A stretch of 64,000 nt of DNA from positions 62,001 through 126,000 of the forward strand of contig NZ_CP110921.1 in assembly GCF_026247885.1 (NCBI RefSeq), in the 5' to 3' direction. Source of the stretch: Methylococcus mesophilus. Its GTDB lineage: Bacteria; Pseudomonadota; Gammaproteobacteria; Methylococcales; Methylococcaceae. A program made the translations under genes and the position numbers. Below, piece by piece: positions 1 to 64,000 of this stretch; position 1 is the first letter of the stretch; each line of letters begins with the position of its first letter. Under the pieces are notes generated by a model. That model searched no databases. It was given only the letters and a program-made list of their open reading frames with translations, and was not told the DNA's origin.

Positions 1-362
1 CTTCCGCCTTCACCCTGCACAACTTCATGTATGGCTACCGCAGCGAGGTGCTGCGGGAAATCTTCCGGGTGCTCAAGCCCGGCGGGCTGTTCGTGAACGG
101 CGACCGCTACGGGCTGGACGACACTGTGGAGCATACCCGGCTGATCCAGGAGGAGGTGAAACAGTATTTCAAGATTTTCCGCGAGCTGGACCAGCTCGAC
201 CTGTTGGAACACTGGATCGTCCATCTGTTCAGCGACGAGTCGCCAGACCGAGTGATGCGGCTGGCTCCGGCTCTGGAAAGCATGGCGGAAATCGGATACC
301 AAGCCGTCACCGTGCATTATCGGAACGAGGTGAACGCGCTCGTGAGCGGAGTCAAGCCCTGA
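1..362 (+). CDS. SAM-dependent methyltransferase, C-terminal part (5' truncated by window edge)
   Basis: The reading frame is open from the first bases (frame 3) to the TGA at 360-362, so the start lies outside the window. The visible part reads FRVLKPGGLFVNGDRYG, the post-motif strand and loop typical of class I (Rossmann) SAM methyltransferases, where a V-L-K-P-G-G turn precedes a beta strand. The remaining about 90 residues are a helical C-terminal cap. Substrate cannot be inferred. The stop codon overlaps the probable start of radA, so the two are probably translationally coupled. I am confident of the family but not the role. Confidence 0.75.
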   Translation, partial: SAFTLHNFMYGYRSEVLREIFRVLKPGGLFVNGDRYGLDDTVEHTRLIQEEVKQYFKIFRELDQLDLLEHWIVHLFSDESPDRVMRLAPALESMAEIGYQAVTVHYRNEVNALVSGVKP

Positions 363-1732
363 GCGCGATTCGTTCCAAGCCCGGCCGGGTCGTCTACCGC
401 TGTACCGAGTGCGGCCAGGCGCAGCCCAAATGGGGAGGCCAGTGCGGCGGCTGCGGTTTGTGGAATACCCTGGTCGAGGAGGTCGAAGCACCCGCGCCGA
501 GCCGGCGCCAGGTCGGCTATGCCGGTGTCGCCGAGGCGAGCGTCCCGGTCTCCCTGGCCGAGGTGTCCCTGGAGGAACTGGCGCGCGTCGGCAGCGGCCT
601 GGCCGAACTCGACCGGGTGCTCGGCGGCGGCGTGGTGCCGGGTTCGGCGATCCTGCTCGGCGGCGATCCCGGCATCGGCAAATCCACCCTGTTGCTGCAG
701 ACTCTGGCTTTTCTGGGCAAGAGCGCTCGCACGCTGTACGTGACCGGCGAGGAGTCACTCAGCCAGGTCAGCCTCAGGGCACACCGTCTGGGCCTTGATG
801 GCCACGATATTCAGGCATTGGCCGAGACCTCGCTGGAACGCATCCTCGGCACTGCGAGCCAGTACAAGCCCGAGGTGCTGGTGGTCGATTCGATCCAGAC
901 CGTGTACAGCGAGGCCCTGCAATCGGCGCCCGGTTCGGTGGGGCAGGTCCGGGAGTGCGCGGCGCAACTGGTGCGCTATGCCAAGCAGAGTTCGACCACG
1001 GTGTTCTTGGTCGGCCACGTCACCAAGGAGGGCGCGCTGGCCGGTCCCCGGGTGCTGGAGCACATGGTCGACACCGTGCTGTACTTCGAGGGCGATGCCT
1101 CCAGCCGCTACCGGGTGGTGCGTTCGTTCAAGAACCGCTTCGGCGCGGTCAACGAACTCGGCGTGTTCGCCATGACCGAGACCGGCCTCAAGGAAGTCCG
1201 CAACCCTTCGGCCATCTTCCTGTCGCGGGGCGACGAGGACATGCCGGGCAGCATCGTCACCGTGACCCGCGAGGGTAGCCGGCCTCTGCTGGTCGAAGTC
1301 CAGGCCCTGGTCGACGAATCCCATCTCCAGGCCCCGCGGCGGCTGGTGGTGGGCATGGAGATGAATCGCCTGGCGATGCTGCTGGCGGTGCTGCACCGCC
1401 ATGGCGGCGTGCCGGTCGCGGCGCAGGACGTGTTCGTCAACCTGGTCGGTGGGGTCCGCCTCACTGAGACCGCCGGCGACCTCGCCGTGGCCTGTGCCGT
1501 GGTCTCCAGTTTCCGCGACCGTCCCGTGCCCGGCGACTGGGTCATCTTCGGCGAACTCGGCCTCAACGGCGAAATCCGCCCCGTGCCCAACGGCGACGAA
1601 CGGCTGCGCGAAGCCGCCAAGCACGGCTTCAAGCACGCCCTGGTGCCGGCCAAGAACGCGCCGAAGCAGGGCGTGCCCGGCGTTTCCATCATCCCTGCGA
1701 AAAATTTGCGGGAAGCGATCAACGCGCTTTGA
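359..1732 (+). CDS. radA: DNA repair protein RadA
   Basis: RadA is a RecA-like branch-migration ATPase used in recombinational repair. The frame encodes an N-terminal C4 zinc finger (CTEC...CGGC within the first 35 residues), Walker A GGDPGIGKST, the RadA KNRFG motif and a C-terminal Lon-protease-like domain. The first ATG (458) would remove the zinc finger, and no ATG, GTG or TTG lies in frame between the upstream gene and the finger. I place the start at CTG 359, overlapping the previous stop as CTGA; ATT 368 is an alternative. The resulting 457 residues match the usual family length of about 460. Confidence 0.9.
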   Translation: MSAIRSKPGRVVYRCTECGQAQPKWGGQCGGCGLWNTLVEEVEAPAPSRRQVGYAGVAEASVPVSLAEVSLEELARVGSGLAELDRVLGGGVVPGSAILLGGDPGIGKSTLLLQTLAFLGKSARTLYVTGEESLSQVSLRAHRLGLDGHDIQALAETSLERILGTASQYKPEVLVVDSIQTVYSEALQSAPGSVGQVRECAAQLVRYAKQSSTTVFLVGHVTKEGALAGPRVLEHMVDTVLYFEGDASSRYRVVRSFKNRFGAVNELGVFAMTETGLKEVRNPSAIFLSRGDEDMPGSIVTVTREGSRPLLVEVQALVDESHLQAPRRLVVGMEMNRLAMLLAVLHRHGGVPVAAQDVFVNLVGGVRLTETAGDLAVACAVVSSFRDRPVPGDWVIFGELGLNGEIRPVPNGDERLREAAKHGFKHALVPAKNAPKQGVPGVSIIPAKNLREAINAL

Positions 1733-1996
1733 CGGCGCACTTCTCGCCGGCGCATCTGCCGGATTTCCTCCCTCTCACCGGCAAAGTCCGGGCTCGACGC
1801 CATCGCGTAAGCGAAACGTAAGCCTCACGAAAGGACTCCCCGAAACCGCACTGCTAACCTCGCGTCGCTTTTTCCGGTTGCAAGCTGACGGATGCAAGGC
1901 GGGACCCGGGGCAACTTCATCCACTCCAAGGGTTTCGCTGTAGTCCTGTGCCTGCATTCGGACGGGATGAATCGAAATCATGTAGAGAGGAATCAT

Positions 1997-4191
1997 ATGA
2001 TGATGAGGGATGCAAGCCCGTTATCTTTGAGCCCGGTGCTGAGGTTAGTGCTGGCGCTGGCCGCCGGGCTCTGGGGTCCGGCGGCCGCTCATGCCGCGGC
2101 TGTTCCAGCGATTCCAAGCGAACTCGAGACGGCGGTAAGCGCGGATCTGCGCCGCATCGAAGCGGCGGGCGCGAGCGGTTACCGGGGGTTGAATCCGGAA
2201 AACCGGATGACGCTGAACTTCGACGGGCACAGCCTCCAGGTTGCCCCGGTCGGCAAGGGCAAGTCCTGGCACTGGGGTCTGGAGCTGGCCGGTTTTGGCA
2301 CGCCGGGTCATCTGCAACCGGTTCTGCCGGCGGAAGTCGCGGTGTCCGGGCAGCGGATGGAATACCGCCGAGGACCCTTGACCGAATGGTACGAAAACCG
2401 TCCCGAAGGGCTGGAGCAAGGCTTTACCCTCGCCAGGTCGCCGGTGGCTGGCGCATCAGAAATCGAGTTGAGTCTGAGCGCGACCGGGAATCTCAAGGCC
2501 GAGATCGAAGCGGGAGGGCACAGCGCCAGGCTGCGCGACCCAAGCGGCCGTGTGGAGCTGGCCTACCGCGACTTGCGTGTGGCCGATGCCAAAGGCAAAG
2601 CACTCCCGGCACAGATGACCTCGGCCGGAGAAAATCTCGCCATCCGGGTCGATGTCCGCGGCGCGGCTTGGCCCATCGTGGTCGATCCCCTGATTGTCAG
2701 CGAGCAGGCCAAGCTCACAGCCAGTGATGGGAGCACGCAAGATTATTTCGGCGGTTCGGTAGCGGTGTCGGGCGACACCGCGGTCGTGGGAGCCCCTGGC
2801 GCTGACGGCCCCGGAGTTCCGGGAGCTCCCGACGTGGGCGCAGCTTATGTGTATGTGCGGGTTGCGGGAGGAACGACCTGGGCTCAGCAAGCCAAACTCA
2901 CGGCCGGCGTCTGGACGCCGGCCGATTATTTTGGCGCGTCCGTCGCCATAGGGGGCGACACCATCGTCGTCGGAGCGCCGGCGGCAGAAGTGCTCAGCGA
3001 GTGCTGCGTCGGGGCGGCGTATGTCTTCGTCAAGCCTGCCGGGGGTTGGACGAACGCCACCGAGACGGCCAAGCTGACGGCGAGCGACTGGGTTCAGGGC
3101 AGTGATTTTGGCAGGTCGGTGGCGGTCTCGGGGGACACCGTACTGGTAGGGGCACCAGTCGGATCCGCCGGTTACGGCGCGGCCTACGTCTACTCCAAAC
3201 CTCCGGGCGGCTGGGCGAGCGGGACCGAGACGGCCAAGCTGACCGGAACTGATTCGGTGGTCAACGACAGTTTCGGTTTCTCCGTGGCGCTGACGGGGGA
3301 GACCGCAGTCGTGGGCGCGCCGTACGCCATTTTGGGGGGCACCCAGTCCTGGAATGGCGCGGCCTATGTATATGTCAAGCCTGCCGGTGGCTGGGTCGAT
3401 ACGACCGAGCAGGCGAGACTCCGCGCCAGCGATGGCGATACGGGGGATTCTTTCGGTTGGTCGATCGCCACTGCGGAAAACACGATTGTTGCGGGGGCTC
3501 CGTATGCGGACACGTCGGCCGCCGCCGATTCCGGCGCCGCTTATGTCTTCGTAAAGCCCCTCGGGGGCTGGGCGAGCGGAACGGAAACGGCCAAGCTCGC
3601 CGCCAGTGACGGACAATTCTTTGATTTGTTGGGCTGGTCGGTGGGGGCATGGGGCGATACCGTGTTGACGGGCGCCATCTACGCCCAAGTTGCGGGGGAG
3701 GTGAAGGGGGCTGCCTACCTCTATACCCGGCCTGCGGGAGGATGGGCGAATGGAACCGAGGCGGCGAGGCTTACGGCCTCGGATGGCGGCCAGTACGATA
3801 ACTTCGGCTCTGCCGTGTCGGTATCGGGGGCGACGGCGGTGGTTGGTGCGCCTTACGCCAGTGGGGCATAGCGGCGCCTCAGGCCGGCGCTGCCTACGTC
3901 TACGTGCGTCCGGAGCACGCCCTGACCGTGACCAAGAGCGGGACCGGCAGCGGTAAGGTGACGGGCGATCCCGCGGGCATCGACTCCGGCGCTGTGTGCC
4001 AGGCGAGCTACCCTGAAGGCACCATCGTCACCCTGACCGCCCAGGCTTCTCCCGGGCCGATCTTCCTGGGGCGGGTCACTTCTTGCAGCTATCAGCCGAT
4101 CGGCGCACCGGTACTGCCGCTCAGCCAGTGCCAGGTCAAGCTGAACAAGGCCAAGACCGTCAAGGCCAAGTTCGTCAAGGTATTGCCTTAG
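1997..4191 (+). pseudogene. Secreted FG-GAP repeat protein with C-terminal InlB-like repeat, interrupted by a frameshift
   Basis: ATG 1997 follows GAGAGG (1985-1990) and begins a Sec signal peptide ending near AAAHA. After a globular N-terminal region come about seven repeats of roughly 60 residues with the pattern AKLTASDG...FG.SVAVSGDT.VVGAP...GAAYVYVKP, which are FG-GAP (integrin-like beta-propeller) blades. The frame stops at TAG 3869-3871 inside the seventh blade, but the adjacent frame from 3871 continues exactly with AAPQAGAAYVYVRPEH and then a domain with TKSGTGSGKV and a terminal K-A-K-F motif, resembling the divergent InlB B-repeat. One base missing from the G run at 3863-3866 explains the break. 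Role unknown; a surface or extracellular binding protein is likely. Confidence 0.75.
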
Positions 4192-4333
4192 CCGCAAGGG
4201 CGGGTCCGTTTCGACCGGCCTTCGATCTTGATCATTGCGCAATTGTCCTGTTCCAAGTGCGCTTTCGTCCAAGAAAACGTCCGGGCGTTCGTTCAGAATC
4301 CACGCATACTTTTGATTGTTGGGCCAGGACAAA

Positions 4334-5392
4334 GTGAAGACAGCGATATCTACCACTGCCGCATTGCAACCGCGCCGGCTCGATGCGCCGATCGCAAGGT
4401 CGGGCCAGCCGTCGCGGCGGAATGCCAGCTTCCTCTTGAGGGGAGTGATCCGGGACTACGTCCGCGCCCGTCATAACAAAGTCCGCTATGAACGGTTGCG
4501 GCAGGCGGAAAGCCATCTGGTCCGCTGCGCCGAAATCCTCGGCGACCGGCCGATCGGTGTGTACCGGCCCGAGGATATCCGTATTCTGCTGAACGACCTG
4601 CACAGCGCCTATGGCTTGTCCGCCGCGACCGCCAACGGTTATCTCGGTTCGCTGTCGGCGTTGTTCAACTGGGCCATCGCGGAGCGGCGCTACGGCCTTG
4701 AGCGAAATCCTTGCAACCGCTGCCGGCTGCCGGACGAGAGCGTCGTGGCGGAACTGCGCCAGCAGAGTGGCGACAAACCGTTCAGCCTGGAGCAGCTGAA
4801 AATTTTCTTCGAGTCCGAGCATGCACGGAAAGGCGTCAACACGGCCTACAAGTACTGGATTCCCCTGATCCAGCTCTATGCGGGCGCTCGAATCGGGGAA
4901 ATTTGCCGGCTCACGTCCGAAGACATCGTGGAGCTTCCGGGTGGCATCCCGGCTTTCCGTCTGGTAGCGGCCAACGCCCGGTTGTCCGTCATGCGCAAAT
5001 TGCGTTTCGTGCCTGTTCACCCCCAGCTGATAGCCCTCGGACTGCTCGAGCACACAAGAAATCAGCACGGCCGGGACACGCTGTGGCCGGGGCTGAAGAT
5101 TCCGCGCCTGGGTAGCCAAGGACAGAATCTTGGAATGTGGCTCAACCGGCATTTGAACGTGTTGGGGCTGAAGCGGGAAGGGCGACGTTCCGACGTCTTC
5201 CGCGCCACATTCCGGGCTTCTTTGAGGCAGGCGGGCGTAGCCGAAGTCCACGTCGACGCCCTGCTGGGGCTGACCGGACGCGGTGGCGGCGGCTCCGCCA
5301 AGCCCCTCTGGGAAACTCATCCGGATGTGCTCCTGCGCGAACTGGCCAAGCTCGACTATGGCATCGAGCACGCCGCGCCTCCGGGGAGATAG
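4334..5392 (+). CDS. Tyrosine-recombinase-family protein with a degenerate active site
   Basis: The 352-residue product aligns by eye along its length with phage-type site-specific integrases: a SAM-like core-binding domain (about residues 30-120), then a catalytic-fold domain with GARIGEICRL (first catalytic Arg, about 186) and a family-typical end, LAKLDYG. The other active-site positions are altered: the usual H-x-x-R-H box reads DVFRATF, the LGH box reads LGL, and no tyrosine stands in the nucleophile region (KPLWETHP). The reading frame is intact. GTG 4334 is chosen; TTG 4316 is possible. No partner phage genes, excisionase or attachment repeats are visible nearby. DNA binding may persist, but strand cleavage looks impossible. 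Confidence 0.8.
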   Translation: MKTAISTTAALQPRRLDAPIARSGQPSRRNASFLLRGVIRDYVRARHNKVRYERLRQAESHLVRCAEILGDRPIGVYRPEDIRILLNDLHSAYGLSAATANGYLGSLSALFNWAIAERRYGLERNPCNRCRLPDESVVAELRQQSGDKPFSLEQLKIFFESEHARKGVNTAYKYWIPLIQLYAGARIGEICRLTSEDIVELPGGIPAFRLVAANARLSVMRKLRFVPVHPQLIALGLLEHTRNQHGRDTLWPGLKIPRLGSQGQNLGMWLNRHLNVLGLKREGRRSDVFRATFRASLRQAGVAEVHVDALLGLTGRGGGGSAKPLWETHPDVLLRELAKLDYGIEHAAPPGR

Positions 5393-5412
5393 CGGCGGAA
5401 ACCTTCGGTGCG

Positions 5413-8400
5413 CTATGAGGGCGATGCGAGCGCCTGCGGGCTGAGCGGTCGGAGAGCCCCCATCAGGGTTCCAGCCAGGGTCCTGCTTTCGTCATCGTCG
5501 CCTAAGCCATCGGCAAGTCCGCGGAGCACGGTTGCGGCCTGGCGGTGATGTTCCGCCGCAGCAGCGCTATCGCCCCGGCGCTCATGCAATTCCGCAGCCG
5601 TGGCATGCACCCGCCAGGCCGCCAGTGGCGCTTGGCCGTCCTCCACGAAAGTCAGCGCTTGCTCCATTCGGGCCGCGGCTTCGTGCCGGTCGTTTTCAGC
5701 CTGGGCGCACAACGCGAGAAGCCGGTTGCCGACTGCCTGGAAGTGGCGATTGCCCGGCGGGGTGGCCAGTGCCAGGAGCCGTCCCGCCGCGGAGCGCGCT
5801 TTTCCGGAGTCGCCTTCGGCCAGCCAATAGGCGCCGAGGTTTTCGTAGAACATCAGCCGGTAACGCAATTCGATCAGGGTGCCATCGTCCAAAGCTTGCT
5901 CGATTTGGTGAAAGAGCTTCCAGGCTTCGGCAAGACGGCCCTGGCCCAGGTAGGTATGCCCGTACATGAGCTGGTAAACGTACTTGGTGTATTGGTCGCC
6001 AAGATAGTTGGCCGCATTCATGCGGAAGACTTCGGCGCCTTGAAAATCAAGTGCTTGCAAATGCAGTGCCGCCTTAACCAGTTGATATGCTGTGTCGATG
6101 AAGAGGTTGGAGTTTTGGCTGGCGGTATGCAGGCCTTCGTCGATAGCCGCAACCAATTGCGGCCAGTTTCCGGAATATAGCGGTGGCCAGGTGCGGTAAT
6201 ACTGTCCCCCCATGTAATTGAAGCTGTCTCTCTGACGTAGACTGAGCTGCACGACTTCATCGGCTGCGCATAGAGCGTCCAAATAGCAAGACTGCGAACA
6301 TAGCAGGGCGGATTGCATCGCTCCGAAATGTGCAAGGAGGTTTGCGTCGTTCAGCGCTCGCACGCCTTGGAGTGCGGATTCGAAATCGGCCCGCTCGGTG
6401 TCTCTTCATCCGCCGAAATCCAGATGAAAATAAGCCAGATAACCCGACGCGTAAGCCTGGAATCTTGAGTCCGCAATCTCCAGGCTGCGATGGTGCGAAG
6501 ATTTCAGCAACTCCTGAAAATGCCTGCGGTCGCAAAAGGAAGTCGCCAGGGTCAACAGGTGCAAAGCGCTGATTTCCGTTTCGATACGCCCGGCGTCGCG
6601 GGCAAGTTCGACGAGCGCTTCGAGGTCTGAGAGAACCGCGGCCCATTCGGTAAGTGCCCAGTTCACGCGGGACCGCAGTTGGAGGAGCTTCAGCCGGGCA
6701 TCGATGCGTACGGCTTCGGGCAGACGATCCGTCCAGCCAAGGGCGCGGTTCAGGTAATCCAGCGCCTCACGGTTGGCATAGCGGCGGGCTGAGTGTTCCG
6801 CCGCCACGGTCAGGTAATGTGCCGCCTGGGTGGGGCATTCCGGCCCGCCTCGAAATGCCGGGCCAGTTCGGCGGCGATATCGCTCGCCTGCGCGCCATGG
6901 GCGGACTCCAGCCGCTCGGCCAGACGCAGATGCAGCGAAATGCGGCAGGCGGGAGTCAGGTCCTGATACAACACGTCGGCGTACAGCGCGTGACGGAAGG
7001 CATACTGTCCGGCGACCGTGCCGTCCGGCCATTCTGAAATACCCGTGTTGGCGAGTATCGCCCCGCCTCGCGCCAGTCTTTCACAGACGGCTTCGACGTC
7101 CACGACGTCACGATCCAGCGCCGATGCCAGCAGCGCCGCCGAACTCTCCACGCCGGCGGCGCTGGCTACCCCGAGCAACCGCTGCTCCTCGGGCGACAGC
7201 CGCGATACCTGGTGCCGGATCATCTGGCGAACGTCGTCCGGAATCTGAGTCTCCAGCGTATCGGCGTCGCTGAAATGCCAGCCGCTCGCCAACGGCTGGA
7301 GCTGACCTCGGGAAAGGAGGTAATCCAGCAGGTTCACCAGGAACAGGGGATGGCCTCCGCTTCTGCGGTGGAGGAGGCGCCCGACCGGTTCCGGGGGAGC
7401 CTGTTCCGGAAACCGCTTGGCCAGATAATCCTGCACCTCCTCGAAACGCCAGGTGTCCAGCGCCAGCTCGGCGCACAAGCGGTGGGACGCCAGTTCCTGC
7501 TGCACCTGTTTCACCGGGTGCTCCCGCAGTGCGGCATCCCCTGCCCGGTAGCTGCCGATGACCAACAGCGCCGCCCGGCCGCGTCTTCGCCCCAAGAGGC
7601 TCAAGAGCTCCAGGGTCGCATTGTCGCTCCAATGCAGGTCTTCGAGCACCAGAACCAGCGGCGTCCGGGTACTCAATGCCTCCAGCAGCTCGCAGCCTTC
7701 GCGCAGCATGCGTACCCGGTTCGCGCCGATCACTTCCTGCTGCAAGCCGGCACGTTCCTCCGGCGTGACCGCTCCCGGCAACTGCGCTAACCAGGTTGGC
7801 GCCCGGCTGCGCAAAACCGACTTACAGCGGGCCGCGTGGCTGCCCAGGGCGCTGAGCAGGGGCAGGAAGGCTTCGCCCGTGCCGAAATGGTCGATGCACT
7901 GCCCCCACAGGACAGGCGGCGGGGCAGGCTCCCGGCCCAGGTCGCGCAGCAGCATCTCGATGAGGGTGGTCTTGCCGATACCTGCCTCGCCGGTGAGAAA
8001 GAGAATCCGCCGTTCGCCGGCGAGCGTCTCGGCCCAGAGACGGTGGAGCCGGGCCAGTGCTCCCTTCCGGCCCGCCCAACGCTCGGCGTCGGGAGGCGCC
8101 GTATGGGCATGGGACGTAACCGCTGTCGCGGTCTCGTCCAATTCGGCACACCGAACCGCGACTTCGGCGATGAAGCGGTAACCCCGTTTGGGAACGGTCT
8201 CGATGTCGCGCGGCGACCGGGAGTCGTCTTCCAATGCCTTCCGCAACTGATTGATGCATACCTCGACGACCGAGTCCCTGACATAACCGCGGGGCCAGAC
8301 CGCATTCAGCAGTTCGTCCTTGCCGACCAGCCGACCCGAACGCTCGACCAGATGGCACAACACCGCAAAGGCCTTGGGCCGCAGCGGCAGCGTCTCTCCC

Positions 8401-8468
8401 GCGCGCGTAAGCCGGGCGTCGGCCGGTTCGAGCCGGTAGGGACCAAAATTCCACTCGGGAAGGGTCAT
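5413..8468 (-). pseudogene. Winged-helix / AAA ATPase / TPR transcriptional regulator, broken by a frameshift and a stop
   Basis: From ATG 8468 the protein has an OmpR/PhoB-type winged helix (first 105 residues, ending VPKRGYRFIAEV), then a STAND/AAA-type ATPase with Walker A LTGEAGIGKTT and LVLVLEDLHW, followed by helical repeats. The first frame ends at 6810 after ARHFEAGRN; the neighbouring frame continues homologously (AAHYLTVAAEHSARRYANRE), so a frameshift lies near 6835-6845 in a C-rich run. The second frame is cut by an in-frame TGA (6406-6408) after HLDFGG, and the same frame resumes with RDTERADFESALQG to the end at 5413. Two lesions make loss of function likely, though the DNA-binding and ATPase part could still be made alone. 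Confidence 0.8.
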
Positions 8469-8476
8469 GTCGGTAT

Positions 8477-8743
8477 GTGGGGCTACGGGGTGAAGTTGCC
8501 GGAGGTTTTATTGACGGGCCCTCCCAGCTCTTGCCCGCCTTGGCCGCAGGTCTCGATGCGAAGCAGGATCCGGGGCTGTCGCAGCAGGTTTCGACGTTCA
8601 CCCAATCGGAATTCAGCCGGACTCTTCAGTCCTGGGGCAACCACCACTTGATGCCGGGCGGCGCTTCGGACGCCGAACCGGCCGCAGAGCTTCCGAATCT
8701 GACTTGGTTTCCGGTCGTCGACATCGGGTTCATGGCCTCGTGA
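8477..8743 (+). pseudogene. Remnant of a DUF1501 family gene with an internal deletion
   Basis: The short frame contains VSTFTQSEFSRTLQSWGNHH followed by LMPGGA, which matches the DUF1501 core (family pattern: V.TFT.S.FGRT....GSDHGWGNHH.V.GGAV). The text then jumps to LPNLTWFPVVDIGFMAS, which resembles the family's last residues (LPNL..F...DLGFM). About 60-100 residues normally lie between these motifs, so an internal piece is gone, along with almost all of the N-terminal part. It sits head to head with the broken regulator at 5413-8468. I regard it as a decayed gene; translation is doubtful. Confidence 0.55.
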
Positions 8744-9602
8744 AGTCCGTCGCCGGCCTCGTCCGCAGATAGCGAACGATCGCGTCGGCGGTACGGTAGC
8801 GCTCGGCTTCGGGCAACAGCGCGTCCAGCGGCGGCATCGAAGTGCCGGGGCGCATTTTCTGGGGTTCGATGATCCAGCTTTGCAGCGCTTGGTCGCTGAG
8901 AGGGCGGGAGATTTCGCGCAGGTCGGCGGGAAATTTCTCGCCGCCGATGCCAGCTACCCGGTGACAGGTCAGGCAGTATTTCCTGGCGTGCTTGAAGCCT
9001 TCGGTAGCCGCGGTGTCGGCCTCTTGCGGACGCGCCGCGGCGTAGTCCGCCGGCGTGGCCAGGTCGATCCTTACGACCTGGTAGGGCCAGCCGTACGCGC
9101 CTTGGGCACGAGCGGCCGGGTCGTGCAGGTTGTCCCAGATGAGGTAGTAAGGCCCCAGCGCCACGCCGCTTTCATGCTGGCTCGGGTTGTCGACCGTAAA
9201 GGGCCTGCCGTCGGCTCGGCTGACAGCGAGCCAGGCGGAGCCGGCGAGAAAACGCCCTGAGTCGACGCCGGAGCGGTAGCCGTCGCGGGAGAAAAACACG
9301 ACCTCTGTGCCAGGAATTTTCCAGCGTTCCCCGAACAGCCGGGTCAATAATCCGGTCATTCCGAACCCCCGGTAGCTGATCCGCAGTTCGTGTCCGGGGC
9401 TGGAAGCGTGCGGCTCGACCACCTCGACGGTTTCTGCCGGAACGCGGGCCTCGGATTCCAGTCTGCCCGGCGGGGGGAGTTCGACGGCGAGGACGGGCAG
9501 TGCCATGGCCGCGACAGCCGCCCGGACAAAGGTACGAAAAATATCCGCTGCGGCACAGGGCCGCCGGGTGGCGAGCCTTCCGTTGCGAACGGTTACCCTC
9601 AT
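8730..9602 (-). CDS. Exported c-type cytochrome with an uncharacterised N-terminal domain
   Basis: The 290-residue product has an N-terminal hydrophobic signal segment (about 25-42), a middle domain (about 60-190, including WKIPGTEVVFFSRDGYRSG and YYLIWDN) and a class I cytochrome c domain with heme motif CLTCH (210-214) and a likely Met ligand in RPGTSMPP. The middle domain looks somewhat like molybdopterin oxidoreductase (sulfite-oxidase-like) folds, but I cannot assign it. A periplasmic electron carrier or redox enzyme is inferred. Its ATG overlaps the uspA stop by 4 nt, indicating coupling. Its end overlaps the DUF1501 remnant on the other strand. Confidence 0.75.
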   Translation of the reverse strand: MRVTVRNGRLATRRPCAAADIFRTFVRAAVAAMALPVLAVELPPPGRLESEARVPAETVEVVEPHASSPGHELRISYRGFGMTGLLTRLFGERWKIPGTEVVFFSRDGYRSGVDSGRFLAGSAWLAVSRADGRPFTVDNPSQHESGVALGPYYLIWDNLHDPAARAQGAYGWPYQVVRIDLATPADYAAARPQEADTAATEGFKHARKYCLTCHRVAGIGGEKFPADLREISRPLSDQALQSWIIEPQKMRPGTSMPPLDALLPEAERYRTADAIVRYLRTRPATDFTRP

Positions 9603-10027
9603 GCGGGCACCATGAGGACCGGCACGGAAGTCCCGCGCAGGACGCCCTCACAACTGCTCCCGACGATGAGCCGGGCCAGCAGTCCCTTGCCGTGGGAACC
9701 GAGTACGATCATGTCTGCCTGCAGCCGCTCGGCTTCCTTGAGAATCGTGTCCACCGCCGGCCCCTGGATCATGAGTCCGGTGCAGCTGAATCCCTCCGCC
9801 CGCAAGGCTTCGGCCGCCTCCTGGACCCGCCGGTGCCAAATCTTGTAGGTTTCGGCGGCCAGGTCGCGCATGACCAGAGGATCGGCGTCGTAGCCGACGA
9901 AGTCCGGCTCCGGTTCGGCAACGTGCAGCAGCCATATTTCGGCGGATAACGCTTTGGCCAGGAGCTTGGCCTGGCCCAGTACCTTGTCGGTGATTTCGGA
10001 AAAATCGATCGCAACCAGCAGCTTCAT
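9599..10027 (-). CDS. Universal stress protein UspA family
   Basis: The 142-residue single-domain protein begins MKLLVAIDFSE and carries the ATP-binding signature GSHGKG followed at the usual spacing by GSSCEGVL and SVPVLMV. Such proteins bind ATP and modulate stress survival in the cytoplasm. It is the first gene of a two-gene unit with the cytochrome at 8730-9602, with a 4-nt ATGA overlap. A possible promoter lies at 10085-10114. The partner cytochrome hints at a redox or respiration-linked stress role, which is inference. Confidence 0.9.
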   Translation of the reverse strand: MKLLVAIDFSEITDKVLGQAKLLAKALSAEIWLLHVAEPEPDFVGYDADPLVMRDLAAETYKIWHRRVQEAAEALRAEGFSCTGLMIQGPAVDTILKEAERLQADMIVLGSHGKGLLARLIVGSSCEGVLRGTSVPVLMVPA

Positions 10028-10084
10028 GGGTGGTCAGCCTGTTCGATGGATGAGTGGTCATCGGCCCGGTTGCGGGCCGCGGAC

Positions 10085-10114
10085 ATTATTGGGCGGGATT
10101 TGCGGCAATGTAAA
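10085..10114 (-). promoter_or_regulatory. Possible sigma-70 promoter for uspA-cytochrome unit
   Basis: Read on the minus strand, TTTACA (10114-10109) is followed after 18 bp by AATAAT (10090-10085). Both are close to -35/-10 consensus and lie about 60 bp before the uspA start. Pattern match only. Confidence 0.4.
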
Positions 10115-10354
10115 CCGGAGCCTTCGTTCGGACGAGGGCTCGAATTCCGGCGATGCCGCCGGGAGGGAAAAATGCGCCATCCATGGCTGAACATTCCTTG
10201 ATGGGGAATGCCAGGAGACCGTGTCCTGAAGATGGGAGATGATGGACGCACGCATGCCGGCAGAGGTTAAGCGCCGGCATCGGCGTCGGCGTCGGCAAAT
10301 GACAAGCATGATCGATGCCAGACGCCCTGGGAACGGAGAGGTCGCGGCATCGGA
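10115..10354. other. Intergenic stretch between uspA promoter and flippase gene
   Basis: No supportable gene is seen in this non-coding stretch. The only regular structure is a short hexamer tandem at 10275-10296, CGGCAT then CGGCGT twice then CGGC. No convincing terminator for the flippase gene ending at 10355 is visible. Confidence 0.5.
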
Positions 10355-11839
10355 CTAGCGGGTTGGCGCAGGTTCACGGAGCCGGTGTCGCTCCAGCACG
10401 ACCACGAGGGCGAAGATCAGGAGCAGAAGGCTGTTGCTGAAGGTTAATTCGGCCCAGAGCGGCAACGATGGCATCTGGTCGGTCAGCTGCCAGATGCTCA
10501 CGGCGAGCAGGGGATAGCCAAGAATTCGTCGCAGGTCGTAGCGGACCGGGTAGAACCGCCGGCCCATGACGTAGGACAGCAAGGCCATGCTGCCATAGCA
10601 GGCCAACGTCGCCCAGGCGGCGCCCATGTAGCCGAGCCGCGGTATCCAATAGAGGTTGAGCGCTAGGGTGACCGCCGCTCCCCAGAGGGTCAGGTAGGTG
10701 CCGAAGCGCGTCTGTTCGGTCAGTTTGTACCAGATGGAAAAATTGAAGAAGACGCCCAGCCACAGGTTCGCCATCAGAAGGATGGGGACGACGCCGATGC
10801 CGGCGCGGTACTTGGCTCCGACGAAATACTGGATCCAGCCGAGGTTGAGCATCACACCCAGGAAGATCAGGGAACATGCGATGATGAACCAGTTCATGAC
10901 CAGGGCATAGAGTTCCCGCGCATCCTTCTGCCGGTAGTAGGAGAAGAAAAACGGCTCGGCAGCATAGCGGAACGCCTGGATGAAAAGGCTCATCAGGATG
11001 GCGATCTTGTAGCAGGCACCGTAAATGCCGAGCTGTTCCATGGCGATGTCCGGCGGCAACAGATACTTCAGCAGAATGCGGTCTAGGGTCTCGTTGACCA
11101 TGCCCGCAAGGCCGGCGATCAGGAGCGGCAGGGCATAGGCCAGCATCCGTCGCCACAGTGCGACATCAAACCGAAGTTTCACCGCGGCCAGTTCGGGCAC
11201 CAGCAGCAACAGGGTCAGGCCGCTGGCAATCAGATTGGCAATGAACACATAGCCGATGCCGATGGCGGGATCATAGAGCCGTGCCGCCCAAGCCAGCGAA
11301 TCTTCCGCTCCGCTGTCATATGCCCATTTGCACAAGCCGATGAGAAAGGCATTGGCTGCGATGTTGACGAGGATATTCGTGGTCTTGAGCACCGCGAAAC
11401 GCTTCGCTTGCTGTTGCTCCCTCAGCTTGGCGAAAGGGATGGCGGCGAGCGTGTCCAGGGCGATGATCCAGGCGACCCAGCGTACGTAATCGGTGTGGTC
11501 GGGATGGCGAAGCACGGCGGCAAGGGTGTCGGCTTGCCATGACACCGCTGCCAGGTACAGCGCTGTCGACAGTGTCAGAGACAGCAGCGCGGTGCTGTAC
11601 ACTGTGGCTTTGCCTTCGGATTTTGCAGAAAAGTTGAACAGGGCGGTTTCCATGCCGTAGGTCAGGACGACGTTCAGAAACGACGTATAGGCATAGAACT
11701 CGGTTATGACGCCGAATTCGCCCGGATCGGCGAACTGGTAGGTGTACAGCGGGACCAGGAAGTAATTGAGCAGTCTGCCGATGATGGTGCTGAGGCCGTA
11801 GATCGCGGTCTGGCCTGCCAGCTTCTTGAGCGGATTCAT
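10355..11839 (-). CDS. Polysaccharide (Wzx-like) flippase, MOP superfamily
   Basis: The 494-residue protein is hydrophobic throughout, with about 12-14 predicted membrane helices, and starts KKLAGQTAIYGLSTIIGRLL, the amphipathic start typical of oligosaccharide flippases/lipopolysaccharide exporters. Such proteins move lipid-linked saccharides across the inner membrane. No glycosyltransferase or polymerase genes flank it, so it appears as an orphan and its substrate is unknown. It is transcribed divergently from the cis/trans isomerase gene with a 77-bp gap. Confidence 0.85.
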   Translation of the reverse strand: MNPLKKLAGQTAIYGLSTIIGRLLNYFLVPLYTYQFADPGEFGVITEFYAYTSFLNVVLTYGMETALFNFSAKSEGKATVYSTALLSLTLSTALYLAAVSWQADTLAAVLRHPDHTDYVRWVAWIIALDTLAAIPFAKLREQQQAKRFAVLKTTNILVNIAANAFLIGLCKWAYDSGAEDSLAWAARLYDPAIGIGYVFIANLIASGLTLLLLVPELAAVKLRFDVALWRRMLAYALPLLIAGLAGMVNETLDRILLKYLLPPDIAMEQLGIYGACYKIAILMSLFIQAFRYAAEPFFFSYYRQKDARELYALVMNWFIIACSLIFLGVMLNLGWIQYFVGAKYRAGIGVVPILLMANLWLGVFFNFSIWYKLTEQTRFGTYLTLWGAAVTLALNLYWIPRLGYMGAAWATLACYGSMALLSYVMGRRFYPVRYDLRRILGYPLLAVSIWQLTDQMPSLPLWAELTFSNSLLLLIFALVVVLERHRLREPAPTR

Positions 11840-11916
11840 GATCGGGGGATGCGGTGCAAAGCGTCAATGCTACCACTGCGGGTGTTGGCGGATACGGAGT
11901 GTGGACAGGAGGGTGG

Positions 11917-14358
11917 ATGCTGCGTGAGTTTCTGGGATGGCGCCGGTGCCTGGCGGTTGCATTGGGGATGCTTGCGATCGCCGGTTGCATCGAGGCTTAC
12001 CGCACCGATTATGACACGCGCTACGGTCCGCCCGTGCCGCGGGAGCGGCGCCTGAGCGAGGAGGCCTATCTGGCGCAGCTCGCCGCCGGCAAGGCGTCCT
12101 ATGCCCGCGATGTCCAGCCTATCCTCGATTCGCGCTGTGTCGTCTGTCATGGTTGTTATGACGCGCCTTGCCAGTTGAAGCTGGAGTCTTTCGAGGGTCT
12201 GGAGCGCGGCGGCAGCAAGACATCCGTATACGACACCACCCGCCTCCAGACCGCATCGCCGACGCGCTTGTTCATCGATGCCGACGGCGTCCCGGCTTGG
12301 CGTTCGAAGGGGTTCTTCCCGGCGCTGAACGAACGGGGCGATTCGTCCGAGGCGAACCTGCTGGGCTCCTTGCTGTTTCGGATGCTCGAGTTGAAGAAGG
12401 CGCATCCCCTGCCCACTTCAGGCGTGTTGCCTGACACTTTCGACTTCGGCCTCGACCGCACGCTGAACTGTCCCGCCATCGAGGAGTTCGACGATTTCGC
12501 CGGCGATCACCCAGAATGGGGCATGCCTTACGGTTTCCCCGGCCTGAGCGAGCGTGAGCACGATACCTTGGTAAGCTGGCTGCGCCAGGGCGGGTTCGCG
12601 CCGCCTCCCGATCCCGTGTCGCCCGAGGCCGGGGCGGCCGTGGCACGCTGGGAGGCGTTCCTCAATGGCCCGAGTCCGAAGGAGCGGCTGTTCGCCCGCT
12701 ACGTTTACGAGCATCTGTTCATCGGCAACCTCCATTTCAGCGGATTGGCACCCCGCGAGTTCTTCCGGCTGGTCCGCTCCCGCACGCCGCCCGGGGAGCC
12801 CATCCGGGAAATCGCGACGACCCGGCCGTACGATAGTCCGGGACCAGGGGAATTCTATTACCGCTTGCGGCCGGTGCGGCAGAGCATCGTCGACAAGATA
12901 CACATGGTCTACGAACTCGACGACGCACGGATCCTCCGTTACCGGGCGCTGTTTCTGGAGCCTGAGTACACGGTCGACCGGCTGCCGGGTTATGCCGCCG
13001 CCGACGCCGCCAACCCATTCAAGACTTTCGTCGCCATTCCTCCCAGGTCGCGCTACCGGTTCCTGCTCGACGATGCCCATTTCTTCTTTTCCGGTTTCAT
13101 GAAGGGGCCGGTCTGCCGGGGACAAGCTGCGCTCAACGTGATCCAGGACCGTTTTTGGGTCGCCTTCACCGATCCCGATGCTGATCCCGTCAGCAACGAC
13201 GCCCAATTTCTGGCGAACCAGGCGGAGCGCCTGCGGCTGCCGGCCGAGAAGGAAAATTCTCCCGGCATCGGCGACATCTGGTACACCTACCGGGTGCTGG
13301 AAGAAGACTATCAGGCAGCGAAGGCGGGCTGGCTACGGATCCACGGCGATCGCGGCGGCACCGCGCTGCACGACCTCTGGGGCGGCGACGGCAACAATCC
13401 CGATGCCTTGCTGACGGTGTTCCGACATTTCGACAGCGCTTCGGTCGAGCGGGGCCTGGTCGGAGACACGCCGCTGACCGCCTGGGTCGTCGACTACCCC
13501 TTGCTGGAGCGGATTCATTATCTGTTGGTCGCGGGGTTCGATGTGTTCGGCAATGTCGGCCATCAGCTGGCGACCCGCTTGTACATGGATTTCATGCGCA
13601 TGGAGGCGGAGAACAATTTTCTCCGGTTCCTGCCGTCGGACATGAGGCAGGCCGAACGTGCTAGCTGGTACAAAGGCGTTGGCGGCGAAATCAACGGCCT
13701 CTGGCAGAATCCGCTTTGGGGGCTCGCCGGTGAGACGGTCATCGGTTACCGGACCGGCGATCCCAAGAAGGAATTTTTCGATCTGGTCCGGCGTCGCTTC
13801 GGCGATGCGGTGGGTCAGCCAGACCCGTTCACCGGCTGCGGTGTCGCGGGATGCGGGCAGGGCGGTACGCCGACGGATCCGCCGGCGCAGGCATCCGTGG
13901 AGCGCGAACTGCGGCGCCTGGCGTACGCCAAGGGCGGCGGGATCGCCTTTCTTCCCGAGTTGTCCTATCTGCGCATCCGGACCGGGACGGGCGGGACGGA
14001 CGACGGCTGGATCTACAGCCTGGTCAAAAACACCGCGCTCGAAAATGTGTCGATGCTGTTCCTCGAAGAATTGCGGCGGACGCCGGCGGAAGACACACTG
14101 ACGCTGGTCCGAGGCATCGTCGGTAGCTATCCGAATTTCTTTTTCGACCTCCACGAAGCCGAGGCCGGCGAATTCGTGGACGCCATCCTGAGCCTGGACA
14201 GCCCGAAAGCGTTCGGTCCGAAGCTGGCCGAGCGCTTTGGCGTCCGCCGCAGCAATCCGGGATTCTGGAAGATATCGGACTGGTTCAACCGGCATCACCT
14301 CGAGGCGAACCCCGTCACGGCGGGCTGGCTGGATCTGAGCCGTTACGACAATTTATGA
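11917..14358 (+). CDS. cti: Fatty acid cis/trans isomerase
   Basis: Cti converts cis-unsaturated phospholipid acyl chains to trans in place, stiffening the membrane under solvent or heat stress, and acts in the periplasm using a heme c. The 813-residue product has a hydrophobic export segment ending in a lipobox-like AIAGC (residue 24), then heme motif CVVCH (74-78) followed by G-C, and the long Cti domain to the end. ATG 11917 is preferred because AGGAGGG lies just upstream; an in-frame ATG at 11854 would precede the signal sequence. Its last 44 bases overlap tilS on the other strand. Confidence 0.9.
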   Translation: MLREFLGWRRCLAVALGMLAIAGCIEAYRTDYDTRYGPPVPRERRLSEEAYLAQLAAGKASYARDVQPILDSRCVVCHGCYDAPCQLKLESFEGLERGGSKTSVYDTTRLQTASPTRLFIDADGVPAWRSKGFFPALNERGDSSEANLLGSLLFRMLELKKAHPLPTSGVLPDTFDFGLDRTLNCPAIEEFDDFAGDHPEWGMPYGFPGLSEREHDTLVSWLRQGGFAPPPDPVSPEAGAAVARWEAFLNGPSPKERLFARYVYEHLFIGNLHFSGLAPREFFRLVRSRTPPGEPIREIATTRPYDSPGPGEFYYRLRPVRQSIVDKIHMVYELDDARILRYRALFLEPEYTVDRLPGYAAADAANPFKTFVAIPPRSRYRFLLDDAHFFFSGFMKGPVCRGQAALNVIQDRFWVAFTDPDADPVSNDAQFLANQAERLRLPAEKENSPGIGDIWYTYRVLEEDYQAAKAGWLRIHGDRGGTALHDLWGGDGNNPDALLTVFRHFDSASVERGLVGDTPLTAWVVDYPLLERIHYLLVAGFDVFGNVGHQLATRLYMDFMRMEAENNFLRFLPSDMRQAERASWYKGVGGEINGLWQNPLWGLAGETVIGYRTGDPKKEFFDLVRRRFGDAVGQPDPFTGCGVAGCGQGGTPTDPPAQASVERELRRLAYAKGGGIAFLPELSYLRIRTGTGGTDDGWIYSLVKNTALENVSMLFLEELRRTPAEDTLTLVRGIVGSYPNFFFDLHEAEAGEFVDAILSLDSPKAFGPKLAERFGVRRSNPGFWKISDWFNRHHLEANPVTAGWLDLSRYDNL

Positions 14359-15682
14359 CGGTTTCCGGGTTCCAGCGGACGACAACGTTGGCCTGTTCCG
14401 GGGGACCTGCGAACTCGGAAGCCAGCCAACGGTTGTCGCCGATCGCGGCGATCCTGCCGTCGATACAGACGATGGGCTGGCGGTTTCGCAGCCACGGCGG
14501 CAGCCCCGCCTCCTGGAACAGTTTCTTGAGTTCCCGGTGTCCCTTGCGGCCCGCCGGTTCGATCCGGTCGCCATCCCTCCGGTAACGTACGGAGATGCGC
14601 CCGCCACGCCATTTGTCCGGATCGATGCCGGGGCCAGGTTGCAGCGAAGCGTCGAGGCTGCCATTGCCGGCCAGCATGAGCGGCGTCTCGCCGCTCCAGG
14701 CGGCCGTCCAGGAAGCGTCGAAATCCGCTGAGGCAGGAACCAGATAGATGCAGTGACGGTAGCGCCGCATCTCTCCGTCGGTCCAGGCAATCGTCGGCGA
14801 ATGCTCGCCGGCCGTTTCGACGATTTCCCTCCTCATCCGCTCCAGCAGCTTCGCGGGGGGGGCGCGCAGACCCCGGTTCCGTATCCAGCGGCGCAGCAGG
14901 AGCCGTTGTTCGTCCGGCTGGAATTTCCGGACAGCATCGAGGTCTAGGCTGCCCGAATCAACCGCGGCCGCCGCGGCGGCCGTCAGGACGTCGGCGTGCT
15001 TATCCAGGAGTTCGACGGCTTCGGCACAGTGTCCGGCGCTGCGGGACAGATTGGCCACGACTGCCGGCCAGCGTCCGGCGAGCTGCGGCATGATCCGCCG
15101 ACGGATGAAATTGCGATCGTAGCGCTCGTCGCGGTTGCTGGGGTCTTCGATCCAGTTCAGGCCTCGGGCTCGCGCGTACGCCAGAACTTCCCGGCGGCTG
15201 AAAGGGAGGAGGGGCCGGTGCAGGAGGCCCGGGCCGAAAGGGGCGGCGTTCGGCATGGCGGCGAGGCCGGCCAAGCCCGCCCCGCGCAGCAGTTGAAGCA
15301 GCAGCGTTTCGGCTTGGTCATCGAGATGTTGTGCCGTCACGAGGATATCTCCCGGACGCAGCAAGCCTTCGAGGGCCAGGTAGCGTGCGGTACGCGCCGC
15401 CGCCTCGGGACTCTCGCCGGGCTTGGGGCGTCCGTCGACCCGAAGAATGTCCAGAGCGATGCCGTACTTGTCGGCGACCGCCGCGCAGTGCCGGCACCAG
15501 GCATCGGCTTCGGGCAGGAGTCCGTGGTGAATGTGGATGGCGCGCAGGTCGATGGCGGAGAGGCGGCGAACCTCCTGCATCAGATCGAGCAGGACGGCGG
15601 AGTCCAGCCCGCCGCTGAAAGCCACCCGGTAGGCGGTGCCAGTGTGGAGGCCGGCGCGGAAACTCTCGAGGCTCAATCTCAC
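14315..15682 (-). CDS. tilS: tRNA(Ile)-lysidine synthetase
   Basis: TilS attaches lysine to C34 of the CAU-anticodon tRNA(Ile), changing its decoding from AUG to AUA. The product shows the PP-loop FSGGLDSAVLLDL near residue 20, the central TilS substrate-binding domain and the C-terminal domain with PAGRKGHRELKKLFQEAG. Start is GTG 15682, 30 nt after the accA stop, with GAGAGG upstream; an ATG far upstream in this frame only reads the accA shadow. 455 residues is normal for the family. The accA-tilS order is common in proteobacteria. Confidence 0.93.
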   Translation of the reverse strand: MRLSLESFRAGLHTGTAYRVAFSGGLDSAVLLDLMQEVRRLSAIDLRAIHIHHGLLPEADAWCRHCAAVADKYGIALDILRVDGRPKPGESPEAAARTARYLALEGLLRPGDILVTAQHLDDQAETLLLQLLRGAGLAGLAAMPNAAPFGPGLLHRPLLPFSRREVLAYARARGLNWIEDPSNRDERYDRNFIRRRIMPQLAGRWPAVVANLSRSAGHCAEAVELLDKHADVLTAAAAAAVDSGSLDLDAVRKFQPDEQRLLLRRWIRNRGLRAPPAKLLERMRREIVETAGEHSPTIAWTDGEMRRYRHCIYLVPASADFDASWTAAWSGETPLMLAGNGSLDASLQPGPGIDPDKWRGGRISVRYRRDGDRIEPAGRKGHRELKKLFQEAGLPPWLRNRQPIVCIDGRIAAIGDNRWLASEFAGPPEQANVVVRWNPETVINCRNGSDPASPP

Positions 15683-15711
15683 CGGATTCGCCTCTCGCCG
15701 GCGGGCTTTCC

Positions 15712-16677
15712 TCAGGCGGCCGGCTCTTCGTAAACGCCGTAGCCCATGAGGCGTTCGTAGCGCATGGCCAGGAGTTCGTCCATCGGCAAGGCGGCGAGTT
15801 CCTCGAGATTGCGCTTGAGTTCGGTCTTGAGGTTGTCGGCCATCCGCTCCCGGTCGCGATGCGCGCCTCCCAGTGGCTCCGGCACGATCGAATCGATCAG
15901 CCCCAGCTCCATCAGGCGCTCGGACGTGATGCCCATGGCTTCCGCTGCCAGCTCGGCCTTCTCCGCGCTCTTCCACAGAATGGAGGCGCAACCTTCGGGC
16001 GTGATGACGGAATAAGTGCTGTACTGGAGCATCACCAGACGGTCGCCCACGCCGATGGCCAAAGCGCCTCCGGATCCGCCTTCGCCGATCACCACACAGA
16101 CGATGGGGGTCTGCAGCTGCGCCATTTCGAACAGGTTGCGGGCGATCGCCTCGCTCTGGCCGCGTTCCTCGGCATTGATGCCCGGGTAGGCGCCGGGGGT
16201 GTCGATGAGGCAGACGATGGGCAACTGGAAGCGCTCGGCGAGCCGCATCAGCCGCAGCGCCTTGCGATACCCTTCCGGCCTCGGCATGCCGAAATTCCGG
16301 TAGATTTTTTCCTTGGTGTCGCGTCCTTTCTGGTGCCCGATGACCAGCACCGCCGTGCCGTCGAGCCGGGCCAGGCCGCCGATGATGGCGGGGTCGTCGG
16401 CGAAGGCTCGGTCGCCGTGCAGTTCGTGGAACTCCTGGAAGATCAGGTCGATGTAATCGCGGCTGTGCGGCCTTTGCGGATGCCGGGATATCTGGGAAAT
16501 TTGCCAGGCGCTGAGGGAGGAAAAGACCGATTCGGTGAGCTTGCGGCTTTTCTCTTCGAGTTTGGCGATTTCCTCGGAGATGTTGATTTCGTTGTCGAAT
16601 CCGACGTGTCTGAGCTCTTCGATCTTGGCTTCGAGCTCGGCGATCGGCTGTTCGAAATCCAGGAATTTCAGATCCAT
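15712..16677 (-). CDS. accA: Acetyl-CoA carboxylase carboxyltransferase subunit alpha
   Basis: AccA with AccD transfers carboxyl from carboxybiotin to acetyl-CoA, giving malonyl-CoA for fatty acid synthesis. The 321-residue protein matches family length, begins [16 protein letters not shown] and contains the carboxyltransferase motifs IDTPGAYPG and [12 protein letters not shown]. It is followed by tilS in the same direction. Confidence 0.97.
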
Positions 16678-16716
16678 TTAGGTCTTGTTTTTGAATGCCG
16701 GGAATGATGCGGCCAA

Positions 16717-17436
16717 TTAGTTTAACACTTCAGTCAGGAAATTCTGCATAGCCTGCCAGGAGCGTCGGTCGGCCGTCGGATCATAGACGGTGCCGAAGGA
16801 CGGGTCGTTGGCCAAGGGGTTGGTAAAGGCATGGACAACGTGGCCGTACATATGGATCTGCCAGTCGGCACCGGCTTCAGTCAATTCGCGGCTGAGGGCG
16901 ATGACCTGATCCGGCGGTGTCATGGGATCCTCGTAGCCGTGCAGCACCAGTACCTTGGCGCGGATTTTCCGGCCCGCGGTATTGCCGGGCGGGGTGAACA
17001 GGCCGTGGAAGCTGACCACGCCGCGGAGATCGGCGCCGGTGCGGGCGAGATCGAGGACGCACAGGCCGCCGAAACAGAATCCCATCGCGGCGATGTGCGC
17101 CGGATCGACCTCGGGAAGCGCCCGCAGGGTGTCCAGGGCGGCGGTGATCCGCGCCTGCAGCAGCCCGCGGTCGGACACGAACGGCTGCATGAGCCTTACG
17201 TTCTGCTCCGGCCCTTCGCCCAGCACGCCCTTGCCGTACATGTCCAGGGCGAAGGCGACATAGCCCAGTTCCGCCAGTCGGCGCGCCTTGGTACATACGA
17301 ATTCGTCGCGGCCGCCCCAGGCATGTGAAATCAGGACGGCGGGGCGGGGCAGGGAGAGGTCATCGTCGTAGGCGAGGAAACCGGACAGAAGCGCATCGGC
17401 GTGGCGGTAATCGATGTCCCTTGTTTGCACGGCCAT
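16717..17436 (-). CDS. Dienelactone hydrolase family protein
   Basis: An alpha/beta hydrolase of 239 residues with the nucleophile elbow GFCFGG (Cys nucleophile about residue 123, as in dienelactone hydrolases rather than Ser esterases), a downstream acid in HGYEDPMTPPDQ and a His in MYGHVVHAFTNP. The true substrate is unknown, since no aromatic degradation genes are nearby. It lies upstream of accA in the same direction with 39 bp between them. Confidence 0.88.
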   Translation of the reverse strand: MAVQTRDIDYRHADALLSGFLAYDDDLSLPRPAVLISHAWGGRDEFVCTKARRLAELGYVAFALDMYGKGVLGEGPEQNVRLMQPFVSDRGLLQARITAALDTLRALPEVDPAHIAAMGFCFGGLCVLDLARTGADLRGVVSFHGLFTPPGNTAGRKIRAKVLVLHGYEDPMTPPDQVIALSRELTEAGADWQIHMYGHVVHAFTNPLANDPSFGTVYDPTADRRSWQAMQNFLTEVLN

Positions 17437-17562
17437 GGGGTATTCCCCTCAAAACGTTTAGCGGCGGGCGGTGATTTTGCCCCGGCTTCCCGGCCTCCCG
17501 CAAGCCGGTCGGATGGCGGGTGATACAATCCGCGGCCTGTGCATTCCACGGAGTGGCATCCG

Positions 17563-18159
17563 ATGAGTTCCGACCGTTTCAACGCGGCGTTGCGGGCGAT
17601 CGACGCGGCCAACGCCCAGGATCCAAACCTTGAGGAATGGGAGGGCGCTTTGCATCCCAAGGAGCTGCTCTATGGCCGGCGCATGACCGAATGGCAGGCG
17701 CGACTTTGTCCCGAGGCTTCGGAAGCATTGCGGCTGGCAGCGCGGGGACAGCATATCAAACGCTGGGAGGTTCCCCGCAGCGACTACCCCAAGACCCGCG
17801 AGGGTTATCTGCGCTGGCGGACCCGCCTCTATGGTTTTCACGGCGATCAGATCGGGCTGATCATGGCCGAAGCCGGTTACGACGAGGCTTCGATCCAGCG
17901 GGTGAAACGCATGTTGACCAAACGGGATCTGCGCACCGACTCCGAATCACAGGCTCTCGAAGACACGGCTTGCCTGGTTTTCCTCGAACACTATTTCGCC
18001 CCGTTTGCTGCGGGTCAGGACGAGTCCAAGCTCATCGACATCGTCCGCAAGACCTGGAGAAAGATGTCGGATGCGGCTCGGACCCATGCACAGGAACTCG
18101 ATCTTCCTGGCAATCTCGGCGCCGTCGTCGCGAAGGCGCTGGATACTGGGATTTCCTGA
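17563..18159 (+). CDS. DUF4202 domain protein
   Basis: The 198-residue soluble protein starts MSSDRFNAALRAIDAAN and contains the DUF4202 core (LLYGRRMTEW, HIKRWEVPRSDYP, LEDTACLVFLEHYF). The His/Asp-rich helical arrangement resembles HD-type or related helical enzymes, but no function is established. ATG 17563 was chosen over an earlier ATG at 17539 to match the family's N-terminus. A cation efflux gene begins 22 bp downstream, so they may be cotranscribed. Confidence 0.85.
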   Translation: MSSDRFNAALRAIDAANAQDPNLEEWEGALHPKELLYGRRMTEWQARLCPEASEALRLAARGQHIKRWEVPRSDYPKTREGYLRWRTRLYGFHGDQIGLIMAEAGYDEASIQRVKRMLTKRDLRTDSESQALEDTACLVFLEHYFAPFAAGQDESKLIDIVRKTWRKMSDAARTHAQELDLPGNLGAVVAKALDTGIS

Positions 18160-18181
18160 GGCGGCGTTCGCGGATATTGCG

Positions 18182-19348
18182 ATGATTCGGCCGGAATCCC
18201 TGACCCGCTACGCTTGGCTGTCGATCTTCGTAGCGCTCTTCACCATGGCGGTCAAGGCCGCGGCTTACCAAGTGACAGGATCGGTGGGTCTGCTGTCGGA
18301 TGCCATGGAGTCGATAGTCAACCTGTCGGCCGCGGTCATGGCGCTGGCGATGCTGAGGTTTTCGGCGCAGCCGGCGGATGAACATCACCACTTCGGGCAC
18401 GGCAAGGCCGAATATTTCGCCAGCGGATTCGAAGGCGTACTAATCATCGCGGCTGCGGCGGCGATTCTGTTCGCGGCTTGGGAGCGCTATCTGCACCCAC
18501 GCGCGCTGGCTTCGCTCGATCTCGGCCTGGGGCTGTCGGCCGCTGCGGCGGCGGTCAACGGTCTGGCCGGTTGGTTCCTGGTATCGGTGGGTCGAAAGGC
18601 CGGCTCGATTGTGCTGGAGGCGGACGGGCACCATCTCTTGACCGATGTCTGGACTTCGGTCGGCGTCGTATTCGGCGTGGCCGCAGCCGGTCTTAGCGGC
18701 TGGCACGATTTCGACCCAGGTGTTGCCGCGCTGGTGGGACTGAACATCGTATGGACCGGCGCCGGACTTATCCGGCGCTCGATCGCCGGTCTGCTCGACG
18801 CCTCGCTTCCGAAGGAAGAAAACCTGAGGATACGAGGGGTTCTCGAGACGTTCCGCGAGCGTGGCGTCGGCTTTCACGACTTGAGAACCCGCCAGTCCGG
18901 AGCGCATCGCTTCATGAGCGTGCACCTCCTAGTGCCGGGAGCCTGGACGGTGCAGGCGGCGCACGACCTGGCGGAGGAGATTGAGGCGGCGCTGTGCGCT
19001 GCACTGGCGAATCTCACCGTGGTCACGCACGTCGAGCCGATCGAGGATCCTGCGTCATTCGACCATCAGGAGCCGTTTCCGGAGATCGCTCCGGAAATCG
19101 CGAATCCGTGTTCTATGCAGATTTCCCGACCGTCTCACCGGACTACGCGGCGGCGCCGGACAGTTTCCGCGACAGGAATGGTTTTGCTCGTGGGCGGCAG
19201 CGCTTCCAGCATGATGGTGTCGGGAGCCTGGACCGATCTTTCGCTGGCCGCGGCCCTGCTCGGTTTCGTCCTGATTCTGGCGGCGCGAAGGCGGGTTGGT
19301 GTTCGAGGCCGGAAGAGCGGCGTCAGTAGCCGAAGACGTCTGTCCTGA
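18182..19348 (+). CDS. Cation diffusion facilitator family transporter with C-terminal extension
   Basis: CDF proteins export Zn, Fe, Mn or similar divalent cations from the cytoplasm in exchange for protons. The product has six membrane segments, metal-site motifs LLSDAMES and EADGHHLLTDVWTS, a His-rich stretch (DEHHHFGHGKAEY) and the cytosolic ferredoxin-like domain ending at THVEPIEDP. Typical members stop there, at about 300 residues. This one continues about 85 more, including basic stretches and a hydrophobic segment (LSLAAALLGFVLILAARRR). Its 3' end overlaps the opposing FAD gene by 26 bp. ATG 18182 was chosen because upstream codons belong to the DUF4202 gene. Confidence 0.88.
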   Translation: MIRPESLTRYAWLSIFVALFTMAVKAAAYQVTGSVGLLSDAMESIVNLSAAVMALAMLRFSAQPADEHHHFGHGKAEYFASGFEGVLIIAAAAAILFAAWERYLHPRALASLDLGLGLSAAAAAVNGLAGWFLVSVGRKAGSIVLEADGHHLLTDVWTSVGVVFGVAAAGLSGWHDFDPGVAALVGLNIVWTGAGLIRRSIAGLLDASLPKEENLRIRGVLETFRERGVGFHDLRTRQSGAHRFMSVHLLVPGAWTVQAAHDLAEEIEAALCAALANLTVVTHVEPIEDPASFDHQEPFPEIAPEIANPCSMQISRPSHRTTRRRRTVSATGMVLLVGGSASSMMVSGAWTDLSLAAALLGFVLILAARRRVGVRGRKSGVSSRRRLS

Positions 19349-20600
19349 AATTGCGCTGCCAGGCGCGGGCATAAATCGCCTCGCGCAGGCGATCGCCGTG
19401 AGGTGACGTTTCGCCCGCCGACCGGGTTTCGAGCTGGCCGTCGTTTCGCGAGTAGCCGTAAACGCCGGTGATGGAGATGGCTTCGTCGGGTGCGACGAAA
19501 CTGTAGCAGTGATTGATCAGCAGAGGTTGCGGCGGTGGCTCGCCCGCAAGCGAAGCAACGACGGCTGCCGCGCAGACCTTGGCCTGGGAGTTGGCCGAAA
19601 AGGCCGATTTGGGCATGGGGGCCGCCCGGCAGGCGTCGCCGATGATATGGATCGCGGAATCGTACGGTGATGCGAAGGTCACGGGATCTATCGGGCACCA
19701 GCCGGAGGCGTCCGTCAAACCCGACGTTTCAGCCAAAGCCCCGGCCTTTTGCGGCGGGATGACGTTGAGCACATCCGGACGGAAGGCATCGAATTCGGTC
19801 TCGACGGTCCGCGCGACCGCATCGATTCGTTCCAGCCTCCCCTGTTTTTCCGAGGAAATCCATTCCACCATGTCGCCGTAGAGTTCACGCCAAGCCTGTT
19901 CGAACGCCGGTTGCTTGGAAAACCGGGTTTTAGCGTCCAGTATCAGAATTTTGGAGCGGGGTTTGTGCTTCTTAAGGTAACAGGCGATGAGCGAGGCCCG
20001 TTCGTAGGGGCCAGGCGGACAGCGATAGGGATTGGGTGGGGCGGTGATCAGTACCACGCCACCGTCGGACATCGTGCGGATTTGCCGAGTGAGCAATGCG
20101 GTCTGGGGACCGGCTCTCCATGCGTGGGGAACGGTTCGGCTCGCCGCTTCGTCATAGCCTTCTATCGCATCCCAGCGAAAGTCGATGCCGGGAGAGAGGA
20201 CCAACCGGTCGTAGGGTACCTCGGCACCGTCAGTCAGCACTGCGCGCCGTCGAGACCGGTCCAGCCGGGCAACCTGGGCGTTTACCGTCTTTATGTCCAG
20301 TTCCCGTCGTAAGGAATCATAAGAACGCACGAGTGTGCTCATGTCTTTGAGGCCGGCGACGGTTTCGTTCGAGCCGGGGCAGGACAGATAGCTGTCGCGC
20401 GGCTCGATGAGCGTGACGGTAAGGTCGGGATTCATAAGCTTCAGATAGCGAGCCGCTGTGGCGCCGCCATAGCCGCCGCCGACGACCACGACCCGGCCGG
20501 AGCCATTGCGGCGAACAAATCTACCGAAAGTGCATCCACACAAACCCCAGCCGAAGCCGCAGCCGGCCAACAGATGCAGGAATCGACGCCGGGGGTTCAC
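19323..20600 (-). CDS. fccB: Flavocytochrome c sulfide dehydrogenase-like flavoprotein subunit
   Basis: FCSD oxidises sulfide to sulfur or polysulfide in the periplasm and passes electrons from FAD to a cytochrome c subunit. The 425-residue protein begins with a twin-arginine-like signal (NPRRRFLHLLAGCGFGWGLCG), then FAD-binding VVVVGGGYGGATAARYL, a typical CPGSNETVAGLKD segment and the FCSD C-terminal domain (RAWQRNFRTDVFGY). Its ATG overlaps the stop of the upstream small cytochrome by 4 nt, which fits an FccA/FccB pair. A SoxF-type role is an alternative. Confidence 0.85.
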   Translation of the reverse strand: MNPRRRFLHLLAGCGFGWGLCGCTFGRFVRRNGSGRVVVVGGGYGGATAARYLKLMNPDLTVTLIEPRDSYLSCPGSNETVAGLKDMSTLVRSYDSLRRELDIKTVNAQVARLDRSRRRAVLTDGAEVPYDRLVLSPGIDFRWDAIEGYDEAASRTVPHAWRAGPQTALLTRQIRTMSDGGVVLITAPPNPYRCPPGPYERASLIACYLKKHKPRSKILILDAKTRFSKQPAFEQAWRELYGDMVEWISSEKQGRLERIDAVARTVETEFDAFRPDVLNVIPPQKAGALAETSGLTDASGWCPIDPVTFASPYDSAIHIIGDACRAAPMPKSAFSANSQAKVCAAAVVASLAGEPPPQPLLINHCYSFVAPDEAISITGVYGYSRNDGQLETRSAGETSPHGDRLREAIYARAWQRNFRTDVFGY

Positions 20601-20941
20601 GGCCTCTTTCCTAGCAAGCCGGCAATTTCTTCGATTTCACCATCTTTGAGACCGGCTGCGATCCGGTTCATGACTGTGCCCGATCGCTTGCCGTCACGGT
20701 AATCCCGCAAGCGCGAGGCTATTTCGCCCGGTGCAAAGCGACGGAGCGATGCCAGATCGGAAAGCTGCCCGTTTTCTTGCCCTTCCTTTTCCGCATGACA
20801 GCCGCGACACCCGAGGGACGACAGAGCAACATCCGGAGTTTCGGCGTAGGCGGGGAGGCGGAGCGTGAACGCGATCGTGGCGGCCTGGGCGGTCCTCGTA
20901 AACCATCGAAAGGTGCAACGGGTGTTCAACTGGTGACTCAC
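20597..20941 (-). CDS. fccA: Small periplasmic c-type cytochrome, probable FccA subunit
   Basis: The 114-residue protein has a signal peptide cut near AYA-E (about 33) and one heme c motif CRGCH (45-49), with a candidate axial Met in GTVMNRIAAGL. The size fits a monoheme cytochrome of the sulfide-dehydrogenase type. It lies immediately before and overlaps the FAD subunit gene, so it is inferred to accept electrons from it. The gene runs divergently from pmoCAB, sharing the 320-bp region upstream. Confidence 0.8.
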   Translation of the reverse strand: MSHQLNTRCTFRWFTRTAQAATIAFTLRLPAYAETPDVALSSLGCRGCHAEKEGQENGQLSDLASLRRFAPGEIASRLRDYRDGKRSGTVMNRIAAGLKDGEIEEIAGLLGKRP

Positions 20942-21093
20942 GGCGGGTCATCCTGTAGCGTTCGGCCTTACCGATATTATGCAAGGCATCGATTCCTCCA
21001 AGTCGAGATTCAACGAGAGATGCCACATAAATCGCACACAACCTGTTGATTTATATTGAATCACCCCTGCGTCAAAATGTCGCAGATTTTTCT

Positions 21094-21121
21094 TGACAGT
21101 TTGATGAAGGGTGATAGACTC
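21094..21121 (+). promoter_or_regulatory. Sigma-70 type promoter of pmoCAB
   Basis: A perfect -35 box TTGACA (21094-21099) is followed after 16 bp by TAGACT (21116-21121), 4 of 6 consensus. It lies 141 bp before the pmoC ATG. A sigma-70-like promoter upstream of pmoC has been described for Methylococcus; this is the obvious candidate. Confidence 0.7.
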
Positions 21122-21208
21122 CCTCGCACCGAAGGACCGGAACCGCCTCTGTTGCGGGACCAATAGAATGCCCGTTAGAGGCAAAAAGATAGGGAATTAG
21201 AGAAGTGG

Positions 21209-21241
21209 GGTGTCGGTTGAAACACCGGCCCCTGTTCAACC
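21209..21241 (+). promoter_or_regulatory. Two mutually exclusive hairpins in the pmoC leader
   Basis: GGTGT (21209-21213) pairs with ACACC (21222-21226), and GGTTGAA (21215-21221) pairs with TTCAACC (21235-21241). The loop of the first is the left arm of the second, so only one can form. They end 5 nt before the Shine-Dalgarno sequence. Confidence 0.4.
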
Positions 21242-21261
21242 ATAACGAGGAGGATAAAACA

Positions 21262-22044
21262 ATGGCAGCAACAACCATTGGTGGTGCAGCTGCGGCCGAA
21301 GCGCCGCTGCTGGACAAGAAGTGGCTCACGTTCGCGCTGGCGCTCTACACCGTGTTCTACATGTGGGTGCGCTGGTATGAAGGCGTTTACGGCTGGTCCG
21401 CCGGCCTGGACTCGTTCGCACCGGAGTTCGAAACCTACTGGATGAACTTCCTGTACACCGAGATCGTCCTGGAAATCATGACGGCTTCGATCCTGTGGGG
21501 CTACCTGTGGAAGACCCGCGACCGCAACCTGGCCGCGCTGAGCCCGCGTGAAGAACTGCGCCGCAACTTCACCCATCTGGTGTGGCTGGTGGCCTACGCC
21601 TGGGCCATCTACTGGGGCGCTTCCTACTTCACCGAGCAGGACGGCACCTGGCATCAGACGATCGTGCGCGACACCGACTTCACCCCGTCGCACATCATCG
21701 AGTTCTATCTGAGCTACCCGATCTACATCATCACCGGCTTTGCGGCGTTCCTCTACGCCAAGACGCGTCTGCCGTTCTTCGCGAAGGGCATCTCGCTGCC
21801 GTACCTAGTGCTGGTGGTGGGTCCGTTCATGATTCTGCCGAACGTGGGTCTGAACGAGTGGGGTCACACCTTCTGGTTCATGGAAGAGCTGTTCGTGGCG
21901 CCGCTGCACTACGGCTTCGTGATCTTCGGCTGGCTGGCGCTGGCCGTCATGGGCACGCTGACCCAGACCTTCTACAGCTTCGCTCAGAGCGGGTTCGGTC
22001 AGTCCATCTGTGAAGCCGTGGACGAAGGCTTGATCGCGAAATAA
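21262..22044 (+). CDS. pmoC: Particulate methane monooxygenase subunit C
   Basis: PmoC is the membrane subunit holding copper sites that are leading candidates for the methane-oxidising centre. The 260-residue protein has about six membrane helices. Asp127, His131 and His144 match the CuC ligands known as Asp156, His160 and His173, and Asn198, His202 and His216 match the CuD ligands Asn227, His231 and His245 (constant offset 29 from published numbering). ATG 21262 follows GAGGAGG at 8 nt; an in-frame ATG at 21205 lacks a ribosome site. First gene of pmoCAB, 150 bp before pmoA. Confidence 0.98.
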   Translation: MAATTIGGAAAAEAPLLDKKWLTFALALYTVFYMWVRWYEGVYGWSAGLDSFAPEFETYWMNFLYTEIVLEIMTASILWGYLWKTRDRNLAALSPREELRRNFTHLVWLVAYAWAIYWGASYFTEQDGTWHQTIVRDTDFTPSHIIEFYLSYPIYIITGFAAFLYAKTRLPFFAKGISLPYLVLVVGPFMILPNVGLNEWGHTFWFMEELFVAPLHYGFVIFGWLALAVMGTLTQTFYSFAQSGFGQSICEAVDEGLIAK

Positions 22045-22193
22045 GGAACTGTCAGGCCGGCGGCCGGTTTTCGGGGTTCTGGCGACAGGCCTCAAGCCGG
22101 TCCGGCGGCCGGAAGGGACTCGCGGCGATGGGTGTCCGGGGATTCCCGGGCACCGTCGAAAATAAGAAAACGACAAATTTGGAGGTAACTTTA
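22045..22193 (+). other. pmoC-pmoA spacer with direct repeat
   Basis: This 149-bp spacer holds an 11-bp direct repeat CCGGCGGCCGG at 22057-22067 and 22102-22112, and the pmoA ribosome site GGAGG (22181-22185). The GC-rich repeats could fold, and might act in transcript processing; no promoter is evident. Confidence 0.45.
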
Positions 22194-22937
22194 ATGAGTG
22201 CTGCGCAATCTGCGGTTCGTTCGCACGCCGAAGCGGTCCAGCTGTCCCGGACCATCGACTGGCTGGCCTTGTTCGTGGTGTTCTTCGTGATCGTGGGCTC
22301 GTACCACATTCACGCCATGCTCACCATGGGCGACTGGGACTTCTGGTCGGACTGGAAAGACCGTCGACTGTGGGTCACCGTGACCCCGATCGTGCTGGTC
22401 ACCTTCCCGGCGGCCGTCCAATCCTACCTGTGGGAACGGTATCGTCTGCCCTGGGGAGCGACCGTCTGCATCCTCGGCCTGCTGCTGGGTGAGTGGATCA
22501 ACCGGTACTTCAACTTCTGGGGCTGGACCTACTTCCCGGTCAACTTCTGCTTCCCCGCCTCGCTGGTGCCGGGCGCGATCATTCTGGACACGGTCCTGAT
22601 GCTGTCGGGCAGCTACCTGTTCACCGCCATCGTCGGTGCCATGGGCTGGGGTCTGATCTTCTACCCGGGCAACTGGCCGATCATCGCGCCGCTGCACGTA
22701 CCGGTGGAGTACAACGGCATGCTGATGTCGATCGCCGACATCCAGGGCTACAACTACGTCCGCACGGGTACCCCGGAATACATCCGCATGGTAGAGAAGG
22801 GCACCCTGCGTACCTTCGGTAAGGACGTCGCCCCGGTATCGGCATTCTTCTCCGCGTTCATGTCGATCCTGATCTACTTCATGTGGCACTTCATCGGTCG
22901 CTGGTTCTCCAACGAACGGTTCCTGCAGGCCACCTGA
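22194..22937 (+). CDS. pmoA: Particulate methane monooxygenase subunit A
   Basis: PmoA is the 27-kDa membrane subunit used as the standard methanotroph marker. The 247-residue product has about seven membrane helices and the diagnostic stretches GDWDFWSDWKDRRLWVTV (target of common pmoA primers), NFWGWTYFPVNF and the Glu-containing loop near residue 195. ATG 22194 lies 9 nt after GGAGG. The sequence is of the gammaproteobacterial pMMO type and looks identical to what I recall for M. capsulatus Bath. It is cotranscribed with pmoC and pmoB. Confidence 0.98.
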   Translation: MSAAQSAVRSHAEAVQLSRTIDWLALFVVFFVIVGSYHIHAMLTMGDWDFWSDWKDRRLWVTVTPIVLVTFPAAVQSYLWERYRLPWGATVCILGLLLGEWINRYFNFWGWTYFPVNFCFPASLVPGAIILDTVLMLSGSYLFTAIVGAMGWGLIFYPGNWPIIAPLHVPVEYNGMLMSIADIQGYNYVRTGTPEYIRMVEKGTLRTFGKDVAPVSAFFSAFMSILIYFMWHFIGRWFSNERFLQAT

Positions 22938-23038
22938 TCGTCACGATCGGGCCCGCGCAAGACCTATGTGAGAGAGCGTCCGGCCGGGTGACTGGCCGGC
23001 GAGAGACCCAACAGCAAGAACTCGAAAGAGGAGAGATC

Positions 23039-24283
23039 ATGAAAACAATAAAGGACCGGATTGCAAAATGGTCTGCAATCGGACTGCTGTCCGCCGTGGC
23101 AGCGACCAGCTTCTACGCCCCGAACGCTGCCGCCCACGGTGAGAAATCGCAGGCCGCGTTCATGCGTATGCGTACCATCCACTGGTACGATCTGACCTGG
23201 TCGAAAGAGAAAGTCAAAATCAACGAAACCGTGGAAATCAAAGGCAAGTTCCACGTGTTCGAAGGCTGGCCGGAAACGGTCGACGAACCGGATGTCGCGT
23301 TCCTCAACGTCGGCATGCCGGGCCCGGTGTTCATCCGCAAGGAATCGTACATCGGCGGTCAGCTGGTGCCGCGTTCGGTGCGCCTGGAAATTGGCAAGAC
23401 CTACGACTTCCGGGTTGTTCTCAAGGCCCGTCGTCCGGGTGACTGGCACGTCCACACCATGATGAACGTCCAGGGCGGCGGTCCGATCATCGGCCCCGGC
23501 AAGTGGATCACCGTGGAAGGCTCCATGAGCGAGTTCCGGAACCCCGTCACCACCCTGACCGGGCAGACGGTGGACCTGGAGAACTACAACGAAGGCAACA
23601 CCTACTTCTGGCATGCCTTCTGGTTCGCCATCGGCATTGCCTGGATCGGCTACTGGTCGCGCCGACCGATCTTCATCCCCCGTCTGCTGATGGTGGATGC
23701 AGGCCGTGCGGACGAACTGGTGTCCACCACCGACCGCAAGGTGGCGATGGGCTTCCTGGCCGCCACCATCCTGATCGTGGTCATGGCCATGTCCAGCGCC
23801 AACAGCAAGTACCCGATCACCATCCCGCTGCAGGCCGGCACCATGCGTGGCATGAAGCCGCTGGAAATGGCAGCGCCGACGGTTTCGGTGAAAGTGGAAG
23901 ACGCCACCTACCGGGTGCCGGGTCGCGCCATGCGGATGAAGCTCACCATCACCAACCACGGCAACAGCCCGATCCGGTTGGGTGAGTTCTACACCGCGTC
24001 GGTACGTTTCCTGGATTCCAGCGTCTACAAGGACACCACCGGCTATCCGGAAGACCTGCTGGCCGAAGACGGCCTGAGCGTCAGCGACAACAGCCCGCTG
24101 GCTCCGGGTGAGACCCGCACGGTCGACGTCACCGCGTCGGACGCAGCGTGGGAAGTGTATCGTCTGTCCGACATCATCTACGATCCGGACAGCCGTTTCG
24201 CCGGTCTGTTGTTCTTCTTCGACGCAACGGGCAACCGTCAGGTCACCCAGATCGACGCACCGCTGATCCCGTCGTTCATGTAA
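23039..24283 (+). CDS. pmoB: Particulate methane monooxygenase subunit B
   Basis: PmoB carries two periplasmic cupredoxin domains joined by two membrane helices and binds copper. The 414-residue precursor has a signal peptide cut before His33 (AAA-HGEKS), so the mature protein starts with His33. Copper ligands His33, His137 and His139 (DWHVHTMM) and the second-site His48 and His72 are all present. ATG 23039 follows a GAGGAGAG site, 101 bp after pmoA. A strong terminator lies 53 bp downstream. Confidence 0.98.
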   Translation: MKTIKDRIAKWSAIGLLSAVAATSFYAPNAAAHGEKSQAAFMRMRTIHWYDLTWSKEKVKINETVEIKGKFHVFEGWPETVDEPDVAFLNVGMPGPVFIRKESYIGGQLVPRSVRLEIGKTYDFRVVLKARRPGDWHVHTMMNVQGGGPIIGPGKWITVEGSMSEFRNPVTTLTGQTVDLENYNEGNTYFWHAFWFAIGIAWIGYWSRRPIFIPRLLMVDAGRADELVSTTDRKVAMGFLAATILIVVMAMSSANSKYPITIPLQAGTMRGMKPLEMAAPTVSVKVEDATYRVPGRAMRMKLTITNHGNSPIRLGEFYTASVRFLDSSVYKDTTGYPEDLLAEDGLSVSDNSPLAPGETRTVDVTASDAAWEVYRLSDIIYDPDSRFAGLLFFFDATGNRQVTQIDAPLIPSFM

Positions 24284-24335
24284 TCGCTCACGGGGAAGTC
24301 CTTCGGGGCTTCCCCTCGGCGGTAAAGGTAAAAGC

Positions 24336-24369
24336 AAAAACCCCCGGCCGGCAACGGCTGGGGGTTTTT
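24336..24369. terminator. Rho-independent terminator of pmoCAB, bidirectional
   Basis: AAAAACCCCC and GGGGGTTTTT form 10 pairs, continued by a G-T pair and GCCG/CGGC, closing on a GCAA (GNRA) tetraloop. The A run on one side and T run on the other let it work for pmoB and for the opposing DUF815 gene that ends at 24396. Confidence 0.93.
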
Positions 24370-24395
24370 GTTTCATGAAGCCGGGGAGTGCGCGA

Positions 24396-25271
24396 TCAGG
24401 GTTCTAGAGCCGTCCGGCCGCACCGGTCACGTGCGAATTGCCAAGCGACTCGCCCACTACGCGATCCGCGAGCGAGCGCCCAGCGCAAGGCCTCTGCGCG
24501 GATGTCGATCCAATTGGTTCTTAGTTCAGGGGTTCCCAGCTTTTCCAGCCAGTATTCGACCGTCGTCAAATAATCGTCCTGGGAGAATGGATGGAACGAT
24601 ATCCACAAGCCAAACCGCTCGGATAGCGAAATTTTCTCCTCGACCGAATCGCTGTGGTGGATTTCATTTTCAGCGCGACGCGCTTCCAGGTTTTCCGCCA
24701 TATATTCCGGCAACAGATGCCGCCGGTTGGATGTGGCGTAAATCAGCAGATTGGCGCTCAATACACTCGTAGAACCATCCAGCACCGATTTCAAGGCCTT
24801 GTAGCCGGGTTCTTCGCTTTCGAATGACAAATCGTCGGAAAATAGAATGAAGCGCTCGGGGCGATCGTGAATATACTCGAGTATGTCCGGCAATTCCGCA
24901 AGACGGTTTTTGTCCACTTCTATCAGGCGGAGTCCGGATTCGGCGTAATCGTGGAGCAGCGCCTTGACTAGGGACGATTTTCCAGTTCCCTTTGAGCCCC
25001 AGAGCAGCGCGTTGTTGGCAGGCAAGCCCTGGAGAAACTGCCGGGTATTGCGTTCGAGCGCCGCTTTTTGGCGATCAATGCACAACAGGTCGCAGAGGCC
25101 GATGTCGTGCGGTCGCCGCACAGGCTTCAAAGATGGTCCGCAGCCGCTTCCGCTCCACCGATACGCCACGTACGTCCAATCAATAGGTGAGGGAACTGGC
25201 GGAGCGAGGCGTTCCACGGCGTCTGCCAGCCTTTGCAATTCCGCCAGCAGATTGGTGCGGTCCGGTATCAT
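24396..25271 (-). CDS. DUF815 family AAA ATPase
   Basis: The 291-residue protein has Walker A GSKGTGKSSL (about 92-101), a Walker B-like FILFSDDLSF and sensor region IYATSNRRHLLPE, the standard DUF815 layout. These ATPases are widespread and uncharacterised. The gene starts 12 bp after ettA ends, in the same direction, so it is probably cotranscribed. It is convergent with pmoB and shares the terminator at 24336. Confidence 0.88.
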   Translation of the reverse strand: MIPDRTNLLAELQRLADAVERLAPPVPSPIDWTYVAYRWSGSGCGPSLKPVRRPHDIGLCDLLCIDRQKAALERNTRQFLQGLPANNALLWGSKGTGKSSLVKALLHDYAESGLRLIEVDKNRLAELPDILEYIHDRPERFILFSDDLSFESEEPGYKALKSVLDGSTSVLSANLLIYATSNRRHLLPEYMAENLEARRAENEIHHSDSVEEKISLSERFGLWISFHPFSQDDYLTTVEYWLEKLGTPELRTNWIDIRAEALRWALARGSRSGRVAWQFARDRCGRTALEP

Positions 25272-25283
25272 GCGATGCTTGGT

Positions 25284-26951
25284 TCAAGCGTCAATTCGCT
25301 TGTACTTGATCCGATGCGGAGTGCTCCCTTCCTCGCCAAGACGGCGGCGGCGATCCGCTTCGTAATCGGCGTAGTTGCCTTCGAACCAGACCACTTCGCT
25401 TTCCCCTTCGAACGCAAGGATGTGGGTGGCTATGCGATCCAGGAACCAACGGTCATGGGAAATCACCACTACGCAGCCGGGAAAGTCCAGCAGGGCATCT
25501 TCCAAAGCCCGTAGCGTTTCGACATCGAGGTCGTTGGTGGGTTCGTCAAGCAGCAGGACATTGCCGCCGCTGCGGAGCAGCTTGGCGAGGTGGACCCGGT
25601 TGCGTTCGCCGCCCGAGAGTTCGCCGATGCGTTTCTGCTGGTCCGAACCCTTGAAGTTGAAACGTCCCACGTAGGCGCGCGACGGCGTTTGGTAGGCTCC
25701 CACCGTAATCATGTCGAGACCGTCGGAAATTTCTTCCCAAACGGTTTTGCTGTCGTCCATATGTTCACGGAACTGCTCCACGTAGGCCAGTTTGACCGTT
25801 GGGCCGATGCGGATGGAGCCCAGGTCGGGCGAATCAAAACCGGCGATCATGCGGAACAGCGTGGTTTTGCCGGCGCCGTTGGGTCCGATCACGCCGACGA
25901 TGCCCCCCGGTGGAAGCCGGAAGCTCAGATTTTCGACCAGAATACGTCCCTTGAATCCCTTGCATACGTCTTCGAATTCAACGACGAGGTCACCGAGGCG
26001 AGGGCCCGGCGGAATATAGATTTCTTTGGTTTCGTTCCGTTTCTGCACATCGCTCTGGCTCAGTTCCTCGAACTTGGCCAGACGTGCCTTGCTTTTGGCA
26101 TGGCGGCCTTTCGGGTTGGATCTTACCCATTCGAGTTCCGCCTTCATGGCCTTCATGCGGGCGGTTTCCTGCTTTTCTTCCATCTCCAGCCGGGCTTCCT
26201 TTTGCTCCAGCCAGGAGGAGTAATTGCCTTCCCAGGGAATTCCGCGGCCCCGGTCGAGTTCGAGAATCCAGCCGGCCACGTTGTCCAGGAAATAACGGTC
26301 GTGGGTAACGGCCACGACCGTTCCATTATAGTCGTGGAGAAACCGTTCCAGCCAAGCCACGGACTCCGCGTCGAGATGATTGGTTGGCTCGTCGACCAAC
26401 AACATGTCTGGGTTGGACAGCAGCAGGCGGCACAGGGCAACGCGGCGGCGCTCGCCTCCGGAGAGTTTGGTGACGTCGGCATCCCAGTCGGGAAGTCTTA
26501 ATGCGTCGGCGGCGATTTCGAGTTTTCGGTCCAGTTCCCATGCGCCGGCAGCATCGATCTTGTCCTGGAGTTCGGCCTGTTCGGCAAGGAGCTTGTCGAA
26601 GTCCGCATCCGGGTCGGCGAAGGCGTTGCTGATTTGGTTGAATCGATCCAGGAGGGCTTTGGTCTCGGCGACGCCGTCCTCGACGTTTCCCCGCACCGTT
26701 TTCGCCGGATCGAGCTGGGGTTCTTGCGCCAGGTAGCCGATCTTGATGCCGGATTGCGGCCGCGCCTCCCCGTCGTACTCCGTGTCGACGCCCGCCATGA
26801 TGCGAAGGAGGGTAGATTTGCCCGCGCCGTTGAGGCCGAGTACGCCGATCTTGGCGCCCGGGAAGAAGGAGAGGGAGATGTTTTCCAGGATCGTCCGCTT
26901 GGGGGGAACGATCTTGGAAACCCGGTTCATGGTGTAAATATATTGTGCCAT
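25284..26951 (-). CDS. ettA: Energy-dependent translational throttle protein EttA (ABC-F)
   Basis: EttA binds the ribosomal E site and gates entry into elongation according to ATP/ADP level. The 555-residue protein has two ABC domains with Walker A motifs GLNGAGKST and GPNGAGKTT, signatures [11 protein letters not shown] and [11 protein letters not shown], the arm and linker insertions, and no membrane segments. Length matches E. coli EttA (555). Confidence 0.96.
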
Positions 26952-27040
26952 TTTGAGTGCGTTATGGGACTTCCGATCATAGTATTATTTCACGTTCGCG
27001 CCCGTGAGTGACAGGCTTGCTTGAGAAGAGAGGACAGCGG

Positions 27041-28189
27041 ATGAACGCCGAATTCAGCGTGCGTGTACATTCGAGACTGGCAGAGTTGCCGGCGAAGCTG
27101 TGGGACACATTTGGCAGTCCCGATGCACCTCTGAGCCACGAATTTCTCTCGGCGCTGGAGGAGGCCGGGTGTCTGGGTGAAGCCGTCGGCTGGATTCCCA
27201 TGCACCTCTCGTTCGCTGCGACGGGTAGCGCCTCCCCATTCGCCGCCATGCCCGCCTACGTCAAGACCAATTCGTTCGGTGAATTCGTATTCGATTGGGC
27301 ATGGGCCGAAGCGTATTCGCGGGCCGGCTTGGCATATTACCCGAAGTGGGTTATAGCGTCGCCCTTCACGCCTGTCACGGGGCGGCGTCTGCTGGCGCCT
27401 GCGGCGGTGCCGGAATCCTTACGAGAGGTGATGCTGGAGCGCGCCGTCACGGCGGGTGAGTCCGCTGGCGTATCGTCCATGCATTGGCTGTTCTGTACCG
27501 ATCCGGTGCTGCTTGAAGCGCCGATGCTCGTTCAGCGCATGGGATGCCAGTTCCACTGGAATAACGCCGGTTATAGAGATTTCGCGGATTTTCTGGACCG
27601 ATTCAATGCGAAAAGGCGAAAGGAGCTGAAACGGGAGCGGCGTCAGGTCCTCGAAGCCGGGATAGAAATCGAAAGGGTCTCCGGAAACGACGTGGACGCT
27701 GACACCTGGAACCGGTTTCATGCTCTGTACCGGCGCACATTCGACAAGCATGGCAACTATCCCGCCTTGAGTTCGGGCTTTTTTCAACGCATCGGCGAGA
27801 CCATGGGCGAAAAGATCATGCTCGTCGTCGCGAGGCGGAAGTCCGATCTGATCGCCGCCGGGTTTTTTCTCGTGGGCGACGACACCTTGTACGGGCGCTA
27901 CTGGGGGGCTTCGGAGGACGTGCCTTCGCTCCATTTCGAGGTTTGCTACTATCAGGGCCTGGAGTTTTGTCTTGAACGGGGTTTCAGTTGTTTCCAGCCC
28001 GGTGCGCAGGGCGAACACAAGGTCAGCCGCGGCTTTGAACCTGTGCCGACCTGGTCGGCGCATTGGATCGCCGATTCGCGTTTGCGGGTGGCCATTGCGC
28101 GTCACGTCGAAGCCGAGCGTCTGCATGTGGAAAGTTACATGCGGGCGCTCGAGTGTCGACTGCCGTTCAAATTGGAATCCGGATGCTGA
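27041..28189 (+). CDS. FemAB-like / GNAT acyltransferase (DUF482)
   Basis: The 382-residue cytoplasmic protein has the DUF482 (peptidogalycan biosynthesis, FemAB_like) features SPFTPVTGRRLL, FNAKRRKELKRERR and a C-terminal GNAT-like fold with FLVGDDTLYGRYWG and FQPGAQGEHKVSRGF. The acyl donor and acceptor are unknown; an aminoacyl- or acyl-transfer reaction is inferred. ATG 27041 follows GAGAGGA. It overlaps aat by 7 nt, placing it at the head of the aat-bpt-infA run. Confidence 0.85.
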   Translation: MNAEFSVRVHSRLAELPAKLWDTFGSPDAPLSHEFLSALEEAGCLGEAVGWIPMHLSFAATGSASPFAAMPAYVKTNSFGEFVFDWAWAEAYSRAGLAYYPKWVIASPFTPVTGRRLLAPAAVPESLREVMLERAVTAGESAGVSSMHWLFCTDPVLLEAPMLVQRMGCQFHWNNAGYRDFADFLDRFNAKRRKELKRERRQVLEAGIEIERVSGNDVDADTWNRFHALYRRTFDKHGNYPALSSGFFQRIGETMGEKIMLVVARRKSDLIAAGFFLVGDDTLYGRYWGASEDVPSLHFEVCYYQGLEFCLERGFSCFQPGAQGEHKVSRGFEPVPTWSAHWIADSRLRVAIARHVEAERLHVESYMRALECRLPFKLESGC

Positions 28190-28890
28190 CGCTCATCGAC
28201 CCTAACGACGAGCGGCAGGCGTTCCCGCCAATCGACAGCGCATTGAAGGAGCCGAACGGTCTCCTTGCGGTCGGCGGTTCGTTGAGTTCTGCTCGCCTGG
28301 AACTCGCGTATCGGCACGGGATATTTCCCTGGTACGGCGACGGCGATCCGATTCTATGGTGGTCGCCCGACCCCCGGCTGGTGCTGTTTCCGGGAAATCT
28401 GCGGATTTCCCGGAGTCTGCGCAAGACGCTGAGTCGGCGGATATTTCAATTCAGCTTCGATCGGGCGTTTGGGGCGGTGATAGCGGCATGCGCGGAGCCG
28501 CGTGGGAAATCGGAAGGAACTTGGTTGACTGACGACATGCGGTCGGCCTACATCGATTTCCATCGCGCCGGTTTTGCACACTCTTTCGAGGCTTGGCAGG
28601 ACGGCTGTCTGGTGGGAGGGCTATATGGAGTGGCGATGGGGCGGGTCTTTTACGGAGAGTCGATGTTTCACCGAGTGACGGACGCCTCAAAGGCGGCGCT
28701 GGCGTTCGCAGTGGCCTGCCTGTCTAGCTGGAATTACCGACTGATAGATTGCCAAGTTTACACTTCGCATCTTGCCGGCCTGGGAGCTTTCACCATTCCG
28801 CGCAGCGAATTTCAGGCCTTGGTGTCCGATTATTCGCAAATGTCCGTAAATCCAGAAGCCTGGAGGCATGCGCCGGGGGAGTTTCCTTGA
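28183..28890 (+). CDS. aat: Leucyl/phenylalanyl-tRNA--protein transferase
   Basis: Aat adds Leu or Phe from aminoacyl-tRNA to proteins with N-terminal Arg or Lys, marking them for ClpS-ClpAP. The 235-residue protein shows the family block GLLAVGGSLS, YRHGIFPWY, LWWSPDPR and YGVAMGRVFYGESMFH. ATG 28183 overlaps the previous stop. The next gene (bpt) starts at its stop codon, and clpA/clpS lie nearby on the other strand. Confidence 0.96.
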   Translation: MLTLIDPNDERQAFPPIDSALKEPNGLLAVGGSLSSARLELAYRHGIFPWYGDGDPILWWSPDPRLVLFPGNLRISRSLRKTLSRRIFQFSFDRAFGAVIAACAEPRGKSEGTWLTDDMRSAYIDFHRAGFAHSFEAWQDGCLVGGLYGVAMGRVFYGESMFHRVTDASKAALAFAVACLSSWNYRLIDCQVYTSHLAGLGAFTIPRSEFQALVSDYSQMSVNPEAWRHAPGEFP

Positions 28891-29615
28891 ACCCTGAGCG
28901 CATGGAGCTTTGGACGGGCCCTGACCATCCATGCAGCTACTTGCCGGGGCGGGACGCGCGTTTTGCTTATATTTCACCGGATCGGCCGCTTTCCCCACAA
29001 AGGTACCGAGCGCTGTTGGAGCAGGGGTTCCGGCGCAGCGGGAACTGGGTGTACCGGCCCTGCTGTATCGGCTGCAGCGCCTGCGTCCCGGTGCGCCTTC
29101 CCGTGAAGGATTTTCAGTTGACTCGCGGTCAACGGCGTATTCTCAGGCGGAATGCAGACATCGAGATTCATGTTTCCGCCGCTCGCTTCGACGAACGGCA
29201 GTTTCAGCTTTATGTCCGATATCTGGCTGCGCGGCATCCACCCGACACGCCGGTCTCGCGAGACGACTATTGGTCGTTCCTGGGGAGTTCGTGGGCGGAA
29301 ACCCGCTTCGTGGAGTTTCGCTCACACTCGGAATTGCTAGGCGTTGCGGTCGTCGACCATGTGCCCGGAGCCATGTCAGCCGTCTACACCTTTTTCGACC
29401 CGGACGCCGCAGAGCGAAGTCCGGGCTCACTGGCCATCTTGTGGCAGATATTGGAGGCCCGGCGGCTGGGACGGGACTGGCTTTATCTTGGCTATTGGAT
29501 AGACGGCTGTCGCAAGATGGAATACAAGGCGAAGTACCTGCCCTTGGAGGCGCTTATCGCGGATCGATGGTGCAGATTCGAGGTGGATGAGCCCCTGCCT
29601 TCGAGCATGCTATAA
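28887..29615 (+). CDS. bpt: Aspartate/glutamate leucyltransferase
   Basis: Bpt transfers Leu to proteins starting with Asp or Glu, feeding the bacterial N-degron pathway. The 242-residue protein has the N-terminal [11 protein letters not shown] block, the Cys cluster [13 protein letters not shown] and the C-terminal [19 protein letters not shown] use TTG 28887, overlapping the aat stop, because GGGGGAG lies upstream; ATG 28902 is possible. The pairing with aat supports the function. Confidence 0.93.
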
Positions 29616-29643
29616 TCTGAAAAATTTTTTACCCTGCGAACAG

Positions 29644-29862
29644 ATGTCGAAAGAAGATCATATCGAAATGGAAGGCAAGGTGATCGAAACCCTGCCGAAT
29701 ACGACTTTCCGCGTTCAACTGGATAACGGGCATGTGGTCATCGCCCATATTTCCGGAAAGATGCGGAAAAACTATATCCGGATTCTGACCGGCGACCGCG
29801 TCAAGGTCGAACTCACGCCGTACGACCTGAGCAAGGCTCGTATCACCTTCCGCCATCGCTAG
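29644..29862 (+). CDS. infA: Translation initiation factor IF-1
   Basis: The 72-residue protein is a single OB-fold ([20 protein letters not shown] and a [14 protein letters not shown] core) and matches IF-1 in length and sequence. IF-1 binds the 30S A site and supports IF-2 and IF-3. ATG 29644 sets the correct length; the in-frame upstream codons are not family sequence. It is 28 bp after bpt and convergent with clpA, 13 bp away. Confidence 0.98.
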
Positions 29863-29875
29863 CGCCAGCCCGTGA

Positions 29876-32146
29876 TCACACGGGCTCGGCGGCTTTCTGG
29901 CGCGTTTCGTAGGTAAAAGTCAGCCTGTCCGCTGAAGCGCCGACGCGCACCGTACCTCCGTGTGCCAAGCGGCCGAACAGGATTTCTTCGGCCAGCGGCT
30001 TCTTGATGTTTTCCTGAATCACGCGGGCCAACGGACGGGCGCCCATTTTCGGGTCGAAGCCGTACTCGGCCAGCCACGCTCGTGCGTCCGGGTCGATGGC
30101 CAAGGCTACCTGCTTCTCGGCCAACTGGGCTTCGAGCTCGAAAATAAATTTGTCCACCACATGCCCGATCGTTTCCGTGCTGAGCGGGTTGAACTGGATG
30201 ATCGCATCGAGCCGGTTTCTGAACTCGGGCGAGAATATCCGCTCGATCGCTTTCAGGCTGTCCGTCGAGTGGTCTTGCAGTGTGAACCCTATCGACGGAC
30301 GGGTCCCCTCGAAGGCGCCGGCATTGGTCGTCATGACCAGGATGATGTTGCGGAAATCTGCCTTGCGACCGTTGTTGTCTGTCAGCGTACCGTGATCCAT
30401 CACCTGTAGAAGCAGGTTGAAGACGTCAGGGTGCGCTTTTTCGATCTCGTCGAGCAACAGCACTGCGTGCGGATGCTTGTTGATGGCTTCGGTCAGGAGG
30501 CCGCCCTGGTCGAACCCTACATAGCCCGGCGGTGCGCCGATCAGTCGCGACACGGTATGTCGCTCCATGTATTCGGACATGTCGAAGCGGATCAGCTCTA
30601 CGCCGAGCATATGGGAAAGCTGGCGTGTCACCTCGGTCTTGCCTACGCCGGTAGGGCCGGCCAAGAGGAATGAGCCGATAGGCTTCTGGCCGTCGCGTAG
30701 CCCGGCGCGGGACAGCTTGATGGCCGAGGATAATGCGGAAATGGCCTCATCCTGGCCGAAGACCAGCATCTTGAGGTTGGATTCCAGATCGCGCAATTTT
30801 TCCTTGTCGTTTGCCGACACGGTCTTGGCGGGAATCCGCGCGATTTTCGAAACGATGTCCTCGATATCGACCGTGCCGATGGTCTTTTTGCGGCGCGAGG
30901 GAGGCAGCAGGCGCTGGTTCGCTCCCGCCTCGTCGATGACGTCGATCGCCTTGTCGGGGAGATGGCGGTCGTTGATATACCGGTCTGACAACTCCACCGC
31001 AGTGCGAAGTGCAGCGAGGGAATATTTGACGTCATGGTGCTGTTCGAACCGTGTCTTCAGTCCTTTGAGAATCTGGTAGGTTTCTTCGACCGATGGTTCG
31101 GGTACATCAATTTTCTGGAAGCGGCGGGCGAGCGCACGGTCCTTCTCGAAGATGCCGCGGTATTCCTGGTAGGTTGTCGAACCGATGCAGCGCAATTCGC
31201 CCGAGGCCAGGACCGGCTTGATCAGATTGGACGCATCCATCACTCCTCCCGAGGCAGAGCCAGCGCCGATGATGGTGTGGATCTCGTCGATGAACAGGAT
31301 TGCGTTCGGCTCTTTCTTGAGTTGTGCCAGGAGCGACTTCAGGCGCTTCTCGAAATCGCCGCGGTACTTGGTTCCCGCCACCAAGCTGCCGAGATCCAGC
31401 GAATAGATCGTGCTGTCCTTGAGCACTTCAGGCACGTCGTTTTCGACGATTTTCTTCGCCAGACCTTCGGCGATGGCAGTCTTGCCCACCCCGGCTTCGC
31501 CGACGAACAGCGGATTGTTCTTCCTTCTACGGCATAGCACCTGGACGGTGCGTTCCAGTTCGTCCTTGCGGCCGATGAGGGGGTCGATTTTCCCGCGCCG
31601 GGCGGATTCGTTAAGGTTGGTGGCGAACTTTTCGAGCGGGTTGGCGCTGCCTCCGCTTTCGGTGTCGTCGGCTTCGGATGCGGCGCCCCTCGATGCGCCT
31701 TCAGCTTCATCCCGCACCTTGGAGATGCCATGAGAAATGAAGTTCACCACGTCAAGGCGGGTGATGTCCTGTTTGTGCAGCAGGTAAACGGCGTGCGAGT
31801 CCTGTTCGCTGAAGATCGCGACCAGGACGTTGGCACCGGTGACCTCCTTTTTCCCGGAGGATTGCACGTGGAAGGCCGCGCGCTGGAGTACCCGCTGGAA
31901 ACCCAGCGTAGGCTGGGTGTCGCGCTTGACGCCAGCCGGAATCAGTGGCGTGGTCTCATCCAGGAATTCGTTCAATTCGGTGCGTAGCAGGTCAAGATTG
32001 CCGCCGCAGGCTCGCAGGACTTCAATGGCGGCGCCGTTGTCGAGCATAGCCAGCAGCAGGTGCTCCACGGTGATGAACTCATGGCGCTTCTCGTATGCTG
32101 TACGGAAGGCTGAATTCAGTGATTGTTCGAGTTCTTTGCTCAACAT
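29876..32146 (-). CDS. clpA: ATP-dependent Clp protease ATP-binding subunit ClpA
   Basis: ClpA is a AAA+ unfoldase that feeds substrates to ClpP. The 756-residue protein has the double Clp-N domain, NBD1 with Walker A GEAGVGKT, NBD2 with GPTGVGKTE, and the ClpP-docking loop RPSIGFTLQD (IGF tripeptide). ATG 32146 gives the family length; codons upstream in frame are the clpS shadow. It follows clpS by 29 bp. Confidence 0.97.
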   Translation of the reverse strand: MLSKELEQSLNSAFRTAYEKRHEFITVEHLLLAMLDNGAAIEVLRACGGNLDLLRTELNEFLDETTPLIPAGVKRDTQPTLGFQRVLQRAAFHVQSSGKKEVTGANVLVAIFSEQDSHAVYLLHKQDITRLDVVNFISHGISKVRDEAEGASRGAASEADDTESGGSANPLEKFATNLNESARRGKIDPLIGRKDELERTVQVLCRRRKNNPLFVGEAGVGKTAIAEGLAKKIVENDVPEVLKDSTIYSLDLGSLVAGTKYRGDFEKRLKSLLAQLKKEPNAILFIDEIHTIIGAGSASGGVMDASNLIKPVLASGELRCIGSTTYQEYRGIFEKDRALARRFQKIDVPEPSVEETYQILKGLKTRFEQHHDVKYSLAALRTAVELSDRYINDRHLPDKAIDVIDEAGANQRLLPPSRRKKTIGTVDIEDIVSKIARIPAKTVSANDKEKLRDLESNLKMLVFGQDEAISALSSAIKLSRAGLRDGQKPIGSFLLAGPTGVGKTEVTRQLSHMLGVELIRFDMSEYMERHTVSRLIGAPPGYVGFDQGGLLTEAINKHPHAVLLLDEIEKAHPDVFNLLLQVMDHGTLTDNNGRKADFRNIILVMTTNAGAFEGTRPSIGFTLQDHSTDSLKAIERIFSPEFRNRLDAIIQFNPLSTETIGHVVDKFIFELEAQLAEKQVALAIDPDARAWLAEYGFDPKMGARPLARVIQENIKKPLAEEILFGRLAHGGTVRVGASADRLTFTYETRQKAAEPV

Positions 32147-32175
32147 AGCGGAACCTGCTCGAGACTGGTGAAAAA

Positions 32176-32496
32176 TTACGCTTCTTCCATGGTGCAGAGG
32201 AGAGGATGCTGGTTCTGGCGCGCATGGGCATTCACCTGCTGTACCTTGGTTTCCGCCACATCCTTGGAAAATACCCCGCACACCCCCACGCCCCGCGTGT
32301 GAACATGCAGCATTACCTGCGTCGCTTTCTCTCCGTTCATGCCGAAAAACTGTATCAGTACCTGAACGACGAACTCCATCGGGGTGAAATCATCATTCAA
32401 CAGCATGACTTTGTACAGCGGTGGGCGCTTGACTTTCGGTTGGGCTTCCTGGAGCGCCAACCCGTCGCCCGAGCCGTGATCCGATTCCTGAGACAT
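32176..32496 (-). CDS. clpS: ATP-dependent Clp protease adaptor ClpS
   Basis: ClpS recognises N-degrons (N-terminal Leu, Phe, Tyr, Trp) and hands them to ClpA. The 106-residue protein has the core [19 protein letters not shown] and [20 protein letters not shown]. It precedes clpA in the same direction, and the aminoacyl transferases aat and bpt are 2.5-4 kb away. Confidence 0.97.
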
Positions 32497-32579
32497 CTGT
32501 CCGTCGTTCCCACGAGAAAATGTTTGTCTTTGCTATGAATATGGGCCGAAATTTCCCGAGATCAAGCCAGCGGGCACCG

Positions 32580-33329
32580 TCAGCACCGCCGGAGCGCATC
32601 CCTCTGGTCCAGATAGGGCAACTGCCGCGGGAGGATCCACATTTCGTACATCGAGACCACCCACATGAACACGAAAGCCATCGCGAGGCCCCCGCCGCCC
32701 ATGACGACGAGAAGGGCGAAATGGCGGTCGAGTTTCGTAAGCCACCAGGACGCGATGTCCAGCAACAGGAAAATATACGGCATGAGGATGGCCGAGCATT
32801 TGAGCTTGCAGGGTACTCCGGAAGCTAAGGCGAAAATCATGCCGACGAACATGAAAATGAAAGCGATGCCGAACATGTGAATGTGCGACACCCGCGTCAA
32901 TGACGAAAAAGTTGCGCCTTCGTCCGACTGTGCCCGCGCCTTGACGCTGTCGTAGCGGGTGAAATCCGGCAAGCCGCTGTCGGCATTGTGACAAACGGTA
33001 CAATGCGCTTCGAACAGCGGCCTGATCTGCCTGGTGTAAGCGTTTTCGTCGGCACCGTCCCGAACCCATTGGATAATCTGAAACCGTACCGCGTCCGGCG
33101 CATTGGCCTTCATCGAGCCGTTGAGCTTAGCCTCCAGCACCGAGCCCGAGCGGTTGCCGTAATAGCTGTAGACGATATCCTCGATTGACAGTCCGAACTT
33201 GCCATCGGCCATGCCATGCGTAAATAAGATCTGCACCATCGCCAAGCCGTAGCCGATTGCGACGACGATCAAATAACCGGAAAATAACAACTTGATCGAT
33301 GTGCCCAAGTTGCTCAAGTTCAGCGGCAT
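32580..33329 (-). CDS. Membrane-anchored c-type cytochrome with four predicted membrane helices
   Basis: The 249-residue protein has one N-terminal membrane helix (about 10-35), a periplasmic segment with a single heme motif CTVCH in RPLFEAHCTVCHNADSG, then three more helices beginning SHIHMFGIAFIFMFVGM with conserved-looking His residues. It looks like a membrane cytochrome that could interact with quinone or the respiratory chain, but I do not recognise a characterised family. ATG 33329 follows GGGAG; a GTG at 33344 is in frame but lacks a ribosome site. Confidence 0.75.
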   Translation of the reverse strand: MPLNLSNLGTSIKLLFSGYLIVVAIGYGLAMVQILFTHGMADGKFGLSIEDIVYSYYGNRSGSVLEAKLNGSMKANAPDAVRFQIIQWVRDGADENAYTRQIRPLFEAHCTVCHNADSGLPDFTRYDSVKARAQSDEGATFSSLTRVSHIHMFGIAFIFMFVGMIFALASGVPCKLKCSAILMPYIFLLLDIASWWLTKLDRHFALLVVMGGGGLAMAFVFMWVVSMYEMWILPRQLPYLDQRDALRRC

Positions 33330-33438
33330 TCCCGCGGCTCCCACGAATCATCACGAACTTTGCAGGTGAATCCTGCGTCTTAACGGCTTAATAACATACG
33401 CGAATTGACAACTCAATTCGCTTCCAACTGAAAACAGT

Positions 33439-33915
33439 ATGCAAAATTTGGAAACCCCGGCGGACGGCCGTCCTCGGGTCACGGTAGCCGCCGTCATCGA
33501 ACGCGATGGCCGTTTTCTATGCGTGGAGGAACGCGCCGGTGTCTCCTCTGAACTCGTCATCAACCAGCCGGCGGGCCACGTCGAAGCGGCGGAGTCCGTG
33601 GTCGAGGCGGCCGTCCGCGAAACCCTTGAAGAAACCGGCTGGCGCTTGGTGCCCGAGGCGGTGACCGGTATCTATCTCTGGCGCCATCCGGAATCTGGCA
33701 GGAGCTTCCTGCGCATCGCCATTACCGGGAGCGCTTCGGCGCCTGAGGGCGAGGTGCGGCTGGACGAGGGCATCGAGCGGGCGGTATGGCTGAGCCGGGA
33801 GGAACTGCTGCGCGAACGGGAGCGCCACCGCAGTCCGCTGGTGTTGCACACGGTGGAGGACTACCTCCGCGGCGAGCGGCATCCGCTCAGCCTCCTGAAG
33901 CACATGCTCGGCTGA
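33439..33915 (+). CDS. nudJ: Nudix hydrolase, NudJ type
   Basis: The 158-residue protein carries a complete Nudix box, [20 protein letters not shown] plus TGW, which binds the metal for diphosphate hydrolysis. NudJ acts on HMP-PP and nucleoside tri/diphosphates. It ends 8 bp before mnmA, the same order as in E. coli, which supports the NudJ call over other Nudix families. Confidence 0.9.
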
Positions 33916-33922
33916 GACGGAC

Positions 33923-35038
33923 ATGAAGCCGCATGTGATCGTTGGCATGTCGGGCGGGGTGGATTCGTCCGTCACGGCTTTGCTGCTGCTCCAGCAGGGC
34001 TATCGCGTCAGTGGCCTATTCATGAAGAACTGGGAGGAGGATGACGGGACCGACTACTGCACGGCGGTACAGGATTTCGCCGACGCCAGGCAGGTGTGCG
34101 AGCGTTTAGGGATCGAACTGCATGCGGTGAATTTCGCCGCGGAATATTGGGACGACGTGTTCGAGGTGTTCCTGAGCGAATACCGGGCCGGCCGGACGCC
34201 GAACCCCGACATCCTCTGCAACAAGCAGATCAAGTTCAAGGCCTTCCTCGATTATGCCGAAGACCTGGGCGCCGACCTGATCGCCATGGGCCATTACGCC
34301 CGCGTGGTGGAGGAGGGCGGTCGGTTTCAACTCCTCAAGGGGCGCGACGCCGGCAAGGACCAGAGCTATTTCCTTTACACGCTGCAGCAGGAGCAGCTCG
34401 CCCGCACCTTATTTCCGCTGGGCGAGTTGCACAAGACCGAGGTGCGTGCGCTGGCCACACAGGCCGGTTTCGCCAACGACGCCAAGAAGGACAGCACCGG
34501 CATCTGTTTCATCGGCGAGCGGCGCTTCAAAGACTTTCTGGAACGGTATATGCCCGCCCAGCCGGGCGAGATTCGCACGCCGGAAGGCATACTGCTCGGC
34601 CGCCACGACGGCCTGATGTACTACACGCTGGGCCAGCGTTCCGGCCTCGGCATTGGCGGCACCAAGGACGGCGGACAGGAGCCTTGGTATGTACTGGACA
34701 AGGATCTGGCCAACAACGTGCTGGTGGTGGGGCAAGGCCACGATCATCCGCTGCTCTACCGGGAAGGACTGGAGGCCGGCCGGCTCGACTGGGTCGACGG
34801 CTCCGGCCCCGCCGCCGGCGAGGCGCTGCGCTGCGCCGCCAAGATCCGCTACCGCCAGAGCGACCAGGATTGCCGTATCCGCATCATCGGCGAAGACCGC
34901 CTGGAGGTCGTGTTCGACCGGCCCCAGCGCGCCGTCACTCCCGGCCAGTCGGTCGTGTTTTACCAGGGCGACCGCTGCCTCGGCGGCGGCGTTATCGACC
35001 TGACCTTCAATACGGCTTCGAAGGCCGAAGCCGCGTAA
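33923..35038 (+). CDS. mnmA: tRNA 2-thiouridylase MnmA
   Basis: MnmA makes the 2-thio group of U34 in tRNAs for Lys, Glu and Gln. The 371-residue protein has the PP-loop [10 protein letters not shown], the nucleophilic Cys in [12 protein letters not shown] and the persulfide-carrying Cys in [10 protein letters not shown]. Length is normal. It follows nudJ and precedes purB by 23 bp. Confidence 0.97.
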
Positions 35039-35052
35039 GACTTAAGAGCTAA

Positions 35053-36423
<1,371 letters not shown>

Positions 36424-36427
36424 GCCC

Positions 36428-37054
36428 ATGTCCGCATTCCGATACCTGTTCGCACTGCCTCTGCTGTTCTTAGGGTTCGCCGCCTCGGCGGAGGTCACGC
36501 CGCAGAGCCGGCTGAAGACCTTCCTCGATTCCGCCCGCACCCTGCAGGCCGAGTTCACCCAGGTCCAGCTCGACGAAAGCGGGCGGCCCAAGCAGGAGAG
36601 CAAGGGTACCTTCTATCTGCAGCGGCCCGGCAAGTTCCGCTGGGACTACGCCAAGCCTTATCACCAGGAAATCGTGTCCGCCGGCGGCAGGGTCTGGTTC
36701 TATGACGTCGATCTGGAGCAGGTCACGGCGAAGAGGCTCGGCCAGGCCGTGGGCTCGACGCCGGCACTGCTGCTGAGCGGCGAGATGGCGCTGGAGGACA
36801 ACTTCACCATCGAGGACCAGGGCGCAGACGAAGGCATGTTCTGGATCAAACTGGTGCCCAAGTCGGAAGAGGGCGGATTCCGCTACGTACTGATCGGGCT
36901 TGAGGGCGACAAGCTCGCCGGCATGGAGCTGAGCGACAATTTCGGCCAGTTGACCCGCATCTATTTCTCCAATCTCCGGACCGGCGTTGCGCTGGATCCC
37001 AAGCTGTTCCAGTTCAGCCCGCCGGCCGGGGTGGACGTGTTCGAGGACAAGTAG
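36428..37054 (+). CDS. lolA: Outer-membrane lipoprotein carrier protein LolA
   Basis: LolA shuttles lipoproteins through the periplasm from LolCDE to LolB. The 208-residue precursor has a signal peptide ending ASA-EV and the LolA fold (LQAEFTQVQLDESG, GKFRWDYAKPY, DPKLFQFSPPAGVDV). ATG 36428 is 4 bp after the purB stop. It is followed by rarA, a common lolA-rarA arrangement. Confidence 0.95.
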   Translation: MSAFRYLFALPLLFLGFAASAEVTPQSRLKTFLDSARTLQAEFTQVQLDESGRPKQESKGTFYLQRPGKFRWDYAKPYHQEIVSAGGRVWFYDVDLEQVTAKRLGQAVGSTPALLLSGEMALEDNFTIEDQGADEGMFWIKLVPKSEEGGFRYVLIGLEGDKLAGMELSDNFGQLTRIYFSNLRTGVALDPKLFQFSPPAGVDVFEDK

Positions 37055-37060
37055 CCTGCG

Positions 37061-38368
37061 GTGTTTGCAGATATCTCCCAGCCGCTGGCCGACCGGCTGC
37101 GTCCCCGGACGCTGGACGAGTACATCGGCCAGACCCATCTCATCAATCCGGGCCGGCCCCTGTACGAATCGATCCGGCGCGGCCGCATCCATTCGATGAT
37201 TTTCTGGGGTCCGCCTGGTACCGGCAAGACGACCCTGGCGCGGCTGGTCGCCCGCCATGCCGACGCCGAGTTCCTGTCGGTCTCGGCGGTGCTGTCGGGG
37301 GTGAAGGAAATCCGCGAAGCATTGGCGCAGGCGGCGAAATTCAAAGCCGCCGGACGCAGCGCCATCCTGTTCGTCGACGAGGTGCACCGCTTCAACAAGT
37401 CGCAGCAAGACGCGTTCCTGGCCCACGTCGAGGACGGCACGGTGAGCTTCATCGGCGCCACCACCGAAAATCCCTCGTTCGAGGTCAACAGCGCCTTGCT
37501 GTCGCGGGCCCGGGTGTATGTACTGAAGGCACTGGCCGAGGCCGATTTGCTGGGCGTCATCGAGCGCGCGTTGTCGGATACGGATCGGGGCCTGGGCCGG
37601 CAGGGGTTGGACATGCCCGAGCCGGTGCGCTTGGCCTACGTCCGCGCCGCCGACGGCGACGCCCGGCGCTTGTTGAACCTGCTGGAAATCACTGCGGACC
37701 TGCTGGACGAGGGGCAGACCACGGTGAGCGAGGAGATCGCCCACCAGGTCCTGTCGTCGGGAAGCACGCGCCGCTTCGACAAGCAGGGCGAGGAGTTCTA
37801 CAACCAGATTTCCGCCTTGCACAAATCGGTGCGCGGCAGTTCGCCCGATGCCGCGCTGTATTGGCTGTGCCGGATGCTGGACGGCGGCTGCGATCCGCTC
37901 TATCTGGCCCGGCGCCTGGTCAGGATCGCCTCGGAGGACATCGGCAACGCCGACCCCAAGGCGCTGGAACTGTGCCTGAACGCCTGGGCTGCCCAGGAGC
38001 GCCTGGGCAGCCCGGAAGGCGAGCTGGCCCTGGCGCAGGCGGTGGCCTATCTGGCGGTCGCCCCCAAGAGCAACGCGGTCTACGAGGCTTACAAGGCCGC
38101 CCGTGCCGATGCCGCCCAGTCCGGCAGCCTGCCGGTACCCCTGCATCTGCGTAACGCGCCGACCGGGCTGATGAAGAGCCTGGATTACGGCACGGAATAC
38201 CGCTACGCGCACGACTACGCCGACGCCTATGTGCCGGGCGAAAACTATTTCCCCGACGAGCTGGGGCGGCGGGAGTATTACCGGCCGGTCAACCGCGGCA
38301 TGGAGATCAAGATCGCCGAGAAGCTGGAGCGCCTCAAGACCCTGGACAAGGAGGCAGGCAAGCGGTGA
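37061..38368 (+). CDS. rarA: Replication-associated recombination protein A
   Basis: RarA (MgsA) is a AAA+ ATPase acting at stalled forks, related to clamp-loader subunits. The 435-residue protein has Walker A GPPGTGKTT, Walker B ILFVDEVHRFNK, sensor IGATTENPSFEVN and the C-terminal tetramerisation domain. GTG 37061 lies 6 bp after lolA. Its stop overlaps the birA start by 4 nt. Confidence 0.95.
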   Translation: MFADISQPLADRLRPRTLDEYIGQTHLINPGRPLYESIRRGRIHSMIFWGPPGTGKTTLARLVARHADAEFLSVSAVLSGVKEIREALAQAAKFKAAGRSAILFVDEVHRFNKSQQDAFLAHVEDGTVSFIGATTENPSFEVNSALLSRARVYVLKALAEADLLGVIERALSDTDRGLGRQGLDMPEPVRLAYVRAADGDARRLLNLLEITADLLDEGQTTVSEEIAHQVLSSGSTRRFDKQGEEFYNQISALHKSVRGSSPDAALYWLCRMLDGGCDPLYLARRLVRIASEDIGNADPKALELCLNAWAAQERLGSPEGELALAQAVAYLAVAPKSNAVYEAYKAARADAAQSGSLPVPLHLRNAPTGLMKSLDYGTEYRYAHDYADAYVPGENYFPDELGRREYYRPVNRGMEIKIAEKLERLKTLDKEAGKR

Positions 38369-39360
38369 GCGCTGCCGCCAGCCTTTCTCCGGCTTCCCGA
38401 AGCCTGCTGACGCTGCTGGCGGACGGCGGTTTCCATTCCGGCGCGGCCATCGCGGCGAGCGCCGGTTGCAGCCGCGCCGGCATTTGGAAGCGCATCGAGG
38501 AATTGCGCGCCCTGGGGGTGGAAGTACACGCCGTTCCCGGCACGGGCTACCGCCTGGCGCATCCGCTGGAGCTGCTGGACGGAGAAACGATCGCGGGCGC
38601 CTTGACCGGCGCGGCCGCGGAATCCGTCGGCGGCTTTGAAATTCATCATCAGCTCGATTCCACCAACAGCCATCTGATGCGCCGGGCCGCCGAGGGCGCG
38701 CCCACCGGTACCGTCTGCCTGGCCGAGCGGCAGACCGCGGGCAAGGGGCGGATCGGGCGGGACTGGGTGTCGCCGCTGTCCGGCAACGTCTATCTCTCGC
38801 TGCTGTGGCGGTTCAGCAGGGCCGGGTTTTCCGGGCTCAGCCTCGCAGTGGGCGTGGCCGTCGTACGGGCCTTGCGGGCACAGGGCATCGCCGATCCGGC
38901 GCTCAAATGGCCGAACGACATCCTGTGGTCGCGCCGCAAGCTGGGCGGCATCCTGATCGAGGTGACGGGCGAGGCCAACGGCCAGTATGCCGTGGTGATC
39001 GGGATCGGCCTCAACGTGAATCTGCCTGACCGCCACGCCGGGGCGATCGACCAGGACTGGATCGACCTGGCGCGAATTCCGGGGGGCGCGGGCGTATCGC
39101 GCAATCGGCTGATCGCCGAAATGCTCAACGAATTGGCACCGATGCTGGCGGATTACGAAACGACCGGGCTTGCGCCGTATCTCGACGAATGGCGCCGCTA
39201 CCACGGCTTCGAAGGCGCGCAGGCCAGCGTGCAGCAGGGCAACTGGGTGCGGACGGGCCGGATCGTCGGCGTCTCCGCGGAAGGCCTGCTGATGCTGGTG
39301 TGCGAGGACGGCAAAGTCCGCGAATTCGCATCCGGCGACGTGCGGGTGAGGCCGCTGTGA
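38365..39360 (+). CDS. birA: Bifunctional biotin--protein ligase / biotin operon repressor
   Basis: BirA biotinylates the AccB carrier, and the N-terminal helix-turn-helix (first 60 residues, [20 protein letters not shown]) suggests it also represses biotin genes. The ligase domain contains [12 protein letters not shown] and LKWPNDILW, with the C-terminal SH3-like domain. Start GTG 38365 overlaps the rarA stop; its stop overlaps the coaX start. No biotin synthesis genes are in the window, though accA is. Confidence 0.95.
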
Positions 39361-40097
39361 AGCTGCTGATCGACATCGGCAACTCGCGGGTGAAATGGGC
39401 GAGGTCCGAGCCGGGACAGTGCGTCTTTGGCGGGGCCTTTGCCACGGATGCATTCAGCCTGGTGGACGCGTGCGAACGTCAGATGGCGGAGCTGGCGCGG
39501 CCGGAGGCCGTGCTGGCATCCAACGTTGCCGGCGAACGGGTGGGCGAGGTGCTCGCGGGTTGGATGTCGGCCCGCTGGGGCGTGCCGGTCCGCTTCGTAC
39601 GCAGCGAGGCCTCGGCCCTTGGAGTCGTCAACGCCTATGTGAACCCTGCCCAATTGGGCGTCGATCGTTGGCTCGGCCTGATCGGAGCCTGGCGGATACG
39701 TCGAGATGCCTGCTGCATCGTCAGCGCCGGCACCGCCTTGACCGTCGACTTGCTGGACGCGGAGGGCAGGCACCGGGGCGGTGTGATCGGCCCCGGTTTG
39801 GCGATGATGCGTACCGCCCTCGCGTCCCTGGAGGCCTTGGGGGGAGCGGCGGAAAGCGGGGATGGCTTTTTCTGCAACAGCACCGGGCTCGCGCTGTCCA
39901 GCGGCATTCTCCATTCCGCCGTGGGTTTGATACGGGAGTCCTTGGGCCGGGCGGCAGCGCTCCTGGGGGCCGAGCCCGAACTGGTGCTGAGCGGCGGCGA
40001 TGCCGAAACGCTCCGCCCTCACATCGAGGCTCCGGTCCGGCTGGTGCCCCACCTCGTCCTTGAAGGTTTGCACGCCTTAGCAGAGCGATCGACATGA
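39357..40097 (+). CDS. coaX: Type III pantothenate kinase
   Basis: CoaX phosphorylates pantothenate, the first step to coenzyme A. The 246-residue protein has the ASKHA-fold phosphate motif [12 protein letters not shown] and the conserved [12 protein letters not shown] and [13 protein letters not shown] blocks. GTG 39357 overlaps the birA stop by 4 nt, and birA-coaX adjacency is frequent. It overlaps the next gene by 4 nt. Confidence 0.95.
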
Positions 40098-40795
40098 GAT
40101 TCCTTTTCTACTTCCTCCTCGTCGCCAACGTGGCTTTCTTCTTCTGGAGCCTGGGGCATCGGGATACCAAGCGGCACGTCGACGTCAAGGCCGTTGAGGC
40201 GGCCGGGAGATTGTTGTTGCGTTCGGAGGTTGCGGACGTTCACGGTGAAATCCCGAGTCCGCCGGTAGAGACCCCGCCTCCGGCCAGGGCTGATGTTGCC
40301 CTGCCGCCCGGCGAGGGGGCCTGCTATCGTATCGGGCCGTTCGCCGAATCCGCGGAAGCCCGGAAGGTGCTCGGGCTCGTCAAGGAGTGGATCGAAAGAG
40401 CGAGCACGACCAGCGAGTCTTCGGAGTCCCTGGACGGCTACTGGCTGCTTTATCCCAAGGCCGAGAACATGGACGAGGCCAAAGGCAACCGCAAGATGCT
40501 GATGGACAAAGGCATCAAGGACGTCTGGCTGATTGATAAGGGCGATATGGCCGGCACGATTTCGCTCGGCATTTTCAAGACCCGGGAGGAGGCCGAAACC
40601 GAGTTGCTCCGCTTGTCCAAACTCAACGTGCGGGCGCAGATCCGGCCGCGGATCACGCAGTCTGAGACGGTCTGGATACAGTTCGCCTGGGACAAGTCGC
40701 CGCTGGAGCTGGACGAGGTCATGATCCAGTTGCGCGGCGAGAATGCAGCGGTATCGATGCCGCCGCTCAGGCTTTGCCCGCCGCCCAAACTTTAA
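40094..40795 (+). CDS. Inner-membrane protein with SPOR-like domain
   Basis: The 233-residue protein has an N-terminal membrane anchor ([18 protein letters not shown]), a Pro-rich linker (about 55-70) and a C-terminal region with SPOR-like character ([21 protein letters not shown]). SPOR domains bind denuded peptidoglycan at the septum. In other proteobacteria a SPOR protein follows coaX in the same position, which supports the call. The repeat of the domain pattern is imperfect, so peptidoglycan binding is inferred. Confidence 0.7.
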
Positions 40796-41763
40796 CGACG
40801 GGCGTAACGGCCAGCGACGAACAGGAAAAACTGGGTGCCGAAGATCAGGTTCGCCAGCACCAGATGCAGCGGCTGCGCGATAGCCGGGAAACCGAGCCGG
40901 TCCAGCGTGACGCCGGCGGCGACGGCGGCGGCGACGAGTCCCGCCAAGGCCATTCCGAAACGGGCGTAGAGCGAGCCCGCCGGCAAACCCTTGACCATCT
41001 TCCACGCCAGCCACAAGTTGATGCCGAGGATCAAGGCGGAGAAGGACCGGTGGACGTAGAAAATGAGCGGGAAGTTCTCGCGCCACAGGCCGCGGTCGGT
41101 CGAGGCGGCTGCGGCCATGACGTCCACCGACTCGCGGATCTGGGTGCCCATGGCGATCTGCAGTAGAGTCATTCCCATGGCGGCCATCAGGACCGTGCGG
41201 AAGCGCGGAGGCAGGCGGGTCAGGTCCAAGGTTTCCAAATAACGCCGCTGGGAGCGCGTGACCGCATAGATCAGCAGGCAGACGATGGCGAAGGCCATCA
41301 GCATGTGGGCCGTGATCATGACGGGGCGCAGATTGCTGGCGACGACCGCAGAGCCCAGCCAGCCCTGGAAGCCCACCGCCAGGAACACCGCCAGCGCAAG
41401 CCAGGTCACGGCCCGGTCAGTCTTCCAGAAGGCGAGGGAGCGGTACAGCGTGGCGATGATCAGCAGGCCGATGCTGACGCCTACCAGCCGGTTGACGTAT
41501 TCGGTCCAGGTCTTGACCGGGTTGAAGCGGGTGTCGGCATAGCCGCGTTCGGCGTAGATTTCGTGATAATTGGCCGGGAGCTGTGACTCGTCGGTCGGTG
41601 GCACCAGCCGGCCGAAGCAGGTCGGCCAGTCCGGGCAGCCCATGCCGGCGCCTGAGGCTCTGACGATGCCGCCTACCATGATCAAAAAATAGACGGCGGC
41701 GATGGTGATGATGCCGATGCGGGCGAAGCGGGTAACCGCGGCGGAGTCGGCGGTGGTTTGCAT
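40792..41763 (-). CDS. ctaA: Heme A synthase (COX15/CtaA family)
   Basis: CtaA oxidises the methyl group of heme O to formyl heme A for aa3-type oxidases. The 323-residue membrane protein has about eight helices and the family motifs GAGMGCPDWPTCFG and EYVNRLVG, and conserved helix-borne His residues including VHRSFSALILG. It overlaps the SPOR gene 3' end by 4 nt on the opposite strand. ctaB or cox genes are not seen in the window. Confidence 0.93.
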   Translation of the reverse strand: MQTTADSAAVTRFARIGIITIAAVYFLIMVGGIVRASGAGMGCPDWPTCFGRLVPPTDESQLPANYHEIYAERGYADTRFNPVKTWTEYVNRLVGVSIGLLIIATLYRSLAFWKTDRAVTWLALAVFLAVGFQGWLGSAVVASNLRPVMITAHMLMAFAIVCLLIYAVTRSQRRYLETLDLTRLPPRFRTVLMAAMGMTLLQIAMGTQIRESVDVMAAAASTDRGLWRENFPLIFYVHRSFSALILGINLWLAWKMVKGLPAGSLYARFGMALAGLVAAAVAAGVTLDRLGFPAIAQPLHLVLANLIFGTQFFLFVAGRYARR

Positions 41764-41785
41764 GATGCAATCTCGAAGTCATTTT

Positions 41786-41818
41786 CCCTCTCCCTTCGGG
41801 AGAGGACTGCGGTGAGGG
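41786..41818. repeat. Inverted-repeat element of the CCCTCTCCC...GGTGAGGG type
   Basis: CTCTCCC TTC GGGAGAG (41788-41804) is a perfect 7-bp stem, followed by ACTGCGGTGAGGG. Elements of this form are common interspersed repeats in proteobacterial intergenic DNA. It lies upstream of ctaA. Confidence 0.55.
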
Positions 41819-41966
41819 AAGAGGCCGGGCGAATCATAGCACCGGTGCGGTGCGGCGGTAATCGGACCGGCCCTGGATACGGAAATTGCGCCCGGCCGGC
41901 CTTGATAAAGAATTCAGGCGTTCATATATGCGCCTTTGGTCCTTCAACAAACTGAGGAGTTTTTCG

Positions 41967-42254
41967 ATGCCGATTTACGAATATCAGTGCAAATCCTGCG
42001 GCCACAGTCTCGAAGCCATGCAGAAGATCAGCGATGCGCCGTTGACCGATTGCCCGGCCTGCGGCCGGCCGGACCTGGCCAAGCAGGTCTCCGCCGCCGG
42101 TTTTCGGCTCAAGGGCGGCGGGTGGTACGAAACCGATTTCAAGGGCAGCAAGGACAAAAAGAAGAACTTGGCCGGCGATTCCAAGCCGAAGTCGGAAAGC
42201 AAGCCGGCGGATAGCGCCGCTGCGTCCAGCAAGCCGGCAGCCAAGGAGGCTTAA
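41967..42254 (+). CDS. FmdB family zinc-ribbon protein
   Basis: The 95-residue protein starts [20 protein letters not shown] and has two CxxC pairs (CKSC and CPAC), the FmdB regulatory-protein zinc ribbon, followed by a Lys/Ser/Ala-rich low-complexity tail. ATG 41967 follows GAGGAG. Such genes often sit just before aspS, as here. Molecular role is unknown. Confidence 0.9.
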
Positions 42255-42325
42255 GCCGGCTTGCGTTGGCTCAAAGCCAACGCGTAACATCCGAAGTTTT
42301 TGAAGTCGATCAACAGAGTTTGAAT

Positions 42326-44125
42326 ATGCGCAGTCACCGTTGCGGGGAAGTGAATGAGGGCCTTCTGGGCGAGGAAGTCGAATTGTGCGGATGGGTGCAC
42401 CGCCGCCGCGATCACGGCGGGGTGATTTTCGTCGATCTCAGGGACCGGGAAGGGCTGGTCCAGGTCGTGTTCGATCCGGACTACCAGGAATCCTTCAAGC
42501 TCGCCGAGACGGTCCGCAGCGAGTACGTCATCCGCGTGGTGGGTAAGGTCCGCAGCCGGCCCGAGGGGACGGAGAATCCCAACCTCAAGAGCGGCAAGGT
42601 CGAAGTGCTGGCCGGCTCGCTGGAAATCCTCAATCGTTCGGAAACCCCGCCGTTCCCCATCGAAAGCGACATTGAGGTGAACGAGGAGATGCGGCTGCGC
42701 TACCGCTACATCGACCTGCGCCGGCCGGTGATGCAGCAGCGCATGCGGATGCGCCGGGACATCACCCGCTTCCTGCGCAATTTCCTGGATCATCATGGCT
42801 TCTACGAGATCGAGACGCCGTTCCTCACCAAGGCGACGCCGGAAGGCGCGCGCGACTATCTCGTGCCCAGCCGCACCCATCCGCATTCGTTCTTCGCCCT
42901 GCCGCAGTCGCCGCAGCTGTACAAACAGCTGCTGATGATCTCAGGCATGGACCGCTATTACCAGGTCGTGCGCTGCTTCCGCGACGAGGACCTGCGCGCC
43001 GACCGCCAGCCGGAATTCACCCAGCTCGATATCGAGACCTCGTTCATGAGCGAGGACCAGATCATGTCTCTCATGGAGGCCATGATCCGCGATCTGTTCC
43101 GGGAGACCCTGAACGAGGAACTGCCGGAGCCGTTCCCGCGCATGACCTATGCCGAAGCCATGCGGCGCTTCGCCTCCGACAAGCCGGATTTGCGCATTCC
43201 GCTGGAGCTGGTGGACATCGCCGATCTCATGGCCGGGGTAGAATTCAAGGTGTTCGCCGGGCCCGCCGCCGATCCGGAAGGCCGGGTGGTGGCGCTCAAG
43301 GTGCCGGGCGGCGGCGACATCTCGCGCAAGGACATCGACGACCTGACCCGCTTCGTCGGCATCTATGGCGCCAAGGGCCTGGCCTATGTCAAGGTGAACG
43401 ACCTCGGCGCCGGGCTGGAGGGCCTGCAGTCGCCGATCCTCAAGTTCATGCCGGAAGCCACGATTCGCGGCATTCTGGAGCGTACCGAAGCGCAGACCGG
43501 CGACCTGATCTTCTTCGGCGCCGATAAGGCGCGCATCGTCAACGAATCCGTGGGCGCGTTGCGGGTGAAGCTGGGTCAGGACCGCGGCTTGGTCGAGCCG
43601 GGCTGGCGGCCGCTGTGGGTCACCGATTTCCCCATGTTCGAGTGGGACGAGAAATCCAACCGCTGGATGGCTTTGCATCATCCCTTCACCGCCCCCAACT
43701 GCTCCGAGGAAGATCTCAAGCAGAACCCCGGCCAGGCCCTGTCCTGCGCCTACGACATGGTGCTCAACGGCACCGAGATCGGCGGCGGCTCTGTGCGTAT
43801 CCACCGTACCGAGATGCAGCAGACCGTATTCGGGCTGCTGGGCATCGGCGACGAGGAAGCGCAGCAGAAGTTCGGCTTTCTGCTCAATGCCCTGCGCTAC
43901 GGCTGTCCGCCCCACGGCGGCCTGGCCTTCGGCATGGACCGCCTGGTCATGCTGATGTCCGGGGCTTCTTCCATCCGCGAAGTCATGGCCTTCCCCAAGA
44001 CCCAGTCGGCCTGGTGCCCGCTGATCGACGCCCCGGCCCAGGTCAACGACGCCCAGTTGCACGAACTCGGCATCCGTTTGCGGAAAAATCCGGCGGCGGA
44101 AGGCGGCAGCGCGCCTTCCACGTGA
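42326..44125 (+). CDS. aspS: Aspartyl-tRNA synthetase
   Basis: The 599-residue class II synthetase has the N-terminal OB anticodon-binding domain ([20 protein letters not shown]), motif 2 [18 protein letters not shown], the GAD insertion domain and motif 3 [16 protein letters not shown] 42326 matches the family start. Many proteobacterial AspRS of this bacterial type charge tRNA(Asn) too; whether this one does cannot be settled here. Confidence 0.97.
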
Positions 44126-44180
44126 GGGCGCACTCCGAGGAGAGTAAATATCCCTGGATATACCCGATTCAGGCGGGTCC

Positions 44181-44768
44181 CTAGGCGGCGCCACCGGTCC
44201 TGTGAGAGGTCAGTAATTCTCGCTCCAAGTTGGCAAGGCAGTTCTGGAACGGACGGGTCGTACCCATCCCGCGGGAGACCACCAGGCTGCCCTGCAAGAG
44301 CGCTATGGCGCGTTCGGCCCGGAAACGGGCCGTATCCTCATCGAAGCCGGCATCGGTGAGGACGGCGGAAAGCGCTTCGATCCAGGCCTCGAATGCGTTC
44401 TTGATCAGGTTCGCGAACGGACCCTGGTCGGCGCGGGGCGACGACAGCATGTTCAGCAGACAAGCCTGTCTGCCGCCGGAATAGAATGCATCGACACTTC
44501 TGATCATGGCCCGGATCCGCACTTCCGGTGCTCCCCCCGACTTGAGCGGCGCGAGGATATGCTCGCTCAGCCACGCTTCCGCACGAGCCATCACCTCATG
44601 CGCCATCTGTTCCTTGCCGCCGGGGAAACGGTGGTAGAGGCTCGCCTTCTTGAGCCCTGAGGCTTCCGACAGCACGGCAAGCGAAGCGGCCTCATAGCCG
44701 ACTTCGCGAAAGACATCGCTCAGCCTTTCGAGCAGAGCCGAATCCTCGATCTTAGCGGGTCGCGCCAC
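44181..44768 (-). CDS. TetR family transcriptional repressor
   Basis: The 195-residue protein has an N-terminal helix-turn-helix (ALLERLSDVFREVGYEAASL then LYHRFPGGKEQM) and a ligand-binding domain with a Cys at CLLNML. It is divergent from the DsrE and PNPOx-like genes. Two palindromes in the 141-bp gap (44805-44818 and 44858-44871) are its probable operators, so it most likely represses itself and that operon. The inducer is unknown. Confidence 0.93.
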   Translation of the reverse strand: MARPAKIEDSALLERLSDVFREVGYEAASLAVLSEASGLKKASLYHRFPGGKEQMAHEVMARAEAWLSEHILAPLKSGGAPEVRIRAMIRSVDAFYSGGRQACLLNMLSSPRADQGPFANLIKNAFEAWIEALSAVLTDAGFDEDTARFRAERAIALLQGSLVVSRGMGTTRPFQNCLANLERELLTSHRTGGAA

Positions 44769-44804
44769 GACATTTCTCCCTGCAAAGCATTACCTTAGCA
44801 TATT

Positions 44805-44818
44805 ACCGAACGAACGGT
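44805..44818. promoter_or_regulatory. TetR operator 1
   Basis: ACCGAACGAACGGT, an imperfect 14-bp inverted repeat of the form ACCGNNCGNNCGGT, shared with the second site. It is nearer the tetR gene and should control its own promoter. Confidence 0.65.
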
Positions 44819-44828
44819 TAATTTGTTC

Positions 44829-44857
44829 TGGACAAAGGCCGTTGCATCGCATAATAT
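44829..44857 (+). promoter_or_regulatory. Promoter of the DsrE-PNPOx operon
   Basis: TGGACA (44829-44834), 17 bp spacer, TAATAT (44852-44857). The -10 box directly abuts operator 2, so repressor binding would block polymerase. Confidence 0.6.
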
Positions 44858-44871
44858 ACCGATCGTTCGGT
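44858..44871. promoter_or_regulatory. TetR operator 2
   Basis: ACCGATCGTTCGGT matches the same ACCGNNCGNNCGGT pattern as operator 1, 53 bp away centre to centre. It begins at the base after the -10 box. Confidence 0.65.
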
Positions 44872-44909
44872 AAAAAAGCCGAATGACACCCAAGATGAGG
44901 AGAAACACC

Positions 44910-45287
44910 ATGTCCAAGACCGCCATCGTCATTCTGTCCGATCCGCAGTCCGGCTCCGAGGAAGCACTGGGACGCCTCTTCAACGCATTGTTCGTCGCCT
45001 ACGAGCTGAAGGAGAAAGGCCAGGAGGTTGCCCTGATCTTCCAAGGCACCGGCACGCGTTGGGTCAGTGAGATCGCCAAGCCCGGCCACCCCGCCCATGG
45101 CCTCTACGAAGCCGTCAAGGACGTCGTCGTCGGCGTCTGCGGCGGCTGTGCCGACGTCTTCGGCGCGACCGCCGGCGCCGAAGCGACGGGTCTGCCCCTG
45201 TTACGGGAAAGGAACATCGCCGGCATCGCTGGTATCATCGACCTGTCCCGCTATCTCGACGAGGGCTATCGCCTGCTCATGTTCTGA
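44910..45287 (+). CDS. DsrE family protein
   Basis: The 125-residue protein has the DsrE/TusD fold (AIVILSDPQSGSEEALGRLF, then VVGVCGGCADVFGAT and a hydrophobic IAGIAGIIDL). A Cys pair at CGGC may be redox-active or carry sulfur. ATG 44910 follows GATGAGGAG. It leads the TetR-controlled operon with a PNPOx-like gene. The precise sulfur-related role is not known. Confidence 0.85.
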   Translation: MSKTAIVILSDPQSGSEEALGRLFNALFVAYELKEKGQEVALIFQGTGTRWVSEIAKPGHPAHGLYEAVKDVVVGVCGGCADVFGATAGAEATGLPLLRERNIAGIAGIIDLSRYLDEGYRLLMF

Positions 45288-45300
45288 AGTCATCCGTTTG

Positions 45301-45320
45301 CGCCGCCCTTCAGGGCGGCG
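45301..45320. repeat. Perfect hairpin between dsrE-like and PNPOx-like genes
   Basis: CGCCGCCC TTCA GGGCGGCG, an 8-bp perfect stem with a 4-nt loop and no T tract. It may stabilise or attenuate the operon transcript. Confidence 0.6.
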
Positions 45321-45345
45321 CCCCAGGCATATCACGGAGGCCGAA

Positions 45346-46233
45346 ATGCACGATCCTTTCCACCGCGGCGAACGTGCGATCCAAGAGCGGACAGGCGAAC
45401 GCGACACCGCTCTCAGAAACGGGCGCTTGATATCCGATCGGATTCCAGCGGCCGCGGCGTCATTTGTAGTTCAGCAGCATTACTGTGCGCTCGGTTGGGC
45501 CTCGCCTGGCGGCGAACTGTGGGCGAGTTTACTCGCGGGCCCGCCAGGTTTCGCCCGTACCGACCAGAACCGGCAAACTTTGTATCTGCGACCAGGCGAC
45601 GATGCCGGCACCCCGGCCCGAATGTCCCCCATGGCTGCGATGCGGGAGGGTGATCACCTAAGCGTATTGCTGATCGACTTCGCGACGCGGCGGAGGCTGC
45701 GCGTCAACGGCAGGGTCGAGCGGTGCGAGGAAGTGGAGATCGTCCTCGCAATCGATCAGGCCTATCCCCAGTGTCCGAAATACATCCGGAGCAGCCAGCA
45801 TGGCGGGCGGGTGTCCGATCCTCCGGCGCTGGTGATCCGGGAGGGGGAGACCCTGAGCGACGATCTGATCGAATGGATTCGCGGCGCGGACACGTTCTTC
45901 GTAGCCAGCGCCCATCCAGACGGGCCGGCCGATGTTTCGCACCGCGGCGGCAGGCCTGGTTTCGTCAAATTCAAGGACGGCGTACTACGTATCCCCGACT
46001 ATGCCGGCAACGCCATGTTCAGCACGCTGGGAAATTTCGCGCTCAATCCGCGAGCGGGTCTTGTTTTCGTCGATTTCGAGTCGGACCGCAGGCTTCAGAT
46101 GACAGGCGATGTCCGCCTCGATCTCGAAGCCGCCGAGCCGGATGGCGAGATTGGCTGCACCGACCGGTGGTGGGAATTCACCCCGCGCAAGTGGGTCGTA
46201 TCCCCGCTGAACAAGGTCACGCCTCGCGGCTAA
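45346..46233 (+). CDS. Pyridoxamine 5'-phosphate oxidase-like (FMN-binding) family protein
   Basis: The 295-residue protein contains a PNPOx-like split-barrel half in its C-terminal part (DTFFVASAHPDGPADVSHRG, VKFKDGVLRIPDYAGNAMFS, NFALNPRAGLVFVDFESDRR) and a related-looking barrel earlier (QNRQTLYLRPGDDAG, RRRLRVNGRVE). It likely binds FMN or F420-like cofactors; it is not the vitamin B6 enzyme itself. ATG 45346 follows CGGAGG. It is the second gene of the TetR-controlled operon. Confidence 0.8.
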   Translation: MHDPFHRGERAIQERTGERDTALRNGRLISDRIPAAAASFVVQQHYCALGWASPGGELWASLLAGPPGFARTDQNRQTLYLRPGDDAGTPARMSPMAAMREGDHLSVLLIDFATRRRLRVNGRVERCEEVEIVLAIDQAYPQCPKYIRSSQHGGRVSDPPALVIREGETLSDDLIEWIRGADTFFVASAHPDGPADVSHRGGRPGFVKFKDGVLRIPDYAGNAMFSTLGNFALNPRAGLVFVDFESDRRLQMTGDVRLDLEAAEPDGEIGCTDRWWEFTPRKWVVSPLNKVTPRG

Positions 46234-46315
46234 TCGGCAAATAAACCGCTTCGGCCTCGGCAGGCGATACGTTTCCTATTTTCCCGCCTCGCGCTGACCG
46301 GGTCAGACAGTAAAT

Positions 46316-46331
46316 GCAACTATTTGGTTGC
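46316..46331. promoter_or_regulatory. ArsR operator 1
   Basis: GCAAC-N6-GTTGC inverted repeat (46316-46320 and 46327-46331) overlapping the -35 box at 46328. Same pattern as operator 2. Confidence 0.65.
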
Positions 46332-46356
46332 TTTATGCAGCGACTGAATCCATACT
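46328..46356 (+). promoter_or_regulatory. Promoter of SRPBCC-SRPBCC-arsR operon
   Basis: TTGCTT (46328-46333), 17 bp, CATACT (46351-46356), 40 bp before the first ATG. Weak consensus, but framed by two operator palindromes. Confidence 0.5.
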
Positions 46357-46363
46357 GCTAACC

Positions 46364-46379
46364 GCAACAATTGGGTTGC
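46364..46379. promoter_or_regulatory. ArsR operator 2
   Basis: GCAAC-N6-GTTGC (46364-46368 and 46375-46379), 48 bp from operator 1, just downstream of the -10 box and 16 bp before the first gene of the operon. Confidence 0.65.
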
Positions 46380-46395
46380 ATAAAGGAGACGTCCC

Positions 46396-46860
46396 ATGAG
46401 CCATTATCGACAGGGCCTCGTCCTCGAGGCTGACCCCGCCGCAGTTTATGCAGCGCTCACCACGCCCAAGGGCCTGCGCGGCTGGTGGACGCAAAATTGC
46501 GACGTCGCGACCGAAGTGGGCGGAATTCTCCGAGTCCGCTTCGGACATAGCTACAAGAACATGTGCATCGAGCGGCTGGAGCCTGGCCACGAAGTGCGCT
46601 GGTGCTGCACGGGTGCGCATATCGCCGTCGACCAACTCGCGCAAAAGGACGAATGGGTGGGTACGCATCTGGTCTTTCGCCTGACGCCGGACGGGGAAGA
46701 GCGAACACGCCTGGACTTCGAGCACGTCGGCCTCGTACCCGCTTTCCAGTGCTACGACCTGTGCAGCAATGGCTGGCGCCATTACTTGAACAGCCTGCAA
46801 CAGTTCGTCGAGACCGGCCGCGGCACGCCTCATGAACTCGAGGCTGAATGCGTGAACTGA
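46396..46860 (+). CDS. SRPBCC (AHSA1-like) domain protein 1
   Basis: The 154-residue single-domain START-like protein begins HYRQGLVLEADPAAVYAALT and has GLRGWWTQN and ending helix CYDLCSNGWRHYLNSL, the AHSA1/Aha1 pattern. It likely binds a hydrophobic small molecule. It has four Cys residues, unusual for the family. Ribosome site AAAGGAGA precedes the ATG. First gene of a three-gene operon with another SRPBCC gene and arsR. Confidence 0.85.
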   Translation: MSHYRQGLVLEADPAAVYAALTTPKGLRGWWTQNCDVATEVGGILRVRFGHSYKNMCIERLEPGHEVRWCCTGAHIAVDQLAQKDEWVGTHLVFRLTPDGEERTRLDFEHVGLVPAFQCYDLCSNGWRHYLNSLQQFVETGRGTPHELEAECVN

Positions 46861-46887
46861 AACCTGAAAATAAGGAGTGAACCGAAC

Positions 46888-47358
46888 ATGAGTACGACCT
46901 CAAACACCACCGACCGCATCGAACGCAGTGTCGTCATCAGAGCCCCGCGAGAACGCGTGTGGCGGGCGCTCTCGAACGCGGAAGAATTTGGCACTTGGTT
47001 CGGTGCCAACCTGAAGGGACAGACCTTTGCCCCGGGCCAGCGCGTACGCGGCCAGATCACCGTTTGCGGGCACGAGCATGCCTGGTTCGATGTCGTCATT
47101 GAGCGCATCGAACCCCAGGATTTGCTCTCCTACCGCTGGCATCCGTACGCCGTCGACCCAGCCGTGGACTACACCGAGGAACAGCCGACGCTCGTGACGT
47201 TCACGCTGAAGGACATGCCCGGCAACAGTACGCTGCTGACGATAGTGGAATCAGGCTTCGACCGGGTGCCGCCGCACCGCCGGCTGGAAGCGTTCCGCAT
47301 GAACAGCCGTGGCTGGGAAGCCCAGTTGAACAACGTCGTGCGCCATGCCAGCGCTTAA
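46888..47358 (+). CDS. SRPBCC (AHSA1-like) domain protein 2
   Basis: The 156-residue START-fold protein begins with IERSVVIRAPRERVWRALSN and continues with FGTWFGANLKG and a C-terminal RRLEAFRMNSRGWEAQLNNV helix. Family members bind hydrophobic ligands. It overlaps arsR by 14 nt. It differs substantially from the first SRPBCC gene, so they are not a recent tandem duplication. Confidence 0.88.
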   Translation: MSTTSNTTDRIERSVVIRAPRERVWRALSNAEEFGTWFGANLKGQTFAPGQRVRGQITVCGHEHAWFDVVIERIEPQDLLSYRWHPYAVDPAVDYTEEQPTLVTFTLKDMPGNSTLLTIVESGFDRVPPHRRLEAFRMNSRGWEAQLNNVVRHASA

Positions 47359-47731
47359 GGTCAAGGCAAATGGCATGGGCAAACCCGACGCCGGCCTGCC
47401 CGCGATAGTCCAATCGAGCGAAACTCTCGCGAACGTATTTGCGGCGCTGGGCGACCCAACGCGCCTGAAGCTCGTAGCCGTGCTCTGTGCGGGCGGTGCT
47501 TTATCGATCGCACAGCTCACAGCGAACACAGAAATCAGCCGGCAGGGTGTGACAAAACATCTTCATGTGCTGGCCGACGCGGGCGTAGTGCGCAACGTGA
47601 AGTCGGGACGGGAACGGCTCTGGCAACTGGAACTGGGGCAGATCGAGGAAGCGAAGCGAACGCTCGAGAGGATTGGGAGGGAGTGGGAGGTGGCATTAGG
47701 CAAACTCAAGAGATTTGCGGAATCACTCTGA
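47345..47731 (+). CDS. ArsR family transcriptional regulator
   Basis: The 128-residue protein is a winged-helix repressor (ANVFAALGDPTRLKLVAVL, ISRQGVTKHLHVLADAG) without the CxC metal site of ArsR or SmtB, fitting the SRPBCC-linked subfamily that senses a non-metal signal. Its start overlaps the SRPBCC gene, so it is the last gene of the operon. Two GCAAC-N6-GTTGC palindromes upstream of the operon are its probable targets. Confidence 0.92.
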   Translation: MPALKVKANGMGKPDAGLPAIVQSSETLANVFAALGDPTRLKLVAVLCAGGALSIAQLTANTEISRQGVTKHLHVLADAGVVRNVKSGRERLWQLELGQIEEAKRTLERIGREWEVALGKLKRFAESL

Positions 47732-47974
47732 TCGGCTCCGCCGCAAGGACCAACCCATACAGAGGGCAATTTGCCCTTGAGTGTTGTGCTGGGTGCCCGG
47801 AGGATATCGACTGGGTCAAGGGGATGGTTGAACCGATAGTCATTGGTGTCCTGGATATAATCTGTGCGTGTGCGGCCGGAACGCTTTAGGTGTTCAGTCC
47901 ATTGGATCGGCTATGGACCGGCGCACCGTCAGGGTGCCTTGGCTACGGCCTTTTCCATCGAGGCAGCGCAGGCG
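47732..47974. other. arsR-amtB convergent spacer
   Basis: No gene is seen. AGGGCAATTTGCCCT at 47763-47777 is a near-perfect palindrome with a one-base centre (too tight for a hairpin terminator), and GGCGCACC GTC AGGGTGCC near 47920-47938 can fold into an imperfect hairpin. Confidence 0.5.
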
Positions 47975-49168
47975 TTACCAGCCGGCTTCCTTCTCCGGGC
48001 TCGCGGAAATCTGGTGCAGTGTCAGGTCGGCACCTTCGAATTCCTCCTCCGGAGTCAGCCGCAGGCCGATCAGCATTTTCAAGCTGCCGTAAACGGCGAA
48101 GCCGCCGGTCAGGGCGATTGCAATCCCCAGTCCCGTCCCCAATACCTGCGCCATGAAGCTGATGCCGCCGATCCCCCCCAGCGCGCTCTGGCCGAAGATG
48201 CCGGCGGCAATACCGCCCCAGGCGCCGCAGAGGCCGTGCAAGGGCCAGACGCCGAGCACGTCGTCGATTTTCCAGCGGTTCTGGGTCAGGGTGAACAAAT
48301 AGACGAACAGGAAGCCGGCGACCGCGCCGACGACCAGGGCGCCGGCCGGGTGCATCAGGTCGGAGCCGGCGCAGACGGCGACCAGGCCGGCCAGCGGGCC
48401 GTTGTGCACGAAGCCGGGATCGTTGCGGCCGGCGAGCAGCGCGGCAAGGGTGCCGCCGACCATCGCCATGAGCGAGTTGACGGCGACCAGACCGCTGATG
48501 CCGTTGAGGTTCTGCGCGGACATGACGTTGAAGCCGAACCAGCCGACGGTGAGGATCCAGGCGCCGAGCGCGAGGAAGGGAATGCTGGATGGCGGGTGGG
48601 CGGCGATCATGCCGTCGCGGTGGTAGCGTCCGCGCCGCGGTCCCAGCAGTAGCACTGCGGCCAGGCCGATCCAGCCGCCGACGGCATGGACCACCACGGA
48701 CCCGGCAAAGTCATGGAACTGTGCGCCGAAGCGCGTTTGCAGCCAGCCCTGGAAGCCGAGGTTGGAATTCCAGGCAATGCCTTCGAACAGCGGATAGACG
48801 AAGCCGACCAGCAGGAAGGTGGCGGCGAGCTGGGGATTGAACTTCGAGCGTTCGGCGATGCCGCCGGAAACGATGGCCGGGATGGCGGCGGCGAAGGTCA
48901 GGAGGAAAAAGAACTTGACCAGACCGTAGCCGTTGTCCACCGTGAGCGTTTGCGCATCGTCGAAAAAATGGACGCCATAGGCGAGATAATAGCCGATGAA
49001 GAAATAGGCGATGGTGGACATCGCGAAGTCGCTGATTATCTTGACCAGTGCGTTCACTTGGTTCTTGCGCCGTACCGTGCCGACTTCGAGGAAGGCGAAG
49101 CCTGCATGCATGGCCAGCACCATGATGGCACCGAGCAGTACGAAGAGTACGTCTGCACTTTTTGTCAT
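47975..49168 (-). CDS. amtB: Ammonium transporter AmtB
   Basis: AmtB conducts ammonia/ammonium across the inner membrane. The 397-residue protein has 11 predicted helices and the twin pore His residues in GSVVVHAVGGWIGL and GVWPLHGLCGAWGG. The start at ATG 49168 (AGGGA upstream) is preferred because the putative sigma-54 start site lies near 49201, leaving room only for this start; ATG 49195 would be almost at the transcript start. No glnK is adjacent, which is unusual for amtB. Confidence 0.93.
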   Translation of the reverse strand: MTKSADVLFVLLGAIMVLAMHAGFAFLEVGTVRRKNQVNALVKIISDFAMSTIAYFFIGYYLAYGVHFFDDAQTLTVDNGYGLVKFFFLLTFAAAIPAIVSGGIAERSKFNPQLAATFLLVGFVYPLFEGIAWNSNLGFQGWLQTRFGAQFHDFAGSVVVHAVGGWIGLAAVLLLGPRRGRYHRDGMIAAHPPSSIPFLALGAWILTVGWFGFNVMSAQNLNGISGLVAVNSLMAMVGGTLAALLAGRNDPGFVHNGPLAGLVAVCAGSDLMHPAGALVVGAVAGFLFVYLFTLTQNRWKIDDVLGVWPLHGLCGAWGGIAAGIFGQSALGGIGGISFMAQVLGTGLGIAIALTGGFAVYGSLKMLIGLRLTPEEEFEGADLTLHQISASPEKEAGW

Positions 49169-49211
49169 TGTTTTCCCTAAATAGCGGTTTTTCATTGAGT
49201 AGCGCGACTGA

Positions 49212-49227
49212 AGCAATATGCGGGCCA
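49212..49227 (-). promoter_or_regulatory. Sigma-54 promoter of amtB
   Basis: On the minus strand TGGCCCGCATATTGCT has GG and GC elements exactly 10 bp apart (-24/-12 spacing), close to TGGCAC-N5-TTGC. It lies about 45 bp before the amtB ATG. NtrC control is known for amtB in many proteobacteria. Confidence 0.65.
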
Positions 49228-49359
49228 CTACGGCGGAGTCTGCTATTGCCTTGTTTTGGCGCCATACGTCCAACTGTGGGGCGCAATCGGCATGATTTGT
49301 TATGGTGCATACAGTGACGGTGCTGGTATCTATTGGTGCATGGTCATGAGCATTTCGGC

Positions 49360-53604
<4,245 letters not shown>

Positions 53605-53633
53605 TTCGAAGTTTTCGACAGACAGGACGTTGC

Positions 53634-54986
53634 ATGAGCAGATACGAGTTTCCCGAGAATTTTCTGTGGGGCGCGGCCACCTCGGCCTACCAGGTCGAAG
53701 GCTCGCCCCTGGCCGATGGCGCGGGGCCCAGCAACTGGCACCGCTTCTGCCGCCAGCCGGGCCGGATATTGAACGGCGACACCGGCGACCTCGCCTGCGA
53801 CCACTACCGGCGTTTCCGGGAGGACATCGCGCTGATGAAGGAACTGGGGCTCTCGGCCTACCGCTTCTCGATCGCCTGGAGCCGGGTGTTCCCGGAAGGG
53901 CGGGGCAGGCTCAATCCGGGCGGACTCGCCCATTACCAGTCCCTGGTCGACACGCTGCTGGCCCATGGCATACAGCCGATGGCCACGCTCTACCACTGGG
54001 ATCTGCCGGCGGCGCTCGAGGATGCCGGCGGCTGGGCGAACCGCGACAGCGCGGGCTGGTTCGCCGACTATGCCCATGCCGTCATCCGCGCCCTGGGCGA
54101 CAAGATCGATTTCTGGGCGACGCTGAACGAACCCTGGGTCATCATGGACGCGGGCCACATGTCGGGCGTGCACCCACCGGGCCATGTCTCGCCGAAGGAA
54201 GCGCCCTGGGTCTCGCATAATTTGCTGCGCGCCCATGCCTTGGGCGTTCAGGCCTTCAGGGCCGACGGCCAGGGCCGGATCGGCCTGGTGGTCAACCTCG
54301 AGCCCAAGTACGCCGCGACCGGCAGCCGGGACGACCGCGCAGCGACCGAGCGCGCCCATGCCTACATGAACCGCCAGTATCTCGACCCCGTGCTGCGCGG
54401 CGCCTATCCGGAAGAACTGGCGGAAGTCTTCGGGCCGCATTGGCCCCGGTTCGAGAGCGAAGACCTGCGCCTGATCCAAGAACCCATCGATTATCTAGGC
54501 ATCAACTATTACACCCGTGCGGTGGTGAAGCACGACCCGCTGGGCGGGCCGCTCAAGGTTTCGGCCATACCCCAGCGCGGCGCGGAGCACACCGAGATGG
54601 GTTGGGAGGTTTACCCCCAAGGCCTGAAAGACATCCTGCTCTGGGTCAAGGCCCGCTACGGCGACATCCCGCTCTACATCACCGAAAACGGCGCCGCCTT
54701 CGCCGATCCGCCTCCGGCAGACGGCCGGATCGACGACCCGCGCCGCATCGCCTATTACCGAAGCCATCTGCGCGCGCTGCACGAGGCCATCGCCGAAGGC
54801 GTGGATGTCCGAGGCTATTTCGCCTGGTCGCTGCTCGACAATTTCGAATGGGCCTACGGCTATGCCAAGCGTTTCGGCCTGGTGCAGGTCGATCCGTTGA
54901 CCCAGCGGCGTCATCCTAAAGCCAGCGCGGGATTCTATTCGGAAGTTGCCGGCAGCAACGGCGCAGTGCTGGAGCGGGAAGACTGA
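53634..54986 (+). CDS. Glycoside hydrolase family 1 (beta-glucosidase)
   Basis: The 450-residue protein is a GH1 TIM barrel with acid/base Glu in TLNEPWVIMD, nucleophile Glu in YITENGAAF and start YEFPENFLWGAATSAYQVEG. The expected reaction is hydrolysis of beta-linked glucosides. It may act on internal glycogen- or osmolyte-related glycosides, since a methanotroph does not eat cellobiose; this is inference. ATG 53634 is 29 bp after the helicase stop; no signal peptide is present. Confidence 0.93.
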   Translation: MSRYEFPENFLWGAATSAYQVEGSPLADGAGPSNWHRFCRQPGRILNGDTGDLACDHYRRFREDIALMKELGLSAYRFSIAWSRVFPEGRGRLNPGGLAHYQSLVDTLLAHGIQPMATLYHWDLPAALEDAGGWANRDSAGWFADYAHAVIRALGDKIDFWATLNEPWVIMDAGHMSGVHPPGHVSPKEAPWVSHNLLRAHALGVQAFRADGQGRIGLVVNLEPKYAATGSRDDRAATERAHAYMNRQYLDPVLRGAYPEELAEVFGPHWPRFESEDLRLIQEPIDYLGINYYTRAVVKHDPLGGPLKVSAIPQRGAEHTEMGWEVYPQGLKDILLWVKARYGDIPLYITENGAAFADPPPADGRIDDPRRIAYYRSHLRALHEAIAEGVDVRGYFAWSLLDNFEWAYGYAKRFGLVQVDPLTQRRHPKASAGFYSEVAGSNGAVLERED

Positions 54987-55002
54987 GGAGGGGGAGGTGG
55001 CC

Positions 55003-55581
55003 ATGAAACGAATAGTTGCGATAGGGACGGCCCTGCTCCTGGCCGCGTGCGCCGGACCGGCCTTGAAGAGCGGGTTCGACAAGGATTACGACTTCGCCCA
55101 GGCCAAGACTTGGAGCTATGCCGTCATGCCCGGCCCCGACAAGGCGGCTGCCGAACGGCTGCAACTCGACGCACTGATGAGGGGCATTCTCGATCCGCTG
55201 CTGGCGGCCAAAGGCTACACCAGGCGCGAGGCCGGTGCAGATTTCCAAGTCGGCTGGTCCTTCGGCGAATGGAAGATCGACCGCCGTCACAAATCCAGCA
55301 GCGAGTGGGGCGCGGTCGGCCTGTTCTATCCCGGCATGCACGCCGTGCCTCCGCCAAAAGAGCCAAGCGGACGGGCTTTGCCGCCCAGCGTCGATCCTTA
55401 CGGTTCGTCCTACGAAAAGGCCAAGCTGGACTTGGTGGTGGTGGACGGCAAGACCCAGCGCGTGGTCTGGCATGCCAGCATCGAAGACGACGGCGACTTC
55501 GGCTACAACCCGGACACCCAAAGGACGGAAATCAGGGAGGCGGTGGAAAAGGCGTTCCAGGCATTTCCGCCAGGCCGATAG
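55003..55581 (+). CDS. DUF4136 lipoprotein
   Basis: The 192-residue protein has a lipobox LLLAACAG (Cys about 16) and the DUF4136 fold (DYDFAQAKTWSY, LDPLLAAKGYTRREAGADF, ending in IREAVEKAFQAFPP). Such small lipoproteins sit in the outer membrane with unknown function. Ribosome site GAGGGGGAGG precedes the ATG. It lies 16 bp after the GH1 gene, so likely cotranscribed. Confidence 0.88.
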   Translation: MKRIVAIGTALLLAACAGPALKSGFDKDYDFAQAKTWSYAVMPGPDKAAAERLQLDALMRGILDPLLAAKGYTRREAGADFQVGWSFGEWKIDRRHKSSSEWGAVGLFYPGMHAVPPPKEPSGRALPPSVDPYGSSYEKAKLDLVVVDGKTQRVVWHASIEDDGDFGYNPDTQRTEIREAVEKAFQAFPPGR

Positions 55582-55599
55582 GTTTGCAGTCTCCGGACG

Positions 55600-57738
55600 T
55601 CAACGCACACCCCGCACCTGAAACTTCACCGTATCCACGATCCTCCCGCGGTTGTCCTTGAGTTTCAGCACATGGCTGCCCGGTTCCGGCAGCCATTTGA
55701 CCGGATTTTCCGCACCGCCCATCGGTCTGTCGTCGAGCAAGAATGATGTGCCAGACCGGGCCGGCCGGGCGCGGAAGACCAGTTTCTGGTTGCGGAGGGG
55801 GATGTCGGGATCGAGAGCGACGATCATTCCGTCGGCGGGCGATTCGATCCGGGGCGGCTGCGTCATGGGATCGGGGATTGCCAGTTCCGCGGTTTCGGTG
55901 CCGGCGATGAACCACTCCTGGCGTTCCGGTTCCAGGCCGTCGGCGTAATGGATGCGCCGGCCGACTACCCCGTCCGGCGGCGACGGCGGCTGGCTGGGGA
56001 GGTCTGCATGCAGGCTGTTCATGATTTCGAGCCAGGCCGGGGCCGCGCCGGTGACGCCGGAGACGTCCTGCATGGCATCGCCTTCGAAGTTGCCGACCCA
56101 GACGCCTACGGTGTAGCGCGCGCTGTAGCCGATGCACCAGTTGTCGCGCATGTTCTTGCTGGTGCCGGTCTTGACCGCGGTCCAGTAGCGGGTGGTGAGC
56201 GGGTTGTCCAGGCCGAAGCTGAGGGCGCGGCTGGAGCGGTCGCTGAGGATGCTGCCCACGATATAGGCCGAGCGCGGATCGATCAGTGGGCGGGATTCCC
56301 CGGACGCGTCGCCGGGCAGAATATGAAGAGGCGTCTGGCGGCCTCCGTTGGCGAGGGTCCGGAAGGCGTTCACCTGCTCCCCCAGGCTGACTTCGGCCGA
56401 ACCCAGGGCTAGCGAGTAGCCGTAATACTCGCCGTCCTCGGTCAGGCCCTTGTAGCCCACGTTCCAGAGCCGTTCGTGGAAGGGTTCCAGCCCCACCATC
56501 ATGAGCGTGCGGATGGCCGGAATGTTGAGCGAGGCGGCCAGGGCGGTGCGGACGCTGACCCGGCCTTTGAAGTTGCGATCATAGTTCTGCGGCACATAGA
56601 GACCGGTGCGGGTCTCCAGGTTGAGCGGCGAGTCGTCCAGGATGGAGGCGGCGGTGAGGTAGCGCTTCTCCAGGGCCAGCGCATAAAGGAAGGGCTTGAG
56701 GGTGGAGCCGGCCTGGCGCCGGGCGCGGACGCCGTCGACCTGACCGGCTCGGCTGGTCGCTCCCGCCGAGCCGACGTAGGCGAGCACCTCCCCGCTGCGG
56801 TTGTCGACCACCAAGGCCGCTCCGTCGCGGACGTTGCGCGCTTTCAAGCCCTGGAGCTGCTGTTCCAGGGCTTGGATGGCGCGGCGCTGGACCGCCGCGC
56901 TGAGCGTGGTCCGCACGCTTTCCCCGCGCTTTTTCAGCAACTGGCGGGCGAGATGAGGAGCGAGCGCGATCGAAGGTGGCGGACGATTGGCATGGGTCAG
57001 CGCCATCTCCGCACGGCGCTCAAGATCGCCGCAGTCAAGCGGGAAGGCGGCAGTTTTCGCGATGGCGCAGGCGCGGCGGGAGATTCGCGCCGGGCCGGCG
57101 TTGGGGGACGGCAGGATCGCGGCGAGCAGCGCCGACTCGGCCTCGTCCAAGCCCGAGGCCTGCTTGCCGAACAGCCCTAAGGCCGTCGCCGGCACGCCTT
57201 CCAGTTCGCCCCGGAATCGCACCCGGTTGAGGTAGGCTTCCAAGATATCGTCCTTGGTCCAACGGCGTTCCAGCTTCAACGCCGCGGCGATCTGCCCGAG
57301 CTTCTGCCGGATGGAGCGGCCCCCGCCGTGCATGGCGAGCTGCGGATCGAGCAGCGCCGCCAGCTGCATGGTGATCGTGCTGGCCCCGCGCTTGTGGCCG
57401 CCGAACGTGCCCCATGCCGCTGCGGCCATGGCCTGCCAGTCTACGCCGCCGTGGCGATAAAAGCGCCGATCTTCGGCGGCGACGATGGCTTTCAGCAAGG
57501 CCGGAGAAAACGTAGTTAATAACATCCAGGGTTTGCGCCGGGCGGAAAAATCCACCCGCTGTTCGTGGATGACCTCGCCGTTGCGATCCACAAGATAGGC
57601 TTCCGACGGAATCCATTCGGCTTTGACGGCTTGGAATTCGGGGATGGAGGCTTCCGGGAGGCTTAGGAAAACGACGGCGACAACCGAGAGTATCAGCAGG
57701 GCGATACCCATGAGCCAAGGGGTGGTGTGGCGGGTCAT
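55600..57738 (-). CDS. pbpC: Penicillin-binding protein 1C
   Basis: PbpC is a bifunctional peptidoglycan glycosyltransferase and transpeptidase. The 712-residue protein has an N-terminal membrane helix, GT51 motif AAEDRRFYRHGGVD, transpeptidase SxxK in AGSTLKPF and KTGTS, and the C-terminal PBP1C domain. ATG 57738 gives a normal short cytoplasmic tail; ATG 57804 would add 22 residues. In many bacteria pbpC follows an alpha-2-macroglobulin gene (yfhM), which is not present next to it here. Confidence 0.95.
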   Translation of the reverse strand: MTRHTTPWLMGIALLILSVVAVVFLSLPEASIPEFQAVKAEWIPSEAYLVDRNGEVIHEQRVDFSARRKPWMLLTTFSPALLKAIVAAEDRRFYRHGGVDWQAMAAAAWGTFGGHKRGASTITMQLAALLDPQLAMHGGGRSIRQKLGQIAAALKLERRWTKDDILEAYLNRVRFRGELEGVPATALGLFGKQASGLDEAESALLAAILPSPNAGPARISRRACAIAKTAAFPLDCGDLERRAEMALTHANRPPPSIALAPHLARQLLKKRGESVRTTLSAAVQRRAIQALEQQLQGLKARNVRDGAALVVDNRSGEVLAYVGSAGATSRAGQVDGVRARRQAGSTLKPFLYALALEKRYLTAASILDDSPLNLETRTGLYVPQNYDRNFKGRVSVRTALAASLNIPAIRTLMMVGLEPFHERLWNVGYKGLTEDGEYYGYSLALGSAEVSLGEQVNAFRTLANGGRQTPLHILPGDASGESRPLIDPRSAYIVGSILSDRSSRALSFGLDNPLTTRYWTAVKTGTSKNMRDNWCIGYSARYTVGVWVGNFEGDAMQDVSGVTGAAPAWLEIMNSLHADLPSQPPSPPDGVVGRRIHYADGLEPERQEWFIAGTETAELAIPDPMTQPPRIESPADGMIVALDPDIPLRNQKLVFRARPARSGTSFLLDDRPMGGAENPVKWLPEPGSHVLKLKDNRGRIVDTVKFQVRGVR

Positions 57739-57939
57739 GCTTGGCTTCGATTCGGCAGATCTTCCAGCCGCTATCGTCCTCGCCGAGCGCCGTTTCCAAA
57801 ACATTGATGCGGTCGGCGACGCCTAGACAAGGAGACCCTGACCGCAAGATTCGAACAATTGTTGAGGGTCATGACATGAAAGGATTGGAGGAAATTCGCA
57901 GTCGGGCGGCAGGAAAACCGAGGAGGGGCGAACCCTGTC
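57739..57939. other. pbpC-vapC spacer with a short open frame
   Basis: Nothing certain is encoded. A 25-codon frame (57876-57953) begins MKGLEEIRSRAAGKPRRG, recalling the start of DNA-3-methyladenine glycosylase proteins (FEEIxxRAA..), but soon diverges. It may be a residual fragment. Confidence 0.25.
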
Positions 57940-58359
57940 TTACATCGCGATAAGGCCGATACCTAACGCTTCCGCCGCCGCATTCAGCCGCTGATCGAGG
58001 CTGAACATCTCGGCGCTCAAGCGCCGGGCCACGGCGAGATGCAAGGCGTCGCCCGCCCGCAGAACCAGCGGGCCGTCGATGAACACTGCCGCAGTACGGA
58101 AATCCGCCGGCTCGATTTCCACCACACCGAGTTCGGCCGAAACGAACCGCTGAAAATTCGCCAGCGCTTGCTGGCGGGTGGCCGCATCGATGGCCCCGGT
58201 ACGCGCTTTGATACCACCGACGCTGGCCATTTCGGTCAGGGTCCAGGCTGAAACCATCAGCTTGCGTTGGCGCAGCCGTTCGAGCCAGGTCAGCAGTTCG
58301 GCGGCATTCGCCTCCCGGAAGAAGATCGCTCCTAGCAGGGAGGTATCGAGATAAATCAC
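57940..58359 (-). CDS. PIN-domain toxin of VapC type
   Basis: The 139-residue protein has the acidic PIN residues (LDTSLL at 5, TLTEMAS at about 43, AGDALHLAVA at about 104 and SLDQRL), expected to bind Mg and cleave RNA. Its start overlaps the antitoxin stop by 4 nt, typical of a toxin-antitoxin operon. Confidence 0.88.
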   Translation of the reverse strand: MIYLDTSLLGAIFFREANAAELLTWLERLRQRKLMVSAWTLTEMASVGGIKARTGAIDAATRQQALANFQRFVSAELGVVEIEPADFRTAAVFIDGPLVLRAGDALHLAVARRLSAEMFSLDQRLNAAAEALGIGLIAM

Positions 58360-58598
58360 AGCCTATCCTGTTCGCGCATTTCAGCGACCGTCAGGCCTTG
58401 AGGCGCAGCCCCCTGGGCGACCCAGGCGCGCAAATCCGACCAGCCGAAACCTTCGGCACAGGGTTCCGCGACCAGACGGGCTACGGGTTTTCCCCGCCGG
58501 GTGATGACCACCTCTTCACCCGCTTCGATGTCTGCGAGCAGAGCGGATAAATGCGATTTGGCATCGGCGATGCTGGCGGTTTTCATAGGCAAAGTCAT
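58356..58598 (-). CDS. Phd/YefM family antitoxin
   Basis: The 80-residue protein shows the Phd pattern KTASIADAKSHLSALLADIE, VVITRRGKPVARLVA. It would bind DNA as a repressor and neutralise the PIN toxin. I use ATG 58598; ATG 58586 is possible, and neither has a strong ribosome site. It is the first gene of the pair and is divergent from the alcohol dehydrogenase. Confidence 0.85.
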   Translation of the reverse strand: MTLPMKTASIADAKSHLSALLADIEAGEEVVITRRGKPVARLVAEPCAEGFGWSDLRAWVAQGAAPQGLTVAEMREQDRL

Positions 58599-58715
58599 AA
58601 CATGGTCAAATATGGCCTTATTTTCTGCTCTAATGGTCATCCGAGCAAGAGCCACATGGCCGCCCTTCCCAGTGCTGCCCCGCCTGAAATAACTGTATCT
58701 ATGGAGGATATCCGC

Positions 58716-59780
58716 ATGTACACCGCTAAAGCTTTTGCCGCCCACAGTGCCAGTTCGCCTTTGGCGCCGTTCGCCTTACAGCGCCGCGAGCCGCTGCCGC
58801 AGGATGTTCGCATTGAAATCCTGTACTGCGGTGTCTGCCATTCGGACCTGCACCAGGCGCGCAACGAATGGAATGCGACCACTTACCCTTGCGTGCCGGG
58901 GCACGAGATCGTGGGCAAGGTGGCGCAGGTCGGCAGCGGCGTGACGAAGTTCAAGCCGGGCGACATGGTCGCGGTCGGCTGCATGGTGGATTCCTGCCGG
59001 ACCTGCCCGAGCTGTGCGGACGGCCTGGAACAGCATTGCGAGCACGGTCCGGTGTTCACCTACAACAGCCCGGACCGCCATAGTGGCGGCATGACTTACG
59101 GCGGCTACGCCGACCGCATCGTGGTCGACGAGGCTTTCGTCCTGCGGGTGCCGGAGAAGCTGGATCCGGCCGCCGCCGCGCCTTTGCTGTGCGCCGGCAT
59201 TACCACCTATTCGCCCTTGCGGCACTGGAAGGTGGGGCCGGGGCAGCGGGTCGGGATCATCGGCCTGGGGGGCCTGGGGCATATGGCTTTGAAATTCGCC
59301 CATGCCTTCGGTGCCGAAGTGGTCCTGTTCACGACTTCGCCGGGCAAGGCGGAGGATGCGCGGCGCTTGGGCGCGGGCGAGATCGTAGTGTCGAGGGATG
59401 CGGAGGCGATGGCGCGCCAGGCCAACCGTTTCGATTTCATCCTCGACACCGTATCGGCGCCGCACGACATCAACGCCTATCTAAACCTGCTGAAGCGTGA
59501 CGGCACGCTGACCCTCGTCGGCGTGCCTCCTGAAGGCCTGCCGGTCATGCCTTTCAGCCTGATCGGCGGGCGCCGCCAGTTGGCGGGCTCGCTGATCGGC
59601 GGCATCCGGGAAACCCAGGAGATGCTGGACTTTTGCGGCGAACACGGCATCGTCTGCGACATCGAGGTGATACCGATCCAGCGAATCAACGAGGCCTTCG
59701 AACGCCTGCTCAAGAGCAACGTGAAATACCGCTTCGTGATCGATATGGCGACGCTGGGCGGGGAACCGGCCGGGAATTGA
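58716..59780 (+). CDS. Zinc-dependent alcohol dehydrogenase (cinnamyl-alcohol/YahK type)
   Basis: The 354-residue protein of the medium-chain ADH family has catalytic-zinc ligands CGVCHSDLH and GHEIVG, structural-zinc Cys (CRTCPSC...C) and Rossmann motif GIIGLGGLGHMALK. Members reduce aldehydes with NADPH. Start ATG 58716 is chosen; ATGGAGG at 58701 acts as its ribosome site. It is probably aldehyde-detoxifying, not the methanol dehydrogenase, which is a PQQ enzyme in methanotrophs. Confidence 0.9.
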   Translation: MYTAKAFAAHSASSPLAPFALQRREPLPQDVRIEILYCGVCHSDLHQARNEWNATTYPCVPGHEIVGKVAQVGSGVTKFKPGDMVAVGCMVDSCRTCPSCADGLEQHCEHGPVFTYNSPDRHSGGMTYGGYADRIVVDEAFVLRVPEKLDPAAAAPLLCAGITTYSPLRHWKVGPGQRVGIIGLGGLGHMALKFAHAFGAEVVLFTTSPGKAEDARRLGAGEIVVSRDAEAMARQANRFDFILDTVSAPHDINAYLNLLKRDGTLTLVGVPPEGLPVMPFSLIGGRRQLAGSLIGGIRETQEMLDFCGEHGIVCDIEVIPIQRINEAFERLLKSNVKYRFVIDMATLGGEPAGN

Positions 59781-59826
59781 CGAAGCCCGTTTCCCTCACG
59801 CGGCCCTAAAGGCCACCTTTTGTTTT

Positions 59827-59932
59827 CGGGCAGTCCTGCCCGAAGCCCTTCGGGCGGGCTCCGCTCGACCAAAACCGCTCCTGGCGGATTTGTCCCAGAG
59901 GGAGAAGGAAAGACATTCCCTTTCCCTCTGGG
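59827..59932. repeat. Cluster of inverted repeats between convergent adh and deaD genes
   Basis: Three perfect stems are visible: CGGGCAG/CTGCCCG (59827-59842), CCCGAAG/CTTCGGG (59839-59854, overlapping the first) and CCCAGAGGGA/TCCCTCTGGG (59894-59903 and 59923-59932). They probably terminate both convergent transcripts, or are an interspersed repeat. Confidence 0.6.
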
Positions 59933-59943
59933 AGAGGGGATGG

Positions 59944-61677
59944 TCAGCCGTTCTTCTTCGGATAACCCTTCTTCTTCTTCTTCGGCTTGTCGAAAACCGG
60001 TGCGGCAGGCGCGTCGCCGGTCCAGAGCCGGATGTTGATCGGCTTGCCGACGATCCACACTTTCTCCAGCCGTTTCAGCGACTTTTTAGGCATGTCGGCC
60101 GGCAGGCTGACCGTGCTGAAGTCGTCGTACAGCTTGATGTGGCCGATGGCGCTGCCGGGAATATCCGCTTCGTTGGCGATGGCGCCCACGATGTCCTTGG
60201 GCGCGGCCCCGTCGTTGCGGCCCACGTCGATGCGGTAGAGCACGCCACCGTCTTCGCGCTCCTTGCGCTTGGGTTTCTTGTCCCGCGGTTCGCTATCGCG
60301 GAATTTCTTCTGCGGTTCGCGGCCGGACGGGGTGTATTCGGCCGGTGCGGGCTTCTCGTCCGGAACCAGCGGACGGTCCTTCTGGACCAGGAAGGTGAGA
60401 GCCGCAGCGATATCGGTGGGCGAAATACCCTGTTCCCTTCCGAGTTGCTGGACCAGCGGCCGGAAGAAGTCTAGGTTCTCCTCTTCCAGCGTCGCCATGA
60501 CCTGGGCCTTGAACTGCTCGACCCGGCGTTCGGCGATGTCCTGATGGCTGGGCAGGCGCATCTCGGCGATGCGCTGGCGGGTGGCTTTTTCGATTGCGCT
60601 CAGCATGCGCTTTTCGCGCGGGGCGACGAACAGGATAGCCTGGCCTTTACGCCCGGCGCGGCCGGTGCGGCCAATGCGGTGGACGTAGGCCTCGGTGTCG
60701 TAGGGGATGTCGTAGTTCACCACATGGCTGATGCGTTCGACGTCCAGGCCGCGGGCGGCGACGTCGGTGGCGACCAGGATGTCGAGGGTGTTTTTCTTCA
60801 AGCGGTCGACCGCCTTTTCACGCAGCGCCTGGCTCATGTCGCCGTTCAGGGCGGAGGCGGAATAGCCGCGGGCCTCCAGTTTTTCCGCCAGTTCTTCCGT
60901 CAGCACCTTGGTGCGGACGAAGATGATCATGGCGTCGAAGTCCTCGACTTCGAGGATGCGGGTCAGCGCGTCGAGCTTGTGCGCGCCCGAGCCCAGCCAG
61001 TAGCGCTGGGTAATCGCCTCGACGGTCGCGGTCTTGGCCTCGATCTTGGCTTCCTTGGGGTGGCGCAGATGACGTTTGGCGACCTTGCGGATCACCTCCG
61101 GCATGGTGGCCGAGAACAGGGCGATCTGGCGCTGGGGCGGGGTGTGCTCCAGGATCCACTCGACGTCTTCGATGAAGCCCATCCGCAGCATCTCGTCTGC
61201 CTCGTCCAGCACCAGGGTGCGCAGGCTGTCCAGGCTGAGGCTCTTGCGGCGCAGATGGTCCATCACCCGGCCTGGCGTGCCGACGATGACGTGGACGCCG
61301 CGGCGCAGATGGCGCAACTGGGCGTCCATCGACTGGCCGCCGTAGATCGGCAGGATGTGGAAATCGGGCAGATGGCGGGCGTAGCTCTGGAAGGCTTCGG
61401 CGACTTGCAGCGCCAGCTCGCGGGTCGGCGCCAGCACCAGGGCCTGGGGTTCGCGGCGCTCGAGATCGATGCCGTTCAGGATCGGCAGGGCGAAAGCGGC
61501 GGTCTTGCCGGTGCCGGTCTGGGCCTGGCCCAGCAGATCGTGGCCGGCGAGGAGATGGGGAATGCTCGCCGCCTGGATGGGCGAGGGGGTCTCGTAGCCG
61601 ATTTCGCGGATCGCCTGGAGAATGGGAGCCGAGATGGCCAGATCGGAAAAGGAAAAAGAAATTTCAGTCGATTGCAT
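59944..61677 (-). CDS. deaD: DEAD-box RNA helicase DeaD (CsdA)
   Basis: The 577-residue ATP-dependent RNA helicase has a Q motif (GYETPSPIQAASI), Walker A AQTGTGKTAAF, the DEAD box VLDEADEML, SAT, and HRIGRTGRAGR, plus a C-terminal DbpA-type RNA-binding domain and a Lys-rich tail. DeaD helps ribosome assembly and mRNA decay, particularly in the cold. Confidence 0.94.
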   Translation of the reverse strand: MQSTEISFSFSDLAISAPILQAIREIGYETPSPIQAASIPHLLAGHDLLGQAQTGTGKTAAFALPILNGIDLERREPQALVLAPTRELALQVAEAFQSYARHLPDFHILPIYGGQSMDAQLRHLRRGVHVIVGTPGRVMDHLRRKSLSLDSLRTLVLDEADEMLRMGFIEDVEWILEHTPPQRQIALFSATMPEVIRKVAKRHLRHPKEAKIEAKTATVEAITQRYWLGSGAHKLDALTRILEVEDFDAMIIFVRTKVLTEELAEKLEARGYSASALNGDMSQALREKAVDRLKKNTLDILVATDVAARGLDVERISHVVNYDIPYDTEAYVHRIGRTGRAGRKGQAILFVAPREKRMLSAIEKATRQRIAEMRLPSHQDIAERRVEQFKAQVMATLEEENLDFFRPLVQQLGREQGISPTDIAAALTFLVQKDRPLVPDEKPAPAEYTPSGREPQKKFRDSEPRDKKPKRKEREDGGVLYRIDVGRNDGAAPKDIVGAIANEADIPGSAIGHIKLYDDFSTVSLPADMPKKSLKRLEKVWIVGKPINIRLWTGDAPAAPVFDKPKKKKKGYPKKNG

Positions 61678-61912
61678 CAGGATGGGAAGTATAGAAGTGA
61701 AAACGCCAGATGAGAGGGGACCGCACGCCGATCGGCGGAGGGGTTCAGGCGGTCGTTGCGTTCATCGGATACCGTGATCATAACAGAAGCGCCGGATATT
61801 CCCGAATCGGCCGAGTGTTCGGCGGGAACTCTGTTTTGATATAGTGGCTCCGTCTTCCAGCACGGGACCCCGGCGCCCGGCTGTAAGGATGGAATTTTCG
61901 AGCGAGGAGTTT

Positions 61913-62308
61913 ATGAACATGCTGAAGAATATATCGGTACTGCTGATCTCCGCCGTGGCCGTTTCGGGCTGCGCCACCTATACCGGCTGGAAGCCGACCT
62001 ACGACACCTACAAGGATCCCAACGCGGCCCGCATTTCCCTCGATGAGGAGGAATGCCGGATGATGGCCAATGAAGCCGGCAGCGCGGGTACGGAAGCCCT
62101 GAAGGGCGGCGCAGTGGGCGGTCTGGTGGGTGCGGCGGCCGGTGCGGCGATCGGTGCGGCGGTGGGAAGCCCTGGGACAGGCGCGGCCATCGGTGCAGCG
62201 GCCGGCGGCATCGGCGGCGCTACCCAGCAGGGAGTCTCCGGCGACGAGCAGTACAAGCGCGCGTTCATCAACTGCATGCGCGGACGCGGCCACAACGTCA
62301 TCAACTGA
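61913..62308 (+). CDS. Glycine-zipper lipoprotein
   Basis: The 131-residue protein has a lipobox VSGCATY (Cys about 20) and a Gly/Ala-rich glycine-zipper stretch (GGAVGGLVGAAAGAAIGAAV) that can pack as a membrane helix, followed by a short C-terminal CMRGRGH. It is likely an outer-membrane lipoprotein of the SlyB/YMGG type; function unknown. ATG 61913 follows GCGAGGAG. Confidence 0.85.
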   Translation: MNMLKNISVLLISAVAVSGCATYTGWKPTYDTYKDPNAARISLDEEECRMMANEAGSAGTEALKGGAVGGLVGAAAGAAIGAAVGSPGTGAAIGAAAGGIGGATQQGVSGDEQYKRAFINCMRGRGHNVIN

Positions 62309-62398
62309 TGCTCAAGGCATAACCCTTTTCCCCGGATGAGAGGGGTGTGGCCGGGTTTGCCGCGGCCGCCGCCATGAAACGTTTTTAAGTTTCCAAGA

Positions 62399-63931
62399 AT
62401 GCAAGCATCACTCCCGGCTGCGCTCCGGCAGGCCGCAGCCCGCTTTTCGTCCCTTCCCGCCGTTTTGGCGGACGACCGGCCCATCGGGTTCGCCGAGTTC
62501 GACCGCTCCTCCGACGCCATCGCCGCGGGGCTTGCCGCCCGTGGTGTCACCAAGGGGGAGCGCATCGGTCTCTACTGCATCAATTCCGCGGAATTTGCCC
62601 TTGCCTACGTCGGTATCCTCAAGACCGGCGCCGTCGTCGTGCCCGTCAACCTGCTGCTCAGTGCCGAAGAGGTGCATTACAACCTTGCCGACGCCGGGGT
62701 CAGCGGGCTGATCTATCACGGCCACGTCTCGGCAAATGCCTCCGCCGTGCTGGATCGGCTTCCCGGCCTGAAGGTCCGCGCCGGCATCGGCTGCGACGGT
62801 TCGGACGGAGAGGTTTGGCGGGCCTTGCTGGAAGATGCCTGCGCGCCCCCGTCCGTCGAATTCGACGCTCTGGAAGACTTGGCCGCGATTCTCTACACCT
62901 CCGGCACGACCGGTCATCCCAAGGGCGCGATGTTGACCCACGGCAATCTGCTGGCGAATACCGCGAGCGTGCGGGAGGCCCTGGACTGGCGTCCCGGCGA
63001 GGACCGGGTGTTGGTGGTGCTGCCGATGTTCCATGCCTTCGCGGCCACCGTCGGCATGCTCACGCCGCTCCTCCACGGCTGTGCCCTGGCGCCGCTGGCG
63101 AAATTCGAGCCGGACACGGTCGCCGACACCATTGGCCGGCACGGGGCCACCCTGTTTCTCGGCGTGCCCAGCATGTATGCCTTGCTGTGCCGGCTGCGTG
63201 ACGATCGAGTCGCTCGGTTCGGAACCATCCGCCTGTGCGTGTCCGGCGGCGCGGCCTTGCCGCCCACCGTCATGCAGCAGTTTCAGGCGCGTTTTGGCTT
63301 AGCCATTCACGAAGGCGACGGTCCCACCGAATGCTCGCCTGTCACCTGCGTCAACCCCGTGGGCGGCCCCGTCAAATGCGGCACGGTTGGCTTGCCGGTG
63401 CCGGGTGTGGAGATGAAGATCGTCGACGAGCAAGGCGCCGAACTGCCGGTCGGCGAGATGGGTGAAATCGCCGTGCGCGGCGCCAATGTCTTCAAAGGCT
63501 ACTGGAAGCAGCCCGAAGCCACTGAAGAAAGCTTTCGCGACGGCTGGTTCCTCACCGGTGACCTGGGGCATGTCGACGAGGACGGCTATTTCAGCATCGT
63601 CGACCGCAAGAAGGACCTCATCATCGTCAACGGCATGAACGTCTATCCAAGGGTGATCGAAGACGTATTGTGCCGGCATCCGGCGATCCGCGAGGTGGCC
63701 GTGGTCGGCGATCCGGACCCGTTGCACGGCGAGCGGGTCGTGGCCTATGTCGTATTGGAAACCCTCGCCACCGAGGCGGAAATCCGCGCGTGGTGCAAAC
63801 CCTATCTGGGGCGGCACGAGATCCCCCGCCATGTCGTAGCGCTCGAGCAACTGCCCAGGAACGCCGCCGGCAAGATATTGAAGCGGCAGTTGCGGCGGCA
63901 GGGGGAAGTGGAGCGTGGGGTGGATGTCTGA
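62399..63931 (+). CDS. Long-chain acyl-CoA synthetase (AMP-binding enzyme)
   Basis: The 510-residue adenylate-forming enzyme has the phosphate motif LYTSGTTGHPKGAML, the core motif TGDLGHVDEDGYFSIVDRKK and the C-terminal Lys in NAAGKILKRQL. It makes fatty acyl-CoA (or a related acyl adenylate) from a carboxylic acid, ATP and CoA. Chain length is not defined by sequence. No export signal. The window ends 69 bp after its stop. Confidence 0.9.
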   Translation: MQASLPAALRQAAARFSSLPAVLADDRPIGFAEFDRSSDAIAAGLAARGVTKGERIGLYCINSAEFALAYVGILKTGAVVVPVNLLLSAEEVHYNLADAGVSGLIYHGHVSANASAVLDRLPGLKVRAGIGCDGSDGEVWRALLEDACAPPSVEFDALEDLAAILYTSGTTGHPKGAMLTHGNLLANTASVREALDWRPGEDRVLVVLPMFHAFAATVGMLTPLLHGCALAPLAKFEPDTVADTIGRHGATLFLGVPSMYALLCRLRDDRVARFGTIRLCVSGGAALPPTVMQQFQARFGLAIHEGDGPTECSPVTCVNPVGGPVKCGTVGLPVPGVEMKIVDEQGAELPVGEMGEIAVRGANVFKGYWKQPEATEESFRDGWFLTGDLGHVDEDGYFSIVDRKKDLIIVNGMNVYPRVIEDVLCRHPAIREVAVVGDPDPLHGERVVAYVVLETLATEAEIRAWCKPYLGRHEIPRHVVALEQLPRNAAGKILKRQLRRQGEVERGVDV

Positions 63932-64000
63932 GCCCCCCTTCGGCAGAGCGTTGCCGAAGCCTGTTTTCAACCTCGCCGGCTTCGTAGCTGGGAGCGAAGC

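Follow-up and report, generated by a model that had tools for sequence, protein, structure and literature searches.

The dead tyrosine recombinases with a demonstrated role that we found are MrpR, a prophage protein, and TnsF, a transposon protein; the Crypton-derived genes domesticated in animals lost catalysis as well. MrpR (YopR; PDB: 8A0A) is the master repressor of the Bacillus prophage SPbeta, has a tyrosine-recombinase fold that has lost recombination, and represses via a repeated DNA element; it keeps the catalytic Lys and Tyr and lacks the first Arg together with the His and His/Trp residues, with the second Arg ambiguous (PMC10516654). TnsF of the Tn6022-type Tn7 transposons is an inactivated tyrosine recombinase that selects the DNA target; zinc fingers at its N-terminus are combined with core-binding domains in tandem and a partial catalytic domain, and TniQ is its partner (PMC10293859). 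The Crypton-derived animal genes would share with the proteins reported here the domestication of a tyrosine recombinase by its host, and they differ in being eukaryotic (PMC3212892).

Here, we compare these systems with a gene from Methylococcus, a model methanotroph genus. Within the window, a 64,000-nucleotide stretch of the Methylococcus mesophilus contig NZ_CP110921.1, this gene, termed A, occupies positions 4334-5392 on the + strand and encodes a tyrosine-recombinase-type protein of 352 aa plus the stop; its assignment as a stripped tyrosine-recombinase-fold protein draws on the ORF, PHROGs family phrog_1, sequence alignment, AlphaFold2 (AF2), and VIA-align. We searched six Methylococcus genomes (G000, G003, G017, G021, G041, and G093; G000 is the genome of the window) and found A orthologs in five, with 70-90% identity, and no match to A in the genome of the MAG G093. 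B-type paralogs were present in all six (identity to A of 54-56% by search and 51-53% by alignment). The window genome carries two, the gyrB-side copy and an extra one that is its third family copy. The family so defined comprises 12 proteins (5 A and 7 B-type), none of which has an internal stop.

Similar to MrpR, the Methylococcus family combines a core-binding domain and a catalytic-domain fold with the loss of active-site residues. In contrast to MrpR, it keeps both Arg residues and has lost the His and Tyr residues and, in A, also the LGH His; moreover, MrpR is encoded by a prophage, whereas the Methylococcus family is chromosomal, located beside gyrB or radA, and has paralogs. Unlike TnsF, the window protein combines a single core-binding domain with a complete catalytic-domain fold; no zinc finger was matched by Pfam up to E 1, and no Tn7 genes were recognised by eye among the neighbours read. 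By analogy, MrpR appears to be the best precedent, with TnsF second. We assign a probability of roughly 0.6 to the interpretation, based on sequence comparison, modelling, and these analogies, that the Methylococcus proteins are a domesticated, non-recombining, DNA-binding tyrosine-recombinase family like MrpR or TnsF. What appears to be new is a dead tyrosine recombinase forming a genus-wide chromosomal family, with paralogs at fixed loci, that is a probable DNA binder; the papers listed in our literature searches, mostly outside subscription journals, include no description of this family in Methylococcus. Homology-based annotation would label its members integrases, and they might be counted as evidence of mobile elements.

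The reading frame of A is open from GTG at 4334, or from an alternative TTG at 4316, to the stop at 5392. The GTG is the better start, since the K-T-A following it also begins A of G021 and B of G093; a Shine-Dalgarno-like AGGA, read from the sequence, precedes it at 4326-4329 (+ strand). A scan of positions 4180-5480 for sigma-70 promoters found none. The open frame by itself is little proof, because the DNA is GC-rich and the antisense frame of the A stretch is open too. Among the 12 homologs, the coding frame contains a stop in 0/12, while the antisense frame is open in 2/12 and closed in 10/12.

PHROGs assigned the window protein to the integrase family phrog_1 (E 4.5e-28). Pfam Phage_integrase (PF00589) gave no match to it up to E 1, a miss that fits its stripped active site; relative to the PF00589 cut-off of 27.1 bits, the paralog L010 lies just above (29.4), and L027 (21.0) and L005 (22.8) lie below. 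In the search for NCBIfam XerC/XerD equivalogs, the window protein matched 0 families and neither of the paralogs L010 and L005 exceeded 26.4 bits, with cut-offs near 330, and two proteins scanned for defence families gave 0 matches. Active phrog_1-type integrases (L011, L019, L099, and others) represent the family of origin, with both domains aligning, and differ in that they keep a Tyr and, with few exceptions, HxxR and LGH as well. L011 and L019 also carry an N-terminal DUF6538 domain, which was matched neither in the window protein nor in L005, L010, or L027.

The AF2 model of the window protein, computed on a 52-row alignment, reached a pLDDT of 86.4 and a pTM of 0.75, compared with a pLDDT of 63.7 for a poor earlier model on 12 rows. 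The 52 rows include 40 of the 50 prepared outgroup references, and the same rows were used for the tree described below. Comparison of the model with known structures by VIA-align returned lambda Int (Z 17.2), Tn1549 Int (17.0), XerH (15.1), and Cre (13.3), in alignments spanning about 250-280 residues and both domains. In the same list, phi3T SroF, DNA-bound according to its entry title (PDB: 9rd5; 10% identity to the window protein), came at rank 48 with Z 11.2, below lambda Int, and the MrpR structure 8A0A was not among the best 50 matches of each structure search. AF2 helices and VIA-align to integrase core-binding domains place a core-binding (SAM-like) domain at residues ~32-130 (4427-4723, + strand), where Pfam SAM-like matches are weak and below cut-off. 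VIA-align to the HP1 and lambda catalytic domains, together with the sequence alignment, places the catalytic-domain fold, its active site stripped, at residues ~141-343 (4754-5362, + strand). In the model, the core-binding and catalytic-domain fold of a tyrosine recombinase is intact, in agreement with the first-pass annotation, which had described an integrase-type fold kept from end to end in one open frame. Most structural alignments end at residue 317-318 and leave out the nucleophile helix, and for this reason the assignment of that helix rests on the sequence alignment and the AF2 helices at 325-337.

To compare the active sites, the 12 family proteins were aligned with an outgroup of 55 non-genus proteins, 50 of which cover the site. 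The first catalytic Arg, R186 (4889-4891, + strand), is retained in 12/12 family rows and 55/55 outgroup rows, and R290 is present in 12/12 family proteins and in 50/50 outgroup proteins covering the site. The latter residue is kept within the one-time HxxRH box, which reads DVFRATF (SDVFRATF in context; residues 287-293; 5192-5212, + strand) and has lost both His residues. At the HxxR His position, the family rows have Asp (6/12) or Glu (6/12), and at the second His of the box, Ala (6/12) or Ser (6/12); the outgroup has the HxxR His in 46/50 and Tyr in the other 4. The one-time LGH box is LGL (within LLGLTG; residues 311-313; 5264-5272, + strand), its His position being Leu in 5/5 A rows and His in 6/7 or Gln in 1/7 B-type rows, with His or Trp in 45/50 outgroup proteins. 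The one-time nucleophile region, KPLWETHP (residues 323-330; 5300-5323, + strand), is without Tyr; a Tyr at the aligned nucleophile place is absent from 12/12 family rows, and the nucleophile segment contains a Tyr in 50/50 outgroup integrases covering the site. These replacements and the two remaining arginines had been read earlier from the window protein, and the alignment with active relatives bears them out, placing no Tyr and no catalytic His in its active site. The same replacements are found in the four A orthologs. The family illustrates which parts of the recombinase machine selection preserves after the loss of cutting: the fold and the two arginines remain, and His and Tyr disappear.

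In a maximum-likelihood tree of the 52 rows, the 12 stripped proteins form one clade (support 100/100, stem 1.42), which indicates that the loss of the active site is old and common to the whole family. A (5) and gyrB-side B (6) are supported branches, and the extra paralog falls outside both with weak support (83/49). Overlapping non-genus samples of the order (201 genomes), class (369), and phylum (398) gave best profile matches of 77, 94, and 121 bits, respectively, versus 599-668 bits for genus members; all 55 non-genus loci delivered by these searches were inspected, and a distant stripped relative may still occur among the further phylum-sample matches listed without a locus. A pattern scan of genome contigs, which finds close relatives only, gave 2 loci from 68 stretches, both in Methylococcus. 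Among viral contigs, 37 stretches fit the pattern and none was confirmed. An origin from a present phage element was considered and rejected, as 1/50,697 phage records matches, at 24% identity. Plasmid records match in 20/72,556 cases, 15 of them listed at 25-35% identity.

In 6/6 genomes, B and gyrB are direct neighbours in tail-to-tail orientation, B lying at the gyrB 3' end. The order dnaA-dnaN-recF-gyrB is visible in five of them, and the G093 contig breaks off inside gyrB; at the B locus of the window genome, Pfam confirms dnaA, dnaN, a recF-type gene, gyrB, and yicC. The other neighbour of B is a divergent AraC-family gene (PF14525 and HTH_18 in two copies scanned), followed by yicC. In G000, G003, G041, and G021, A lies between a radA-like gene, with Pfam ATPase and ChlI domains, and a block that contains a Usp gene and a gene without Pfam match; G000 and G003 have additional genes on either side of A. 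In G093, this block comes immediately after the radA-like gene, with no A between them, and in G017 (M. capsulatus) A lies 41 kb from radA, with the Usp block elsewhere. The dS of A was 0.31 between G017 and the window copy (B 0.82) and 1.30 between G017 and G021 (B 0.46). This divergence, unlike that of B, suggests that the M. capsulatus copy of A passed between species or changed its place. The absence of A from G093 and its displacement in G017 show that the gene can be lost in evolution and has shifted position, and most likely, judging from the loci, B is ancestral and A is a derived copy.

Upstream of A, at 4240-4275 (+ strand), lies a conserved element, CAATTGTCC + TTCGTCCAAGAA, common to the B promoters and a third locus. 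It is a ~35-bp block with two direct GTCC repeats 21-22 bp apart (GTCC to GTCC 22 bp in the window) and is found upstream of A in 5/5 genomes and of gyrB-side B in 6/6; in A of G041, the first repeat reads ATCC, not GTCC. A sequence-only model made from these 11 A/B sites and run over the six Methylococcus genomes returned the 11 sites and one further clear site per genome (E 2e-5 to 6e-5, partial matches). In 6/6 genomes, this third site precedes an HbpS-like gene whose other neighbour is an AraC-family gene; the HbpS-like domain (PF03928) was confirmed in two copies scanned, and the protein is probably exported (signal peptide by eye). The third site falls inside the 5' end of the HbpS-like ORF in three genomes under first-start ORF calls, and we assume on that account that the true starts of these genes are internal. 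Four further matches are weak (E 0.03-0.4): one in G000 adjoins an AraC gene and the gene of a small, probably exported protein, two (G000, G093) lie shortly before the third-locus AraC gene on the opposite strand, and the fourth, in G041, is without an AraC or exported-protein neighbour. The model scan gave no match near the extra paralog. In 32 other genomes of the bacterial family, with 150 candidates scored per genome, there was one weak match (E 0.005). The element and the recombinase family have the same known range, with strong matches in 6/6 Methylococcus genomes.

Direct repeats about 21 bp apart are a usual layout of AraC-family operators. The likelier reader of the element would be an AraC-family protein, considering this spacing and the AraC genes that adjoin the element everywhere except at A. 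Alternatively, the dead recombinase, rather than an AraC protein, could bind the GTCC element both at its own promoters and at that of the HbpS-like gene, which would make up an autoregulatory circuit specific to the genus, and the family would then be chromosomal transcription or nucleoid factors, one beside dnaA-dnaN-recF-gyrB and one beside radA. The recombinase is a candidate reader because the element, like the recombinase family, hardly occurs outside the genus, a range that does not tell the two readers apart; the two weak matches just before the AraC gene lower its standing, and we consider the combination of element binding and chromosomal factors tentative and on the whole unlikely. 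A, B, the shared element, and the adjacent AraC gene provide concrete candidates for direct tests.

Under the favored reading, that of a domesticated DNA-binding family, a phrog_1-type integrase would have lost its catalytic His and Tyr residues in the Methylococcus ancestor, probably along with its N-terminal arm domain, and would have been kept as a chromosomal DNA-binding protein that has given up all recombination. With a clamp of two domains and a pair of phosphate-binding arginines, the protein could grip specific duplex DNA without cutting it, which is the most likely outcome given that clamp and arginines are kept while the Tyr, the HxxR His, the LGH His (in A), and probably the Lys are gone. 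A and B may act as a transcription regulator of putative target genes or as an architectural, DNA-shaping protein. From an ancestral B at dnaA-dnaN-recF-gyrB, a copy with its promoter element may have moved next to radA and become A, and the A and B promoters would share an operator-like direct repeat that is probably read by the AraC-family regulator divergent from B.

We infer DNA binding by A and B from the fold and from the conservation of the two arginines, which gives some room to a moonlighting role that involves no DNA binding, such as that of a protein-protein scaffold on the old fold. The invariance of both phosphate-contacting arginines is hard to explain without nucleic acid contact, and such a role seems quite improbable. 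The same can be said of a non-catalytic subunit serving as the structural partner of an active recombinase in a synaptic complex. In the regions compared, inspection by eye and mutual BLAST revealed no second recombinase gene adjoining A or B. The place of B next to gyrB is fixed, A is mostly found next to radA, and no att-like repeat surrounds A within window positions 1-16000, where FG-GAP-type and short repeats only were found. This holds even though the window genome has 21 PF00589 matches (18 above cut-off, some of them fragments; two of the three below it are stripped paralogs) and the Tsy transposon needs two tyrosine recombinases (PMC10293859). The earlier statement that the gene stands without att repeats or phage genes is upheld for these positions and, as regards phage genes recognised by eye, for the ORFs listed for 1-12000. 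A tRNA-Pro at 15750 lies 10 kb from A.

A rebuilt catalysis, in which another residue has taken over as nucleophile and recombination or nicking of DNA continues, is very unlikely. The nucleophile segment of the 12 rows has no invariant Ser or Cys, nor any invariant Tyr besides Y342. In a wider count of any Tyr in alignment columns 314-339, 1/12 family rows has one (L009, whose off-place Tyr lies three residues before the P of PLW) versus 50/50 outgroup integrases. Y342 (LDYG), the sole Tyr downstream of residue 290 in the window protein, was ruled out as the missing nucleophile, since several active relatives carry Tyr or Phe there plus their own nucleophile. All 12 rows have lost the HxxR His, and the Lys appears not to be conserved: a gapless count by eye from the VPVHP motif puts Ser at the beta-hairpin Lys place of the window protein, and in the alignment the B hairpin is shorter, with a Lys nearby in 5/7 B-type rows. 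What speaks for a rebuilt site is that P324 and W326, where the Tyr helix begins, are invariant in 12/12 family rows, suggesting a constrained pocket, and that some IntCTnDOT members place the first arginine elsewhere (PMC8138268).

Nei-Gojobori dN/dS was 0.13-0.35 for ten A pairs, 0.075-0.21 for fifteen gyrB-side B pairs, and 0.20-0.32 for six pairs with the extra copy, figures that are rough since many dS values exceed 1. Variable sites at codon positions 1/2/3 numbered 106/87/231 in A and 125/89/270 in gyrB-side B. The one-time active-site segment had a pN/pS of 0.28 (five A rows) and 0.24 (five B rows), and the first 30 residues of A, with a pN/pS of 0.83, evolve nearly freely. Judged by these substitution patterns, the family is under purifying selection. 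In the window genome, the FG-GAP gene 5' of A and the OmpR/AAA/TPR regulator gene 3' of A are frameshifted versus G003; unlike both neighbours, in which sequencing error is possible, A has no indel versus G003, and none of its 11 homologs is frameshifted. A pseudogene or phage-integrase remnant in early decay, its frame open by chance, would account for the stripped active site, the open antisense frame in the window, and the frameshifted flanking genes, but it appears largely refuted and extremely unlikely given the absence of stops from all 12 homologs, the ortholog dN/dS of 0.075-0.35, the excess of codon-position-3 changes, the lack of indels in A beside neighbours that have them, and the same losses in paralogs that separate before species in the tree. 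The suggestion in the first-pass annotation of use rather than simple decay is likewise supported, with dN/dS well below 1 and the same losses in orthologs.

Beyond that annotation, the gyrB-side paralog family, the shared promoter element, and the extra paralog came to light. The extra paralog is at L033 8950-18606 (G000:C1 ~2.295-2.304 Mb), with two AraC-family genes and probable exported proteins; apart from its recombinase and AraC genes, this stretch had no counterpart in the other regions of the comparison. At L091-L096 and L097 5766-5788, AraC paralogs, exported-protein neighbours (one HbpS-like), and the TTGTCCAAGAA element look like a genus-specific regulon. In G017, at G017:C1 472 kb (L029), A adjoins a sodium/bile-acid-symporter-type gene, along with nuo-like genes and a short fragment of an IS3-like transposase, both identified by eye; it lies in a 1.38-kb stretch that resembles the A loci of G003 and the window. 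The FG-GAP-repeat gene at window 1892-4191 (+ strand) and the OmpR-type/AAA/TPR regulator at 5413-8468 (- strand) have intact copies in G003. Finally, a Phage_integrase match of 92.6 bits lies at G000:C1 42512-43009, ~19 kb before the start of the window.
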